Below, piece by piece: positions 1-64,000 of a stretch of DNA of 64,000 nucleotides. The DNA lies in NCBI RefSeq assembly GCF_000328475.2, contig NC_026482.1, positions 620,001-684,000 on the forward strand, given 5' to 3'. This DNA is from Mycosarcoma maydis. Its lineage: Eukaryota; Basidiomycota; Ustilaginomycetes; Ustilaginales. Within the stretch, counting starts at the first letter, position 1; the number at the start of each line of letters is the position of its first letter. The notes beneath the pieces are model-generated. The model saw nothing but the letters and a program-made list of their open reading frames with translations, did no database searches and was not told the DNA's origin. The translations under genes were made by a program, and so were the position numbers.

Positions 1-641
1 TTGTGATATTCGTGAAGATAGGAAAGCGTGCCAAGTCCTGAAGATAGGGAGAGCGCTTTAAGGTGACCAAACTCGTTGCGATAGATAGAATCGTATGGGT
101 AAGCAAGGTATCTATGTCGTCGAGGATCAGGCTTGGGTGGCCATGCCACAGTGTGACTAGATCGCTCGTACGGCGTGTTGGGCCAGGGTATCGCAGATCC
201 AGAGCGCTCTGCCGTACCATCTACATCGGCAGATGGCCTGTCGGTGTGACTGCTGCGTGTGCGAGCCGAGCCATGAGCTTGGAAGTGATTGTCTGCGTTG
301 GGCCAGCTTTCTGCAAAGGGGTCAGAGACTTCCGATAAAGAAGACCCGGCCGGATGAGCAAAGGCAGATTGGTCGTAAGGGTCCTCGCCAGGGCGCCAGT
401 CTCTGCAGACGATGCCCAATGAGGTGCATTTCTTGCAGGGCCTGAGATCGCCGCACTTGATCTTGCGAGCTTTGCAGCGGTTGCACGCTTGGCGAACTCG
501 GGTGCGCTTCTGGCCTGCTTGATCGCCCTGCGCTCGGGCTGGAGGAACTTCTGCCGTGCTGGAACGAACCCTCTTGCTCGAGGCTAAAGGTGGCGAAGAG
601 GAACGCTTGATGATTGTATTTGATGATGGTCCAGGGGTCAT
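1..641 (-). CDS. Zn2Cys6 transcription factor, N-terminal part (runs off left edge)
   Basis: An open minus-strand frame starts at an ATG at 641, directly preceded by an in-frame TAA, and stays open to the window edge (about 213 codons). Around residues 45-75 it carries a binuclear zinc cluster: CNRC, six residues later C, then CKKC and a last C (CNRCKARKIKC...CKKCTSLGIVC), flanked by basic residues. This is the DNA-binding domain of fungal Gal4-type regulators, which act in the nucleus. The rest is polar, Ser/Pro/His-rich linker. The regulatory domain would lie beyond the window, so target genes cannot be guessed. Because the frame has no stop inside the window, a search for closed reading frames would miss it; smaller overlapping frames here are shadows. 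Confidence 0.8.
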   Translation of the reverse strand, partial: MTPGPSSNTIIKRSSSPPLASSKRVRSSTAEVPPARAQGDQAGQKRTRVRQACNRCKARKIKCGDLRPCKKCTSLGIVCRDWRPGEDPYDQSAFAHPAGSSLSEVSDPFAESWPNADNHFQAHGSARTRSSHTDRPSADVDGTAERSGSAIPWPNTPYERSSHTVAWPPKPDPRRHRYLAYPYDSIYRNEFGHLKALSLSSGLGTLSYLHEYH

Positions 642-1031
642 TGTCGGTTACTTTGGTGGGAAAGAGAGCTGATCTCGAGAACAAACTTGGGAGCGACTCC
701 GGCAGCTGCGGGTCGGTCTGGCTGGTATTCAATGTGATAGAATTGAAGCAGGATCATGAATGTTGTATGTGCCCATGCTTCACAGCGGTGCCCATTGACG
801 TTGTCTGAACGTGGATCGTATAGAGTGGCCGACCAGGAGGGTCAGAGACGCAGTTTTGCACGAAGTGAGCCTGATGGTGATTTTGACGGTGCTTGTCTAG
901 GGGAACAAGACTGGATCGCATAGCACGAACGCATAGAAGACGAACAAATGTACGATCGAGGCGTGAGGTGGAGGAAGGCACAGGAGTGTCTTGAGTGTTT
1001 GTGGCATCTAGACGCGGAGAAGTCAATCTTG

Positions 1032-1069
1032 AATCGCGAATCGCGAATCACGAATCACGAATCACGAAT
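1032..1069. repeat. Heptad array, AAT anchors
   Basis: Six AAT anchors spaced exactly 7 bp apart (1032, 1039, 1046, 1053, 1060, 1067). The 4-bp cores between them are CGCG twice, then CACG three times. Confidence 0.95.
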
Positions 1070-1966
1070 CTAGAAGGTCTTGTAATCACGAATTCATTAG
1101 CAACGAACGGCAAAGCGGGGAAGGCAGTAGAGGAAGGCAATCAAATCGTGAATAACTAGCACACTTGTCACTGTATCGGCCCTGCGGTCCGTACAAGCAG
1201 AAAAAGGTACGCTTTTTAAATAATTAGCATATATTTTTGGATATTATTAATATTCGTGATTGTTGAGGCAGAAGAGCCAACGCAGTGCAACATCCAACCG
1301 TTTGCTCACTCAGCCAACTGAATACAAAAGATGGCAAGAAGGCTCAAGCTCAGCAAAGACGGGAGCAACACAGGCAAGCGTCGGGCAGACTCGTGCCGAC
1401 ACTGTCTGTGGTCGGAATAGCAGTAGGTCGGACAAGTCTCAGACGGATGGTGTCGGAGTTGTGCTCTCTACAATTCGCTCACAGTGTGCTCCCACTTTGG
1501 ACCCCTTAATCGAGCTGGATCTGCTTCGCTCCGAATGCAGCCCGGAATGGGACGCGCGCTGTTGGCTGGCCTGTAGTCGATCAACGACACCGTCCTTGAC
1601 CTAGTTCGAAGTCCAATGCCAATATCCGAATTGTTCCGAACGATGTCAATGACAATGAAAGACGTTGAGATCGATCAGCTTCGGCAATCTTGTTGCTTTA
1701 TCACGTTGGCCGATTCGGCCAGTCGCGATCTGGAGACCCAGTCCGGTTTCTCCGCCTTGGTACCAGGCTGCTGGTTTCACCCAACTGCTTCACCGTTACA
1801 TTGTGGTATGGTAACCGACTGCAGAGTCTAGCTGTATTGGTAGTCGTTCCATGGCGGTTCGTTGTGTGACCGTTGCCAAGCAAATGGTGACCAGACTCGC
1901 CTTGCAGACATTTCTCACTGTGTTCGAGGTGAAGATGGCTTGCGGGGTCCAAATCAGGGTCCGTCT

Positions 1967-2046
1967 CGGAAACATCCGGGACGTCGTGTTGTTCTTTTCT
2001 TCACAGCCCCGGACTCGCCACGCGAAAACCGGGACGGATGTTTCCG
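1967..2046. repeat. 12-bp perfect inverted repeat
   Basis: CGGAAACATCCG at 1967-1978 is matched by its reverse complement CGGATGTTTCCG at 2035-2046, with a 56-bp loop. It could be a hairpin or a bipartite regulator site; function unknown. Confidence 0.6.
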
Positions 2047-2220
2047 CGCTTGTTTAAAATAGGTAGCACAGGGCGACACACTTCAGTGACGCATCAAAAC
2101 ACGAATGCAAAGCCAGCAACGGGATCAGATTAGTTGCACAGCACAGCCAGCACCTCGTACCTTCCTATTTTGGTCCGCATTTCAGCCTGCAAGGTGCCGA
2201 TGGCGAGCGTCAACGTCATG

Positions 2221-3542
2221 TCATCGTAGTTCGTTGCAAACGAACGTGTCGACCCACGACGCAAAATTGTCGTGCGCTTCGTCGGCTGGATTTTCTCCGC
2301 GCTCATCGTCGCCGTCTCTGAACTTGCCAGTGCGCACTGCATGATTCAACCAAATTGAATGAAGAAGAGTCAAACAAAAGAGTCACGATTGCGGAGTGCG
2401 AGGTAGGTGGACCATCCCCGTCATCGACACGCAAAATCTTCACGCTTGCAAACTTACCCAGTACGCGATGTAGGCCAAGCTGACAAGTGCCTTTGCCGAG
2501 GTCAGCGTCAAGATCGTCTCCGATCTGTCTCACGTCGACCATACCAACAAGATGAAATCGAATCAGCTTAGCTGAGCGTTTCGTCCCGCACTTGACCTCT
2601 CCTTATTCGTCTCGTCCCGTTGACTCACAATGATGTTGGTATATTCGTTCATGCTCTCACCGTCCCGGATCATACCTGCAATGCACTCTTGCAGAAATGC
2701 TTCGCTTGGCTTACCGCACACCGTAGTTGAGCTGGCATCACGATGACAAGCAGCTTCCAGCGCCGCCACAAACGCACCAGGCCCTAATGACAGCGCTTCA
2801 CCTTCGCCTGGACGGTGGTACAAAGCTGCAAACAAGAGTCGGATCGCTGTCAAAGGTCAGTGGGAGAGCGGAGGTTCTTTCTGCTATAGCTGCCAACCAG
2901 GATCAACGTACCACGATGCGTCGCGATCAGTGCGACAGATTTCATTCTCCCGTACTCGCCCGATAGCAAGCGAAAGCACTCGTCGAGCCATCTCTGCGTC
3001 ATAAGCTCTGGACATAATCCAATGACTACGGCAGTGCAAGATCGCAGCTGCGATTTCTCGTTGTCGCTCATCTTCGCCGGGTCCAGCTCTGGATCGGCAA
3101 AGAAGCAACGCTCGCCAATATCTGCGTTTGCCCTGAAGCTGCTCTGAGCGGACTGAGACAGCAGCAGTAAAGGTCGCAACCCGCGACGAGATACTAAGCG
3201 AATTGCAGCATCCAAACTGGTGAAAACATCGTGCGCCGTTACCAGATCTGCACCAAAGCCGACCCGACGCAAGCGTGACAGCAGCGATTGCGACGACTCC
3301 TTGCTGGTGTTGCTGCAGAAGCGTATGTTGAGACGGCCTTGGTATTTCTGCTGAGCAGCTCGAAGCTTCCGCATTGCCTCGACTGCTCCCAGGGTTGGCT
3401 TGTCTCCTATGTGGCACGTGCCATTCAGATCGATCAGGATGTTGTACTTTGCCGGCTTCATGTTACGTGCTGTCGAGCTAAGCTGTTTAATGGTGCGAGG
3501 TAAAATCATACAGTGATTGAGCCAGCGAATGGATTTAAGCAT
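2221..3542 (-). CDS. HAD-superfamily hydrolase, HDHD2-like
   Basis: Four exons: 2912-3542, 2629-2846, 2458-2524 and 2221-2336. All introns have GT-AG ends (GTACGT, GTGAGT, GTAAGT donors), and the joined frame is continuous (343 aa). HAD motifs appear in order: the nucleophile region IDLNGT, motif II FCSNTS, the motif III lysine in GKPSEAF, and the acidic motif IV IGDDLDADL. The C2 cap arrangement resembles HDHD2/NagD-type enzymes. The second acidic position of motif I is Asn (DLNGT), as in HDHD2-type proteins, so ordinary phosphatase activity is not assured. Residues 1-27 before the internal Met (codon at 3461) are basic with no acidic residues and could be a mitochondrial presequence; alternatively translation starts at 3461 (316 aa). 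The substrate cannot be inferred. Confidence 0.8.
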
Positions 3543-3883
3543 GCCCAGAGCAAGTAAGAGGAGAGAGGTTGATGGTGCCCACGGCTAACTGTGATGGTGG
3601 ATGCGAGTCGGTAGTGTATCTCTGGTGATTCGTGATTCGCCTTCTTTCTAGTCACTTGACTCGTGACTGTTGTACCGTGACTGTACAGTTACAGTACAAG
3701 TACAGTCCATGTGGAGGGTCAGGGTCAGAGAAGCAAGGATAAGGATGGCGCGTCAAATGTTAAACACGAAATCACGAATCGTGAAAATGTTGTTTGAGGC
3801 GTAAGGCTATCCCGCCTTTGTTCTCAGTCACGATTTCGAAAGACATCAGCGGTCATTGGTGATCACGATTGCTAGGAATGGGC
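3543..3883. other. Intergenic between the HAD gene and DCTN5
   Basis: About 340 bp. It holds single heptad units (ATT-CGTG-ATT near 3636, AAT-CACG-AAT-CGTG near 3772) and a short GTACAGT-like repeat near 3680-3708. It should contain the HAD promoter; no gene is seen. Confidence 0.5.
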
Positions 3884-4609
3884 TCATCTCTCGTTTGCAG
3901 GTCGAAAACGTTGGTAGAAGTGCTTCATCTTGGCCTCGCAGCTCTCGGAGAAAGTCTCGGGGAGCTCTCCCACCAGTCTTGCAGGACTGCCCCCGAATAT
4001 AGAAAAGGAGGGTATCACCGTGTTTGGGGCGACAACGCTGCCGTCCAGGATTCGAGCGCAATCCTTGATAATTACAAATCGGCCAACGAGACAATTGGCT
4101 CCAATCTCGACGTGCGACCCAACTGATGCAGCTTCCAACACTGTGTTAGCTCCCACTGAAACGTGGTCGCCCATTTTCATCGGGTAGTAAGAAAAGATAC
4201 TGTAGCGCATCATCGTTCGATTGTTAGCACCTTGACCAAGCTAGGAGCACCTACAACTTGCCGCGATCATCATGTCTCGTTCACATTGGTCCACTTACCC
4301 TTTGTATGTCTTGTATGGAGGACGTATCACGCTAGACTCGGCCAATATACAGTATCTGCCTATAAAAATGGCCACAGATTGCGCCGGCTGCGTTTGACTC
4401 CCTACTGCTGTTGAAGAGGTCGAAGAAGGAGATATCCTCTTCAGATCACCTCGAATAATTGCTCCGTGCTGAATGATACACTTTCCGCCAAGAATGATGT
4501 TCTGTGAGCCCAGAATGGTGGCCTTGCGCGATACCTTGTTGCCCGTCAAAGCGGTTTGAACGTACTCGTTCGGATGGTAGGGCGACACATGACTGATTGT
4601 CGATGGCAT
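3884..4609 (-). CDS. DCTN5: Dynactin subunit 5 (p25), left-handed beta-helix protein
   Basis: Two exons, 4299-4609 and 3884-4199. The intron has a GTAAGT donor, a CTAAC branch site and a CAG acceptor; the joined product is 208 aa. The frame shows hexapeptide repeats of the UDP-GlcNAc-acyltransferase fold (SQNIILGGKCIIQHGAIIRGD, then MGDHVSVGANTVLEAASVGS, VEIGANCLVGRFVIIKD). The linking RPPYKTYKG-FSYYPMKMGDHV stretch and the closing GSPARLVGELPE are typical of p25. In the family this subunit sits in the pointed-end complex of dynactin and supports dynein cargo binding on early endosomes, important for polar hyphal growth. A Ser/Thr-rich insert of about 18 residues near residue 60 interrupts the helix. 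The gene is divergent to VPS45, with 417 bp between the start codons. Confidence 0.88.
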
Positions 4610-5026
4610 CTTCGGTCAACCCTGTCATTAAGGTACTATGCGATGGAGCGGATAGGAGCAGTCTCGAGTATAGGCATCCAACGTAGCGCGGTAAATGGTA
4701 TCGAAGCAACAGCGTCTGTCCACGCACGACTTGCTTTCGTGTGTAGAGCCGTGAGTCGTGAGTATTGCATCTTTATTCTTTGATATTCGGGAATCGGATT
4801 TGGCACGGATCATGTTCAATGGTGCACACCCAAAGGCGCGCTCTCCACTTGCACCATCATCCATGTACAACTCGCCGCTCGCGAAGCTGTAGCCGTCAAC
4901 ACACGCTACCATCATCACCTCATACAAGCCGGGTACGTACGACTAAATTGATCCTCCGTTCCGTACAAATCCTGCTTGTAAGCTCCGGCTCAAGCATCTG
5001 CGGCGGTGGAGGCATCATCGTCAACT
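4610..5026. promoter_or_regulatory. Divergent promoter region DCTN5 / VPS45
   Basis: 417 bp separate two divergent start codons, so both promoters must lie here. It contains one AGT-CGTG-AGT heptad near 4752. No TATA box can be assigned with confidence. Confidence 0.5.
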
Positions 5027-7250
5027 ATGGACGTCACAAAAGCTGTGTCCGCGTACATCCAGCGCATGATCACAGAGGTCGCCGGCATCAAGGTCCTTCT
5101 ACTCGATCAGCACACCACTCCCATCATTTCTACTTCCTTCACCCAATCATCTCTACTCAGTCATGAGGTCTATCTCACAGATCGTGTCGACAATGCAAAC
5201 CGCGATCGTATGCGCCACCTCAATTGCATTGCACTCCTCCGACCCACCCCGCAGTCCATTTCTGCTTTGGCTCACGAATTGCGTCTACCAAGATACAGGT
5301 CCTATTGGCTCTACTTCACAAATGTGCTTCAAAAGCAAGATATCGAGCTTCTAGCCGAGGCAGACGAGCACGAAGTCGTCAAAGAGGTTCAGGAGTTTTT
5401 CGCAGACTACCTGCCAGTCAATACTGACCTTTTCTCCCTCAACATCGACACGCCTCCTGCGCGTATCTGGGGGGGGAACCCCGCCAGTTGGGACCAACAC
5501 AGCTTGGTTCAGCACGTCAACGGCCTCTTGGCACTCCTTCTCAGTCTAAAGAAGAAGCCAATCATCAGATATGAAAGGATGAGTATGCTGGCCAAGAAGC
5601 TAGGAGAAGAGCTCTCAGTGAGTCTCAGATGCGTTCCCCTCTCGCATCATCACGCTTGTTGTTGACTGACTGTCTTCATATTTTCTCTGACGTTCTGTTG
5701 ACTTTTCTTCCCGTCTTTCTTGCAGTACCATATCAATGATAGCCAGTCTGGCCTGTTCGACTTCAGGAGAACGGAGAACGTGCCACTCCTTTTGATACTC
5801 GATCGCAGAAATGACCCTGTTACACCACTTCTGACGCAGTGGACGTACCAAGCTATGGTTCATGAGGTTCTTGGTATCAAGAATGGTCGCGTCAGCCTCG
5901 CTAATGCAGATGGAATCCGCCCCGAACTTCAAGTAAGTGCCACGAACCAAGGCAAGTCTTGACCGTGCTATATTAAAATCATCGCTGACCGTCGTTTCCG
6001 TTCATTCCACTTCTCTTAATTCGGCTACCCTCTTTCTATAGGAAATTGTGCTATCAGGTGATCAGGATCCATTCTTTTCGGCCAATCTCTTCGACAATTT
6101 TGGCGATCTGGGCGCTTCGATCAAGAAATATGTGCTCGAGTATCAATCAAGAACGGCTTCCAACGCCACTATTGACACGGTTGCTGATATGAAGCGCTTC
6201 GTCGAGGAGTATCCTGAGTTTCGCAAACTCGGTGGCAATGTCAGTAAGCACGTCGCACTGCTCGGCGAACTCAGCCGTCGCGTCGAAAGGGACTCGCTCC
6301 TCGAAATCTCAGAACTGGAGCAGTCTCTCGCCAGCGTCGAGAGCCACGCTTCCGACCTCAAAGCCGTTCAAACCATGATTGAGTCGCCTCAGATCTCTCA
6401 TGATGCCAAGATTCGAGTTGCTATCCTATATGCACTGCGATACCAAAAGCTGCCCAGCAACCAAATCCAAAAGATGGTGCAGGAACTTCTGAAGGCGGGT
6501 GTCCCCGAAAGTCGTGCTGCCCTTGTCTTCGTCACCCTCAACATCGCAGGAGCGGACCAACGGCAAGACGATCTGTTCGCAAATGAAAACTTCTTTTCAA
6601 GAGGCAGAAGCGCTTTGAAAGGGCTCAAGGGTGTCGAGAATGTCTATACGCAGCACACCCCACACCTGGTCCAGACTGTGGACAATCTCATGCGAGGCAG
6701 ACTGAGGGATACCAGCTATCCGTTTGCATCTTCGGGTCATAGCTCAGCACCGGCAAATCCTGCCGAGCGCCCGCAAGATGTCATCCTGTTCATCATCGGA
6801 GGCGCAACCTATGAGGAAGCTCGATCCATTGCATTGTTGAACGCTCAGCACCAGCGCGGCGCCCAGCCGGGCGCTCAGCAGGCTACGGTCGGTGGTGTGG
6901 CAGGCACGGGTACTCGCTTTCTCCTCGGAGGCACCTCAATACACAACAGCAGATCGTACCTGGACATGATTCAAGATGCGGCGTCGCGTTTTGATGGGCG
7001 ATTTGCTAAACCGCCGGCCAATCTAGGAACCGGAGGACCAGCGCTGAATCTTAGCATAGGACCTGTACAGCTAGCCGTGGGAGGACGTCAGGATGGCTCG
7101 AGGCAGGACGGTTCCATGGCTGTCGCTTCTGTCAACTTGCTCGATTCGGAATATCTTGGCGAGGCAGCAAGTGGTGCTAGAGATCTTGCCACTGACATTT
7201 TTGGCCGTGTCAGGAGGGGAGTAGAAGGCACTATCGGTGGCCTACAGTGA
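5027..7250 (+). CDS. VPS45: VPS45, Sec1/Munc18-family vesicle fusion protein
   Basis: Three exons: 5027-5617, 5726-5932 and 6042-7250. All introns are phase 0 with GTGAGT/GTAAGT donors and CAG/TAG acceptors; product 668 aa. The start at 5027 gives [15 protein letters not shown], aligning with the usual SM-protein N-terminus, and [14 protein letters not shown] follows. Exon 2 carries the SM signature [20 protein letters not shown]. Exon 3 has the helical arch region and the late [17 protein letters not shown] segment conserved in Vps45. The family binds the Tlg2/syntaxin-16 type t-SNARE and drives Golgi-to-endosome fusion. The Gly/Ala-rich C-terminal stretch after about residue 560 contains short SxxDSE-type acidic bits and is longer than in yeast. 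Confidence 0.92.
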
Positions 7251-8690
7251 TTTGTCGCATCAATTCTTGTAAAATTGTTCATGAATGCGAAGTGTCATTG
7301 ATGAACCTACACGTTACCACACCAAGCGTGGACGCGGTGGGGATAGACGTTCAGCGAGACTTGGTTGTCCTCCGAAACAGGAACAAGGACGCGTATGCGC
7401 TAGATGGATGATAAGAGATCGTAGCACGAGGAGTGGACAGAATGCTCAGCTAGAGCTGATGGATGGGTCTTCGATTCCAGCACACCTCAATCTCAAGAGA
7501 AGCCTCCCACGTGTGGATCATTAAGCGGATGGCCAGGCTCGGTGGCTTCTAGCACCTCATATAGCTCGTTTGTTGGCTTCGCACAGCCTCGACATGCTGC
7601 TAGTGCATGGCTTACTAATTTGTTCGATATACACGCTAAGGCTGACTCAGTGTCGTATTCTCGTTAACCAATAGCCCTTCCGACCATCCATCCGCTATAC
7701 AGCTGACTAGCCAACGATTGCAGTCAAGCTGCAGATGTCAATCTCACAATCTCAGTCCAACTCACATCTGACAACCTCCGAGCCTCCTTATAGGAAACGA
7801 TCACACCAGCAAGTAAATATGCACGAAAGCAGTTATGACCATAGGAAGCTCTGTCGAAGAATTCCTAGCACCTGTACACCGCCCCCAGCAGCGCGGCAAC
7901 TACTGTCGTGTCGGCCATATTGCCCGCCACTTCCGAGTCCCTCCATCCTGCGGCCGTTGCGCTTAGGCACACGGCATCTCAGACCACAAGCAGTGCCTCC
8001 AATGCCGTCTCACTCGTGAAACTGCTGGATCGCCTGGCATGCACCAATCTCTGACCTGCTCCAGCTGCCTTTAGCGCACCCCGCCGAATGTAGCTCTCAC
8101 AGGTCCGCCCATGTGACCACCGTGTAGTGCACCAGAAACTATGAAGTTCTGCCGTAGAATGTCTGAAGGTCTCTTGAAGTAACGATCAGCATCCTCGCCG
8201 ACCCGTCCTCCCACGCATTAGATGCGATTTGTATACACATACAAGAGCCGTTGTCAGCCCTCCCAAACACTGTCTCACACCCTCGTTGGACGCTTTACAA
8301 TGACGCCTCGAATACAGCTTTGACTATTTCACCCGCCAGCTCTCTTCTCAGAGTCGCCCCGACCGCCGACTCACCGTCGTTTAATTGTTGCGCCACGCCT
8401 CGCCTTCTCTGCGGCAACTTCAATCGTGAATCTGTACACCCACTCACGTGACTATGGAAACTAGACGCTGACCTAGTGTCGGCTCATGCACACATCTTTC
8501 TCTCAACACTCTCACGACATGGTCTGGACCAAGTCGCCCCCTTCAACCTTGGCATATTTGCTTGTGCCTCTTGCAGGTGCACCACGATCGATCTAGCCTT
8601 CGCGTGCACGCTATTGACCAACCCTATCATCACCATCAACCGCTTCGACAACGATCACAGCTCCGACAACTACGCTGTTGCAGCTCAATC
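7251..8690. other. Intergenic, left part of the repeat island
   Basis: 1.4 kb downstream of VPS45 with only short frames of random character. I see no domain, no tRNA and no clear repeat in 7251-8650. The composition drifts from GC-rich to mixed, as expected for decayed DNA. Confidence 0.5.
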
Positions 8691-8692
8691 AT

Positions 8693-9108
8693 GAATCCCA
8701 ATGGGCTGCTCCTCACCCTTCTTCCCTCTCCAAATTCTTGCGCATCAAGGACGAGCAGGCCTTTTCTGAAGCTGTACAAGTGGCGTGGCACCAACGCTTA
8801 GCGAACCTCCCAAGCACGAAGCCTAACGACCGAACGATCGAAGAAAATCTAGACACCTTCGCACAAGAATTCATGATTCACGATTGAGAGCGACAATCGA
8901 ACAAGGCTTCGAGAAGACGGTGAAGCCCTGCATTCACGAAGGAGAGACAGGTCACTCAGCCATGGTTAACGACCATCTGCATGCGCTTAGAGCCGATGCT
9001 AATCGACCTTGGCGCACGTTTCAAGCCAGCCGGTACTCCTTCCACATTCATGATTTGGAAGGAAAACAAAGAACGTATAGACAAGCACTTATGATGATGT
9101 TCGTTTAT
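8693..9108 (+). mobile_element. Probable LINE (non-LTR retrotransposon) ORF2 remnant
   Basis: Two overlapping frames (about 8693-8887 and 8890-9108) together read like the linker between the endonuclease and reverse transcriptase of a LINE. The first has a WHQRLANLP...TIEENLDTFAQEF stretch. The second has FEKTVKP, then MVNDHLHALRADANRPWRTF and KQRTYRQAL, resembling the usual 'LRxxANRARRxF ... TYrxAir' block. The switch of frame coincides with an ATT-CACG-ATT heptad at 8876-8885. No endonuclease or RT catalytic motif remains, so it is a short dead fragment. The assignment is by pattern only. Confidence 0.4.
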
Positions 9109-9750
9109 TGATTCGACCCAGTCCGATGTCGCTAGGACAGCGTGCTGAGTCCAGCTGGTAGAACGGCGAAAAGGTTGCAATTTCGCACCAAGTTTGCCAC
9201 AATCGTGAATTACCGATCCTTGATCTTTATGCAAGCTAGCCCGCCTCGGCAGCAACGAAGCAGCCGCACGTGAAATCGCATCTCTGACCACGGCCATGGC
9301 TCAGTCGTGAGTCGTGAGTCGTAAGTCACAAGCGGCTCATAAAGCGGCCGAGAAAGGAAGCAGTACTTGCCTCCTGAATGGGTTATGTTCTTCACCGCTG
9401 TGATCAGCGAATCAAGAATCACGAGAAACACGAACCATGAGTGCATTTAAGAATTCAGTCACGAGTCACGAGTCTGTGAGTGGCAAGTCGGTTTTCGGAT
9501 CGGATGGCATTCACGATTGCGATCACCAGACATGACAAAACAAAATTTCCCGTACAAGAAATTCGACATAAGTTCAGCTAACTTAAAAAAAACTTGGACC
9601 ATGGTGTCTTGAATGAAATCGTGAATACATGCATTCATTCGTGATTATTGTTTTGCTCCAATACCAAGATTTGTGTCTTGTGTGTGATCTCCTATGCGAC
9701 TGGCTGACAAACTAGTGGGAGGATTGCCGTCCTCGGAACCACCCTAGGTG
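9109..9750. other. Intergenic repeat-island DNA including an unoccupied insertion site
   Basis: Heptad arrays lie at 9303-9333 and 9457-9473. The stretch from about 9620 to 9750 is paralogous to the sequences now flanking the copia element (about 11885-11964 on its left, 18613-18680 on its right), so it represents the pre-insertion site. No gene is seen. Confidence 0.6.
9303..9333. repeat. Heptad array, AGT anchors
   Basis: AGT at 9303, 9310, 9317 and 9324, then AGC at 9331, exactly 7 bp apart. Cores are CGTG, CGTG, CGTA, CACA. Confidence 0.92.
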
Positions 9751-10334
9751 TTCAATATTCTCGGTGAATCCTTAGCGGGCGCTAGATGATCGAAGTCTCC
9801 CTTTCCATAGAGAGGCGAGTTGGGACTGAGTAGGGTCGAGAATGGTTTGGAATGTATTTGGATAGTGTGAATTGGACAAGGGACTAACTACAAAGTGTGA
9901 GCGTTCCCTCTGTATTTATGTACATGAGTCGACTGGAGTATCCTACATGAGCTTCTCCCTATACGTCGCCTGCTCATACAACTGACTAGCTGTGGCCACA
10001 ACTGGCCAGATGCATGAGTCTGTTCTCTTTCAGGTTCTATCACTTGGTGCGAGTCGTGAGTCTGTAGCCAACGGCATATTCGTGATTCCCACAGTCGTCC
10101 AGCGACTTGTGTGAATTTACCCTGGGCTTCTCGCTACCAGCGCTATGTTATGGACCGGGTAAAACTCCGGCGTTCTGAGACACCTACTCGTACCCGTCCG
10201 GTGACTGAGAGGGTTGCGGACATTCCGCGAGCTTACTCGTTCCCATCCGGTCACTCGTGTGTACCGTTTGGGTAACTGCAAGGGCTGCATGATTGTGGGC
10301 GATCAGACTAAACGCCAATCGCAGATATTCTACA
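9751..10334 (-). repeat. Solo copia LTR, minus strand (copy B)
   Basis: Reverse-complement match to the LTRs of the full-length element. It runs from TGT-AGAATATCTGCGATTGG at the high end through the GCGCTGGTAGCGAGAAGCC, GGAGAAGCTCATGTAGGATA-like and AGCGCCCGCTAAGGATTC segments to the low end. The flanks AGGTG (9746-9750) and ACGTG (10335-10339) look like a 5-bp target duplication with one mismatch. The GC-rich 77-bp tandem block of the other copies is largely missing. Two 7-bp insertions relative to other copies lie at 10052-10061 and 10078-10087. Confidence 0.85.
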
Positions 10335-10761
10335 ACGTGACTTATGACTGAGTGTGGGGGATGAGCTGTATGATAAGATCCGTCTTGCTGATGCTAGAAA
10401 TTCAAAAATGAGCCACAAAATGATCAGGTTTCAAAAAGGTAGTATCTACCAGACCATGAATGCTGTGAAAATTCGTGATTCTGAATGTATGCTAATCATC
10501 ATTGGCCTGATCGTCTACAATTTTCCATTCGTGACAAAAAACAAAAAAACAAAAAAAAACGGAAGATCGCGTTCTAATAGCCACCCTTGAGCCTGGACTT
10601 CGAGAATAGATCAAGTATAACTTAAACGAAGCATTTTGACTCCATTGAGATCTTAAGAAAAAACAAATTTTAATGTTCGATGCACAATAAATACAGACTC
10701 GAAGCTTTTGGCCAGATGCTGAAGAAGACAACCAACGACTCGAAGGGGCACAATTATTTGC
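10335..10761. other. AT-rich intergenic spacer between solo LTRs
   Basis: About 430 bp, AT-rich, with A-runs at 10539-10560 and no supported frame, repeat or RNA gene. Confidence 0.5.
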
Positions 10762-11534
10762 TGTTCGAATTACGAATATCTGCGAATCGTGAATGGCATT
10801 TAGTCTGATCATTTACAATCATTCAGTGATTCACGATTCACGATTCACGATTCGTGATTCTGTGATTCATGATCTGAGTTACCCGACCCGGACACACGAG
10901 TGACCAGACGGGACCGAGTTAGTCCGCATTAATTTTATCTCCCCGACGGGAACGAGTTATCCTCAACAATCACGAATTTCATCCACGCTTTGTCCGGCGG
11001 GAACGGGCAAGCCCTGCGGTATGTCCGCAAATCACGAATTGTAAATTGTGAATCACAATCGTGAATATGCCCACGAGTACCGTAGCTAACCTGAGTTTCC
11101 ATGCTACATGACACAGCGCTGGTAGCGAGAAGCCCAGAGTAGATTCACACAAGTCGCTGGACGACTGTGGGAATCACGAATATGCCGTTGGCTACAGACT
11201 CGCACCAAGTGGTAGAACCTGAGGGAGAGCAGACTCATGCATCTGGCCAGTTGTGGCCACGGCTAGTCGGTTGTATGAGCAGGCGACGTATAGGGAGAAG
11301 CTCATGTAGGATACTCCAGTCGACTCATGTACATAAATACAGAGGGAACGCTCACACTTTGTAGTTAGTCCCTTGTCCAATTCACACTATCCAAATACAT
11401 TCCAAACCATTCTCGACCACTACTCAGTCCCAACTCGCCTCTCTAAGGAAAGGGAGACTTCGATCATCTAGCGCCCGCTAAAGATGGTCACCAAGAAATT
11501 GAATAGCGCCCGCTAAAGATCCACCAAAATCTCA
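10762..11534 (+). repeat. Degenerate solo copia LTR, plus strand (copy A)
   Basis: It starts TGTTCGAAT and then follows the LTR order: TTTAGTCTGATC, CACGAGTGACC-GACGGGA, AGCGCTGGTAGCGAGAAGCC, the CTCACACTTTGTAGTTAGTC block and AGCGCCCGCTAAAGAT. It is the most diverged copy. Its GC-rich tandem block is replaced by unrelated sequence. The 3' end carries a 35-bp duplication containing GCGCCCGCTAAAGAT (about 11470-11520). It holds four heptad gains or arrays: 10768-10777, 10785-10794, 10829-10859 and 11172-11181. Confidence 0.85.
10829..10859. repeat. Heptad array inside solo LTR A
   Basis: ATT anchors at 10829, 10836, 10843, 10850 and 10857, with cores CACG, CACG, CACG, CGTG. It sits where other LTR copies read straight from ACAATCAT into the GCAACC block. 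Confidence 0.9.
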
Positions 11535-11964
11535 AGAGGTCGCATTCGTGATTCGTGATTTATAGCTTGGAGCCTTCTATTGCGGCATTCACGATTGTGT
11601 AGGCTTCTTCAGTCTCACGGCTACATCAATCGTGAATTACGAATGCGTCTTGCTTTGATTCACGATTTCCTCATGTTGTCATTTTGCATATATTAAGGCT
11701 AGCAGACCGGTACTTTGCACACCCTTTCTTGACTTGCTCTCTCTATTTGTCAGGAATCACGAATAAGAGAATTTCGTTGTTTAATCAGTAATTGACGTTA
11801 TCTAAGACTTGTCATGATTCATGATTTTGCCAATCGTGAATCACGAATATTCACGAGTACCACCTTCTCGAATCGCTAGGCTACGAATACATGCATTCAT
11901 TCGTGATTATTGCTTTGCTCCAATCACGAATACCAGGATTTGCGTCTTGTGTGTGATCTCCATA
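11535..11964. other. Left flank of the copia element; repeat paralogous to 9620-9700
   Basis: 430 bp without a gene. Several single heptads (near 11545, 11632, 11838) are present. 11885-11964 is a paralogue of 9620-9694, with a 7-bp difference at 11922-11931. Confidence 0.6.
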
Positions 11965-12718
11965 TGTTAGAATATCTACGATTGGCGTTTAGTCTGATCG
12001 CCCACAATCATGCAACCCTTGCAGTAACCTAACCGGTATACACGAGTGACCGGACGGGAACGAGTAGGTGTCTCAGTACGCGCGCCATACGCGCGCGACA
12101 CGCACTCAGTACACCAGCGGTACGTCCGCGGTACGCGTGCGATACACTCGCAGTACGCGCGCCATACGCGCGCGACACGCGCTCAATGCACCCGCAGTAC
12201 GACCGCGGTACGCGTGCGATACACTCGCAGTACGCGCGCCATACGCGCGCGACACGCGCTCAATGCACCCGCAGTACGACCGCGGTACGCGCGCAAGTAT
12301 AGTAACTCGCCAGAGTTTCCCCGCTTCACAACATAGCGCTGGTAGCGAGAAGCCCAGAGTAGATTCACACAAGTCGCTGGACGACTGTGGGAACACGCCG
12401 TTGGCTACAGACTCGTACCAAGTGGAAGAACCTGAGGGAGAACAGACTCATGCATCTGGCCAGTTGTGGCCACAGCTAGTCAGTTGTATGAGGAGCTGAC
12501 GTATAGGGAGAAGCTCATGTAGGATACTCCAGTCGACTCATGTACATAAATACAGAGGGAACGCTCACACTTTGTAGTTAGTCCCCTTGTCCAATTCACA
12601 CTATCCAAATACATCCCAAACCATTCTCGACCCCACTCAGTCCCAACTCGCCTCTCTAAGGAAAGGGAGACTTCGATCATCCAGCGCCCGCTAAGGATTC
12701 ACCGCGAATATTCGAATA
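11965..12718 (+). repeat. 5' LTR of the copia element
   Basis: Begins TGTTAGAATATC and ends just before the primer-binding site. It contains nearly three copies of a 77-bp CG-rich tandem repeat (unit starts at about 12074, 12151 and 12228), followed by a unique U3/R/U5-like part. It differs from the 3' LTR by only about four small changes. Confidence 0.95.
12074..12300 (+). repeat. 77-bp CG-rich tandem repeat in the LTR
   Basis: The segment beginning CAGTACGCGCGCC recurs at 77-bp spacing (12074, 12151, 12228) and is dominated by alternating CG/TA-CG steps. The matching block in the 3' LTR spans about 17974-18200; the solo LTR at 18698 has a shortened version. Confidence 0.85.
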
Positions 12719-12731
12719 GGTTATGAGCCCA
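12719..12731 (+). other. Primer-binding site, internal initiator-tRNA-Met type
   Basis: GGTTATGAGCCCA immediately follows the 5' LTR. It is complementary to the anticodon stem-loop region of eukaryotic initiator tRNA-Met (GGGCUCAUAACC), not to a tRNA 3' end. That matches the half-tRNA priming known for Drosophila copia and relatives. Confidence 0.75.
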
Positions 12732-12768
12732 ATCAATGATCAAGACCTTGCCTTCTCCTCTATGAGGG

Positions 12769-13690
12769 TTGGACTACCCAAAACGGCTGATGTCCTCGGA
12801 GGACTACTTCGAATGGGCGACCTCGATGCAAAATGTCCTTTCGTGCAAAAACGCGAACTTATGGTTCATCATCGAGGGACGACTCGTCAAACCCGAGGAA
12901 CATCTGGGTGAGGGAGACCTTAAGGAAGTGAAGCTCGGCAACAAATTCCCTACTAAGGATATCGCCGAGTACTATCGAGCTGACGTGGAAGCACGCAGCA
13001 TACTCCTCAACTCCCTTGGACCCGCCCAACAAGCCCTGGTCGATACGTCAACTACTGCTCGAAAAGTCTGGGAGAAACTTCGCGAGAACTACGCGCAGAA
13101 CGTTGCTCAGCAGATTGCTTCACTCGAAGCGCAGTTGGCGAACCTACTACCAAGGAGATGACCAAGATCAACGTCTACTCCCTACAAGTTGGAGACTATC
13201 TGCAGGAAACTTGACCACGTGGATGCTCCGGTTAGCGGACTTCGCAAACTGAGAACCTTTCTGCGTGGCCTCGGTCCCCAGCACGATGTCTGGCGAAAGA
13301 TCTTCTACTTCAACACTCGTCTCTTCTTCCAGAAGGAAGGAGATTCCGACGAAACAGCCAACAAGAAGGCCCTGGAAGACTACGAAATTGCCGTCAGCAC
13401 GATTATGGCTGAAGAAGCCGAGCAAAAGTCTTTCCGGCGCCAATACCCAGCTCGGGCCATGCAAGCCCAGTCGCAGCCTGTCAAAAAGGGCAAAGACAAA
13501 TTCTGCACTAACTGCAAGAGGGATAACCATAACCTCGAAGACTGCTTCATGGAAGGAGGTCCCAAACACAAGGATCGCACCGAGAAGCAAAAGCAGAAGA
13601 AAACCAAGAAAGTGACGGGAAACCTGGCACAAGTCGACTCCGACGAGATGAATCTGTGTCTCCACGTGTCCACACCCGATGACAACGTCG
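12769..13690 (+). pseudogene. copia gag, frameshifted
   Basis: Capsid-like gag in pieces: the frame from 12769 (SSEDYFEWATSMQNVL... ARKVWEKLRENY), a short stretch in another frame around 13150-13205 (TKINVYSLQVGDYLQET), then back to the first frame (KLDHVDAPVSGLR...). A zinc knuckle of the form C-x2-C-x4-H-x4-C (CTNCKRDNHNLEDC) is coded at about 13503-13545. The family protein packages element RNA in virus-like particles. An apparent earlier ATG at 12723 lies within the primer-binding site and is out of frame with the rest. Confidence 0.85.
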
Positions 13691-15700
13691 CTCCCCAAAA
13701 TGAAACCTGGATCATTGACTCTGGCGCAAGCCGACACATGACCGGCGACAAGACCCTCTTCTCGACGTACGGACCATCTCCTGTCCAGGAGGTATTCGTC
13801 GCTGACAACAGAGGAGTTCCGGTTGCTGGGCATGGGCAACGTCAGACTGGTGATGAGTAACTCGAAGGGATCGCGGAAGTCGATTACACTTCAAGATGTC
13901 CTCCACGTTCCAGGACTTGGGAACAATCTCTTCTCTACACCACAGGTGCAACGCCTCGGTGGAAGCATCAACTTCACCAAGAAAACGGTCGAAATCTTCG
14001 ACAAAAAGGGTCGACTGGCCCTGAGGGGCAAACGCCGTGGAGATGTGAACTACCTGCTAGTGGAAGGAACTACCACCGCAGTAGCCAAACTCGTTACTAG
14101 CGAGAAAGCCTTGGACCAAGCCAAACTCTGGCACCAACGGCTAGGCCACCTCCACATGCAAGCCACGCTCAAGACAGCATCGCTTACCGACGGCATGAAC
14201 CTAAAGGCTATGTCGGGCCTCTCTGTCGGGAACAACTGCGAAACCTGCATCAAGTCGAAGCATAGGCACGCACCGATCAAGAGCCGTGGACCCCAAGACA
14301 ACTCGACCACTCGAGCTAGTTCACATGGATCTTGCGGGGCCTCTGCCGGAAGGCTTATCCAAAGAGAAATATTACCTACTCATGGTGGACGATTGCACGA
14401 GATACTGCTTCGGGGCGGCACTGATCTATAAGTCATCAGCCTTCCAAGCATTCCGAACCATCGATCGATGGACCCAAACGCAACTGGGAAAGCGTATCTG
14501 CCGAGTCCGAACGGACAATGGTGGTGAATTCTTGAGCAGAGAGTTCTCGAACTACCTCAATCACCGAGGTATAGGACGAGAGGTCACTCCAAGATTCACA
14601 CCACAATCCAACGGTCTCGTGGAGCGCACTAACCAGATTGTCAAGGATTATATTCGGTGCATGCTAGAAGAAGCAAACTTGACTACCCAGTACTGGCCAT
14701 TCGCCTTCAGTCACGGGCTGAAGCTTCGAAACATGTCGGCCACCAGCACGGATTCTTCCAAGACACCTCATGAAGGAATGCATGGCAAACGCCAGGATCT
14801 TCAAGGCCTCCGGGTCTTTGGGTGTAAAGCATGGGCACGCGTACCTGACGAACTCCGCAAATCCCTGGATCCCAAGTCTGTTGAATGCATACACCTGGGA
14901 CATGTTAGCAATAACCACCCTTACATATACAGACTCATGGACGTAGAAACCGGCCAGATCTTCACAAGTCGGCACGTCATCTTCCGGGAGAACGAGCGGA
15001 TTCGGCGAAAATCTGAAGCCCCCTTCGAGGAACTTTCAGATGATGAAACTGGAACCACGGGAAACAATCTCCCGAGGCCAGGATTACCGGCCCCGGTCCG
15101 CTCATCGCTGAACATCCCAAGGACTTCCCCATCGTCCGAAGAACCCAGTCAACCAGTGGGAGCCACCAACTACCCTCATCTCGCCTCAATAGAGGAAGCG
15201 CAATTAGCAGATACTACCGAGAGCGGTGATTCACTGGAGAGTCCAACTCAACAACTTGTTCCTTCAGCAGAATCCACAGATGACGAATTCCATGAACCGA
15301 TCAACCTTATTCCCTCAAGAAGGCGACCTCAAGACATCCGAGGCCGGGACTCCCCATCGCGGCATCAAGAAATAGATGACGAGTCCGATGACCCTCTCGC
15401 TCTTCTCCCGACTCCTCACCAAACAGTGGGAGGAGATACAACAACAGTGGGAGATACAAGAACAGTGGGAGACAAAAACAACGCAAACGAGAGCACGGGT
15501 GACGAGTCACGTTACAACCTTAGGGCAAGGCCCCACAGACTTGGCGATTACGCCCGGCACGTGACAACAAATCTTTCAAAGCCACCGGCCACCCTGAAAC
15601 AAGCTCGCATGCGCGCCGACTGGCCCCTATGGGAAGGTGCCATCCAGGCAGAACTCAAAAGTCATGAATCCAACAAGACTTGGACCCTCGTAGACCACCC
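13691..15700 (+). pseudogene. copia protease and integrase, frameshifted
   Basis: An aspartic protease core (IDSGASRHMTG) is coded near 13710-13745. A frame change near 13825 leads into the pre-integrase domain with the HHCC zinc motif (WHQRLGHLH ... CETCIKSK, about 14130-14260). Another change near 14290 gives the DDE integrase: first Asp in HMDLAGP, second in RTDNGGEF, Glu in NGLVERTN (about 14320-14640). A hydrophilic, Ser/Asp-rich linker follows. The catalytic residues are all present; only the frame is broken. Confidence 0.9.
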
Positions 15701-17224
15701 ACAAAACAAAGCCACCAATGTGGTCAGCTGCAAATGGGTATTCGCCCATCAAGAAAAAGGCCGATGGATCTCTCGACAAATACAAGGCACGACTCGTCGC
15801 ACGAGGCTTCACACAGCGATACGGATACGACTACGACGAAACCTTCTCTCCAGTAGTAAAGGCCACCACGTTACGCATCCTCATCGGCCTCGCCGCGGCA
15901 TTCGACTGGAAGATTGTTCATTGGGACGCAGTCACTGCTTTCTTAAACGGACGCCTATCGGCAGAAGTATACATGACGATGCCTCCCGGTCACGAAGTAC
16001 CCGGGAAGGTCTGCTTCCTGAACAAAGCCATACTACGGTCTCAAGCAAGCCGGCCGCGAATGGTACCTCTTCGCTACGAAGGTACTCGAACAGCTCGGAT
16101 TCACGAAACTGCAAGAAGACCACTGCCTCTTTCATTCCAAGAAGGCCGGACGACAGATCTTACTTGCATTATACGTCGATGACCTCGTCGCTGCGTCACC
16201 AAAAGCATCGGAACTCGCCTGGCTCCACACCGAAATCCAAACTCATTTAAAATCACAGATCAGGGCGATTTATCTTCTGTGCTCAACGTCAGCGTGTCGA
16301 AATCTACCAATTCCACTTCCCTAGGCCAACCTGGTTACATCCAAAAGATCCTCGATCGTTTCCAGATGCTCGAAGCGAAACCCGCCTTCACACCATTACC
16401 CGCCACTGGCATTGCTCATCCCGAAAACCCCGAGCACTGCTCCGTCGCGGACAAGGAACTCTTCCAACAGCTCGTAGGCTCTGTCAACTACCTGGCTTGC
16501 TACACTCGACCAGATGTGGCATACGCGGTACAAGCTCTCAGCCGCTATTTAGCTCAACCGACGATCCACGCACTCTCTGCTGGAAAACACCTTCTCCGTT
16601 ACCTCAAGACTACGCAGGACTATCGCCTCCGGTTCCCCAAACTAGCGAGTGGGAGGAATCTGACCCTAGAGGTCTTCACGGACGCTGATTTTGCAAACCA
16701 GAAGGCGATTTACTCTCCCAATCAAGAGTTAACCACCAAAAACAAGATCGTCATACCGGTCGACACAACAAACACCCCTCGCAAAAGCGTCACAGGAATG
16801 ATCTTCCTAATGAACGGTTCCCCAATCAGCTGGCTATCCAAACAACAACCTATCATCGCAACCTCAACACAAATGGCTGAATATATCGCGGCCGCGGAAG
16901 GCGCGATAGAAGCGTTGTGGATCAGAAGCCTGTTTCATTCCCTTCAACTTCGAGGAAAAGAAGCAATACCTCACTACATTGACAACCAGGCAGCGATCCA
17001 GCTATGCAAGAACCCCGGTACTTCACAAGGCTACAAAGCACATCGACATCATCTACCACAAGATACGCGAATTGGCCGCCGTCGGTGTTATCAACATCGA
17101 ATATACCGAGTCAGGGGAGCAACGAGCGGATGCGCTCACAAAGACGCTCAACCGTCAGCAGATCGAAAAGTTCTGCAAGGAGATTGGCCTGAAAGACAGG
17201 TCCAACGAGAAATCCTCTCAATAA
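15701..17224 (+). pseudogene. copia reverse transcriptase and RNase H, frameshifted
   Basis: RT begins in one frame (VVSCKWVF) and switches near 15745 to a second with KARLVARGFTQ and DAVTAFLNG. It switches near 16030 to a third with YGLKQAGREWY and the catalytic YVDDL (about 16172-16186), and again near 16250. RNase H follows: FTDADFANQ, KSVTGMIFLMNGSPISWLSK, AEYIAAAEGAIEALWI. A last change near 17030 precedes the closing RADALTKTL block. All hallmark motifs are intact, so disruption is by indels and not by stop-codon substitutions. Confidence 0.9.
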
Positions 17225-17864
17225 ACTCCATGACGGAAACATCTGCCTTTCACAACCTTCAATTCGCCCTCGCTGAACGCGTGCGAAAACTAGGCAGATC
17301 GATACAACAGAAAGCCTGTTGGCCGCAGCTTTCGACCTGATGGGTTTGGATCATCCAAAGAAGGTCCCATCAAGGTTCAAGGACTTGCAAAAGGACTGGA
17401 AACCCAACTGACACAGTGGTATCCACAAAAGTCACCATGCACATTTCCTGATTCTCCCTCCACTGGAGGATAACGAGAACGAATACATGATGTATTCAGG
17501 GAACAAAACCTCACGCGTCGCCAAAAAACGAGCTGTGAAAGTTCCCAAATCACGAGCATCACGTAGGTTTCCCAGGACCATGGAGCAGTCAAGTAGTCAA
17601 CGAAAGCTCACCGAACGAAGCTTCAACGAGGGCCCACCTAGAGGAAAGATTCGCTGGAAAGAGCCGCAGCGCACCTCAAATGCCCCAGACACTTACACTT
17701 CGATCCGTAAGAGGACACGGCGCACACACCTTCCAAACTTGGACGGAAAGTTTTACGCCGCACACATCAAGACAGAGAGCAACATGGCGCGATCCCCACC
17801 GAGTGGGAGCGTCAGTGTCTCTGCGATTCATGATTTGGGCACTCAAACACCATTCGAGTGGGAG
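17225..17864 (+). other. 3' untranslated region of the copia element with polypurine tract
   Basis: 640 bp between the RNase H end and the 3' LTR with only short frames. The purine tract GAGTGGGAG at 17856-17864 directly abuts the LTR TGTTAG and would prime plus-strand synthesis. Confidence 0.7.
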
Positions 17865-18617
17865 TGTTAGAATATCTACGATTGGCGTTTAGTCTGATCG
17901 CCCACAATCATGCAACCCTTGCAGTAACCTAACCGGTATACACGAGTGACCGGACGGGAACGAGTAGGTGTCTCAGTACGCGCGCCATACGCGCGCGACA
18001 CGCACTCAGTACACCAGCGGTACGTCCGCGGTACGCGTGCGATACACTCGCAGTACGCGCGCCATACGCGCGCGACACGCGCTCAATGCACCCGCGAATA
18101 CGACCGCGGTACGCGTGCGATACACTCGCAGTACGCGCGCCATACGCGCGCGACACGCGCTCAATGCACCCGCAGTACGACCGCGGTACGCGCGCAAGTA
18201 TAGTAACTCGCCAGAGTTTCCCCGCTTCACAACATAGCGCTGGTAGCGAGAAGCCCAGAGTAGATTCACACAAGTCGCTGGACGACTGTGGGAACACGCC
18301 GTTGGCTACAGACTCGTACCAAGTGGAAGAACCTGAGGGAGAACAGACTCATGCATCTGGCCAGTTGTGGCCACAGCTAGTCAGTTGTATGAGGAGCTGA
18401 CGTATAGGGAGAAGCTCATGTAGGATACTCCAGTCGACTCATGTACATAAATACAGAGGGAACGCTCACACTTTGTAGTTAGTCCCTTGTCCAATTCACA
18501 CTATCCAAATACATCCCAAACCATTCTCGACCCCACTCAGTCCCAACTCGCCTCTCTAAGGAAAGGGAGACTTCGATCATCCAGCGCCCGCTAAGGATTC
18601 ACCGCGAATATTGAATA
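17865..18617 (+). repeat. 3' LTR of the copia element
   Basis: Matches 11965-12718 almost base for base, including the 77-bp repeat block. Seen differences: CGCGAATACG at about 18094 against CGCAGTACG at 12194, one C fewer in the CCC run near 18482, and one C missing near 18613. Confidence 0.95.
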
Positions 18618-18697
18618 TCCTATGCGACTGGCTGACGAACTATTGGATGGATGGTTGTCATCGGAACCACCCTAGGAGCCACCTGCGAGGGGTGATC
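18618..18697. other. Host repeat between the copia element and solo LTR E
   Basis: 80 bp of the host repeat family: the right flank of the copia site (TCCTATGCGACTGGCTGAC, as at 9690) leads into CATCGGAACCACCCTAGG. It ends at the insertion point of the next LTR. Confidence 0.7.
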
Positions 18698-19330
18698 TGT
18701 TAGAATATCTGCGATTGGCGTTTAGTCTGATCGCCCACAATCATGCAACCCTTGCAGTGACCCAACTGATATACTCGAGTGACCGGACGGGAACGAGTAG
18801 GTGTCTCAGTACGCGCGCTCAATGCACCAGCGGTACGTCCGCGGTACGCATGCGATACACCCGCAGTATGCGCACGACATGCGCTCAATGCACCCGCAGT
18901 ACGACCGCGGTACGCCCGCAAGTATAGTAACACGCCAGAGTTTGCCCGGTTCACAACATAGCGCTGGTAGCGAGAAGCCCAGAGTAGATTCATACACGAC
19001 TGTGGGAATATGCCGTTGGCTACAGACTCGCACCAAGTGGTAGAACCTGAGGGAGAGCAGACTCATGCATCTGGCCAGTTGTGGCCACAGCTAGTCAGTT
19101 GTATGAGCAGGCGACGTATAGGGAGAAGCTGATGTAGGATACTCCAGTGGACTCATGTACATAAATACAGAGGGAACGCTCACACTTTGTAGTTTCACTG
19201 GTCCAAAACAAACTATCCAAATATACATTCCAAAGCGTTTTCGACCACTACTCAGTCCCAACTCGCCTCTCTAAGGAAAGGGAGACTTCGATCATCTAGC
19301 GCCCGCTAAAAATTCACCAAAATATCAACA
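18698..19330 (+). repeat. Solo copia LTR, plus strand (copy E)
   Basis: TGTTAGAATATCTGCG to ATATCAACA, with TGTT/AACA ends. TGATC precedes it and TGATT follows, a 5-bp target duplication with one change. The empty site exists on the minus strand around 20684-20725 (GCGAGGGGTGATTGCTGTG). The 77-bp block is shortened. It lacks the 7-bp heptad gains found in copies A and B. Confidence 0.9.
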
Positions 19331-20569
19331 TGATTGCTGTGAGAAGCCACCTATGACCTACCCTGGGTGGTTGCCGGGGTGGTTCCTAGGTCGACTTTTT
19401 CCTTTTTTCACGACATGACTCATGACTGTTGCAAGAGAGTTACTGGCAAAGCCAGCAGCTTGCGGGAGCATCGATCAGAGAGGAGAAGTATGTCCTCATG
19501 ACTGAAAGCACAGCGGATCTCAAGCATCTGAAGGAGGTCGATAGTGGAGGACCAACGAGATGTTGTGGCCCTTCCGTACCGGGACCGACACTCGTGACTA
19601 TGCCACCGAGCCCAACAGTGGGCAGGCCAGCTTCTACCGGATGCAGCATCAGGGCTAGACCAAGACGAGCAAGCTTATAGACGAAGCCAATCATGAATCG
19701 TCAGCGGATAGATGTCCGCATGAAACTCGACCTTGGCCGAGACCTTGCTGATCAAAAGACGGCAGCGTGCACAGACTGGCTCAGCGCGAGGCTGCTGCGA
19801 CGTGTACAGAGGGAGGAGCGGTATGCTTCTGTTGCTGGCGCCGATACGGGTGTGGTGCTGCGGATGCTGCTGCGGGTACTGCCGACGCTGTTGATACTGT
19901 TGATGCCGACACTGATGATGTTGCTGCTGCTGTGATCGGCGCTGGTGCTGACACTGCTGAAGCCACACTATCAGATCTTGTCCTCGCCCCTTCTGCTAAG
20001 CGTCGATGCTCTCTCCTTGTCTCGTGCCATCTCCACTAATCGTAAGTGAAGGTCTTGCCACCCTCGCGTCTACAGAGACAAAGTCTGTGGCCCCATTGAG
20101 AGCGCGATAAGCTGCTCATGGTGATGGCGAGGTGAGGGGGGCAGACTGTCAGCGGCATCTCTTGTCCACCGACCATGGACCGTACTGCAGCCTCCGACCG
20201 TCTGCGGCAAGCGATCTCGATCCAGCTGGGATGCTTCGTCTTTGTCCTCCTCTCGCAAGTCACTCTCCGCCAATGGCCACAAAAGCCCCTTCGTTAACTG
20301 CCTGAGTTAGTTGGTAAGCATCATCCTATTCCTTGTCGCCAGCTTTCCCGCGCATCATTCACGAGTGTGACCTGCTAACCCGCCCCATTCATCGCGCTGG
20401 TCTCGCTTACTCGTTTGGCTGCTGGCCCTTTACTCACTCGTCCATCTCACTTGCTTGCTCGCTCGTTGGCTTTAATTAATTTATTATATTCGTGATTCAT
20501 GATTGCATCGACAACAACTGTGGCGTATTGAGCTGTATGCTGTGACCAGTTGATTGATGGGGTGGTTGC

Positions 20570-20740
20570 TCATCGGAGGCCACCCCAGCAACCCAGGGTT
20601 GCTTAGTGAAAGTCATCCCTGAGGAGGAGCCTCGATCGGGGGTGCTTCCTCAAATGGCTCTTCAGGAGGAGCCACCCTACTAGGTGGCTTCTCACAGCAA
20701 TCACCCCTCGCAGATGGTTGCCGGAATGGCTCCGAGGACG
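20570..20740. repeat. Local dispersed repeat with the empty site of solo LTR E
   Basis: GGTGGTTGCTCATCGGAGGCC and GGTGGCTTCTCACAGCAATC blocks recur, in either orientation, at 9735-9750, 18655-18697, 19340-19395 and here. The segment 20684-20725 read on the minus strand equals the joined flanks of solo LTR E. Confidence 0.65.
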
Positions 20741-21554
20741 ACTTTTTTCTTTGTTCAGGATATGAGTTATGAGTATCAAGGCTAGGTATAATGGTAAGCT
20801 TTGGCCATAATCTCACCTAGCGATCTCGTCTCAAACGAAAGGTTAGCCGTTTTGGGCCAGCTTTCGTCGCAGCTCAATCCAATGCGCCGCATTCACGATT
20901 GTACATGATCGTCGCCTCAAGCATGTCGCCCTTGTTCCCGCTTTTCGGGAATCACGAATGTACTTATGGGATTGTTGTAACGCTCAAAAGGCGATGCAGA
21001 GAAGTGTCACGGCGACCTCACGCGTGTGATGAAGTACGGGAGGTGACTGACTTTGTGATTGTTGAACGTCAGATACCCGGATTCCAGCAGCTTGGCCTGG
21101 CTATAATTGAGCTTGGTGGATTGCTGGCCAGCCTATCGACATCAGACTCTATCAGGTCACCGCTGACCAGCTCAACAGTGCTGCTGAGCAGCAACGCAGA
21201 ATCGTGAATGGAACGACTTACCACGATCACCAGCGCTGACACCTAGAACCTTTTGTCTCTTTAATTGCGTGTTAGGCATATCAGCAAGCTCGGCGTGCTT
21301 TCTAGTGGTGGCGGGACTCTCCGATAAGTTACAAAGAAAGAGCTATTCGGGGTCAATTAGATGCATTAGTTGACCTGAGCTCCTCAGTCTTATTGCATTG
21401 CCCTTCTCAACGGAGCCTCAACAGGCTAAACAGCAGTGCCATTCAACTCAAGTGTTTCAACATTGCCCGTTTCTCGACTTTGTGTGGGAAGTCGACGGCA
21501 ACAGCGTCGTTCACTTGAATTCGTATGCACCTTAGCAAGCTGACCCAACACGAC

Positions 21555-21581
21555 TTTTTTTTTTTTTTTTTTTTTTTTTTT
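21555..21581. repeat. Poly(T) run of 27
   Basis: Uninterrupted T27 on the plus strand, A27 on the minus. It could be a retroposon tail or a homopolymer tract; I see no retroposon body next to it. Confidence 0.9.
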
Positions 21582-22118
21582 GGTTGTCAGCGCTGTGACA
21601 CCATGTGTAGCACAGGACAGCTCGTTCACTGATTCAGCAGTGTAATTCAGCGTGCTCCAGGGGCAGCATAACAAGGTGAGTTCTCCGCTCTTGAAAATTC
21701 AAAAGGGCGCAGAGTGGCGAAAAGGTGGGCGGATTCATTTAAAGCTCACGATTCAGCAACTTACTCCTCCCTTAACACAACTATCCATCCGTCAAGTATA
21801 ACCAGGGCTTTCTACACTCGATGAACTTGCTTCAGGTGACGCCCAGTCTTGATGGATCGAGGTTGACGTCCGGTCAATGCAAATGCAAATGCGATCGTGC
21901 ATATGCACTAAGGGAGACCTGAGCCAGTTGACAATCTCAAATTCATGAACAAGCGAGCACATTGGACGCACAGGAAAGACATGGTATGAGTTGGTTGAAG
22001 TAATGAAATTTTTCCAGGCGAAGCGGTTCAGAGTCGTGAGTCTAACGGCATTCAAGACTGCATTGCTGGCTGAGGTGGCTCATAAGGTAACCATGTGCGC
22101 TGGCGTGTAGAGTCCGCA

Positions 22119-24531
22119 TCACTCGTCGAACTTCTCACCCTTGGTATTTGTGCCTGCAGGTACTCTGACTGAGGCAGCGACATCGCAATCCTTGAGGTTG
22201 CACTTCTCTTCCACGGTGGAGCCAGCTGCAAGAATGCAGTTTTCGAGCTTGGCACTGTGAGAAAGAACAAAAGCGGGGGAAATGTGGTCAGCGCTGAAGC
22301 GAAGACATCAAGCGATGATGCAACGAGTCGAAGACTTACTTGTCGCCGATCCTGACGCCGTCCATAACAACAAGACCTGTAAGCTTAACATTCTTGCCAA
22401 TAGCACATCCGCGTCCGATGACACTACGTTTGATGGTGGTGCGTTCGCCGACTCGTGTGTAACTTTCGACCAAGGAATCGGAAGAGATTTGTGATTTGGT
22501 GTCGATCAAGGGTGCAACCGCGAAACCCTTAACTGCATCCTGTGGAGCCTGGGAAGAAGTCGAATCAGCTGCTGCTTGAGCGGAGACCGCGGGAGCCGGC
22601 AGCGACTGATTGGGAAGAGGGTGTGACAGCGCCGAAGATGGTAGAGAGGCGGCGGTCACATTATGTGAGGCTGAATTGCCTGATTGACCGGCAGACCCAC
22701 CGGCTAAGCTGCGCAGTAGCTGTGAGCGTCACGACGGCGAGAAGGAAAGTGTGAGCTCGAGCGCGTGACGAAACTGTAAAGAAAAAGAGCTGAAAGGCTT
22801 ACATATCGATTGCATTCCAGATAGGTAGGAACGGTGTTGGCTCGTGCGATGAAGGGTTCGAATTTGGCATCTTCTCTCCTCTCTCGTAGCTCTTCGATCG
22901 AAACGGAAGGGTCAACAGGATGCTTCCTCTCTGTCGAGAGTCGGAAGACAAGGGCGTTCACCCTGGTCTGATTAGCAGCAATCTTTGCTGATGCGCGAGT
23001 CTGCTTCAGCAAGCTGGCTGCACGGCCTCCAGCTTCGGGGTGAGCGGAGGGTGACAAAAGTCGAGAACGGCCAGGGCTGAAGAGCGGCGAAGAGCGAGAG
23101 TCGATCTTGTCAAGGGCAGGTCGTATGGATGAGCCTACCTGAAGGAGCTCGGAGTCGACAAAGGTGCTCGATCTGAGGTGGTTGGCGACATTGTCCTTGT
23201 TCGACTTGGTGTTCCAGAACGACGGTTGCTCTGGGAAAGACGTAACATTGGACGCCTGGTCGGTCCAGCCAGCTTTTTCACGGAGACCCACCATCCAGCT
23301 GCACTTGACCATGAAAGGAACGACCTCTTCGCGGAGGCTCTTCATTTTTTGACCAGCTTCAGAGCTGAGAAGGCCGAGAAGCCTTTGAAGACTGAAGAGG
23401 TAGACGTGTGAATCGAGAAGGGAGGTGGATATGCGAACGTGAGGGTGGGACCACAAGAGCGACATGCGGAGGTGAAGGTCGGAAGAGTCGATGTCCGAGA
23501 TGTCGTCGGAATCCTGCAGGAGAAGAAGCTGATGGGTGGTGCAATGCTCGTTGCTGTCCGATGTAGACAAACTGCTGGTTTTCAATGAAGCGCGATCGTA
23601 GGCGCTGAAGAGCTTAGGCGGTCCTGGATAATTCAAAAACGAGCTACTATTTGTTCTCAGTACGGGTGGATTGGAGAAAGATGAATTTGAACAATTCAGA
23701 CTTACCGTCCTTTTCGCGTTCTTTGCCCGTACCTTCGCCTGCACCTCGTTCGTACATGAGGCAAGTCAATGCAGGCGAGTCTGGCGCGGAAGATACGTGG
23801 CTATTGATAATGTCGGTGAGGGAGAAGGACTGTGTGATCAGGTCAACGGGAAGGACGAGAGGGTCTTTATCAAGCCTTCCGATGGAATGGAGCCAGGTGA
23901 TGAGACCAGCGGTACCAAGCTTTTTGTACTTGCTTGCAGAACTGGAGATGCGAGAATCGGACTTGGAGTTGGTGGCGTCATCAGGGCCGAGGGGTAAGAG
24001 GTCGACACGCATGACAGTCTCGTTTTGCATGGACGAGACAGCAAAGGAACTGCCGGAGAGATAGGGATTGGAAGCAGCGGGTGTGGTTGAGGCAGCCGAA
24101 GTGCTATTCAGACCAACCGATACCGAGACATTGGGGTACTTTGATGCTTCCTCAACGGCAGCAGCAGCAGCGGCAGCAGCTGTGGAAGAGACATGCTTCT
24201 TGCCGGACTGGATCAGGGTTGGCGGAATGAGGATCAAAGACTTGAGTGCGGCTGTCATGATGGAGTGATGTTCTGAGGGAGCAAAGACGACAGCATGACG
24301 GAGACCGGCGGAGAGAAGCTGCTGCAAAGCATAGGCGATCATCGGGCGATTGAACACGGGAAGCATAGCCTTTGGCAGGTCGTGCTGGTCTGACGGGCGA
24401 GTGTCTTGGGAGATATCAGCGGCGAGAGTAGAGGAACATAGTGGATAGAGATTGCTTCCCGGACCGCAAAAGATGATGGGCTGCACCAGAGGAGGGTGCA
24501 GATGAGCACCTCCAGACGTGATGGCGGCCAT
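22119..24531 (-). CDS. GCD1: Translation initiation factor eIF2B gamma subunit
   Basis: Four exons: 23706-24531, 22803-23623, 22340-22719 and 22119-22254. Donors are GTAAGT/GTAAGC with AG acceptors; joined product 720 aa. The N-terminus has the nucleotidyltransferase-like fold (PIIFCGPGSNLYPL, LPKAMLPVFNRPMIAYALQQLL). The C-terminus has hexapeptide beta-helix repeats spread over exons 3 and 4 (TTIKRSVIGRGCAIGKNVKL, LENCILAAGSTVEEKCNLKD). eIF2B is the cytosolic guanine-nucleotide exchange factor for eIF2 and the target of eIF2 phosphorylation in general amino-acid control. At 720 aa it is longer than the usual 450-580 aa because of Ser/Ala-rich inserts near residues 100-200 and 400-560. Divergent to the transporter at 25207. 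Confidence 0.9.
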
Positions 24532-24674
24532 TTGCTTGGAGCGTCGAACAGAGTTGGCTGTGAGTGAGAGTCGTGGAAGTAAGGATGGTGGAGTAACGCA
24601 AAAAGGTGTGGAATTCGTAAACTTCTGTGCGAATCACGTGTGAGCGGCGGACCTTTTGTTCTCGCGTTGTTCAC

Positions 24675-24727
24675 AGTCACGAGTCACCATTCGTGATTCG
24701 TGATTCGTGATTCGTGATTCACGATTT
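24675..24727. repeat. Heptad array with anchor and core switching
   Basis: Eight anchors in 7-bp phase: AGT at 24675 and 24682, ATT at 24689, 24696, 24703, 24710, 24717 and 24724. Cores are CACG, CACC, CGTG four times, CACG. Both the anchor type and the core orientation change within one array without loss of phase. Confidence 0.95.
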
Positions 24728-24778
24728 TTTTCTTTCTGAAAGCATGTGCGTTGTCTGACGATCTTGCACGGACCCGTT

Positions 24779-24802
24779 CGTCACGAGTCGTGAGTCGTGA
24801 GT
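24779..24802. repeat. Heptad array, AGT anchors
   Basis: CGT at 24779, then AGT at 24786, 24793 and 24800, with cores CACG, CGTG, CGTG. Confidence 0.9.
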
Positions 24803-25206
24803 GTGAGTGTCTCGTGCGTACACGGTGCTACACAGTACATACGTGATAATCACGAATGAATAAATCGTGAATCAGAGCACGGCTCACGGTTCAATCGTGA
24901 ATAGGGCGGTGCCGACATGCTGTCTCTAGCTTCTTCACAGCTCACCATGCTCAACACCTGCGAGCATCCTTTGGTTCAGAACACTGACACGCGATAGGCA
25001 GTCGACATCTACTCGTTCAACAGACTCACACCACAGCTCTTTAGCAATCCCCGACACAACGGTCGACAGATCCAATCTCGGCTTCTCGATCACGGCAAAC
25101 GAGGCACAGAAGGGAGCATCGATGGCCGCGGCTTGCAAGAACTCGTAACTAACTTCATTTGAAAGTCAAGACGGTGGCGTTTTGGGCCAATGTACCATAC
25201 AAGTCC

Positions 25207-27485
25207 ATGTCCAGCCCACTGTCACAGTCGAAGCTGCGCTCAGGCCAGCAGAGCGCAGCCGACAATACCATCTTTTCATATGATGACGACCATGCCTCTC
25301 ATTCACCCACACAGCCGCTTACCCCGTCAGCAGGCGATACCGAGCTACCGTCCTACTCAAACGCAGCCGCCTCAACGCGCACTCCTCTCCCTCTGAAATC
25401 TACCACGTCTTCAAAAGAGGCTCAATTCGAGGCAGACTCGGATGATATTGACGAGGAAGACGACGTGGTGGCCATTCAAGCTTCGCATATCGGCCTTCGC
25501 TCCAACGACGATCCCATGTATACCTCGGTCGCGAGCTCCTCCACCAACTATGCACACAGGCGCAGCGATGCTGCTCCTTCGCTCATAGATCGCATTCCAG
25601 GCCCAAGCCGTATCCGTGCCTCTCTGGACGGCCTGGGCCACGACATTCGCTCCATACGCCAATCGTTAGGTGTGCCTGGCTGGGATGGAGAAGGTATCCC
25701 CGACTGGCTTAAGAGAGGCGCAGGTGTCTTCGACGCCACTGTCAACATGGCCAATAGCATTCTTGGCGCCGGTATCGTAGGTCTACCCTACTCCATGCGA
25801 GAGTCTGGCTTCGTCGCTGGCCTGGTGCTACTCGTCGGTCTCTCCTTTCTCACAGACTGGACAATTCGACTCATCGTCCTCAACGCAAAACTCAGCGGTC
25901 GCATCACCTACATCGAAATCATGGAGCATTGCTTTGGTCAGAACGGAAAGGCCGCGGTGTCTATCTTTCAATTTGCCTTTGGGTTTGGTGGAATGTGCGC
26001 CTTTTGCGTCGTTATCGGTGACACGATCCCCCATGTCATCAAGATGATCTTTCCGTCTTTATCTGGAAGTTTTCTCGCCAATCGACAGTTCGTTATCACC
26101 TTCTTCACCCTTGCAATCTCCTATCCACTCTCTCTGTACCGTAACATTGAAAAACTCAGCAAGGCTAGCGCCATCGCGCTCGTTTCCATGGTTGTCATCA
26201 TCGTCGCCGTCACGATCCGAGGCCCTGCTATGCCCGCCGAGCTCAAGGGAGATCCCAGCCTTCGCTTCACCATTGTCAATGTTTCGAATCTGGTTCGTTC
26301 CATCTCGGTCATCAGCTTTGCGTTTGTCTGCCATCACAACTCACTACTCATCTACGGTTCACTCAAGGAACCTTCGATGAACAAGTTTGGTCAGGTCACA
26401 CACTACTCTACCATCATCGCTGCAGCTGCCACCATCACAATGAGCGTAGCCGGATACTGGAGTTTCGAAGAGAAGACCCTCAGCAATGTTCTTGTAAGTA
26501 GCTTGCTCACTCTCGGATGACTGCTTAAAAAGGATGGAACCTGACTTGCCCGTCTTTGCGTCCTCTCTGCTCCTCTGATGCCCAGAACAACTTCCCAAAC
26601 GACGACGTCATTGTCAATATCGCTCGTGGTCTTTTTGGTCTCAACATGCTCACCACCTTGCCGCTCGAATGCTTTGTTTGCCGCGAGGTTCTCGAGACCT
26701 ACTTCTTCGCAGGCGAATTCGATCGCAACCGCCATCTCATCTTTACCTCGAGTCTCGTCGTAACTGCTATGATCATTTCGCTTTTGACTTGCGATTTGGG
26801 TATCGTGCTCGAGCTCACTGGTGGTCTCAGTGCAACAGCTTTGGCCTTCATCTTTCCAAGTCTTTGCTACCTCAAGCTCACCAGCGAGACGGGCAAGCGA
26901 GTACCAACTGCGGATTTGCCTCATCTTACCAGCTCATCTTGGCGCGATCATGGGGTCAGCAGCGGCAACAGTAGCAGCAACGCAAACCACCAGCATGGTA
27001 CACAGCAAGGAGGACATGAGCACGAGGCGCTCATTGATCACCCCAACGTCTCGATTGAGCGTGGCCAGGATCCGATCCGAGCCAATCAATACGATGATGA
27101 GGCGGAAGAGGAGCCATCCACGCACGACCGTCTGGAGAGAATGGAGGGCGGTCGATTGGCTGGGCCTGGGCTCGATAGCACTATCAGGGAGTCTGTTGAC
27201 GTAGATGAAGTCGAGCTCCCGCTTCGGCCCGGTGCGAGCGTACGATTCCGACCCGCAGCGGCGAATCGCAAGTGGTGGCAATCAACACGCCCGCTCAGTG
27301 TGGCGTGCGCCTTCTTCGGCTCGATCGTTCTCGTCATCAGCGGTAAGTAGATCTATCCTTCTCTTCGTCCAACTTTGTGACCAGCTTACTGACATTTCTA
27401 CTCTATTTGACACTCACAACGAACAGTATGGACGGCGATCTCTGACACGGCCAGTGGTAAAACTGGCGCAGTGCATCAATGTTGA
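25207..27485 (+). CDS. AVT-type vacuolar amino-acid transporter (SLC38-like)
   Basis: Three exons: 25207-26493, 26586-27342 and 27427-27485, with GTAAGT donors and CAG acceptors; product 700 aa. The frame upstream to 25159 begins with TTG, so the first ATG (25207) is used. After a polar cytosolic N-terminus of about 175 residues comes the amino-acid/auxin permease core. TM1 is NMANSILGAGIVGLPYSM, and about ten more hydrophobic segments follow. RNIEKLSKASAIAL and FAFVCHHNSLLIYGSL are typical of the Avt5-7/SLC38 branch. The family moves neutral or acidic amino acids across the vacuolar membrane. A His/Ser/Asp-rich loop (about residues 535-670) separates the last helices, and the final helix is split over the exon 2/3 junction. 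Substrate unknown. Confidence 0.88.
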
Positions 27486-27855
27486 TGCTCATTTCCCACT
27501 CAGAGTGCGCCAAGGCCACAGCGCGGAGGGCGGCACGCGTTGAAATAAATTAATAGAGAGTTCACACCTAGATACTCCAGTGTACGGTGATATTTCCGAG
27601 CTAAAGGACGCTGCCTAGCGAATACAAAGCGAAAGGAAGTGCAGCCTAGAAGTACATGTTTTGAGGTGAGATGGTTCTGCCTGGACAGAGCAGAGTTACG
27701 TCAAGGAGAAGGTAGAGATCGAGGAAAAGACTGCATATTAGAGTTGACCGAGATGTTGATGCTGCGTTTCAAAAGACAAAAAAAAACAGGTTGATGTGGT
27801 GACCGCATTGATACGTTGCGGAAAGGGTATCTATCTATTATCAGGGGAGTCACAA
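27486..27855. other. Convergent 3' spacer
   Basis: 370 bp between the stop codons of the transporter and the membrane protein. I see no gene, heptad or structured repeat apart from a short A-run near 27778. Confidence 0.6.
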
Positions 27856-28824
27856 TTAGGCAGGTGAGGACGATTGTGCTGAGAGCGGATCTGCGAAGGG
27901 AAGCTGAGAGGAGATGAAGGTGTAGTTGTCGTTGTGGCAGGGCCGACTGAAAGGTCGCCTTACCTCTTCAAGACGAGTGTCTGGAGTAGAAGAGCGATCG
28001 ATGGTGAAAGGGAGCACGGAATAGTCGTTGCGCTCCCTGAGCCTGAGCGAGGTGCTGTCTCTCTGAGAGGCGGAAGGGTGGGACCACGGGTGTGGAGAGG
28101 AGGCGTCTGGAAAGACGGCCGTGACTGGCGAGCGCTGCGAGTCACGGTACAAGGCTGGCGAGTGGGGTCGAGAGGACAGGGGGGAGCTGCTACGAGAGAA
28201 GTTGTCCTCGGGCTCTTCGATGATGACTCTCAGCGGAGTGGGGCCGGCGTCGGTCCAGGAGGGTAAGACGATGTCGCCGGTTGAGGTGGTCTGAAAGCAA
28301 GATTGGGAGGTAGATGGCAGCGACGAGCGAAGAGGATGATTTTGACAAGGTCGAGGCGGAAGTTGTGGCTTGACATCTGGACGATAAAGCGGGCGCTGGT
28401 GGCTGAGTGGGATGGCCATCTTGGAGGAACCACCGGCAGCGGCGACGGCAGCTCTGCGAGCGAAACGCTTTGTACGCTGATTGCGGTACTCTGCGCGACG
28501 ACCAAACATCTTGTCGAGAGATCGTTTGATGAAGGAAAAGAGAACAACGAGCTGGAGAATGAGCAGGATGGCCATGAAGGTCTGTTTGGTGCTATCGGCC
28601 TCTGTCCAGTGTCTGGCCAAATTGTCCCAAAAGGAATAGGAAATGGTTGTTTGCGGCGACATGGCAACCGAATGTACAGAGTCGAAAGAAGTTGAAGATG
28701 CGACAGTATCGGATCCAGTCGATGAGTTGTCCGAATTCGAAGGATCAACGATTTGGGCCGAGGCGAAGGAGGTGGCCAGGGCGAGTGCTGCGAGAAGCAT
28801 GGTGGAATGCGTGTTGATTGTCAT
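27856..28824 (-). CDS. Small single-pass membrane protein, unknown function
   Basis: Single exon, 322 aa, ATG at 28824 (an internal ATG at 28800 would still leave a signal peptide). Residues 9-23 (MLLAALALATSFASA) form a signal peptide, followed by a Ser/Thr-rich lumenal part of about 55 residues. One transmembrane segment (FMAILLILQLVVLFSFI, about residues 84-100) is followed by a strongly basic stop-transfer region (KRSLDKMFGRR...RTKRFARR). The cytosolic tail of about 190 residues is Pro/Ser/Arg-rich. Topology is predicted type I. I recognise no domain; it may be lineage-specific. Divergent to the DDHD phospholipase gene. Confidence 0.7.
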   Translation of the reverse strand: MTINTHSTMLLAALALATSFASAQIVDPSNSDNSSTGSDTVASSTSFDSVHSVAMSPQTTISYSFWDNLARHWTEADSTKQTFMAILLILQLVVLFSFIKRSLDKMFGRRAEYRNQRTKRFARRAAVAAAGGSSKMAIPLSHQRPLYRPDVKPQLPPRPCQNHPLRSSLPSTSQSCFQTTSTGDIVLPSWTDAGPTPLRVIIEEPEDNFSRSSSPLSSRPHSPALYRDSQRSPVTAVFPDASSPHPWSHPSASQRDSTSLRLRERNDYSVLPFTIDRSSTPDTRLEEVRRPFSRPCHNDNYTFISSQLPFADPLSAQSSSPA

Positions 28825-29576
28825 GATAAGGCGGTGATGGTGGTCGCGAGCAGAAGCAGACTCTCAACACTCCACCTTGGGGGCGTTCAAAGGTGGAATG
28901 GGTAAGAATGAGAGGACGAGACCATGCAGTGCGACGTTGATGTAGAGGCGATTGGTGGTGAGATTCAAAGATACGAGTGTCTGAAAGCCGTCAAAAAGGC
29001 GTTTGGGATTGGACGAAATCTAAACAAACCACATCGTCCCACTCGTGACTTTACAAGTCTGCCGCCACCTACGAAACTGAGCGGGCTGTGCCATGCAAAC
29101 CCCCTTTTTGATTTAACTTGTTTTATTTTAATTCAAGTTTTTTTTGTCGCTTTTTGCTTTGCCTTGCCTTGCAAGGCGAGGCTGCTGCGCGATACGGAAG
29201 CAGCCGTACGCTGGACCCTAAGTTATCCTCACGCCTCATTCACGGCGTTTCGCCAGTCACGAGTTGCGAATCGGGCCACGCAAGATGCACATGCAGCCTG
29301 GCAACTAAGTTAACTAAAGTCAACTTAACGGCTGCTGTCGTCAGTTCACCGCTGCACTCACGACTGGGAGTTCGTGAGTTGTGAGTGATTCAAACGCAAC
29401 GTTCGGAATCGGCGTAACCGAAGCAAGCGTGAAACCGCAAACCACTCACGACTCGTGACGAACCCTAACAACACCAACTCAGCTCCCACGCCCCTTTCTT
29501 CCAGTTACAACCACCGTCGGCACACTGATGTCCGTCAATTTGAGCTTCAGACCGCTCGCTACTGACTGTGGCAATT
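28825..29576. promoter_or_regulatory. Divergent promoter region, membrane protein / DDHD phospholipase
   Basis: 752 bp between divergent starts. T-rich and TTGC-rich runs lie at 29110-29175. AGT/ACT-type heptad pieces occur near 29258, 29370 and 29445. The small frames here have no coding character. Confidence 0.5.
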
Positions 29577-32562
29577 ATGAGTCAGCCATCGCAGTCTGGC
29601 CAATCAGCTTCGTTCGCGCCTCCCCCCCAGAGGGCACAATGGATGTACGCTCGAGGCGACACTTGGGCTACGTTTCAGCCTCACGACAACGATAAGCTCG
29701 AACAACGATGGAACAAATTGGGTGGAGAAGCGTGGGCCCGTTCCCATCGCGAACAGCAGCTTGGTGACAACGAAAAGCGACAGACACCATCATCTTTGCC
29801 TCGCGCTCCACCATCTGGTGTCGATGCCATCCAGTCTGCAATAGCCGGCTATGGGAAACCATCTCACGACAACGAGCATAAAGACGACTCGGCCGCACTC
29901 GAACGTAAAGGCTCGAGAAGCTCGTGGCTTGGAGGATTGAGAGGATTCGTTCCCTTTGTCAACAAAGATGGCCACTCGGACGACAGCAATGACGCAAACC
30001 AGTCTCGTTCAACCGAGCACGATACCTCCGAACAGGAGTCCAACAAGTCGGAATCTGAAAAGATCCACGTCAACCTCATCCTCGATCCGGACGAGCCCGA
30101 GTCGGAACGCATGGCAAAAGTAGAGGTCATGGAGGACAACCTCTTCGACGTGGATCTCGAGTGCATGACGCTTTATCCTGTCTTTTGGAAAGGTGTCTTG
30201 CTCAAGGTCGTGCGTGCAACGTGGTTCTACTCGTCACTCACCGACGGATCTTACGCACCCATCAGCTGGGATGATCCCTTATCTCAGGACCTCGACAGCG
30301 CATACTCACAAGCTCGTCCTTGGTTGCAAACTTCAACGTGTAATGCCGAGAGCTCCAAACGTCAACATGATACGAGTGAGCAAACCGACAAGTCCAAACT
30401 CTATCAGCTTCCAAGCATGAAGGAGAATGGCCAGGTCTCTTTCCAAGATGCCGAGGTGGGTCGCATATTCTCTGAGGATGTCCGCGGCCGCTTAATGTCT
30501 GTTGTCGGCGGTTCGATTGTGGTCCGAGGCTTCGACCGCGCAGAACAGCTTGCCGAGCAAATGTCGTTCAGTCCACTTTTCAACCTTTCACTCCCTTGGG
30601 CTGACGATGACAAAAAGGATAAAGCGTCGGGCGTCAAAGGCTCTTCCAGATATACCCAAGCTCAAAAGAAAGGCTCTAGCATAGGTGCTCACTCTGCCTC
30701 GAAGCATGAAGGCGCTGCAAAAACTTCCTCCACTCCTCCTTCCGGCGGCGGCGCCGACGGTCCACATCGAGCCAAGCCTTCGACAAACGCAGATGAGGAC
30801 GAGCGAACATCCTTTGCTGCCAAGCTCGTTCCCTCGAGCGATGCAGCCTTGCGCCCCTTAGTGGCTCTCAAACGGCTCTTTGGCTACGATGAAAACCAAG
30901 CTTCCGAAGAAGAGAAGCGCAAGCTCAAGCAGCAGATGACCCACGACGAGTTGGATCGACAGAAGCGCTCCGAGAACGATCCAGATCTCTTACCGGACGA
31001 TCGCAAGGATGAGCCGCCAGAGCTCGTATTTGCCATCCACGGGATCGGCCAGTCGCTGGTCGAAGACTTTGAGGCTCTCGATTTTGTCTATGACGTCGAG
31101 CATCTGCGTAATCTGGCCAGCGAGAATGCACGCGACCCTGCCATGCGTCGACTCTCTCGAGGTCGTCGCGCACAATTCATTCCGATCTGCTGGCGCAGAT
31201 TCGTGGAATTTGACGACGAGCCCGAAAGCAACGACAACTTCTATACCTTGGACGACATCACCAACTCTGCGGCCATCCCCGTGATCCGCAACATCATTAC
31301 GAAGGTGATCCTCGACGTGCCTTTCTACCTGTCACGACATCGCCAAAAGATGATAGATTCGGTCATCTCTGAGCTCAATCGTACGTACCGCCTCTTCTGT
31401 CGTCGCAATCCAGACTTTGAAGAAAAGGGAGGTCGCGTTTCCATCATCGGCCATTCTCTGGGCTCGGCATTGTCGGTGGATATCCTGTCAGCGCAGCCTT
31501 CCAAGGTACTACCACTTTCACAGGTCCACCAGTCCGATCACGAGGCTTTGCGACGCAATGACCGCCTCCACTTTAATGTCAAGAACCTCTTCTTGATTGG
31601 TTCGCCTGTCGCCTTTTTCTTTCACCTGAACGGCGGACAACTCATCGCGAGGAGTGGCACGCAAAGGCATCCCAACAACGACTCGGATGCGGTCGATGGC
31701 GACACTGGCCGATACGGCTGCCTTGCCGCCGAGAATGTGTACAACATCTTTAATCCGAATGATCCCGTTGCATTCAAGTTAGCGCCTACCGTCGACTCGG
31801 CATACGCCAAGCTGATCAAACCGGTTGCGATTGAGAGTGCCGCCGAGGCCGTTCTGCGGACACTGTCGCTGCCTCGTATGAGCGTCACTCAGGTGTTTGA
31901 AAAGTACAAAGATCATCCGTTCCAAGGGGTGGGTAAGATCATTAGACAGGCGAGGATATTGGAGAAGGACGATACAGCGCTTCCTTGCGACCTTTCTCCG
32001 GATGAACAGAGGCATGTATCACGGAGAGAGAAAGGAAAATGCATCGTGGAAGCATCCGACTACATCCAGACGGTGCGCAAGTGGCAGCATCTACGAGATG
32101 CCAGCGCGACGGCTTGCGACCTCGGAGCTGCGGGATCGGCGCGTGAAATGGAGACGGAAAGAGGTACACGCAAGAAGACGCTGCAACCAGAGACGGCGCT
32201 TGGTGCGTCTAGCATCGCGTTTGACGAGGCGGACTCGAAGCACGACTTTGATCTGGGATCGCTCGAGCGCGCGGAACGTCGTTTCCGCGCCGCTCAATCC
32301 GCACGGCTGTATCGACTATCATCTGTCGGAAAGCATCAGTCTGAGTGCTTACCTGGATGCGCTCGGTGCGCACCTTTGCTACTGGACGCATCGCGACTTT
32401 GCCGTGTTTGTGCTGACGCAGTTGTTCATGGACTTTACCAAAGACGACGAGATCACACTGGTGCCGCAAGTGCAACAATGCCCGAGCCGCACCGCCCAAG
32501 ACAGCGACACGGAGGTAGCGGATGCGTCTTCAGATGCGTCTTCAGACGAGGACGAGAGCTAA
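29577..32562 (+). CDS. DDHD-domain phospholipase (PA-PLA1 family), one apparent frameshift
   Basis: The ATG is at 29577 (the frame opens at a GTG at 29568). About 994 aa if one extra base near 32290 is discounted. The lipase region has FAIHGIGQSL (about residues 485-495) and the nucleophile elbow IIGHSLGSALS. The DDHD region follows (NVKNLFLIGSPVAFFF; ENVYNIFNPNDPVAFKLAP). The first frame then runs to a stop at 32708 with unrelated sequence. The conserved end of the domain (NPHGCIDYHLSES, LGAHLCYWTHRDFAVFVLT) and an acidic tail lie in another frame ending at 32562. No intron fits between them, so a 1-bp insertion or assembly error in the GCGCCGC stretch is likely. Family members hydrolyse phosphatidic acid at ER/Golgi membranes. 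Confidence 0.85.
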
Positions 32563-32778
32563 ACACAAGCAGACACTTCGCCGCGCAGCTACGAAGCATC
32601 CAGCATATGATCTGTACACTTACGCCTCGTGTAAAGGAATCAGCAGCGTGGTGCGAGTTGCACAGAGGTGGATCATTGCAGTGCGATCTATCAAGAATCA
32701 AGAATTGAGGAAGCTTTTACATGGAGACCGCTGCGAGAGCCACCGATTGTGAGTGGTCGCTGACCCTGGATGGTGCCA
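32563..32778. other. Convergent spacer, DDHD gene / PACT gene
   Basis: 216 bp between stop codons. The TGA stop of the PACT gene (32779-32781) lies inside a CAATCGTGA heptad fragment. Confidence 0.6.
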
Positions 32779-35700
32779 TCACGATTGTTTCGCCGAGATG
32801 CATCTTGTCGCCTGTACGTTTTTGTGCGCGGTCTGCAGGCTCAGTTTGATCTGGACGAGGCGGTGTGCTTTGTTTGCCAGTACGCGCATTCGGCCAATGG
32901 CGAGCGCCGCATTGAGCGGCTTGGTCCATGTGCGCTTGACGTTGCGCGGTGGGGCGCTTGCGACGCTTGTGCTGTTTCGGGCGCGGTGGAGGTGCAAGTG
33001 GAGGATGAGTTTTTCGAGCTGTGTATCCGAACGCATCAGGCCATGAAGGAGGAGGCTGATGTAAGATTTTTGGTGGACGAGATCGGCTCTAAGATCCATT
33101 TCGCGGATCAGCTTGAGCTTGAGGTACGAGATGTGCAGCAGCAGTCCTTTACATTCGGCGTTGTGCATCTTGTTTGTAGCGAGAAGCGCGTCGTGTTGCA
33201 TAGGCGCCGGCGGATGCGTGGTGATGGCTACGTTTTCGAGGTGGGGTAGTTTGGACTTGATCCGGTCGAGCTCGTGCGTTTTGCAGTTGAGCTGATCTTG
33301 GAGCGTTTGTACTTGTCGCAACAAGTGCGTGCGTTGTTGATCTTGCGTGTGTTGGCGTTCGGCGCGCAACGCTTGCAGGTCGGCACCCTGTCGGTCGGCT
33401 TCGTGACGCAGACGGCGCAGTTCGTGTTCAAACATGCCGACGTCGTGGACGATCAGATCGCGTTCGGCACGCAGTCGATCGCGATCGCCCGCCATCTTTT
33501 CGTACGCCGCCTTTTTGCAACGCAACGCGGCGTGTGCCGCTTGCATCTGTTCGATCTGCTCGTCCAACTGCGCCTGATGCTCCGCCAACGCTTCCCTGGA
33601 AGCAACTAGTTCGCCAAGCACCTGCGCGTACTTTTCGTTGGTCGTCGCAAACTTGCTGTGCAGCTGCGCGCGCTGCTGAAGAAGCTCATTGCGCTCCGCT
33701 CTCAGCACCTCGACCTCGCTCCGCGCCGCCTGGAAGCGTTCCGCGAGCCGTTCTTCGGCGCAATCATCGAGCTGCGAGCTCTCCGGTTGCATGCATTGCC
33801 GACCGAGGTCCTCGAGCCCGCCCGTCTTGTGCTCCAGCTTGCGCTTCACCACCTCAAGCTCGGCGTGCGTACGCGATAGACTTGCCTCGATCGACTCCTT
33901 TTGCTCCTCCATGGCGCGCGTCTCGGCGAGCTTGGTGCGCTGTTTGGCACGTTCGCGCTGCAGATCGTGCTGCAACGACGACGCCGCTTCCTTGAAGCGC
34001 TCTAGCTCAGCTAGAACCTCTTCGTACTGTCGCTTTTCGGTGCTTCGATCGTGCAATTCGCGCTCGCGACGTTCCACCTCGCGTTCGCGCTGCTGTAGTT
34101 TGTCGTGGTCGGCGGCCCATCGACTCTTTAGTGCTTCCAGTTGTGCGTGCACGTCAGCAAACACTTTTTGCCTTCGGCTGACACTCTTGTTCGGGCTGGC
34201 GCTGGCGTGAGACGTGTCTGTCGACGTGTCTGAGCCGCGACCGCCGAGCATGCGCAGCCTTTCGATCTCGGCCTGGAGCGAAGCGATGCGCTCGTGAGCG
34301 TGCTCGAGTCGTTCGGCTAGCGTGAGGTGCGCCACACCGGCTTGATCAAGCTGCTGAAGCTTGGCATCGATCGATGCGTTGGCCTGGTCGAGCGCTCCTT
34401 CGAGGTATGTGATCCTGTCCACCACATTGGCGGCACCGAGGCTCGATTCGTTGTACAGCCAAGATGCCTCGCTGAGCGCACCGGGTGAACGAGGTGTCTT
34501 GAGCGCCGAGATGTTTCGCAGGCTCAGAACGGATTTTGGAAGCGGCGAAGATCCAAGGTTAGTCCTTGCCGGCGTCGTGGGTGGCAGCGATGCACCGTCG
34601 GCGGCTTCTGCATTCTTGAGATTGGCGAGGTTGGTGCCCACTCCCTTGCTGATCATCTCGCGGTACTGCTCAACGCGTTCTTCCAGCTCGGCTTTCTGGC
34701 GTTGCAGTAATGCGATCTTTTGATCCTGCACGGAGCTTGTTGTCAACGTCTTTTCTGCCTGCACTCTGGCTTCCAACTCTGCAATGTAGGTTTGTGCCTC
34801 GCGCAGCTCGTTTTGTAGCGATTCGAGCTGCATTGATTGGCTCTGGTCGCTCTGGTCTCTTGCGTTGGCGCCCTTGGCCAGTTGTGCATTGGCTGCGTTG
34901 AGTCGGCGTTCCAAGCCGCGGATGCGCACCGCATCGGTGCTGGTCTGCTCACGTAGTGATTCGAGTTGCGACGTTGATTGCGACGTTGACTCGAGCTTTT
35001 CCCTCAAGCTTTGCGTCTCGGCTTGGAGCTCTCGAACGCGCAGCTGCAGAGCTGCATGATCGCCGTCCATATCGGCATGGGAACTTGTCAGCTCGGAAAC
35101 TTGGGCTTGTAGCTCTCGAACTCGCTCCAGAGCCTCGTCCCTCTCGTTCTCGATCTTGTCGAGCGTCTCAAAGGAAAACGCTTTAGCCTGTTGAACTTGT
35201 TCTTGCATTTGTTCGCGTTCGCGTTGCAGCAGAGCTTGGATCTCTTCAAGATCCTCTTGTTTCTCGTTGAGCAAGGTTCGAAGCTCTTGAATCTGGTTTC
35301 GCAAATCTTGCTCATGATTCTCGCTGCTTGGAGGAGCGCCTTGTGCCGGCTTGAGCGACTCGATCTCGCGTTCCTTTTCGTCGACAAGATCAGCAAGCTC
35401 TTGCGCTTCCTTATCGAGCGCATCGGCTCTCTGGCGTTCGGCCTGCAACTGCTGGTTGACTGCTTGCAGCTCGGCGCTGGTTGAGCTGGACGAGGCTGTC
35501 TGGAGCTGAGCGAGCTTCTGAAGCAGCTGGTCGCGCTCACGTTTCAGTGCGTCGTTCTCGGCATCCAGACGCGCATTGAGCTTGCTTTGGTACAGGGCGA
35601 GCTTGGCTGCATCGACGCGAGGCCTTGCGACCGAGTTGGCTTGAGTGCCGGCGTCGGCTGCGCCCAGACCCGGGAAGGACGTGTTGGCGCGCAGACCCAA

Positions 35701-37398
35701 TGCACCGTGTTTGGATGCATTGGGAGCAAGAGCAAGGTCGTTCGACGAGGCTTCCGAATAGGTGGTAGTAGAACCAACAGCGCTGGCCGCTTCGTCATCT
35801 TTGACGGCGTCGACAGAACTCGATGCTACGTGCAGCGGGCTCTGCGGGGTAGCGGCGGCAGCGCTTGATGCTTCGCTCGCGTCGGAAACACTAAAGAGGG
35901 CACCTCGTCGAAGCAGCTCGGCGACACCACCTTTGGGTAGAGGAGTGCGCCCGGCTGCAAAGGTGTTAGCCTTACCGAGGCGGTCCATTCTACGTCTTGG
36001 CGTTGGATCGGCAGTGGTAGCTGATGAGGCATCGTCGGGGGTGTGTGCATCGCCGTCGGAGAGGGAGCTAGGAGTTCTGTGCAGCTGGGCCTGCGCTTTG
36101 AGACGCTCGATGGCGTGGGAATGCGCGTCGGAAGATGGAGCGGTGCGGGAGCGAGAGCGGTCTGTTGCTTTGACGCTGTTGAGAAGGTACTGCTTCATTC
36201 TGGCGCGCTCGTCGGGAGCCGAGGCATGATTTGGAGTTGCGGGGTCAGCTTGAATTGGACGGCTGGGTGTACTCGTTGCAGAGTCGGCAGGCTGGCTTGA
36301 AGCGGTAGTGTTGTTGGCAAGGAGAGCTTGACGAGCGAGTCGAGCAGCTGCGGGACTGGAATAGGCGGTTGTCGTGAACTCGGTTTCGGCTACAGAATCG
36401 GCACGGGTGGCGAGAGTGCGCGTAGGTTGCAAAGGAGAGTGTGTATGTGCTTGTGTGTGAGACTGGGACTTGTCGGCGTCGTCGTCGTCGTCGTCGATGG
36501 CCGACTCATCGTTGTGAACAAGCTGCCTTCGTTGAGCGCGGCGTTGTTGCCAGTCGATGGTGGCGGCGGTGGATGGTGCTTGACTGGCAGCGGGCGACAC
36601 GTTGCGCGATGTAGATGGAGGTGGTGGGACGTCGCGGAGGACAAGGTCGCGACCATCGTATTCGTGATGCTGCGCGTGTGTTTGTGTGTGGTGATGCTGA
36701 GATGAAGTGGCTCTCGCGTCTTGTTCATGATCGGAAGCTTGCTCTGGAGCGATGGATGACTCTGTGAGGTCGTCGAGGACGGCCGAGGCAGAGCGTGCTG
36801 AGCGAGTAGCCCTGGATGCGGACGTCTTTGTGGTGTCGTCGTATGGATGGGTGGCGATGTGCTGTGCGGTGTTGGAGCGGGATGGACGAGCGGTGATGGT
36901 GGTGCGGGACCTTGAGCCGACGGTGGAAGCGGCGCCAATGGTGCGCTGCGGAGTCGAGGTGAGGGGCGGTGACGAGCTTGGAACGTGTGAGTATGGGTCA
37001 GGAAAGTGTGTTGAGAGGGGAGAGTCCGAGACGCTGGAAGTGGACGAGGGGGAGGAGATGGAATTGGGATTGGGATTGGGATTGGGGTTGGCGACGTCTT
37101 TGTGTGCATTCTGGATCGCAGTGGCCAAAGTGACTGGACGCGTGGTGGCGTGGGGAGTGGCCAAGTGCGTGTGTTTGGCAGGCGAGGAGACAGAGGCATC
37201 GGACGAGTCGGATGGCCTGGAAAAGGACGAGTTGTGGCGATGCGAAGGTGCCAAAGGCGTTCTGGTGGTGGTGAGGGAGGCACTGATGTCGCGAGTGTCT
37301 GCACCGGGCATGGAGAGATCGAATTCGGAGTGGGTGTCCATGAGATCTTGAGCGATTTGACGCTCTAGTCGAGCGGGGGTCCCAAAGTGTAGATCCAT
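32779..37398 (-). CDS. PACT-domain coiled-coil protein, Pcp1/Spc110/pericentrin-like
   Basis: Single exon, 1539 aa, ATG at 37398. Residues 1 to about 590 are low-complexity Ser/Thr/Ala/His-rich, with a short PN repeat encoded by a GGATTG microsatellite (about 37063-37090). Residues about 600-1400 are a long heptad-pattern coiled coil rich in Glu, Gln, Arg and Leu. The last roughly 120 residues resemble a PACT domain: ISYLKLKLIREMDLRADLVHQKSY, a short gap, then ALAIGRMRVLANKAHRL, as in proteins that anchor calmodulin and gamma-tubulin complexes. In fungi this type of protein (Pcp1, Spc110) is a core part of the spindle pole body. Assignment rests on architecture and the C-terminal block, so the exact orthologue is inferred. 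Confidence 0.75.
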   Translation of the reverse strand: MDLHFGTPARLERQIAQDLMDTHSEFDLSMPGADTRDISASLTTTRTPLAPSHRHNSSFSRPSDSSDASVSSPAKHTHLATPHATTRPVTLATAIQNAHKDVANPNPNPNPNSISSPSSTSSVSDSPLSTHFPDPYSHVPSSSPPLTSTPQRTIGAASTVGSRSRTTITARPSRSNTAQHIATHPYDDTTKTSASRATRSARSASAVLDDLTESSIAPEQASDHEQDARATSSQHHHTQTHAQHHEYDGRDLVLRDVPPPPSTSRNVSPAASQAPSTAATIDWQQRRAQRRQLVHNDESAIDDDDDDADKSQSHTQAHTHSPLQPTRTLATRADSVAETEFTTTAYSSPAAARLARQALLANNTTASSQPADSATSTPSRPIQADPATPNHASAPDERARMKQYLLNSVKATDRSRSRTAPSSDAHSHAIERLKAQAQLHRTPSSLSDGDAHTPDDASSATTADPTPRRRMDRLGKANTFAAGRTPLPKGGVAELLRRGALFSVSDASEASSAAAATPQSPLHVASSSVDAVKDDEAASAVGSTTTYSEASSNDLALAPNASKHGALGLRANTSFPGLGAADAGTQANSVARPRVDAAKLALYQSKLNARLDAENDALKRERDQLLQKLAQLQTASSSSTSAELQAVNQQLQAERQRADALDKEAQELADLVDEKEREIESLKPAQGAPPSSENHEQDLRNQIQELRTLLNEKQEDLEEIQALLQREREQMQEQVQQAKAFSFETLDKIENERDEALERVRELQAQVSELTSSHADMDGDHAALQLRVRELQAETQSLREKLESTSQSTSQLESLREQTSTDAVRIRGLERRLNAANAQLAKGANARDQSDQSQSMQLESLQNELREAQTYIAELEARVQAEKTLTTSSVQDQKIALLQRQKAELEERVEQYREMISKGVGTNLANLKNAEAADGASLPPTTPARTNLGSSPLPKSVLSLRNISALKTPRSPGALSEASWLYNESSLGAANVVDRITYLEGALDQANASIDAKLQQLDQAGVAHLTLAERLEHAHERIASLQAEIERLRMLGGRGSDTSTDTSHASASPNKSVSRRQKVFADVHAQLEALKSRWAADHDKLQQREREVERRERELHDRSTEKRQYEEVLAELERFKEAASSLQHDLQRERAKQRTKLAETRAMEEQKESIEASLSRTHAELEVVKRKLEHKTGGLEDLGRQCMQPESSQLDDCAEERLAERFQAARSEVEVLRAERNELLQQRAQLHSKFATTNEKYAQVLGELVASREALAEHQAQLDEQIEQMQAAHAALRCKKAAYEKMAGDRDRLRAERDLIVHDVGMFEHELRRLRHEADRQGADLQALRAERQHTQDQQRTHLLRQVQTLQDQLNCKTHELDRIKSKLPHLENVAITTHPPAPMQHDALLATNKMHNAECKGLLLHISYLKLKLIREMDLRADLVHQKSYISLLLHGLMRSDTQLEKLILHLHLHRARNSTSVASAPPRNVKRTWTKPLNAALAIGRMRVLANKAHRLVQIKLSLQTAHKNVQATRCISAKQS

Positions 37399-38206
37399 GG
37401 TCGCTTCTCACTCGAGGTGGTAGTTGGCCAAGCAGACAAGACAAGGATGAGATGGTCAAGAGGCAGGAGCCGGTGGACTCATGTTGTACGATAGTCACGA
37501 GTGTGGAGACGAATCGTGAATGGTGAATGTTGTGATACTCTGTCGCAACGGTGCATTTGTGATTTCATCGTTCATCCGTCCGTAATCACGAATGCTTGTC
37601 CGCCGAATTTCCAATTTCCGCAAAAGCACAACAGCAACACGCACGAGTCACGCACGCACGAGTCGACGCGATTTTTTGTCGCGTAACGGTCACGTTGACG
37701 GCGCATTCACGATCCACAATCGGGTGATCGATTCACGATGCACGATTCGCCATTATTTTGAAAACGAGATATTTGGGATTTTGGGTGATCTCACAATGCG
37801 CAAATTCAGCATTCAACGCACGACATGCTAACAGAAGTTGAACTGGACGAGATCGACTCACGACTATAACGGAGCCGATTTTATCATTGTTATAAATATC
37901 TTGAAGAAGAAAACAGAACCAAATCGAAATACTAGTGCTATTAATATTAATCGGGAATGGTGAATAGAAAGGGACCGTCGCTGGAGTTCCGGCGAGGCTG
38001 ATTGGTTGATCGCTTTGGTCGTCGGCGTTGAATGCTTTCCAAGGATGGCCACGCCGAGATGGTTAGAAACGCCTTGCAAGGATGCAGTCTAGACTGGCGT
38101 GGCAGCCTAAGCGAGCGTCGACCGCCAAGCTCAGATGTTGCGACCACGCCTGAGGCCTGAAGGGCGAGACTGCACCGAGCGAGTGCCTAGCAATGGTGAC
38201 TATCAC

Positions 38207-38210
<4 letters not shown>

Positions 38211-38242
<32 letters not shown>
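38211..38242. repeat. CTG microsatellite
   Basis: About ten uninterrupted CTG units followed by TTG-rich decay to about 38260. Confidence 0.9.
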
Positions 38243-38246
<4 letters not shown>

Positions 38247-39638
38247 TTGTTCTTGTTGTTGTCATTGCGGATTGTTGAAAAGTTAGCTTGCAGACCATAT
38301 AGAGGCAAGGCGAGCGAGTTGAATGTCGAACGAGCAAGGGAGGATTCCACGCTAAGTGTTACCGACATGGACCGAGGTTGAAAACGGAGCTCCGCGAACG
38401 TGTGGTGCACACATGCATACTGATAAGTTAGTGGGCGCCTTGTTGAGAGCGGCGTTGGTGTTGCCAAAAAGCTCTAAAGCAGAATCTGACGTGTAAGCGA
38501 ACGAGGTGTGCATGGGTCGTGACTGTCGGATCTGCCAACTGTCAAGTCACCCATACAAAGAAATGACCCAACTGACGACTGAACCCGCAAGCACCAGCTT
38601 GAAGCAGCATGTTCTGGTTGGAGTCTTGTCTGTTGCGCATCGTCGTCGGAACCCCGCTCTGGGGCTCGTGGGCGGCAACCGGCAACGCTGTGCACACACA
38701 TCCGTGGTCGAGCAAACGCACTTGCGATGCATGTTGTGCAGCTCGACCTGCATGGCTCTGTCATTCGACCAACATTCGTGGTCCATCTCGCCGTTGTTGT
38801 TGTTCTTTTTTTTTTGGCATTCACCGAGCATCAACGTTTGGCAGAAGCGATTTCTTCCAGCAACCAAGAACCGTGGCGGGCAGAAACCAAACAAAAATTT
38901 TGCGAGACGATCGAGCTTGGACATGCACGGCGAAATCGCCGAGAGTCTCGAGCGTTGCTGGGCGTGGCCATCTGCGGAGAAACGTGCGGCGCAGAAGTAC
39001 AGTACAGTACAGTACAGTATTCTACAAGGCAAAGTGACGGGCTGTCGTCAGGAACGCCAACAATCGTAAATCGTGAATTTCGAATCCGTTGGCCTGATTC
39101 GTGATTCGTGATTGCTTGACGACTCGTAATTGCCTTGGCACAGAAGCACATCCCCGATCGAGCACGGTGGTCCTGCTTTGCTTTGCTTTGCTATGCCTCT
39201 ATGCGCTGTCTCTGGCATCGAGGTGCGGACATTCTTCCAAGGTTTGAGCGTGGCGCGTGGGCGTAGTGTGTGAGTGTGATTCGCGATTGTGAAAGTGCAA
39301 CGTTGACTTGCGAATTATTCGTGATTCACGATTTCTTTGCTGTTCGTATTCAATCGTCCATTAATATTACGGATCGCGAATCGTGAAGAGTGAAGCGCGA
39401 ATGGTTCGGCGATGATTTATCTAGAGTAATCACGAATTGTATTAATAGATTTCGTGGTACAGCGTTCAGTGCTCACGACTTAAGCGAGCGGTTTGGATCG
39501 CGACTGAGACAGGCGCTATCCACTCACCACTGCGCTGGAATGTGCGACAAGGCTGCGGCGGCGGTAAAGCACGAGAAAGGCAAGTCCACGTCGTGAGTCC
39601 CGAGTGAGTCAGTGTTAGAATGGAGACAACTCTTACCG

Positions 39639-39663
39639 ATTCGTGATTCGTGATTCGTGATTC
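39639..39663. repeat. Heptad array, ATT anchors
   Basis: ATT at 39639, 39646, 39653 and 39660 with CGTG cores throughout. Confidence 0.92.
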
Positions 39664-39720
39664 GGCGACTCAAATCGACGGTTCGTGGCGGGTTTCTTCT
39701 TGATTTTCTCTTGTGCCGTT

Positions 39721-39744
39721 ATTGAGGATTGAGGATTGAGGAGT
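39721..39744. repeat. Heptad array with GAGG core
   Basis: ATT at 39721, 39728 and 39735 with core GAGG, then AGT at 39742 followed by GACG. Same 7-bp spacing, unrelated core. Confidence 0.9.
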
Positions 39745-39824
39745 GACGGACGCTTCGTGATTACTTGACGGAGCTTTTTATCGTCGATTCCTATGTTGGT
39801 CGTCGTTGGCGTCGTTCACGTCAG

Positions 39825-39848
39825 AGTCGTGAGTGGTGAGTCGTGAGT
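39825..39848. repeat. Heptad array, AGT anchors
   Basis: AGT at 39825, 39832, 39839 and 39846 with cores CGTG, GGTG, CGTG. Confidence 0.92.
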
Positions 39849-40449
39849 GAATCGCTGAATCGTCAAGAACCACACACCCGTAATCACGAATCACCAAGGG
39901 GCTCGTATAACCTTACGCCACTGTCGCGAGTCACAGCACCGCGCGCCATTCACGATTTCCACTTTTTCCTCCTCCGCCTCCGCCTCCGCCTTGTCCTCCT
40001 GCCAATCAGCTCATCGTCGCGCTCCCCTGTTCTTGATCCGTCATTGGCAGATCCGCCACTCTCGACCTCCATCGCACACTTCTCGCACCAACACCATCCA
40101 ACTGGGACGCCCTTTCGTCACTGCCACCAACAAGATCTTTCCAACACGCTCAAATCCGATCCCCCTTTCTCGCCCGCCAAATCCTCGCCCCCCCCCTTGC
40201 GCCAGATCCAAGTGAGCTCCAAGCGATTGATTGCATCGCACGCCCATCCCCTTGCCACTTTCACACACCCATCTGCTTTGGCTTTCGTCTCGGCTAGGCC
40301 CCACACTAAGCCCACATCTCGTCGCTCTCCCAATTTCACTCGGCTTCCCTCCCTTTCACCCTGAAAGCGTGCCACCTGTCTCGTGCCTCCATTCCAGCTG
40401 GCCAATTCTAGTGCGCCACCGTCGATGCTCGGATTCAGGATCGTCTAAC

Positions 40450-43222
40450 ATGAGTGCGGACGACCAGGGGTTTTCTCCCCACAACGATCCCCATTCGGCC
40501 TTTCCCAACATGCCAGCCATGTCCTTGCAACAACATCCAGCACCTCCTTTTGCTCAGCTTGCCACCGCTCACGAGGCCTTTTACGCATCTTCGCACGCCT
40601 CGGCCTCGGCCTCGTCCTCGTCCTCTTCGCTTGCAGATCAACTCAGCGATCACGACTCCTATTCCAGCTCGTTTAGCGTCTCGAGAAACAACAGCTTCAG
40701 CGCCACATCCTCCACTCGTTCCGGTCCTGGCCCCTCTTCTTCCTCCCATGGCTTTCCCTGTCCCAACTGCGCCAAGGTCTTTGCGCGCGATGACTTGCTC
40801 CGACGCCATTTGGCTAGAGAAGCCAGGGCTCTCGCTCAGCCTTCCTTTGATCGTCAGAAGAGCTGCTACGAATGCGCAAGGTCCAAAGCCAGATGCGACC
40901 TCGAAGTTCCATTCTGTGGTCGATGCCGTGCACGAGGAAAGCAGTGCACCTACGCTCCCAGATCCGGCAACCCCAACGTACGCAAGGCTCGCAATGCTGC
41001 CGCCATGGCCCCCATCGATGCACAGATGCACACCATGACGCCTCACATGCCTCCTGCTGTACCCCCGTCGGCCTCCATCCCTTCCACCTTGCCCAATCCA
41101 CATTGGACTATGCCCAACACTAGCTTTGACGTCTCCGCCAATCCCTTTATCGCTCCCAACCCGGGCTTTATCAAGCGCGAGCACGAACTCGACTACGACA
41201 GCCACAGCGACAGCGAGGCCCACTCATGGCATGACCCTGCTTCCTCTGCCTCTGGTTCAGTCTTTGGTTCGCCTCGACCGCAGCACAACCCATCAGATCA
41301 TCCCGACTCTGCACCGCCCAATCTTGCCAACTTTACCATCTCAGCTCCGTCTTATCCCTCGATTGCCCCACCTCGCACCGAATCGCCCCACTCGTTCCAC
41401 GACCTCAACCTCGAATCCGACGCTGCTCCAGGCCCTCAAAAGATCAATTCGCGCAAGTCGAGCGGCTTCTCGCGTACCAACACCGGTCCTATCGTCACAA
41501 ACATGAACCGTTCCGACGTCGCCTTTGCCAACGAAGAGGGTGAGCAGACGCCCATCGTCCGACTCAACCCCAACATGTCCCATGCCGCCTCGGATCCCGT
41601 CAGAATGCAGAGCATGATCAACAACAACAACAACAACAACAACAACTTCCTCACCCCACCCCATACCCGTCACAGGACCACCAGTCTACCAGAGGCGCTC
41701 GAAGAGACACTGGCCGACGATCCCAACATGCAAGCATCCTGGAATCCGCGCTCCGCTATCGCTCAACAGCCCTCGCGCCAACATCGCCAAGTCTCGGCAG
41801 CCACTACCAATACCATGATGCCTCCGCCAAGGCCTCCCACGCTCATCACTTCCAACCTCAACAACCGCAACCTCTGGCCTGGCCCGTCTCCGATCCGTTC
41901 CGGCATCTTTCAACAAGGTCTTGATCTTTCCGGTTGGCTCGCCGAGCCTGTTGTACCATCACCGCTCTATCGCATGGGCCCTAGCTTGCATTCCGCCATC
42001 AGCGGCAACTTTGCCGCCATCTCGCACTCTCCCGTGGTCGAGACTCCGCTCTCGGCCAAGTTTGCAGCATCGCTAGCTCAGACAATGGGAGTCTCGATCA
42101 ACCCTGGCTTTCTTCCCGCCTTTCACGAGTCGCACCCGTCCACAGACGCTTCCAACGCTGCTGCTGCGCATCCGCTCAGCCGCTCCTTGTCGGATGCCCA
42201 CACGCCACCTCAGTCTCGCTACGACTGCAACGGCCAGCTCGTGCTACCTGCTCCCCAACTGCCCAGCGCGAAACAGTGGTGGATCCAGCCTGACCAGAAC
42301 GGCCAAGTATAAGGTTCGATCGCACAAACCAGCCCCCCCCATGGCTCTTATTGCTGCTCTCATGTTCTCACCGATCCCACGGCGCCNNNNNNNNNNNNNN
42401 NNNNNNNNNNNNNNNNNNNNNNNNNNNNNNNNNNNNNNNNNNNNNNNNNNNNNNNNNNNNNNNNNNNNNNNNNNNNNNNNNNNNNNGCCAGCCAGCCAAA
42501 ACCTTATATGGAGGCTCATCTCGGAGCAGATCAGCATCACACTCTCTTGGCAGGCAGGCGGCGAGCTCGACAAGGCCGACTCGGATCCAATCGCAGTATT
42601 CGGAGCTGTCGCGTCGTTGTGGATGTATTTGGTTTTGATCGTGTTTACCGACGAAGCTGCCATCACGCACCACGTCGACGCTGCGCTGCTCGACAAGGCA
42701 CTCTTGGCTCTGTCCGACTTGTCGCAAAAGCTGCTTGCACATACTCTTGACGCATGCAAGGCGTCCTCTGGCACGTGTACGCCAAGCCTCGCCACGTTTG
42801 GATGGATCGAGACGCTGATTCGCACGCTGTTTGCCTCGTACTCGCTGCTTGTGCTGCAACGCTTTCGCGAAAACGGCGGCGATGCGCGGGGGCGTCTGGC
42901 AGGGTGCTCGCTCATCCTCGACATTCCGCTTCCCGCTGGCGCTGGCGAGTTTGAAGCCGACAACGAAGCCGACTGGCTCCAGGCGCACCACGCCAACCAA
43001 AACGTGCTCGCCGAAGCAGGTGCACCGTTTGTGCGTCCAACTCTTCGCCAGCTCGTGCAGTTCCGAAACGACACCCTGGCCGCCGCCGCTCGAGCCGATG
43101 TGGCGGAGCCCCAAGCTAAACTGCGCGACCTCCCCTGGGCTGCCACTCTTTTCGACAACCAGGACGAGTTTACCAACGTTGTTCTGTCTGTCGCGTTTGC
43201 TCTTGACGATACCCAGATTTGA
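40450..43222 (+). CDS. C2H2-like plus Zn2Cys6 transcription factor, interrupted by assembly gap
   Basis: ATG at 40450. The first block is open to a TAA at 42312, with a possible intron donor (GTATAAGG) at 42309. After the 100-N gap an open frame (42487-43222) carries a fungal-TF regulatory segment (LIWRLISEQ, FGAVASLWMYLVLIVF, LFASYSLLVLQRFRENG) and ends at 43222. DNA-binding part, about residues 100-160: a finger FPCPNCAKVFARDDLLRRHLAREARA, then a complete Zn2Cys6 cluster (CYECARSKARCDLEVPFCGRCRARGKQC). The finger has both Cys and the first His, but no second His at the usual spacing. An Asn run (AAC repeat, about 41617-41646) lies mid-protein. Joining of the two halves is inferred from strand, order and domain logic. 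Confidence 0.75.
42387..42486. other. Assembly gap (100 N)
   Basis: Exactly 100 N, a conventional placeholder, so the true missing length and the reading frame across it are unknown. Confidence 0.99.
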
Positions 43223-43899
43223 ATAGCACTCTGAATCGGACTATGATTTTATCACATTGCGCGACCAGACTGATGAAGCGGACGAATGGTGTGTGGACAT
43301 GCACAGTGCACGCAAGAGCGAGTCACGAATCAGGCTCAACCGTGTCGGGCGATGCGAGAGGCTGGAGCATTGGCGATCGACAGGGCAATGACAAGCGACG
43401 TCAACAGCGCGACGCAGGCTTAGGGTCCAAGTACGACGAACACGGCGTGCTTGTGGACTGATCGACACGATCGAGTACGCGTGCTGTTCTGTCTGTCACG
43501 TTTGCTCTTGACTCGTCTTAGCACAGCACTCTGGATCGGACTGTGACTTTCTCACGTTGGTGTGGCTCGATTGTACGAGATGGACGAAACTGTGCACACG
43601 AGTGGCGCTAAGGGGTTAGCGACGTGAGCGATGCGTGGTGATGAGAGGCGAGCGATTGCTTGATGCGTGGACGCGAGCCGGGAAGCATACGTTAGGCGCG
43701 CATGGGTCGGGTTGTCACGCGTGCCGAGTGCGCCTAGGTCGGACGAGACTGATGAAGCGGACGAACGGTTTCAAGCGATGTGCAAGCGCGGCGGATGCGC
43801 GAGGATGGCGCGTTTGCGAACCACGCACGGCTATCGAGTGGCGAAAGGTGAAGCGCGCGCGATGCAGCCAGCCAAGGATCGCGCAGTGATACTGAAGCG
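43223..43899. other. Convergent spacer with degenerate local duplications
   Basis: The 3' end of the transcription-factor gene (about 43175-43290) is echoed about 300 bp downstream (43475-43590: GTTCTGTCTGTC, TTTGCTCTTGAC, AGCACTCTG, ATCGGACT). GACTGATGAAGCGGACGAA recurs at 43269 and 43750. GACTGATCGACA / GATCGAGTACGCG recurs at 43455-43485 and 43940-43985, the last inside GatC. No gene is seen. Confidence 0.6.
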
Positions 43900-44475
43900 C
43901 TACGCTCGATGTACCAGGAAGAAAGCGCCGTACCTTCTCGACTGATCGACATGTGCGAGCAGATGCACACGATCGAGTACGCGCGCGCGCGCTTGTTGTG
44001 CCGGCGCGAGCGATGCGTTCCAGTGCGCATCGTGGACGACGAGCGGTCTAGAATCCACGTCCGGAGCCCGTCTCGCATCTACGCCACGCACCAGACGCAG
44101 CAAGACCGCCAGTTGGCGTTTCAGCCTCTGCCTGTGCGCATCCTCTCGCGGCGCCACCATGGCCGCTAAGCGGTGCAGCCTGTCGAGCTCGCCATCACTC
44201 ATCGCGTCCGCGTCCTCGGTCCGATTGACTACACTTGCAACACTCCACGTTGCTCGTGATGGAATCGCATCGTGCGCGATCCGACACGACGTATGAAAGC
44301 CTCGTCGTCCACCCCCTGCAACTCTGGCTACGCTCCCGTCCGTCACCTGTTGCGACAAACCCAATCTTGCCCTAGTCAGTACATGTCTCGCACCCGCTTG
44401 CACAACACAATGCTCAACACCGCACAGCGCACATCGCACAGCGCACGTGCGTGCGCGCGAGCAACTTGATTCCAT
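43900..44475 (-). CDS. Probable mitochondrial Glu-tRNA(Gln) amidotransferase subunit C (GatC)
   Basis: 191-aa frame with ATG at 44475, the only Met before the domain. The N-terminal part is Arg/Cys-rich without acidic clusters and includes RRGFHTS, typical of a mitochondrial presequence end. From about residue 92, SDGELDRLHRLAAMVAP ... RLKRQLAVLLRLVRGVDA matches the GatC pattern of two amphipathic helices with a conserved L-x-LA/LAA core. GatC holds the GatA-GatB amidotransferase together, converting Glu-tRNA(Gln) to Gln-tRNA(Gln) in mitochondria. The gene is short, its N-terminus is long, and an unseen 5' intron is possible. It lies 79 bp downstream of the MDL1-like gene on the same strand. 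Confidence 0.6.
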   Translation of the reverse strand: MESSCSRARTCAVRCALCGVEHCVVQAGARHVLTRARLGLSQQVTDGSVARVAGGGRRGFHTSCRIAHDAIPSRATWSVASVVNRTEDADAMSDGELDRLHRLAAMVAPREDAHRQRLKRQLAVLLRLVRGVDARRAPDVDSRPLVVHDAHWNASLAPAQQARARVLDRVHLLAHVDQSRRYGAFFLVHRA

Positions 44476-44554
44476 CGATTCAATGCATCGCAACGATACA
44501 ACGCTTGGCTCGCAGCCACGCAGCCACGCAGGCTTGCCGACTTGCCGGCTAGAA

Positions 44555-46822
44555 TCAATCACGTACCTGTCGAGTCGAGGGATGCGTATCGACCGTGTGG
44601 TCCGGCGCAGCTTGCAGTTGAGCCGCCATGAGCGCTCTGAATCGTGAGCCGGGACGGTCGAGCTGCTGGAACGAGCCGTGCTCTACGATCCTGCCGTTTT
44701 CGAGGACGTGGATGTTGTTGGCGCTCTTGATGGTCGACAGACGATGTGCTACGATCCAGACGGTGATTTCGGCTTGACGGATAATGTGTTGGATCGCCTC
44801 GTTCACCATCAGCTCGGACGCAGAGTCGAGAGCCGAAGTCGCCTCGTCCAGTAGAAGGATCGACGGTTTTCGCACCAGAGCGCGCGCGATGGCGATCCGT
44901 TGGCGCTGTCCTCCAGACAGCTGACGCGAGCCAATCAGCGTATCTAGACCACGCGGCATCTCGGAGATGAACGATTCACAGCCAGCCATGCGCGCTGCAT
45001 GCTCTACTTGCTCTCGCGTCGCCGAGTCGGTGCCGTACTTGATGTTGTCCTCCAACGTTCCGTCAAACAAAATCGGCTCTTGCGGCACAAACGCCAGGTG
45101 CTTGCGAACACTCTCGGGTCGATACGTCCCAAGATCTCGTCCCGCCACCAGGATTTTGCCCTTGACAGGATCGTAGAATCGCAGCAAAAGTGAGTGCACC
45201 GACGACTTTCCCGCTCCGGACCCTCCAACCAGAGCGTACGACTGTCCCGGTTCGATATCCAGCGTGACACCCCGAAGGATCGGCTGTTCAGGACGCGACG
45301 GATAGCTAAAGTGTACATCCTCAAATCGAACCGGTAGACCAGCCGAACCAGCGCGCACTTGCAACACCTCGCCCTTCCCCAACACCACATTGGATTGGCG
45401 ATCAATGAGATCAAACACCCTAGCGCCTGCACCGAGTCCCTTCATGAGCGACGCAAAAAACGAGGTGAGGCTCACCATTCCTCCTCCCAAGTACGCCGTA
45501 TACATCAGCAGCGACGTTAGGTCACCTACTGAGATCTCGGCTCGACTCACCAGATGTCCACCGTAAGTGAGCAGGGTCAGAATCGCACAGTTGCCCACGA
45601 ATCCTGTACCGCCATAGAACAAGCCGGATGCGTATGCCTCTTTCACCTGCAGATCCACGATCGATCCGATTTTCTCGTCGAATCGACGCAACTCTTGACG
45701 TTGCGTATTGAACGCGGTCAGGGTTCGAAACGCCGGTGGTGAGAGCCGTTCTTCTGCGAGCCGAGTCATGTCTCCCACCGCATTCTGCGTCTTGAGCGTC
45801 AAATCGCGCAGGTATCGACCGTAAAAGACAGCGCCGATTGCAGCCGGTGGCACCACCGCCATCATAAGCAGAGTCAACTTGGACGAGATCATAAACATGG
45901 CCGTACCGGCAAACACCACGGTAGCGCCGGCGCGAAGACCGTCTCCAATGTCCGAGGTGAGCGACTCGCCGACAATGTTGGTATCCACGCTCAGCCGACT
46001 CACTACATCGCCTGCACCTTTATCCGCCAGTTCGACATCCTGACGAAGCGCGGATCGATATGCCTGGTGGCGAATTCCCTGGATCACGCGCACCCCGGAA
46101 AGCTCGAGCAGAATGTTGCTCCCTGCTTTGGCACCCGCACCGATGGCAAAGATCACAAGCATCAGCGCAGCCACTGAGCCGAACCCGAGACCGAACAGCG
46201 CGTTCTGGCCCGAGGTGAAAAAGTCGATCAGCCGGCCGATCGCGAACGGTACAGTGAGCGTGATGCACGAAGAAACCAGCAGGAGCGCCAGAGCAATCAC
46301 AATGTTTTTCCTTTCAGGCATCGCAAGCGAAAACAGACGTCGGAGATCCGGAAAGTTGGTAGGCGGTGCAGAAGCACCGTCTTTGGAATCGCGCGCCGAC
46401 TTGGCGAGCTGTGCTTGCAGTAGCGCCCTGACGCGTCCCGAGAGCCTCGAAGCTAGGGAGCCAGAAGCACCAGAAGTACCAGGAGCACCAGAAGCAGCCG
46501 GTGGCTGTGGCGTGGTGTGCTTGTCGGCCGGTGTTGTGCCGCCATCTGGGCGGTTGTTGATCGCCTGCGTAGAGGCGAGCGTTGGTACATCCGACTTGGA
46601 CTTGTCGTGCTTGACACTGGAGGTGCCAAAAGTACGCGATGACGAGAAGCTAGAGAGAAAGCGCGAGGCGGATCCGTCCATAAAAGCCGAGTGGCGGGGC
46701 GGGTTTGTTGGCGTCGAGCACGCCTGGTGCGATGTTAGGCATGTGGATCGCAGCACGCTTCTGAGCTCGACGGAACGAGCGCAAGGGCGCATGCCGACCA
46801 CAGTGGTAGCCGAGCGCCACAT
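44555..46822 (-). CDS. MDL1: Mitochondrial ABC half-transporter, MDL1/ABCB10 type
   Basis: Single exon, 755 aa, ATG at 46822. It has a basic N-terminus (MWRSATTVVGMRPCARSVEL), then a low-complexity linker to about residue 165. Six membrane segments follow, starting FPDLRRLFSLAMPERKNIVI and including SCITLTVPFAIGRLIDFF and the coupling-helix region around FRTLTAFNTQ. The nucleotide-binding domain has Walker A GGSGAGKSS (about 535), Q-loop FVPQEP, signature LSGGQRQ (about 632), Walker B ILLLDEATSALD (about 657) and the H-loop in VAHRLS. Mdl1-type proteins export peptides or related substrates from the mitochondrial matrix. CAG-GTACGT next to the stop could be a splice donor to an unseen short last exon, but the domain is complete. 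Confidence 0.88.
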   Translation of the reverse strand: MWRSATTVVGMRPCARSVELRSVLRSTCLTSHQACSTPTNPPRHSAFMDGSASRFLSSFSSSRTFGTSSVKHDKSKSDVPTLASTQAINNRPDGGTTPADKHTTPQPPAASGAPGTSGASGSLASRLSGRVRALLQAQLAKSARDSKDGASAPPTNFPDLRRLFSLAMPERKNIVIALALLLVSSCITLTVPFAIGRLIDFFTSGQNALFGLGFGSVAALMLVIFAIGAGAKAGSNILLELSGVRVIQGIRHQAYRSALRQDVELADKGAGDVVSRLSVDTNIVGESLTSDIGDGLRAGATVVFAGTAMFMISSKLTLLMMAVVPPAAIGAVFYGRYLRDLTLKTQNAVGDMTRLAEERLSPPAFRTLTAFNTQRQELRRFDEKIGSIVDLQVKEAYASGLFYGGTGFVGNCAILTLLTYGGHLVSRAEISVGDLTSLLMYTAYLGGGMVSLTSFFASLMKGLGAGARVFDLIDRQSNVVLGKGEVLQVRAGSAGLPVRFEDVHFSYPSRPEQPILRGVTLDIEPGQSYALVGGSGAGKSSVHSLLLRFYDPVKGKILVAGRDLGTYRPESVRKHLAFVPQEPILFDGTLEDNIKYGTDSATREQVEHAARMAGCESFISEMPRGLDTLIGSRQLSGGQRQRIAIARALVRKPSILLLDEATSALDSASELMVNEAIQHIIRQAEITVWIVAHRLSTIKSANNIHVLENGRIVEHGSFQQLDRPGSRFRALMAAQLQAAPDHTVDTHPSTRQVRD

Positions 46823-47735
46823 GACGGCGAGCGGATCACGATCAAACGGTGGATCGGCGTGTCATCCAAGCACACGACTTCGACTCGAACCGCTGTTTTG
46901 CCGAGTGATGGTGCTCACGCAAGAGATCGAATAACTCCAAGTTTTGCAGAGGCTACTCGGCCATACATGCGAGCACGCTGTGCCGTGAGTCTTGGAACGA
47001 TGGTGTGGTAAGCATGCAAAGTCTCCATCCACTCGCGTTGGCCGCTTTCAAACACCAATCGTGAATCTTGCTTCTTCTCGTTCCGTCAGCCGTACTTCAC
47101 GCTTCCTGCTCCGAATCGCCTCACTTTGGCCGTGCTTCCGTGCCAAATCGCCAATCGCAAATCGCAAAATCGTGGATCACGAATCTGTGAATCGTGATCA
47201 ATTTGCATCCGAGCCGCGCCACGCGCAAATCACGAATCGGCATGCGTTCAGTGAGCCAATCGTGATTCGGTGCGATTCGGATCTTCACGAATTTTTCGAC
47301 TCACACCAAACGTGAAAGTCACACCAAAGTTCTCCTAGAGTCCCGTGTCGTCAGTGGAGCTCAAAGTGCAAGCCGACCGACGGTGCGAACTTGCACATGC
47401 GTGCGCTCTAACACCATTGCTCTTGGTCCACGCCAACATCGTGCATACGATTCAGATTCGTGCTTGGCAACGGTCGTGAGCGAATACCTCAGCTTCGTCT
47501 CGGACGAAACACTGCCGACTTTGGCAGGCTTCGCGTGCTGACCCACGCAGCTTGTGGGCCGATGGACAGAATCACGAATCCACGAATAAGCGTTGATATA
47601 GCAATGATGGGGTATAGTATCGTGATAAGCTGAGCGATTCCAGACATTCGCGACTCATTCTAGCAGCGCGCTGTCAGATTGCACGGCTTGCACCCATGCC
47701 GAGTCGCCGGACGAGTCGGATGGCGGCGCACGCTG
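46823..47735. other. Upstream region of the MDL1-like gene
   Basis: 913 bp without a gene. A heptad run with AAT anchors (47147, 47154, 47161; cores CGCC, CGCA, CGCA) is followed by AAT-CGTG and ATC-CACG-like pieces at 47168-47290. Confidence 0.5.
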
Positions 47736-50700
47736 TCAACTGCGATCAGCCGCAGCCGCAGCCGCAGCATGAAGCTGGTGGTGTGGCCGAAACTGCAGCT
47801 GGACCACCTCGTCCGGCGTCTCATGTTCGGACTCGGACTCGGTGGCATCGAACGACGATTCGGGCTCAACGCGAACGCGCACCAGTACCTTGGAGCGACG
47901 CAACGCCGATGGCTTGAGCGGCGTAGCGCGCGCCGAGGCCACCTTGTCGACCTTGGCGATGCACTCCGGCGTGAGGATGTTGGCATCTTTGCTGCTTAGC
48001 GGTGTGCGCATCTTGACGCGAGGCGTGGTATCAGCCAAACTCGGCGCCGCGGTTTTCACGCGAGTAGAGCTGATGCTGACGGGCGAGACGGCTGCTTCAC
48101 TGGGATGGTCGGAGCGTCGCTCCTCGACCATTGACGCTGGCTCGCCATCGGGGCTGATTTGGGTTTGACACGTGCTCACGTGCATATCGACTGTGCCACC
48201 AGTAGTGTGCTCCTCGGATCGCGTCTCAGTGCGCTCCGGGGTCTCGCTTACGCATCTGGTCTCGCCGACGGTCTCTACCTCGCTCACGGCAGCAGGAGCA
48301 CCTACTTGCGCCGCTTGCTGTTCGGCCTCGACTTCTGCCTCGCTGACACGCGTTGCTTCTGCTTGCTCCTCCTTGGCCTCTCGAGCCTCGATCACAGCCT
48401 CGACTTCTGCCTCGCTGACACGCGTTCCTTCTGCTTGCTCCTCCTTGGCCTCTCTTGCGTCGAACACAGCCTCGACCTCTCCCTCGCTGACACGCGTTGC
48501 TTCTGCTTGCTCCTCGTTGTCCTCTCTTGCGTCGAACACAGCCTCGTCGGCCATCGCCTCGTCGAGAGTCCTGGCAAGCTCGACTCTGGCAACAGCCGCA
48601 GCAGACGCTCTTTGGTGTTTCACGATCTTGGCAGCCATAAGCGCGCCAGCCTTTTTGACGGCGCTCGGCTTATCCGAGCGAGCTGCTCTTGCTCGCACGA
48701 GCTTGCTCTTGGCAGTGATCGAGGCAGCGATCGAGCTCTTTGGGCGCGATTGCATTCGTGTCGTCGAAGGCTTGGTTGACGATCCAGATGGTTTGGATTG
48801 CAACGTGCTCTTGGCGACTGGATGCACCATCTTGTTGCGTGTCGACGCGGTGGATGCGGTCAGTGTCGATGTTCGTGCAGCGCTGATGGTGTCGTTCTGT
48901 TTGTTCGCCGACGGCGTTTTTGCTGGAGCTGCTGCTCCAGCTGCAGCGGTCGAGCCAACTGGCTTGCTGTTTGTGTCGATCTTGGCTCGTGCCATAGCTG
49001 AGCTGGTAGCCGTACTACAAGGCTTGGTAACCCGCTTGTTCGCCTTGACGCTCGTTGCTGTAGGTACAGCTGGCTTGGCAGGTGCTTTGGAAGCGCTCGT
49101 TGTGCAGATGAGCGGCTTGCTCACCGGTGTAGGTCTGACTGCAACTGCGGCGCGTTTGACAGCCTTGTTTGCCGCTGCACCAGTGGCGATCGGCACACAT
49201 CGGCTCGCGGCTTTAGCTTGGACGCGTGGCTTGGCTGTCAGCGATGCTGAAGTTGCTGCTCTGGCTGCCAGAGGCTTGCCAATTGCTTTGCAACTCTGCC
49301 CCGCCGAGCTCGCCGGTTTGTCGACGGCTACCACTGCTGCTACTGCTGTCCAAGCCTTGTCTTTGGCCTCCGTTTTCTTTTCGGTCGCTGCGATCTTGTG
49401 CTCTTCTTGCATCTCATTTTGCTCGATTTCCATCTTGTCCGCTTGATCCGTGGTTTTCGCGGCTGCTTCGCCGCGAACATGTTCGGCAGTCGTTGGAAGC
49501 ATTGCCGGTTCGGCATTGGTCGTTTGAGCACGTGGCGTACGGGGATATGCGCTCGTATTGGGTGCTTTGGGCACGGGACTTGACTCGACAGACACGCTTG
49601 TTGCTGGATTGCGCATCCTGGTGGCGGCGACCTTGGCGGATGGCGTGGGCACGGCTACGCGCATTGCCGAGACCTTGACTGCCGAGGGCACAGCGACTCT
49701 TTGCGCGCGCACTCTGCTGGCCTTTACGCCCGTTCTGGGCGTTTGCGCATGCAGGATGCGTTCAGGCGGGGTGCGCGGACGTTGGACTTCGTCCGAGTCC
49801 GAGTGCGAGTCCGAGACTGCGCATTCGACGGGTTCGGTCTTGCTCGTCTTGGTCCGCGCGGTGTCGGTGCGGGTAGTACTGTCCTGCACAGCAATCTGAG
49901 GCGCTGACTTGGATCGGTGCATCTGCTCGGCTCTCATGTCGACGTGAATTGCCGATCGGCGCGCTTCGTCGTGTGGTGGCTCCGGCTCGAAGCGCACCGT
50001 GACCGTCTTTTCGCGCCTCTTGTCCATGTGTTTCCAGGGGTTTTCCGACGTATCGCGCGGCAAACGGTCGCGAGATGCGGTCGAGTTGGCACTGGCCACT
50101 TCCACCACAGACGCTTGCTTGTGCGCCGCAAGGAGCACACTCTTACCTTGCAAACCGGACGCAGCGCCGAACGAAGGCGCAGATGCATTGATGTCGCGAT
50201 ACGCAGATGCTTCGTTGTGTGCGCTCCGTGGACGCGCATCAGTGCTGTCCTGACTGCTGGGCGCGACGACCACATCGAACCTGGGCACGCGAAATGCGCC
50301 ACTGGCTGCAGCTTGTGTTCTCAGCTGCTCCAAGCTTGGTTGCCTCTTGATCGCTGCAGCAGCACAAGCAGTATCTGTAGGCTTGGTAGTGTCGTCAAAC
50401 TTGAACGATGGCATGCGCGCGAATCGAGCGTTTCGTGCTGCAGCAATTTGCTCGGCAAACAGTCCTCGCTTGCCGTACGATGCATCGTTCATGCTGAACG
50501 CTGGAGGTTTCGATGTGCAAGCGCTGGTTGACGATGCGGCTGTTGTGGATCTTGCGAGATCCGGGAAGAAGTTGTAGGCTGATGCTGGAGGAGGTTGAGG
50601 AGCGTGTACTGAGATGTGCGCTTGTTCGTGGCGCGTCGAGTGTGCACTTGTTGGCGCTTTCGACGCGTGCGATGCTGGTCTAGCCTGTTCTGTCAAGTGC

Positions 50701-51452
50701 GCAACGTCGACTTGAAGCGCTCCGGTCTTTGGCAGCGAGAGATACCTTCGAATCGTCGGTGTCATGGGCTTCGTGAAGTGCTCCACCCTCTCCGGCCAGA
50801 TGGAGACATACAGCTCGAAAATGCGCTTGGTCGTTTGTCGTACCTCGGGATTGCTATCTGTCGCTCCGCTCTTGATGCATGCTTCAATGTCAATGACGCG
50901 TCTTGCCAGACGATCCTTGTCCGTGTTCTCTAGCACCAACACCAACGTCCCCGCAGTCACCGCTCTGAGACCCTGACTTTTATCGCTGATGGCGTCCTTG
51001 AGATATGAGACGACCGAAGGAGGTTTGCAATGGCGTACAATAAAGTGAAGCGACCTTTCGGCGCGTTTGACTGCGACCTTGTTGGTCCTAGCGCAGATCA
51101 GTAGCAGGGTTGGAACAAAGACAGGTACGAGAGGTTCGAACCTTTGCGCCATCCTTGGAGCGATTGAGTTTAACAGATCTCCCGCTGTACCGGACAGCTT
51201 TGTCCTTTCGGAAAGCAACGCATTGTTGATTGGGTCCGCCGCGTTTTTGAGTAGTGTGATGAATTCCACATGTTTGGTTGCACCTCCTCGCGTGATGGCG
51301 TGGATGTGCGATATAGCGCACTCGATCTTTTGCCACGTATGTTCGGTCTCTGGTGTACAAAGATCATCGTATAGCTCGTCAAAGTGCGTCTGCACGTCGC
51401 TTGCACTTGTTATGGTGATCTTGGCATCGCTTCCAATCGATTGAGCCACCAT
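47736..51452 (-). CDS. CLASP/TOG-domain microtubule-associated protein
   Basis: Single exon, 1238 aa, ATG at 51452. Residues about 15-245 form a TOG-like HEAT array: TWQKIECAISHIHAITRGG, LNSIAPRMAQRFEPLVPVFVPTLLLI, KAVRAERSLHFIV-type helices and PEVRQTTKRIFELYVSIWPERVEHF. This matches the CLASP N-terminal domain family (Stu1/Cls1), which binds tubulin and stabilises microtubules at spindle midzone or kinetochores. The rest is Ala/Thr/Lys/Arg-rich and basic, with repeated RTPR/AKVAATRM-type segments likely to bind the microtubule lattice. Near residues 970-1045 a 24-residue acidic repeat (VFDAREDNEEQAEATRVSE...) is present about three times. Only one TOG domain is evident, fewer than in animal CLASPs. 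Confidence 0.78.
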   Translation of the reverse strand: MVAQSIGSDAKITITSASDVQTHFDELYDDLCTPETEHTWQKIECAISHIHAITRGGATKHVEFITLLKNAADPINNALLSERTKLSGTAGDLLNSIAPRMAQRFEPLVPVFVPTLLLICARTNKVAVKRAERSLHFIVRHCKPPSVVSYLKDAISDKSQGLRAVTAGTLVLVLENTDKDRLARRVIDIEACIKSGATDSNPEVRQTTKRIFELYVSIWPERVEHFTKPMTPTIRRYLSLPKTGALQVDVAHLTEQARPASHASKAPTSAHSTRHEQAHISVHAPQPPPASAYNFFPDLARSTTAASSTSACTSKPPAFSMNDASYGKRGLFAEQIAAARNARFARMPSFKFDDTTKPTDTACAAAAIKRQPSLEQLRTQAAASGAFRVPRFDVVVAPSSQDSTDARPRSAHNEASAYRDINASAPSFGAASGLQGKSVLLAAHKQASVVEVASANSTASRDRLPRDTSENPWKHMDKRREKTVTVRFEPEPPHDEARRSAIHVDMRAEQMHRSKSAPQIAVQDSTTRTDTARTKTSKTEPVECAVSDSHSDSDEVQRPRTPPERILHAQTPRTGVKASRVRAQRVAVPSAVKVSAMRVAVPTPSAKVAATRMRNPATSVSVESSPVPKAPNTSAYPRTPRAQTTNAEPAMLPTTAEHVRGEAAAKTTDQADKMEIEQNEMQEEHKIAATEKKTEAKDKAWTAVAAVVAVDKPASSAGQSCKAIGKPLAARAATSASLTAKPRVQAKAASRCVPIATGAAANKAVKRAAVAVRPTPVSKPLICTTSASKAPAKPAVPTATSVKANKRVTKPCSTATSSAMARAKIDTNSKPVGSTAAAGAAAPAKTPSANKQNDTISAARTSTLTASTASTRNKMVHPVAKSTLQSKPSGSSTKPSTTRMQSRPKSSIAASITAKSKLVRARAARSDKPSAVKKAGALMAAKIVKHQRASAAAVARVELARTLDEAMADEAVFDAREDNEEQAEATRVSEGEVEAVFDAREAKEEQAEGTRVSEAEVEAVIEAREAKEEQAEATRVSEAEVEAEQQAAQVGAPAAVSEVETVGETRCVSETPERTETRSEEHTTGGTVDMHVSTCQTQISPDGEPASMVEERRSDHPSEAAVSPVSISSTRVKTAAPSLADTTPRVKMRTPLSSKDANILTPECIAKVDKVASARATPLKPSALRRSKVLVRVRVEPESSFDATESESEHETPDEVVQLQFRPHHQLHAAAAAAADRS
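48328..48555 (-). repeat. 72-bp coding tandem repeat in the CLASP tail
   Basis: About three units of 72 bp, each coding a 24-residue acidic block ending TRVSEAEVEA. They remain highly similar at the DNA level (GACACGCGTTGCTTCTGCTT, with variants). Confidence 0.85.
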
Positions 51453-51635
51453 CCTTCCTCTCGCCTTGTCGCAATCCCTTCAATCACCAATCCTGTCAAG
51501 TTCGGCTGGCCGCTTTGTGTTGTGCTACGTGATAGTCGTTCGGATAGTACACCTTTTCGTCACCGTACATGTCGCTGTATGGTAGATAGATCCTTCGATA
51601 TCAATCAGCCCCAAACTTTGCACCAAACCTTGCAC

Positions 51636-51680
51636 AGTTGTCAGTCGTCAGTCGTCAGTCGTGAGTGCTGAGTGCTGAGT
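51636..51680. repeat. Heptad array, constant AGT anchor with six cores
   Basis: AGT at 51636, 51643, 51650, 51657, 51664, 51671 and 51678. The cores in order are TGTC, CGTC, CGTC, CGTG, GCTG, GCTG. The anchor is invariant while the core drifts. Confidence 0.95.
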
Positions 51681-51868
51681 GCAACGCAGCCCAAATTCTC
51701 ACTGGTGCTCCATCAACACGCAACACCTGCCACACTCACACTCACGACTTACAACTCGTGACTGTTTAACAACAACACCCAAAACAAAATAAGCCAACTC
51801 CAAATCACACTTCACGATTTGCTCGAAAGATGCGCGTCTTGTATCACGTGATTTTCCCACTTCTTTTC

Positions 51869-51899
51869 ATTCGTGATTCACGATTCGTGATTCACGCTT
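51869..51899. repeat. Heptad array with alternating core orientation
   Basis: ATT at 51869, 51876, 51883 and 51890, then CTT at 51897. Cores strictly alternate CGTG, CACG, CGTG, CACG. Confidence 0.93.
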
Positions 51900-52155
51900 A
51901 GCAGAGCGAGTCGTACACTGACACTCACCACTCACGCACGATCGATCGCCCTTTCGATGCTCAAGTAAAGCTGTTCTCTGTCCACACGCTTTATGCTTGT
52001 TTCACTCAAGATCAGTCTGGCATTAGTTTGCTGTTGAGAAGCAATGCATAGTATCCAAAGTGTGTTGCCCATCGAGATCTTTGCAATGCCGAGCTGGCGT
52101 AGGAGTGAGTTTCCACCCGAGCTGATAGTGTGAGCGACGCCTCGTAGCCTCACCC

Positions 52156-55100
52156 TCAGCGCTGCTTCTTCTGATCGCTGCTCACAGTGCGCAAGATGCC
52201 TTCCCTGAGCAGGTTCAGACTCTTTCGTCCGAAGCTCATGTCCTTTCCGCCTCGCGAGCCCGTATTGAGGTAGCGTTCCTCGGCTGCCTCTTGGGCGTAC
52301 CGGTTGAATTCAGCTTCGTAACCTGGTTCACATTCCATCTCGTCATCCTCGTCTTCCTCTTCCTCCTCATCCTCATCCTCGCCGTACTGAACTGTGCTCA
52401 ATCGATTGCGTGCCGAGCCACGCCCAACGTTCATAGACCGACGTGGAATGTCCATCGACATGAAGCGCTTCGCCGGTGCCATGCTAAATGCACTCTGGCT
52501 TCGTGGCGGCAACCGACCCAGCGAAGGATCAGGAGCAGGCGAAGAGAGTACGCGCTGACGCTCCGTTTGGAAGCTGGCTCTGGACACGCTCAGTCCAGAG
52601 TAGCTCTTCCGAGTTCGCAGTTTGGGCAAGAATGTGGCGATCGATCTTGACGGCACCGCTTGACCCTGATCGAATTCGTCCGCACCACCAATCACGATGG
52701 ATGGTTTGCTGCTGTCGACAGAGGCGCCGAACGTCGACTCGCGCTTCTTGCGGCCAAATGGCAGACGGAAGATTGACTTTTTGCTCTTTTCTGGGCTGGC
52801 TGGTGAGCCCACTACTCCGGTGTAAGCTTCTGACTGCGATCGACCCTGCATCGGGAAATCGCGTCGAGACGGCGCCAGAGCGTCATGACCACCGTTAACG
52901 AAGCTCGGCGAGTTGAGCACCCCGTCGGGTCGACGTGGATTCCTGGGCGGTCGTGCCGGCCCAGCGCTGCTGACCGAAGCATCGTCGGGAATCGTCATGT
53001 TGCCAGTATCCAAGTTGATTTCGGATGGTGCTGACCTCATGCCTCTAGATGCTTGCATGCTAGCACGTCCCGCATCTGCTGGTCCGCTGCCATCCTGGCG
53101 CGTCATGGCGAGTGTCGGTGCTAAACCTGGCGATCGCGGCAATGACGAGCTCGAGTCGATTACGGAGCTTCTCATTCCTCCTGTCGCGCTGCGCTGGTGG
53201 TCGCGCTCTCCAGCAGCCGGTGGCGTGGAAGGAAGCGCCTTACGCGAGTTTGCACTTGCGCCGCTGAAGCGCATCGACTTGCGCGCATCTGCCTCGTCTT
53301 CATGCTGCTCGCTGTCGGGGATGGACTGCAACGCCGGGGTGCGAAGTTCTCGCATGCTGGCAAAGCTCGACATTCGGCCGTTTCGCGCATCGCTCGGATG
53401 CACGGACATACGTTCGCCCGCCATACTGCTCCCAGGCGAGGGCTGTGACACTGACATGGCGCCAGGCACCGGAGATGCCAGTGTCTGGAGTGAGGGCGAA
53501 TTCATGTATTTCTCCATCATAGCGTTGGGTGCCCTCCTCATCCTTGCCGAATCGATGGCACTCGCCTGTGGCGAAGCAGGCTGGAACGGTCCGAGATCGA
53601 GGCTGTTCTGACTCGCCATACCTGGCGGATTCTGGAAGAGGGAAGTGCTGCCGCTTCTTGTGGTTCGACCCTTGGACTCGGCGTCACCATCAGCGCCGTT
53701 GCGGAAGGATGAAGAGGTCGACATCCGAGACTTGCTGAGCATGCCGTTGAGAGGCGGACTGACCGCATCGAGCGAGCGATCAACACTGGACAAGCCCTGT
53801 TGAAAGCGCGGGCTTCCGGCTCCAGATCCTTGCGAACGCTTGCTGGCATTGCGACTGGCGATGCTGCCGTTCAGACTACCGTCCGCAGCTGCTCCTGTTG
53901 GGGTATCCCGGCTCAGAGCACCACTGCTACCCGTGAGCTTGGAAAGGAGGCCGCGAAGGCCCTTCTTCTTGCGCCGAGAGCTCTCTTCGCCGTCCGTTTC
54001 GAGACCGCGAGGGCCTGCTTCCATGGGATTGACGTAGCCGTCGCTCGAAACCATTCGCGATCGCTTAAACGCCGTCGCATCCGGGACCGACGAATCGCCA
54101 TCTCCAGGAAAGCCGTAGAAGGAGCGGTTGAGTGTAGCGGGCGATGCGACCCCCAAAGGAGTGGCAGGGAGGAAACCATTCTGATTGAGCCGGTGCTCGG
54201 CACGATCTTCTTGAGCCACATGCATGTCGATCATCGAGCCACTGTTCATCAGCGACAATTGAGATGCGCCCGAACGAGACGCTAGACGCGAAGGCGTGCC
54301 AGTGGGCGAGGTGCCCGCAAAAGATCTCGAGGGCGGCATGAGGCTGTCTGCGGGGCTAGCAGGATAACCAGCAGATGCTGCCCGAGCAGAATCGGCGGCA
54401 GATCGCAAATCTTGGACGCTTGCTGCTCTAGCGGCTTGGGCTGAACCGAAGGGCACACGGCGACCGCCGACAGAAGTTGAAACACCCCCAGCGAGCGCTG
54501 ATCCGCTAAGCTGCTCCTCCAGATCGGAGCCAGAACCAAAGGGCATTGTTTTGGGAAACGTGCGCGTTTGCAGCGGTGTGACAGGATACGCAGGATATCC
54601 GAGAGGCGGTGTCGTCGTCGGTAGCGGCGGTGGCGGAGCCGATGCACCTAAAGTCATTTTCTTGCGAGCCGCTTGGGCTGCTGCAATGTCGCGTTCCTTC
54701 TCCTGCTTCTGCTGCGGCGTCAAGCCACTGTCATCCGTCGAGGTCTGTAGCATCGACTGACGTGAGACGGCAGCAGCAGCGACTGAAGCTTCGCGAGGAG
54801 GCGCAAAGGGTGAAGAAAGACCACGATCGGGCTGCTGCGCAGGTGCAGATGCAGATGCGTCCAAGACAATCATGCTGCCACGGCTGCTGACAGAGTCGGC
54901 GTAGTGCCTCGCCTTCTTGTCAGCCTCGATGCGCATCCTCTGCTGCTCCATGGCGATGTATTTGGCTTGCACAGCCAAGAATGTCTGCAGCGTGCGCCAT
55001 CGAAACGAGGAGGCCGGCGGATTCATTTGCGTGTGGAGTTTCAGGCGTTCGACGGTAAGTGCCTCGCCCTTACCGATTCTTTTCCTTGGTCGACGAGAGC

Positions 55101-58073
55101 CTCGCGAATCAAGATGGCTGCTGATGCTGTCTCCGTGGCCACTGCTACCACTTGGACCGATGAAGCTATTGCCATTGGCTGCTGCAGCTGCAGCTGCAGC
55201 TGCTGCTTCTTCTTCGGCTTCAAGCCGGACCGCCTCTTCAAAGTCCTTGTCGCTCTCGCGTTCCCAGATGCCCTCGCCAACAACACGAATGTCGACCATA
55301 TCTTCGTCTCGCATCATGCACTCAAGGCACACCTCGGGATCGTTGAGGCTCCTTCGTACGCCGTCGGGGCCGATCAAGCCAGAGGGAAGGCCGTCAGGAC
55401 GATGCTGGAGCTCGAACGGCGGCACCAAACTTCGTTGAGCCATCAGACCAGGATACTGCCGCGAACCCATCTTTTGCGGAGCGGTGTTAGGAGAGGCAAA
55501 GACCGGATAAGGACCAACGTTGCTGCCACTCGAAGCGACATTGGCGGCGGCCATGGCGGCACTGAAAGCGCCAACGCTTCTCCTCTGCTCGCGCGCCTGC
55601 AGCTTCTGAAGCTGCTGCGTGCTGTACGTGTGCTTGGACGGATCGGCGGGTGCAGGCGCGAGCGCGCCAGCAACACGATCGCCCGTCGCAACGCCGCTTC
55701 TAACACCGTCACCCCGCGCGGCAAGGCTGGAAGCGCCGTTCCGACTTGCAAAGCTGGTGAGATTGTCGGCAGGAACGAGCTGCAAGGGCTTGAGCTGGAA
55801 GCCATCTGAACGACTCTTCTGCGGCTTGGCAACGTCGGGCTGCTTTTTTTCGTTCTTGCGTTTCATCCTGCGTCGGCGCTCCCATTCTGCACGTGCTTCG
55901 ACCTCGCCGTCAGGCGGAGCGCTGGACTCTTGAGAGACACTCTCGGCACTGGGTGTGTCGGATCGGTCATTGGGATCGTCTCGAGGCATGCCCGGCGCAC
56001 CGGTGGTGGCTTGTGCCAGAGCTACGTTGGCGGTGAGGCTGGCGTTCGACTTGCGACGGGCACGTTCCAGAATGGGGATCGGCGGCGCCTCTGGCGGTGG
56101 GTTGGATGGAGGTGGTGGTGGCGGCGCATGCATCTGCATGTCCGAATTGACCTGCTGCTTGGTAGCCCTAGCCTGCGCTTGAAGATGAGCCAGACCAGCG
56201 GCCTTTTGTGCTGAAGAAATGTTAGCGAGCGGCTTTTTGCGATAGTCCGAGACAGGCTTCTGATGTGCTGGCCCGTTCAGAAGCACGTCGGACGCGAGCG
56301 AGAGCCGATTGCTGACTGCCTCGCTCGGAAGAGGTGGAGGGATGACGTTGTCTGCAGCAGCAGTGATTGAAGTCTCGTCGAGATCAGGGTCGATCGGACC
56401 TTGCGGCGAGCTCAACGAGACGGCGGGTTCAGTGGGTGAAACTGCGCGCACATCCTTGGCAGGAGGAATGGGAACATCGTCCAGAGGCAATAACGGTTCG
56501 GACGGACGTCGGTCTGGAGTAAATTCAGGCGAGCGACGCAGGATCTGGGCGGTCTCGTCGGACGGAGGAGCAATGGTGGTGGACGAAATGGGAGCGCTTG
56601 GCGAAGCAGGAGCCAGACTCTGCGTATTGAGGGGGGACAAAGTCGATGGCGGGGTGGTGGCAGTCAAGTCGCGGACGTGCCGAACATGGGCGTTGTTGCT
56701 ATGTTGGCGATCCACGAGCACATCGGCGGAAGCAGAGCGAGGCTTGGTCGTTGCTGTTGTGATAGCAGACGGCTGCTGTATTGCAACAGCAGGTGCAGGT
56801 TCTACAGATCGAGTAGCTGGCTGTGGATAAGGCTCGTCCCAGAATGCGCCTGGCAAGCCACCGGGAACCGAACGTTCGTCGGACCAAGTGGTGTGGGCTG
56901 AGGGGCCGCCGTCGAGCCAAGGGCGCATACTGTTTGGCTGTGTTGCAAGCTTGAGCGCAGCTGCCGAGTCGAGTGGAGGCAGCGCATTATCAGCAAGATG
57001 CTCTCTGTCCGAGGTCCTGGCCTCGTCAGCGCTAGTGAAGCCGGCGCTGTTAGCAGTCTGAAACGACAAGACCGAGGCGCGCTTTGTCTGGGTGAACGGC
57101 ATACTCGAAGTGGTGCCAAGGCTGCTGCGGTTGCCGGGAGCATCGTGTATCCAGTTGGATCCGCTGAGGTGGCTCATGGGGGTGCCGGCACGACTCAAAG
57201 TCTCTAATGGGAAGGTCTCGATGGGCTGCGTGTAGGCATCCGCTGAAGAGACGGGCTGAGGAGGCGAAGATTGTACTGGACTGTCCCAGACGGGAGGACC
57301 ACCACCGGAAGGAGGGCGAGTAGGCATTGGTGTAGTTGTAGCGGAACAAGAGTCGACACGGTTGGGCTGCTGAGGAGTGGCGGCTGTGATGATAGGTGAG
57401 GCAAAGGGGCGGCCTTTGGGAGTGCTCGATGGCTTGGGAGTGCGTGTGCCATCGTTAGAAGGGTGTGTGCGAGCGTGATGGTTGTTGTCAGGATGCGAGG
57501 GTGCGGACGGAGAAGCGAGGGTGGTAGTAGAGGGTAAATCGGTGGATGGTTGGCGCCGAGCTGAGGATGCAGAGTTGGTGGTGTCCATGGCTGTTCCAAA
57601 GAGAGAGGGAAGCTGTGGAAGCGCCTTGTTGGAAGAGGCAGGACTGGTCGAGAGCCTCTTGTCGTCCTGGCGTGGAGAACTTGCATGAGGGTGGACAGGG
57701 ATCGCCGTATCCGGTTTGGATGAGGCTGGTTGAGGGGCCGGAAGATGGAGGTGTGGGGCAGAAGGACCAGCAATATCAGTACGAGGTCGGTACGGGAGGA
57801 AATGTGTGGGTGAGGTTGCGACGTTGGTCAGCGGACACGCAGGTGATACTTACCGGTGGGTTGAAAAGATTGGGTTGACAAAGTGGGTTTTGACGGATGG
57901 GCGCTTTGGTCAGCTGCACGCAATGCAGAGGTGGCGCCAAGGTTGAGGTCGAAGCCATCATCGAAGCTGATATGAGCCCAAGTGGGTTTGCGTTGCAGGT
58001 CGGACGGTGATTCGAGGGCAAGGGAGGAGGATGGCATCGCGGCCGGTGAAGCGGGTTGCTTGGTGCCTTGCAT
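52156..58073 (-). CDS. Large Ser/Ala/Pro-rich protein with a small conserved core, unknown function
   Basis: Two exons: 57854-58073 and 52156-57725. The intron has a GTAAGT donor, a TACTGAT branch-like site and a CAG acceptor; phases match; product 1929 aa. Most of the chain is disordered, with many SP, SSP, PPR and polyproline segments suggesting heavy phosphorylation. A conserved-looking core near residues 840-1030 contains DPEVCLECMMRDEDMVDIRV, a WERESDKDFEEA segment and an Ala/Glu run. HTQMNPPASSFRWRTLQTFL and a basic-acidic helix (YIAMEQQRMRIEADKKAR) follow. The C-terminus has a poly-Glu/Asp stretch (about 1850) and a short basic tail. I recognise this layout from uncharacterised fungal proteins but cannot assign a function. 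A regulatory or polarity scaffold is possible but unproven. Confidence 0.75.
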
Positions 58074-58280
58074 GGCAGAGACGCGCGAAAGCAGGCGTCA
58101 ATTGGCACTGCGCTTAATGGAATGGGTCAAAGGCGGATAGCGTGCAATGTCAAGGTTAAGTTATGGGCGCAAAGACGACAGGAAAACCTTGTTGGTACAC
58201 AAATTCGAGCCGAGCTAGTCAGAACATACGAATCGGCGTGGCGGGTTGAGAACGAGGATGGCGTTGATTGCTGGTGGTTG

Positions 58281-58308
58281 GTTGCAAGTTGCAGGTTGCA
58301 GGTTGCAG
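58281..58308. repeat. Heptad array with GTT anchor and GCAG core
   Basis: GTT at 58281, 58288, 58295 and 58302 with cores GCAA, GCAG, GCAG, GCAG. It lies about 210 bp upstream of the Ser-rich gene start. Confidence 0.92.
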
Positions 58309-59032
58309 CTATAGTGCTCGCAGTCGACGTGGGCTTTTTTTCTATGATGGTGGTCAAGGTGACGTTTGGATAGCGATAGCGACGCTCGGGTCAAGGCAGC
58401 TGAGAGGAAGGACGGTGGCCAAGGTGGAAAGTGCTTGGACACGTACGTCTTTGTGTGCTTTTGTGCGAGGCGGCGAGGGTGCTGTATGCGAGAGACAAGA
58501 TTAAGGTTTACGAGTTCATGACGAACAGGGTTCAAGGCTTGCAACGATTCGAAGCAGAGTTTGTGCAGGCGCTCGAGTGAAAGAGCGACGGCACACGAGT
58601 CCAAGATGGAGACCAACGGGAACCGTCGTACGTGCAAGCCAGCCGAGACAAGCGTGTCGATCGGGCTGAGGCTGTTGAGATGGCGATGAGCGCGTCCGAT
58701 CGGAGATGCACCGAGCGAGGCGTGAGGAAGGATGGAAAGAAAGGATTCAAAGGAAGAAAGGAGCGAGGAGAGAAGAAGGAAGAGGGAGACCGAGACCGAG
58801 ACGGAGACCGAGACAAGGATGCACGAAGGTCTGAGCGTGACTTGCGAGACACTTGTGACTATGTGACAGAGTGATGGGACACAAGTGACGAGTGTGCTGA
58901 ACAGACGAGGCCAAGCAAAACACGAAAGCGAACCACACAAATTGCACCACGAATTGCACCGACAGCGTTGGTCTGTGTGAGTGAGTGAGTGGCTAAGCCG
59001 TCGCCGCCGCCGTCGCTCTACGCAGCGGCACG

Positions 59033-59112
59033 ACTCACGCTTCACGCTTCACGCTTCACAGTTTACGCTTCTGGATTCTGGATTCTGGATTCTGGATTCT
59101 GGATTCACAACT
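59033..59112. repeat. Longest heptad array, twelve in-phase anchors
   Basis: Anchors every 7 bp from 59033 to 59110: ACT, CTT, CTT, CTT, GTT, CTT, ATT five times, ACT. Cores in order: CACG three times, CACA, TACG, CTGG five times, CACA. Every anchor ends in T. Confidence 0.95.
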
Positions 59113-59942
59113 GGTCAGAGCATAGAGTCCGAAATTCGAGACAGTCAAGAGCACACACATACTGTATTCCTCAACGCGGAGGAAATCGAAGCAGGCACAT
59201 CAATTCTCCATTCTCCACCACGCCCGCCTTAGCCTCCGAGTGACAGAAGAGACAGAGTGGGGCAACAGAAAGAACACGGAAGCCTTAAAAAGCCTTGTGC
59301 CATTTGTCCATAATTGTCTATCAAGAATCCAAAAATCCCAATCGTGAATCGTATTGCTAAGTTGACTGACTCGTGACTACTTCCAACCACGCACCACGCA
59401 TCCGTGACCGGTTCTTACCATCTACCATCACGCTTGGATAGCTCGGCTCGCTCAGTGCACCGGCGCTCACCGCTTGCCACACGCCGAAAGTTGAGCTGTC
59501 TCGCTGGAGATACAGCCTTGAGACGATGCTGTCCGTGTTGCCGTCGAGATTCATTATGAATTACCAACACGCTCGGTGTGATAGCGCTTCTTGTTTCTTC
59601 TTTTTTTTCTTCTTGCTGCTTGCTACGTTAGTTATGAATCTAGAACGGCTTGACTCGTGACTATAGTCGCACTAATTTGGTCGGTCGGTGTACCTTTTGG
59701 ATTTGCCCGATCCTATCTCGGCTAGACGCTCTGAGCGAGACCCCGTTTTCATTCTGGATTCACCCTTATTTGGCCAACCCGCCTTTGCATTCACGATTCA
59801 CGATTTTCTTTCTGATCGTGGCAGCTTACACTCACGACTCACAGACTCGACTGTGCACGGTGAAATTACAAACCAATCACAAATCTAAATACAAGTACAG
59901 TTACAAATACGAATACAAATTCGCTTCTCTGTTTGATCAGTA

Positions 59943-60001
59943 ATTCACGATTTACGATTTACGATTTACGATTTACGATTTACGATTTACGATTCACAAT
60001 T
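59943..60001. repeat. Heptad array, ATT anchor with TACG core
   Basis: Nine ATT anchors at 59943, 59950, 59957 and so on to 59999. The first core is CACG, six are TACG and the last is CACA. Confidence 0.95.
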
Positions 60002-60300
60002 TTATTATACGATGGTAATGTAGAAAAGCGGATACCGCTGTCAGAACTGCCCGAGGCTTTCCCGATGCATTCACAATTCACGATTGTTACCCTGAAAAAA
60101 AGTTTTTGACGTGAGGTGCGGAGCGCTTGGACGCACGCGAGCGCGCGAGCGCGCAAGCAGGTGGGTATCGAGTATCGATCGAGCCTTGGTGCTTTCGTAG
60201 AATAATCACGAATCAATCACAATCACAGTTACAATCACAATCACGAATCGTGAAGGAATCTACTGTAAAGGCGCGACGCTCATCACGAACGAATTCAGTG

Positions 60301-60335
60301 ATTTGTGATTTGTGGTTCGTGAATCGTGATTCTGG
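60301..60335. repeat. Heptad array with mixed anchors
   Basis: ATT 60301, ATT 60308, GTT 60315, AAT 60322, ATT 60329, with cores TGTG, TGTG, CGTG, CGTG, CTGG. Confidence 0.93.
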
Positions 60336-60911
60336 CTGCGTTGTGCTGCTTTGCTTACTCGTCAAGCGGCGACTGCTTCCAGTCAAGTGGCACATGAACG
60401 GTGCTGCTCGCTTGCCGCTTCGGTTCGCTCAACACCGCTGAGCCTCAGCAGATCGTAGCAACAAGGCCCCCTCTACTGCTTACAGCACCCAGTGCACGCA
60501 CACCTCATCACGCTCACATTCGTGATTGTCGCACAGACGCAAGACCACATTCCAACTGTGTAGACCGGTGACAATAAATATCATCATGCCAAGCTGATTG
60601 ATACAAAGTATGAGTGTATGAGTAGAAATACCAACCAACATCTTGAGCGCAGACCCGTGACCAGTCGCAGCTTGCGCCGCTCTACATCGCGCGTCCTGCC
60701 ATCAAGGTCGGACGCGTTGCATGTCGACTCTGTTCGAGCCTGGCAGATTCGTGATGGTTGCCATGGCAGTGCATCGTCCAGCGATGCAAAGCCCAAAGCC
60801 AAACGCGGCTCGCTCGGTTGCTCAGCTGCCCAGCGGCTGCACGACAGAGCTGCGCGCTGATCCAGAGTCTCGAGTCTCTCCTCGAAATGTACCACTCGTT
60901 CCTACTCTGCT

Positions 60912-61494
60912 CTACTTGGGTCCCGCGCCGATCCACGACCAGCTCAACCCATCCAGGCGACCCTTGGACATGTCCGCCAGCTGAGAGAAGCCAGTCGGCG
61001 TAAAGTCAAGGTCGCCCCATCCACATCCCACACATCGGTCAGCAACCGAGACGGTGATCGTCTTACCTCCATACGTCGCCGCGATCTTGTGGCCGCAAAC
61101 CGGGTTCTTGTTCGGGTTACCAGTGCCAAATGAGTCAAATAGCGACGCTGAAATCGCAACAATGTAGTCCGATTCTCCGTTGGTCCAGCCACAAGCGCCC
61201 AATCCAGGCGCGTAGTAGGTCGCCTGTCCACCGTAGTGTCCTGAAGTGGCCTCCGACGACGATGAAGAGGATCCAGCATCGGGCTTGTTCTGAGCAGCGT
61301 GATTCTTGCTTCCCGTTGCAGCAGCCGCAGCAGCGCCTTTGGCAGACGTCGAACTCGGACCAGCGCTCGAGCCAGTCGAGTCGGTGGTCGAGTCCTCTTC
61401 ACATTCATCCGACTCGGAGCCAGAGTCGTGTTGTGTTGAGGTGGACTCGGTGTTGGCGGTAGCAGCAGCAGCAGCGGCGCTGCTTGTTTGAACT

Positions 61495-61525
<31 letters not shown>

Positions 61526-61994
61526 CCTTGGCAGGAGTGGTCGAGGACTGGTCGGAAGAGCCAGTGTCGGAGGAAGAAGACGAGGGTGAAGAAGAAGAAG
61601 ACGAGGAAGAAGAAGAGTCGGCGCTGGACGAAGATGGAGACGAGGAGCCGCTAGACTTGCCACTCCAGTACTCGTCGTAACTAGGTGGAGTCTGGCCTTT
61701 GCCGAGAGCAGCGATGGCAGCCTGCTGCCATTCTGCGTTCTTGGCATGGAAGTCATCGTTCCACTTTTTCTGATCAGCCGCCTGCGCGATTTGCTCGGCG
61801 GTCTGTCTCTTTTGCACCATCATCTTGCCGTCTCCGACTGCGACAGAACGGCGAGCAGGACGCGTCTGCATCATGGCAGCATGGCGACGAACAGCAGCGT
61901 TGTGGCTGATGGTTGGCTGTGCGGCCTGCGCTACAGTCATGAGCGTAATCGAGAGAGCCACAAAGGCAAAAAGGAGAGTCTTGACGCACGTCAT
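60912..61994 (-). CDS. Secreted RlpA-like double-psi beta-barrel protein
   Basis: 360 aa from the ATG at 61994, chosen because it opens directly into a signal peptide (MTCVKTLLFAFVALSITLMT...AQAA). A dibasic site (MMVQKR-QT, about residue 65) suggests Kex2 processing. A Ser-rich and poly-Gln linker (CAG/CTG repeat at about 61495-61525) leads to the C-terminal domain (about residues 262-360). That domain holds GGQATYYAPGLGACGW, NPVCGHKI, VADRCVGCGWGDLDFTP and FSQLADMSKGRLDGLSWSW, with paired Cys typical of RlpA-like/barwin folds. Such fungal proteins are secreted and related to expansin or cerato-platanin-like modules; the exact activity is unknown. A role at the cell surface or in plant contact is inference. 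Confidence 0.82.
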
Positions 61995-63423
61995 GGTAAC
62001 TTTCTGTCTTGTACAAGGTGGAGGGGAGAGCAAGTGAAGAAGGCGAGCTAAGCAGGAATGTTTCGAATCAAGGCACCGGCGCGATCAACGCTGCTGGACC
62101 AAATGGCAAGGAGAAAGTGGCACAAGACGAAGGCGGAACAGGAGAGGGAGCGAGACAGACGGTCAAGACGAGATGATGAGGAGGGAGCAAGAGAAAGCTC
62201 ACGCCGTTGGTCTCTGTCATGTATATAGCATCAAGGCTGGAACGGCTGCCAGCGCGTCAAACGAGGCCAAAAGACGAAAGACGACCAACGACCAACGACC
62301 AACGAACGCTTCGAATTCATGACCAGAAGATGGCGTCAAAGGCAGCGGGGCAGAGAGTCAAACAGAGACCTGGTGTTTCGGGCCAGGCTTGCATACTCTG
62401 TACAGTATGCAACACAGCACTTTGACAGAAGCAAGAATCACGAATCACGAATGGAAGCAGCATCCTCATCGAGCTGTGACAGCGAGCAGCAGCTAACGTT
62501 CAGGAGAGAGCCGAGAGAGCCAGACTAGACAGTCTGAGCGGTTGCTGCAAGACGTGCATGGCAGCCGAGGTGGTGCAGCGTTCACGCTTCGATTGGCAAA
62601 GTGGAATTCTGCCTTCACGCTTGGAGCTCCAAAATCGCGCGCATACGAAACCCAAGCGTGAAGCTGCCAGCGTCTTTGGTCGCACCCAACAACCGAATCA
62701 CAAATGCAGGCCAAGACCAACCGTGAACACACTCGTGCGTTTGCCGCTGCGGTTGCTTGGTGGTTGCTTAAGCGTAGCACCTCACATCGCATAGCTAAGC
62801 TGTTCATGATTCGATACGGCCAGGCGTTATTCACATTGCAGCTTGCTCCTAAGTTAGCAATTTGTGCGCGTAACAGCCCGCCGAAGCGTACTTTCAACGT
62901 CCCAGTCTCGACGTGCATAGCTTCATCCACAATTGCTTGCACAACTCTGTAGTATCCATCACGTTAGCCTTGGGTGCGTGGTGCCATTGAGCCCACAGCA
63001 CTCTCAAGGCCAACGCCAAGCGATGGACAGCTGAGATCGGAACAGGCGTAAGGGGCTGCGCGCGCGAATCACGAATCGTGAATTCCTTTTGGACGAAAGT
63101 CGTGAGTGCAAGCGTCGTGCGTGAAGGCACGAGGCGTGAGGTGCGTCGCTCTAGAAACCAAGCGTGTTACATTGAACAAGCGAACATGGACAGGCTTACG
63201 AATCGTGAATCACGAATTGATCTTCCGAATTCCGACAGTTGAACCCTGTCGCCGTTTTTTTTTCTTCTTCTTTTGTGCTCTTTCTTGCCAAAGTTTTTGA
63301 CAAAGCAGCGACAAATATCGAACACAGCAACTCGTGACTTACTCACGACTCTTGCCCTAAGAGGTTCGACATCTTTGACCATCACATCCCCATCCTTTTG
63401 TCCCACGGTCATCATTCATTATA
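61995..63423. other. Intergenic between divergent genes
   Basis: 1.4 kb. It holds the upstream region of the secreted-protein gene, a heptamer run ACGACCA (about 62281-62302), AAT-CACG-AAT pairs near 62437 and 63067, and a T-rich stretch at 63256-63275. No gene is seen. The minus-strand frame 62493-62942 has no domain. Confidence 0.55.
62281..62304. repeat. Heptamer tandem repeat ACGACCA
   Basis: Three units of ACGACCA followed by ACGAACG, 7-bp period, with a core unlike CACG. Confidence 0.85.
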
Positions 63424-64000
63424 ATGGCGAGGGACTTCAGACCAAAAGGCGCAAGGCCATCCACAGCGCCTGCAGACACAGCCTCGGCCAAGTCGACTCG
63501 TGTCAACAAACAGGCCATCAGCTCGCCCGCCCCTGTCAAACCACGCCCCGCCCAAACCCCTTCGGCCACCTCGAACAAGAAAAAATCAGATGCATACGAC
63601 TCGGAGGACAGCGCAGATGAGGCCACTCTGATGCGCGAGATTGAGAGCTTCGGCGGCTCTAGAGACGATCTCAAACTCATCTCCAAGGCCAACGGAAAGA
63701 AAAAACCCGACGTCTCGATCGACGAGGCCGCTTTCTCCGGCGAGGTCGCTGCTTTCCTCAAGCAACTCCAGTCAGATCCTCACACGTCTGAGCCAGCTGC
63801 TCCTTCCGCATCTATCAACAACGACAGGCGATCCAAGACCGAGGCAGAAGCACACAAAAAGGCTGCGACTACTCAAAAGCAGAATTCTCAAGCTGCCAAG
63901 TCCAAGGAAAAGCCTACGCAAAAGGAGAAAGCCAACAAGCAAGGAGAACAAAAGACACCAAAACCACCAAAGCAGTCTGCAACACAAACCAACGTTATCG
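63424..64000 (+). CDS. Partial gene, possibly Noc1/Mak21-type ribosome-biogenesis factor (runs off right edge)
   Basis: ATG at 63424, open to the window end (192 codons). The N-terminus is Lys/Ala/Ser-rich and basic. An acidic stretch (DSEDSADEATLMREIESFGG, then DDLKLI) and SGEVAAFLKQLQ follow, then a strongly Lys/Gln-rich segment. The 'E-x-x-GG-x-x-DDLxL' block with basic surroundings recalls the N-terminus of Noc1/Mak21 (CEBPZ) proteins, nucleolar factors of 60S assembly. The catalogue domain (CBF/Mak21) would lie beyond the window, so this is a tentative call. A minus-strand frame at 63357-63761 is its shadow. Confidence 0.55.
   Translation, partial: MARDFRPKGARPSTAPADTASAKSTRVNKQAISSPAPVKPRPAQTPSATSNKKKSDAYDSEDSADEATLMREIESFGGSRDDLKLISKANGKKKPDVSIDEAAFSGEVAAFLKQLQSDPHTSEPAAPSASINNDRRSKTEAEAHKKAATTQKQNSQAAKSKEKPTQKEKANKQGEQKTPKPPKQSATQTNVI

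Follow-up and report, generated by a model that had tools for sequence, protein, structure and literature searches.

Abundant seven-base insertions, CACG between duplicated ANT triplets, in the genome of the smut fungus Mycosarcoma maydis

Introduction

Transposons of the CACTA/CMC superfamily make 3-bp target duplications and have CAC...GTG termini. For Sleeping Beauty, the part of PMC7827188 that deals with excision describes footprints in which end joining leaves overhang bases between two target copies, the cuts being staggered by 3 bases inside the element. The TBE transposons of Oxytricha, which belong to the Tc1/mariner superfamily, produce a 3-bp ANT target duplication according to passages of PMC4724952 and PMC12242761, and the title of a reference cited by PMC4724952 terms TBE excision precise.

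Here we analyse a unit of comparable architecture in a 64,000-nucleotide stretch of the Mycosarcoma maydis genome (NC_026482.1, positions 620,001 to 684,000; hereafter the window, numbered from its first base) and across the genome. The unit, or heptad, adds seven bases to a single triplet to give ANT-CACG-ANT or, in the other orientation, ANT-CGTG-ANT. Like the footprints of Tc1/mariner elements such as Sleeping Beauty and Mos1, heptads have a target copy on either side of a few bases that could derive from element ends. Those elements target and duplicate TA, whereas the heptad anchor is ANT, the core is CACG, and the putative scars number in the tens of thousands with no element found. The ANT duplication matches that of TBE-like elements, but TBE ends read CAAAACCCC... 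and their excision is termed precise, whereas heptads keep a 4-base remnant whose CACG core misfits ends of the CAAAACCCC type; the likeness lies in the ANT duplication. CAC+G and CAC+TG could be ends of the CACTA/CMC kind, whereas the heptad variants CACA and CACAG would suggest A, not T, as the fourth base. Heptanucleotide microsatellites likewise form tandem 7-bp arrays, but heptads are mostly single, mixed in orientation and flanked by anchors that depend on the site.

The original prediction held that no mobile unit or repair product of this form had been described. Its claim to novelty is narrowed by the footprint architecture reported in the cited part of PMC7827188 and by the ANT duplications given for TBE in passages of PMC4724952 and PMC12242761; what is new is how widespread the units are across the genome and that their source is missing. 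No description of heptad units was found among the matches listed from the literature examined, which consisted mostly of papers outside subscription: in the matched parts, the unit-sequence match in a smut paper (PMC2219887) is a primer, an Ustilago paper (PMC7358432) has a nine-base match, and a Fusarium paper (PMC3886883), among the sequence or term matches listed, names Ustilago.

Results

The genome (19.66 Mb, 27 contigs) contains 27,565 matches to ANTCACGANT, which stands for ANT-CACG-ANT, against 262 for the reversed pattern, and 8,759 matches to AATCACGAAT against 7 for its reverse. Anchors were compared in a sample of 288,080 bases composed of the window, eight short loci and 20 segments of 10 kb each, in which the middle bases of A[x]TCACGA[y]T were equal in 412 of 460 cases (144, 46, 54 and 168 over the four bases). 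The two orientations were about equally frequent for each anchor (144 vs 168 and 46 vs 54). When one overlapping locus was subtracted to give 285,070 bases, with the related repeat copies L043-L069 left out, x equalled y in 400 of 448 cases. Unrelated four-base cores flanked by ANT triplets matched in 372 of 1,074. No core other than CACG exceeded 44 matched ANT occurrences in the 288,080-base sample, as against the 412 for CACG. Within the window, 140 of the 699 CACG or CGTG sites have equal 3-base anchors, and 109 of these are A-N-T. Matched anchors other than ANT also exceeded expectation (AAG 14 vs 1.4, AAA 11 vs 0.6, CTT 9 vs 1.1, with AGC also above), indicating that the duplicated triplet follows the target. 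Several one-base substitution forms of the core were over-matched in the 285-kb sample (CACA 40/48, CATG 21/25, CGCG 17/19 and TACG 20/27), as decay of older CACG would give. The phenomenon is real and far larger than first noted, and the counts suggest that the whole genome holds about 25,000 exact units.

The heptads first came to attention through five comparisons between repeat copies, all of which we recovered in the window. Four concern a family of long terminal repeats (LTRs) with at least 43 genome matches (an initial screen gave 95 candidates, with 40 scored), of which 11 regions were fetched; most of the remaining matches score alike, at 95–96% identity to LTR A, and look young. Event 4 is the cleanest of the five. 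It is filled at 11172-11181 (+ strand, AATCACGAAT) in LTR A, an old copy at 10768-11485 (+) that carries several units and an array, and at 10078-10087 (- strand, ATTCGTGATT) in solo LTR B, at 9751-10332 (-), delimited by inverted repeats I1 and I7. The filled state in A and B is GAATCACGAATATG, whereas the older LTR E (18698-19327, +) is empty, reading GGGAATATGCC at 19004-19014. The empty form GAATATG is shared by E, L029, L031 and L032, L033 is one base off, and eight young copies read GAACACG. Event 1 (10052-10061, - strand, AGTCGTGAGT) is AGT-CGTG-AGT on the + strand, or ACT-CACG-ACT on the LTR strand, in solo LTR B. It is absent from LTRs A, C, D and E, but its supposed restriction to B fails because copy L031 (C4, about 70 kb) also has ACT-CACG-ACT. 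Events 2 and 3 lie on the + strand of LTR A, as AAT-TACG-AAT at 10768-10777 (AATTACGAAT), with a core one base different from CACG, and AAT-CGTG-AAT at 10785-10794 (AATCGTGAAT). In keeping with the proposal that they are private to A, neither occurs in the 14 other copies in which the segment was found (10 fetched copies plus B, C, D and E, L033 being possibly a neighbouring fragment), and L030 lacks the segment. Event 3 lacks an exact empty counterpart: where A has the unit, the other copies read GCGATTGGC, one base away from the expected GCGAATGGC.

LTR C (11965-12712, +) and LTR D (17866-18613, +), the 5′ and 3′ LTRs of a young retroelement, are 99.6% identical and carry no units, and the interval from 11932 to 19589, which includes this mostly coding-like element and LTR E, holds none.

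Event 5, AAT-CACG-AAT at 11922-11931 (+, AATCACGAAT), belongs to a second repeat family, old and dispersed, with a length of about 130 bp. This family gave 30 genome matches, and 27 fetched copies were aligned with three window stretches, among them the two found by sequence search and alignment at 9620-9748 (+) and 11885-11966 (+). The second carries event 5 and the first keeps a single AAT at about 9660 (empty state CCAATACC near 9658), as the original comparison had it. At the CC-AAT-AC site, the 30 rows comprise 18 with a single AAT, three with a single altered triplet, two that are non-homologous and seven that are filled: AAT-CGTG-AAT in L049 and L050, AAG-CGTG-AAT in L046, AAT-CACG-AAT in the copy at 11885, a CGCG form in L062, and three-base cores in L067 and L068. 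At the GCG-ACT-GG site, 22 of the 30 rows have a single ACT, L047 has a single ATT, L058 has lost the site and two are non-homologous; L065 has ACT-CACG-ACT, L063 and L068 have CGTG forms, and L060 has a partial ACT-CAC. Further gains are ATT-CGTG-ATT in L046 and L049, a second AGT unit in L055, ATT-CACG-ATT in L061, AGT-CACG-AGT in L057 and ACT-CGTG-ACT in L044 and L055. Two sites are ambiguous in direction, one with AGT-NNNN-AGT and one with a 14-bp difference at ATT. The alignment indicates that individual empty sites have been filled repeatedly and independently, in either orientation. With both CACG and CGTG found at one empty site, these gains are accounted for neither by slippage nor by deletion across 3-bp microhomology. 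The claims that units were gained rather than lost and that slippage does not account for them are borne out, and fillings of opposite orientation at mostly empty sites speak against units that were always ancestral.

Indel lengths were tallied in the same family. Relative to L056, insertions with clean flanks numbered nine sites for 7 bp, equal to nine for 1 bp, with 5, 5, 2, 1, 3, 3 and 4 sites for 2, 3, 4, 5, 6, 8 and 9 bp, respectively; five of the nine 7-bp sites have the heptad form, one is degenerate and three are unrelated. Deletions relative to L056 showed no 7-bp peak (1 bp at 10 sites, 4 bp at 6, 5 bp at 5, 7 bp at 4). Relative to L050, insertions of 1 to 8 bp were found at 10, 6, 5, 3, 5, 2, 7 and 2 sites, and deletions of 7 bp at 6 sites, 1 bp at 9, 3 bp at 6 and 4 bp at 9. 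Seven base pairs, the length that the original prediction had proposed to tabulate, is thus a peak in this family, although indels of 1 bp and some of 4 bp are equally common.

The target preference is symmetric. In 193 single units oriented as CACG, C precedes the ANT pair in 40% and G follows it in 40%, each against a background of 26%, and the middle base of ANT is A or T in 69%, so that the preferred site is the palindromic C-ANT-G. Units are nearly absent from long open reading frames (ORFs): over 264 kb (the window plus the twenty 10-kb segments), ORFs 250 codons or more in length contained 2 units in 155,433 bases, compared with 368 in the 108,567 bases outside them, a density of about 61 units per 1,000 non-ORF ANT sites. 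We read this scarcity as selection against frameshifts, which would remove the products of such a mutational process from genes.

Among these 370 units, neighbours that share an anchor form 76 pairs of the same and 24 of opposite orientation. Random re-hits predict about 33 such pairs, half of them (about 17) opposite, and the opposite-orientation pairs are near that number; the same-orientation surplus probably reflects ordinary slippage on top of the insertion process. Single units make up 215 of the 270 runs, the longest run has 13 units, and 23 of the 55 arrays are mixed in orientation rather than head-to-tail. In the window, mixed arrays with ATT anchors in common are a four-unit array at 10829-10859 (three CACG, then one CGTG) and one at 24689-24726 (four CGTG, then one CACG); ATT-CGTG-ATT-CACG-ATT-CGTG-ATT alternates at 51869-51892, and the pair AAT-CGTG-AAT-CACG-AAT occurs at 11832-11848 and 63201-63217. 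The mixed-orientation pattern ATTCGTGATTCACGATT has 617 genomic matches against 0 for its reversed control. Together with the matched middle bases (400 of 448), the palindromic target and the gains in both orientations, this upholds the proposed architecture, in which four bases are inserted and a 3-bp target is duplicated around them.

Length variants of the core were counted in the 285-kb sample, for which the measured nulls for matched anchors are 35% for three- and four-base cores (330/948 for unrelated three-base cores) and 27% for five-base cores (306/1,116). With one base inserted, CACAG had matched ANT in 21 of 27 cases and CACTG in 7 of 7, giving 28 insertions at CAC^G, versus 1 (CGACG) and 2 (CAGCG, CATCG) placed uniquely at the other two internal positions; CAACG, CACCG and CCACG (0, 2 and 1) allow no unique placement. 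One-base deletions were matched in 24/62 (CAC), 18/36 (CAG), 11/41 (CCG) and 5/21 (ACG), and given the null of 35% for three-base cores, the evidence for a joint from deletions falls away. Insertions therefore cluster at CAC^G, and deletions reveal no clear joint.

The eight-base form ANT-CACAG-ANT (ANTCACAGANT) occurs 1,177 times genome-wide against 56 for the control. Among the first 100 listed CACAG sites, 82 are matched, with 49 C/G-centred and 33 A/T-centred by hand tally; in the sample the figures are 9 and 15, where CACG gives 120 and 392 (100 and 312 in the 288,080-base sample). In 15 of the 24 sampled CACAG units, the four bases next to the unit are CACG or CGTG on one side or both, suggesting that both classes act on the same sites, and the CACAG class may have a second, related source or another origin. 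An array of CACAG octads lies at C1:718781-718823.

No source element was found in the sequences searched. Inverted repeats sought in the window and a set of fetched loci included 62 with CAC ends, seven of the best eight being heptad pairs, and no resident element with CAC...GTG ends was found in the window and fetched sequences. Among half-site pairs of the form CACG...CGTG, 32 of 156 had matched anchors, no higher a share than in the other orientations (67/208, 51/216 and 38/150). Self-comparison of the sample, with low-complexity sequence masked and the LTR cluster excluded, gave 37 pairs and no source element; the pairs were heptad-rich stretches, one overlap between two loci and one local pair at 43.2 and 43.5 kb in the window. 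The profile PF02992 (CACTA, Transposase_21) matched neither this genome nor any of its 14 control genomes, and PF18759 (Plavaka) likewise matched neither the genome nor the controls.

Two transposase groups were rejected as sources on the copies examined. The Harbinger-type profile had three matches (L040-L042), and the ends of L040 and L041 look like AGAGGTTTTGG..., not CAC...GTG, as read by eye at both ends of L040 and one end of L041; L042 was listed for ORFs and units only. L040 (C2, near 1.20 Mb) and L041 (C7, near its start) are 91% identical over 861 bases and look degenerate. Four Tc1-like matches to DDE_3 (L070-L073) were fetched, and three were followed to their ends: L070 and L072 have no convincing ends, and L071, with a 33-base inverted repeat starting CGGGCTAGATC, has no ANT flank. 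The DDE_1 profile matched 13 times in the genome. The Tc1-like transposase gene in L070 (C10:465300-468900; ORF 1457-2539, - strand) is open and carries both a DDE_3 and an HTH domain. It has relatives at 56–59% identity in Ustilago trichophora and Sporisorium reilianum and shows no convincing terminal repeats; it is possibly domesticated, and any link to the heptads is conjectural.

Discussion

We tentatively favour, with somewhat less than even confidence, the reading that heptads are footprints left by excision of a cut-and-paste transposon, one that duplicated a 3-bp ANT target and bore CAC...GTG ends. A recombinase would open ANT, preferably within C-ANT-G, with a 3-base stagger, and gap filling would duplicate the triplet. 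The inserted DNA would then leave, and end joining would retain three terminal bases from one end but a single base from the other, giving CAC+G or its mirror image C+GTG from source termini 5′-CAC...GTG-3′. The duplication follows the site and has a fixed length, and paralogues retain a single-target empty site at event 4 and in the old repeat. A larger element would have come and gone at each site, its ends would be those named, and end joining would be the closing step. Against this stand the strict 3+1 outcome, which is not forced by known chemistry, the unusual combination of thousands of scars with no intact copy, and one-base deletions that point to no joint. An annealing of 4-base CACG overhangs with two mismatches was rejected: it fits the equal orientations but not the one-base insertions, and 3+1 joining is preferred because these sit at CAC^G. 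The excess of CATG (22) and CGCG (18) that annealing predicts is similar to TACG (21), CACC (18), CAAG (18) and GACG (18) and below CACA (44), with CATG reaching 50 once the related repeat copies L043-L069 are included.

Several alternatives dispense with a mobile element. In the first, a nuclease would cut ANT with a stagger of 3 bases; a fixed CACG would then come from a polymerase or from an RNA-templated enzyme, with fill-in and ligation completing the heptad in one step. Neither a source element nor a larger intermediate was seen in the sequences examined, the core hardly varies, and the same sites are hit recurrently, all of which suit such a process; both orientations arise more naturally from the joining of two symmetric ends, the one-base insertions cluster at CAC^G, and no enzyme is known to write the heptad in this way, so we regard it as possible but doubtful. 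A related proposal, which we hold to be rather unlikely, is that a dedicated endogenous activity makes 3-base staggered breaks at C-ANT-G and writes a fixed CACG into them without mobile cargo, perhaps as a domesticated transposase such as the Tc1-like gene at C10:466924-467346, leaving about 25,000 marks in non-coding DNA. Spread by templating, in which a broken ANT end anneals to a resident heptad over three bases of microhomology and goes back after copying one unit, would draw on abundant donors and on anchors three bases long. The excess of matched AAG, AAA and CTT anchors and a target preference that stays symmetric beyond the anchor make it improbable.

The remaining explanations fare worse. 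An ordinary 7-bp microsatellite, born by slippage and leaving single units as remnants of decayed arrays, would yield the surplus of same-orientation neighbours and the runs of up to 13 units, yet most runs are single, nearly half of the arrays are mixed, ATTCGTGATTCACGATT occurs 617 times and its reversed control never, and single gains appear at formerly empty sites, so this origin is very improbable. Loss of ancestral heptads by deletion between 3-base repeats could apply to the old-repeat site that has AGT-NNNN-AGT in many copies and a single AGT in L060, L061 and L063. It is hardly credible for the family: single triplets predominate at GCG-ACT-GG and CC-AAT-AC, the filled rows carry CACG in some copies and CGTG in others, and a single ancestor cannot hold both. 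Equally little weight goes to a selected protein-binding motif scattered in intergenic DNA; the units do concentrate outside ORFs, but positions 2 and 9 covary over all four bases, which a binding site would not need, and units are insertions in solo LTRs.

Heptads are a major class of insertion mutation in this smut fungus and point to a powerful, apparently undescribed source of mutation. If excision left them, the genome keeps a record of tens of thousands of jumps by an element of which no copy was found, which bears on how transposons persist and are lost; if they are one-step products, they point to a new DNA-writing activity. In either case, the units may mimic motifs and blur intergenic alignments.

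Other repeats

The young LTRs contain a 77-base tandem repeat (window 12070-12300 and 17970-18200) whose copy number seems variable among LTR copies. On many contigs the LTR matches form one tight cluster, as might suit centromeres. Three tandem repeats with 72-base spacing, 90–94% identical, lie at 48325-48546 in the window.
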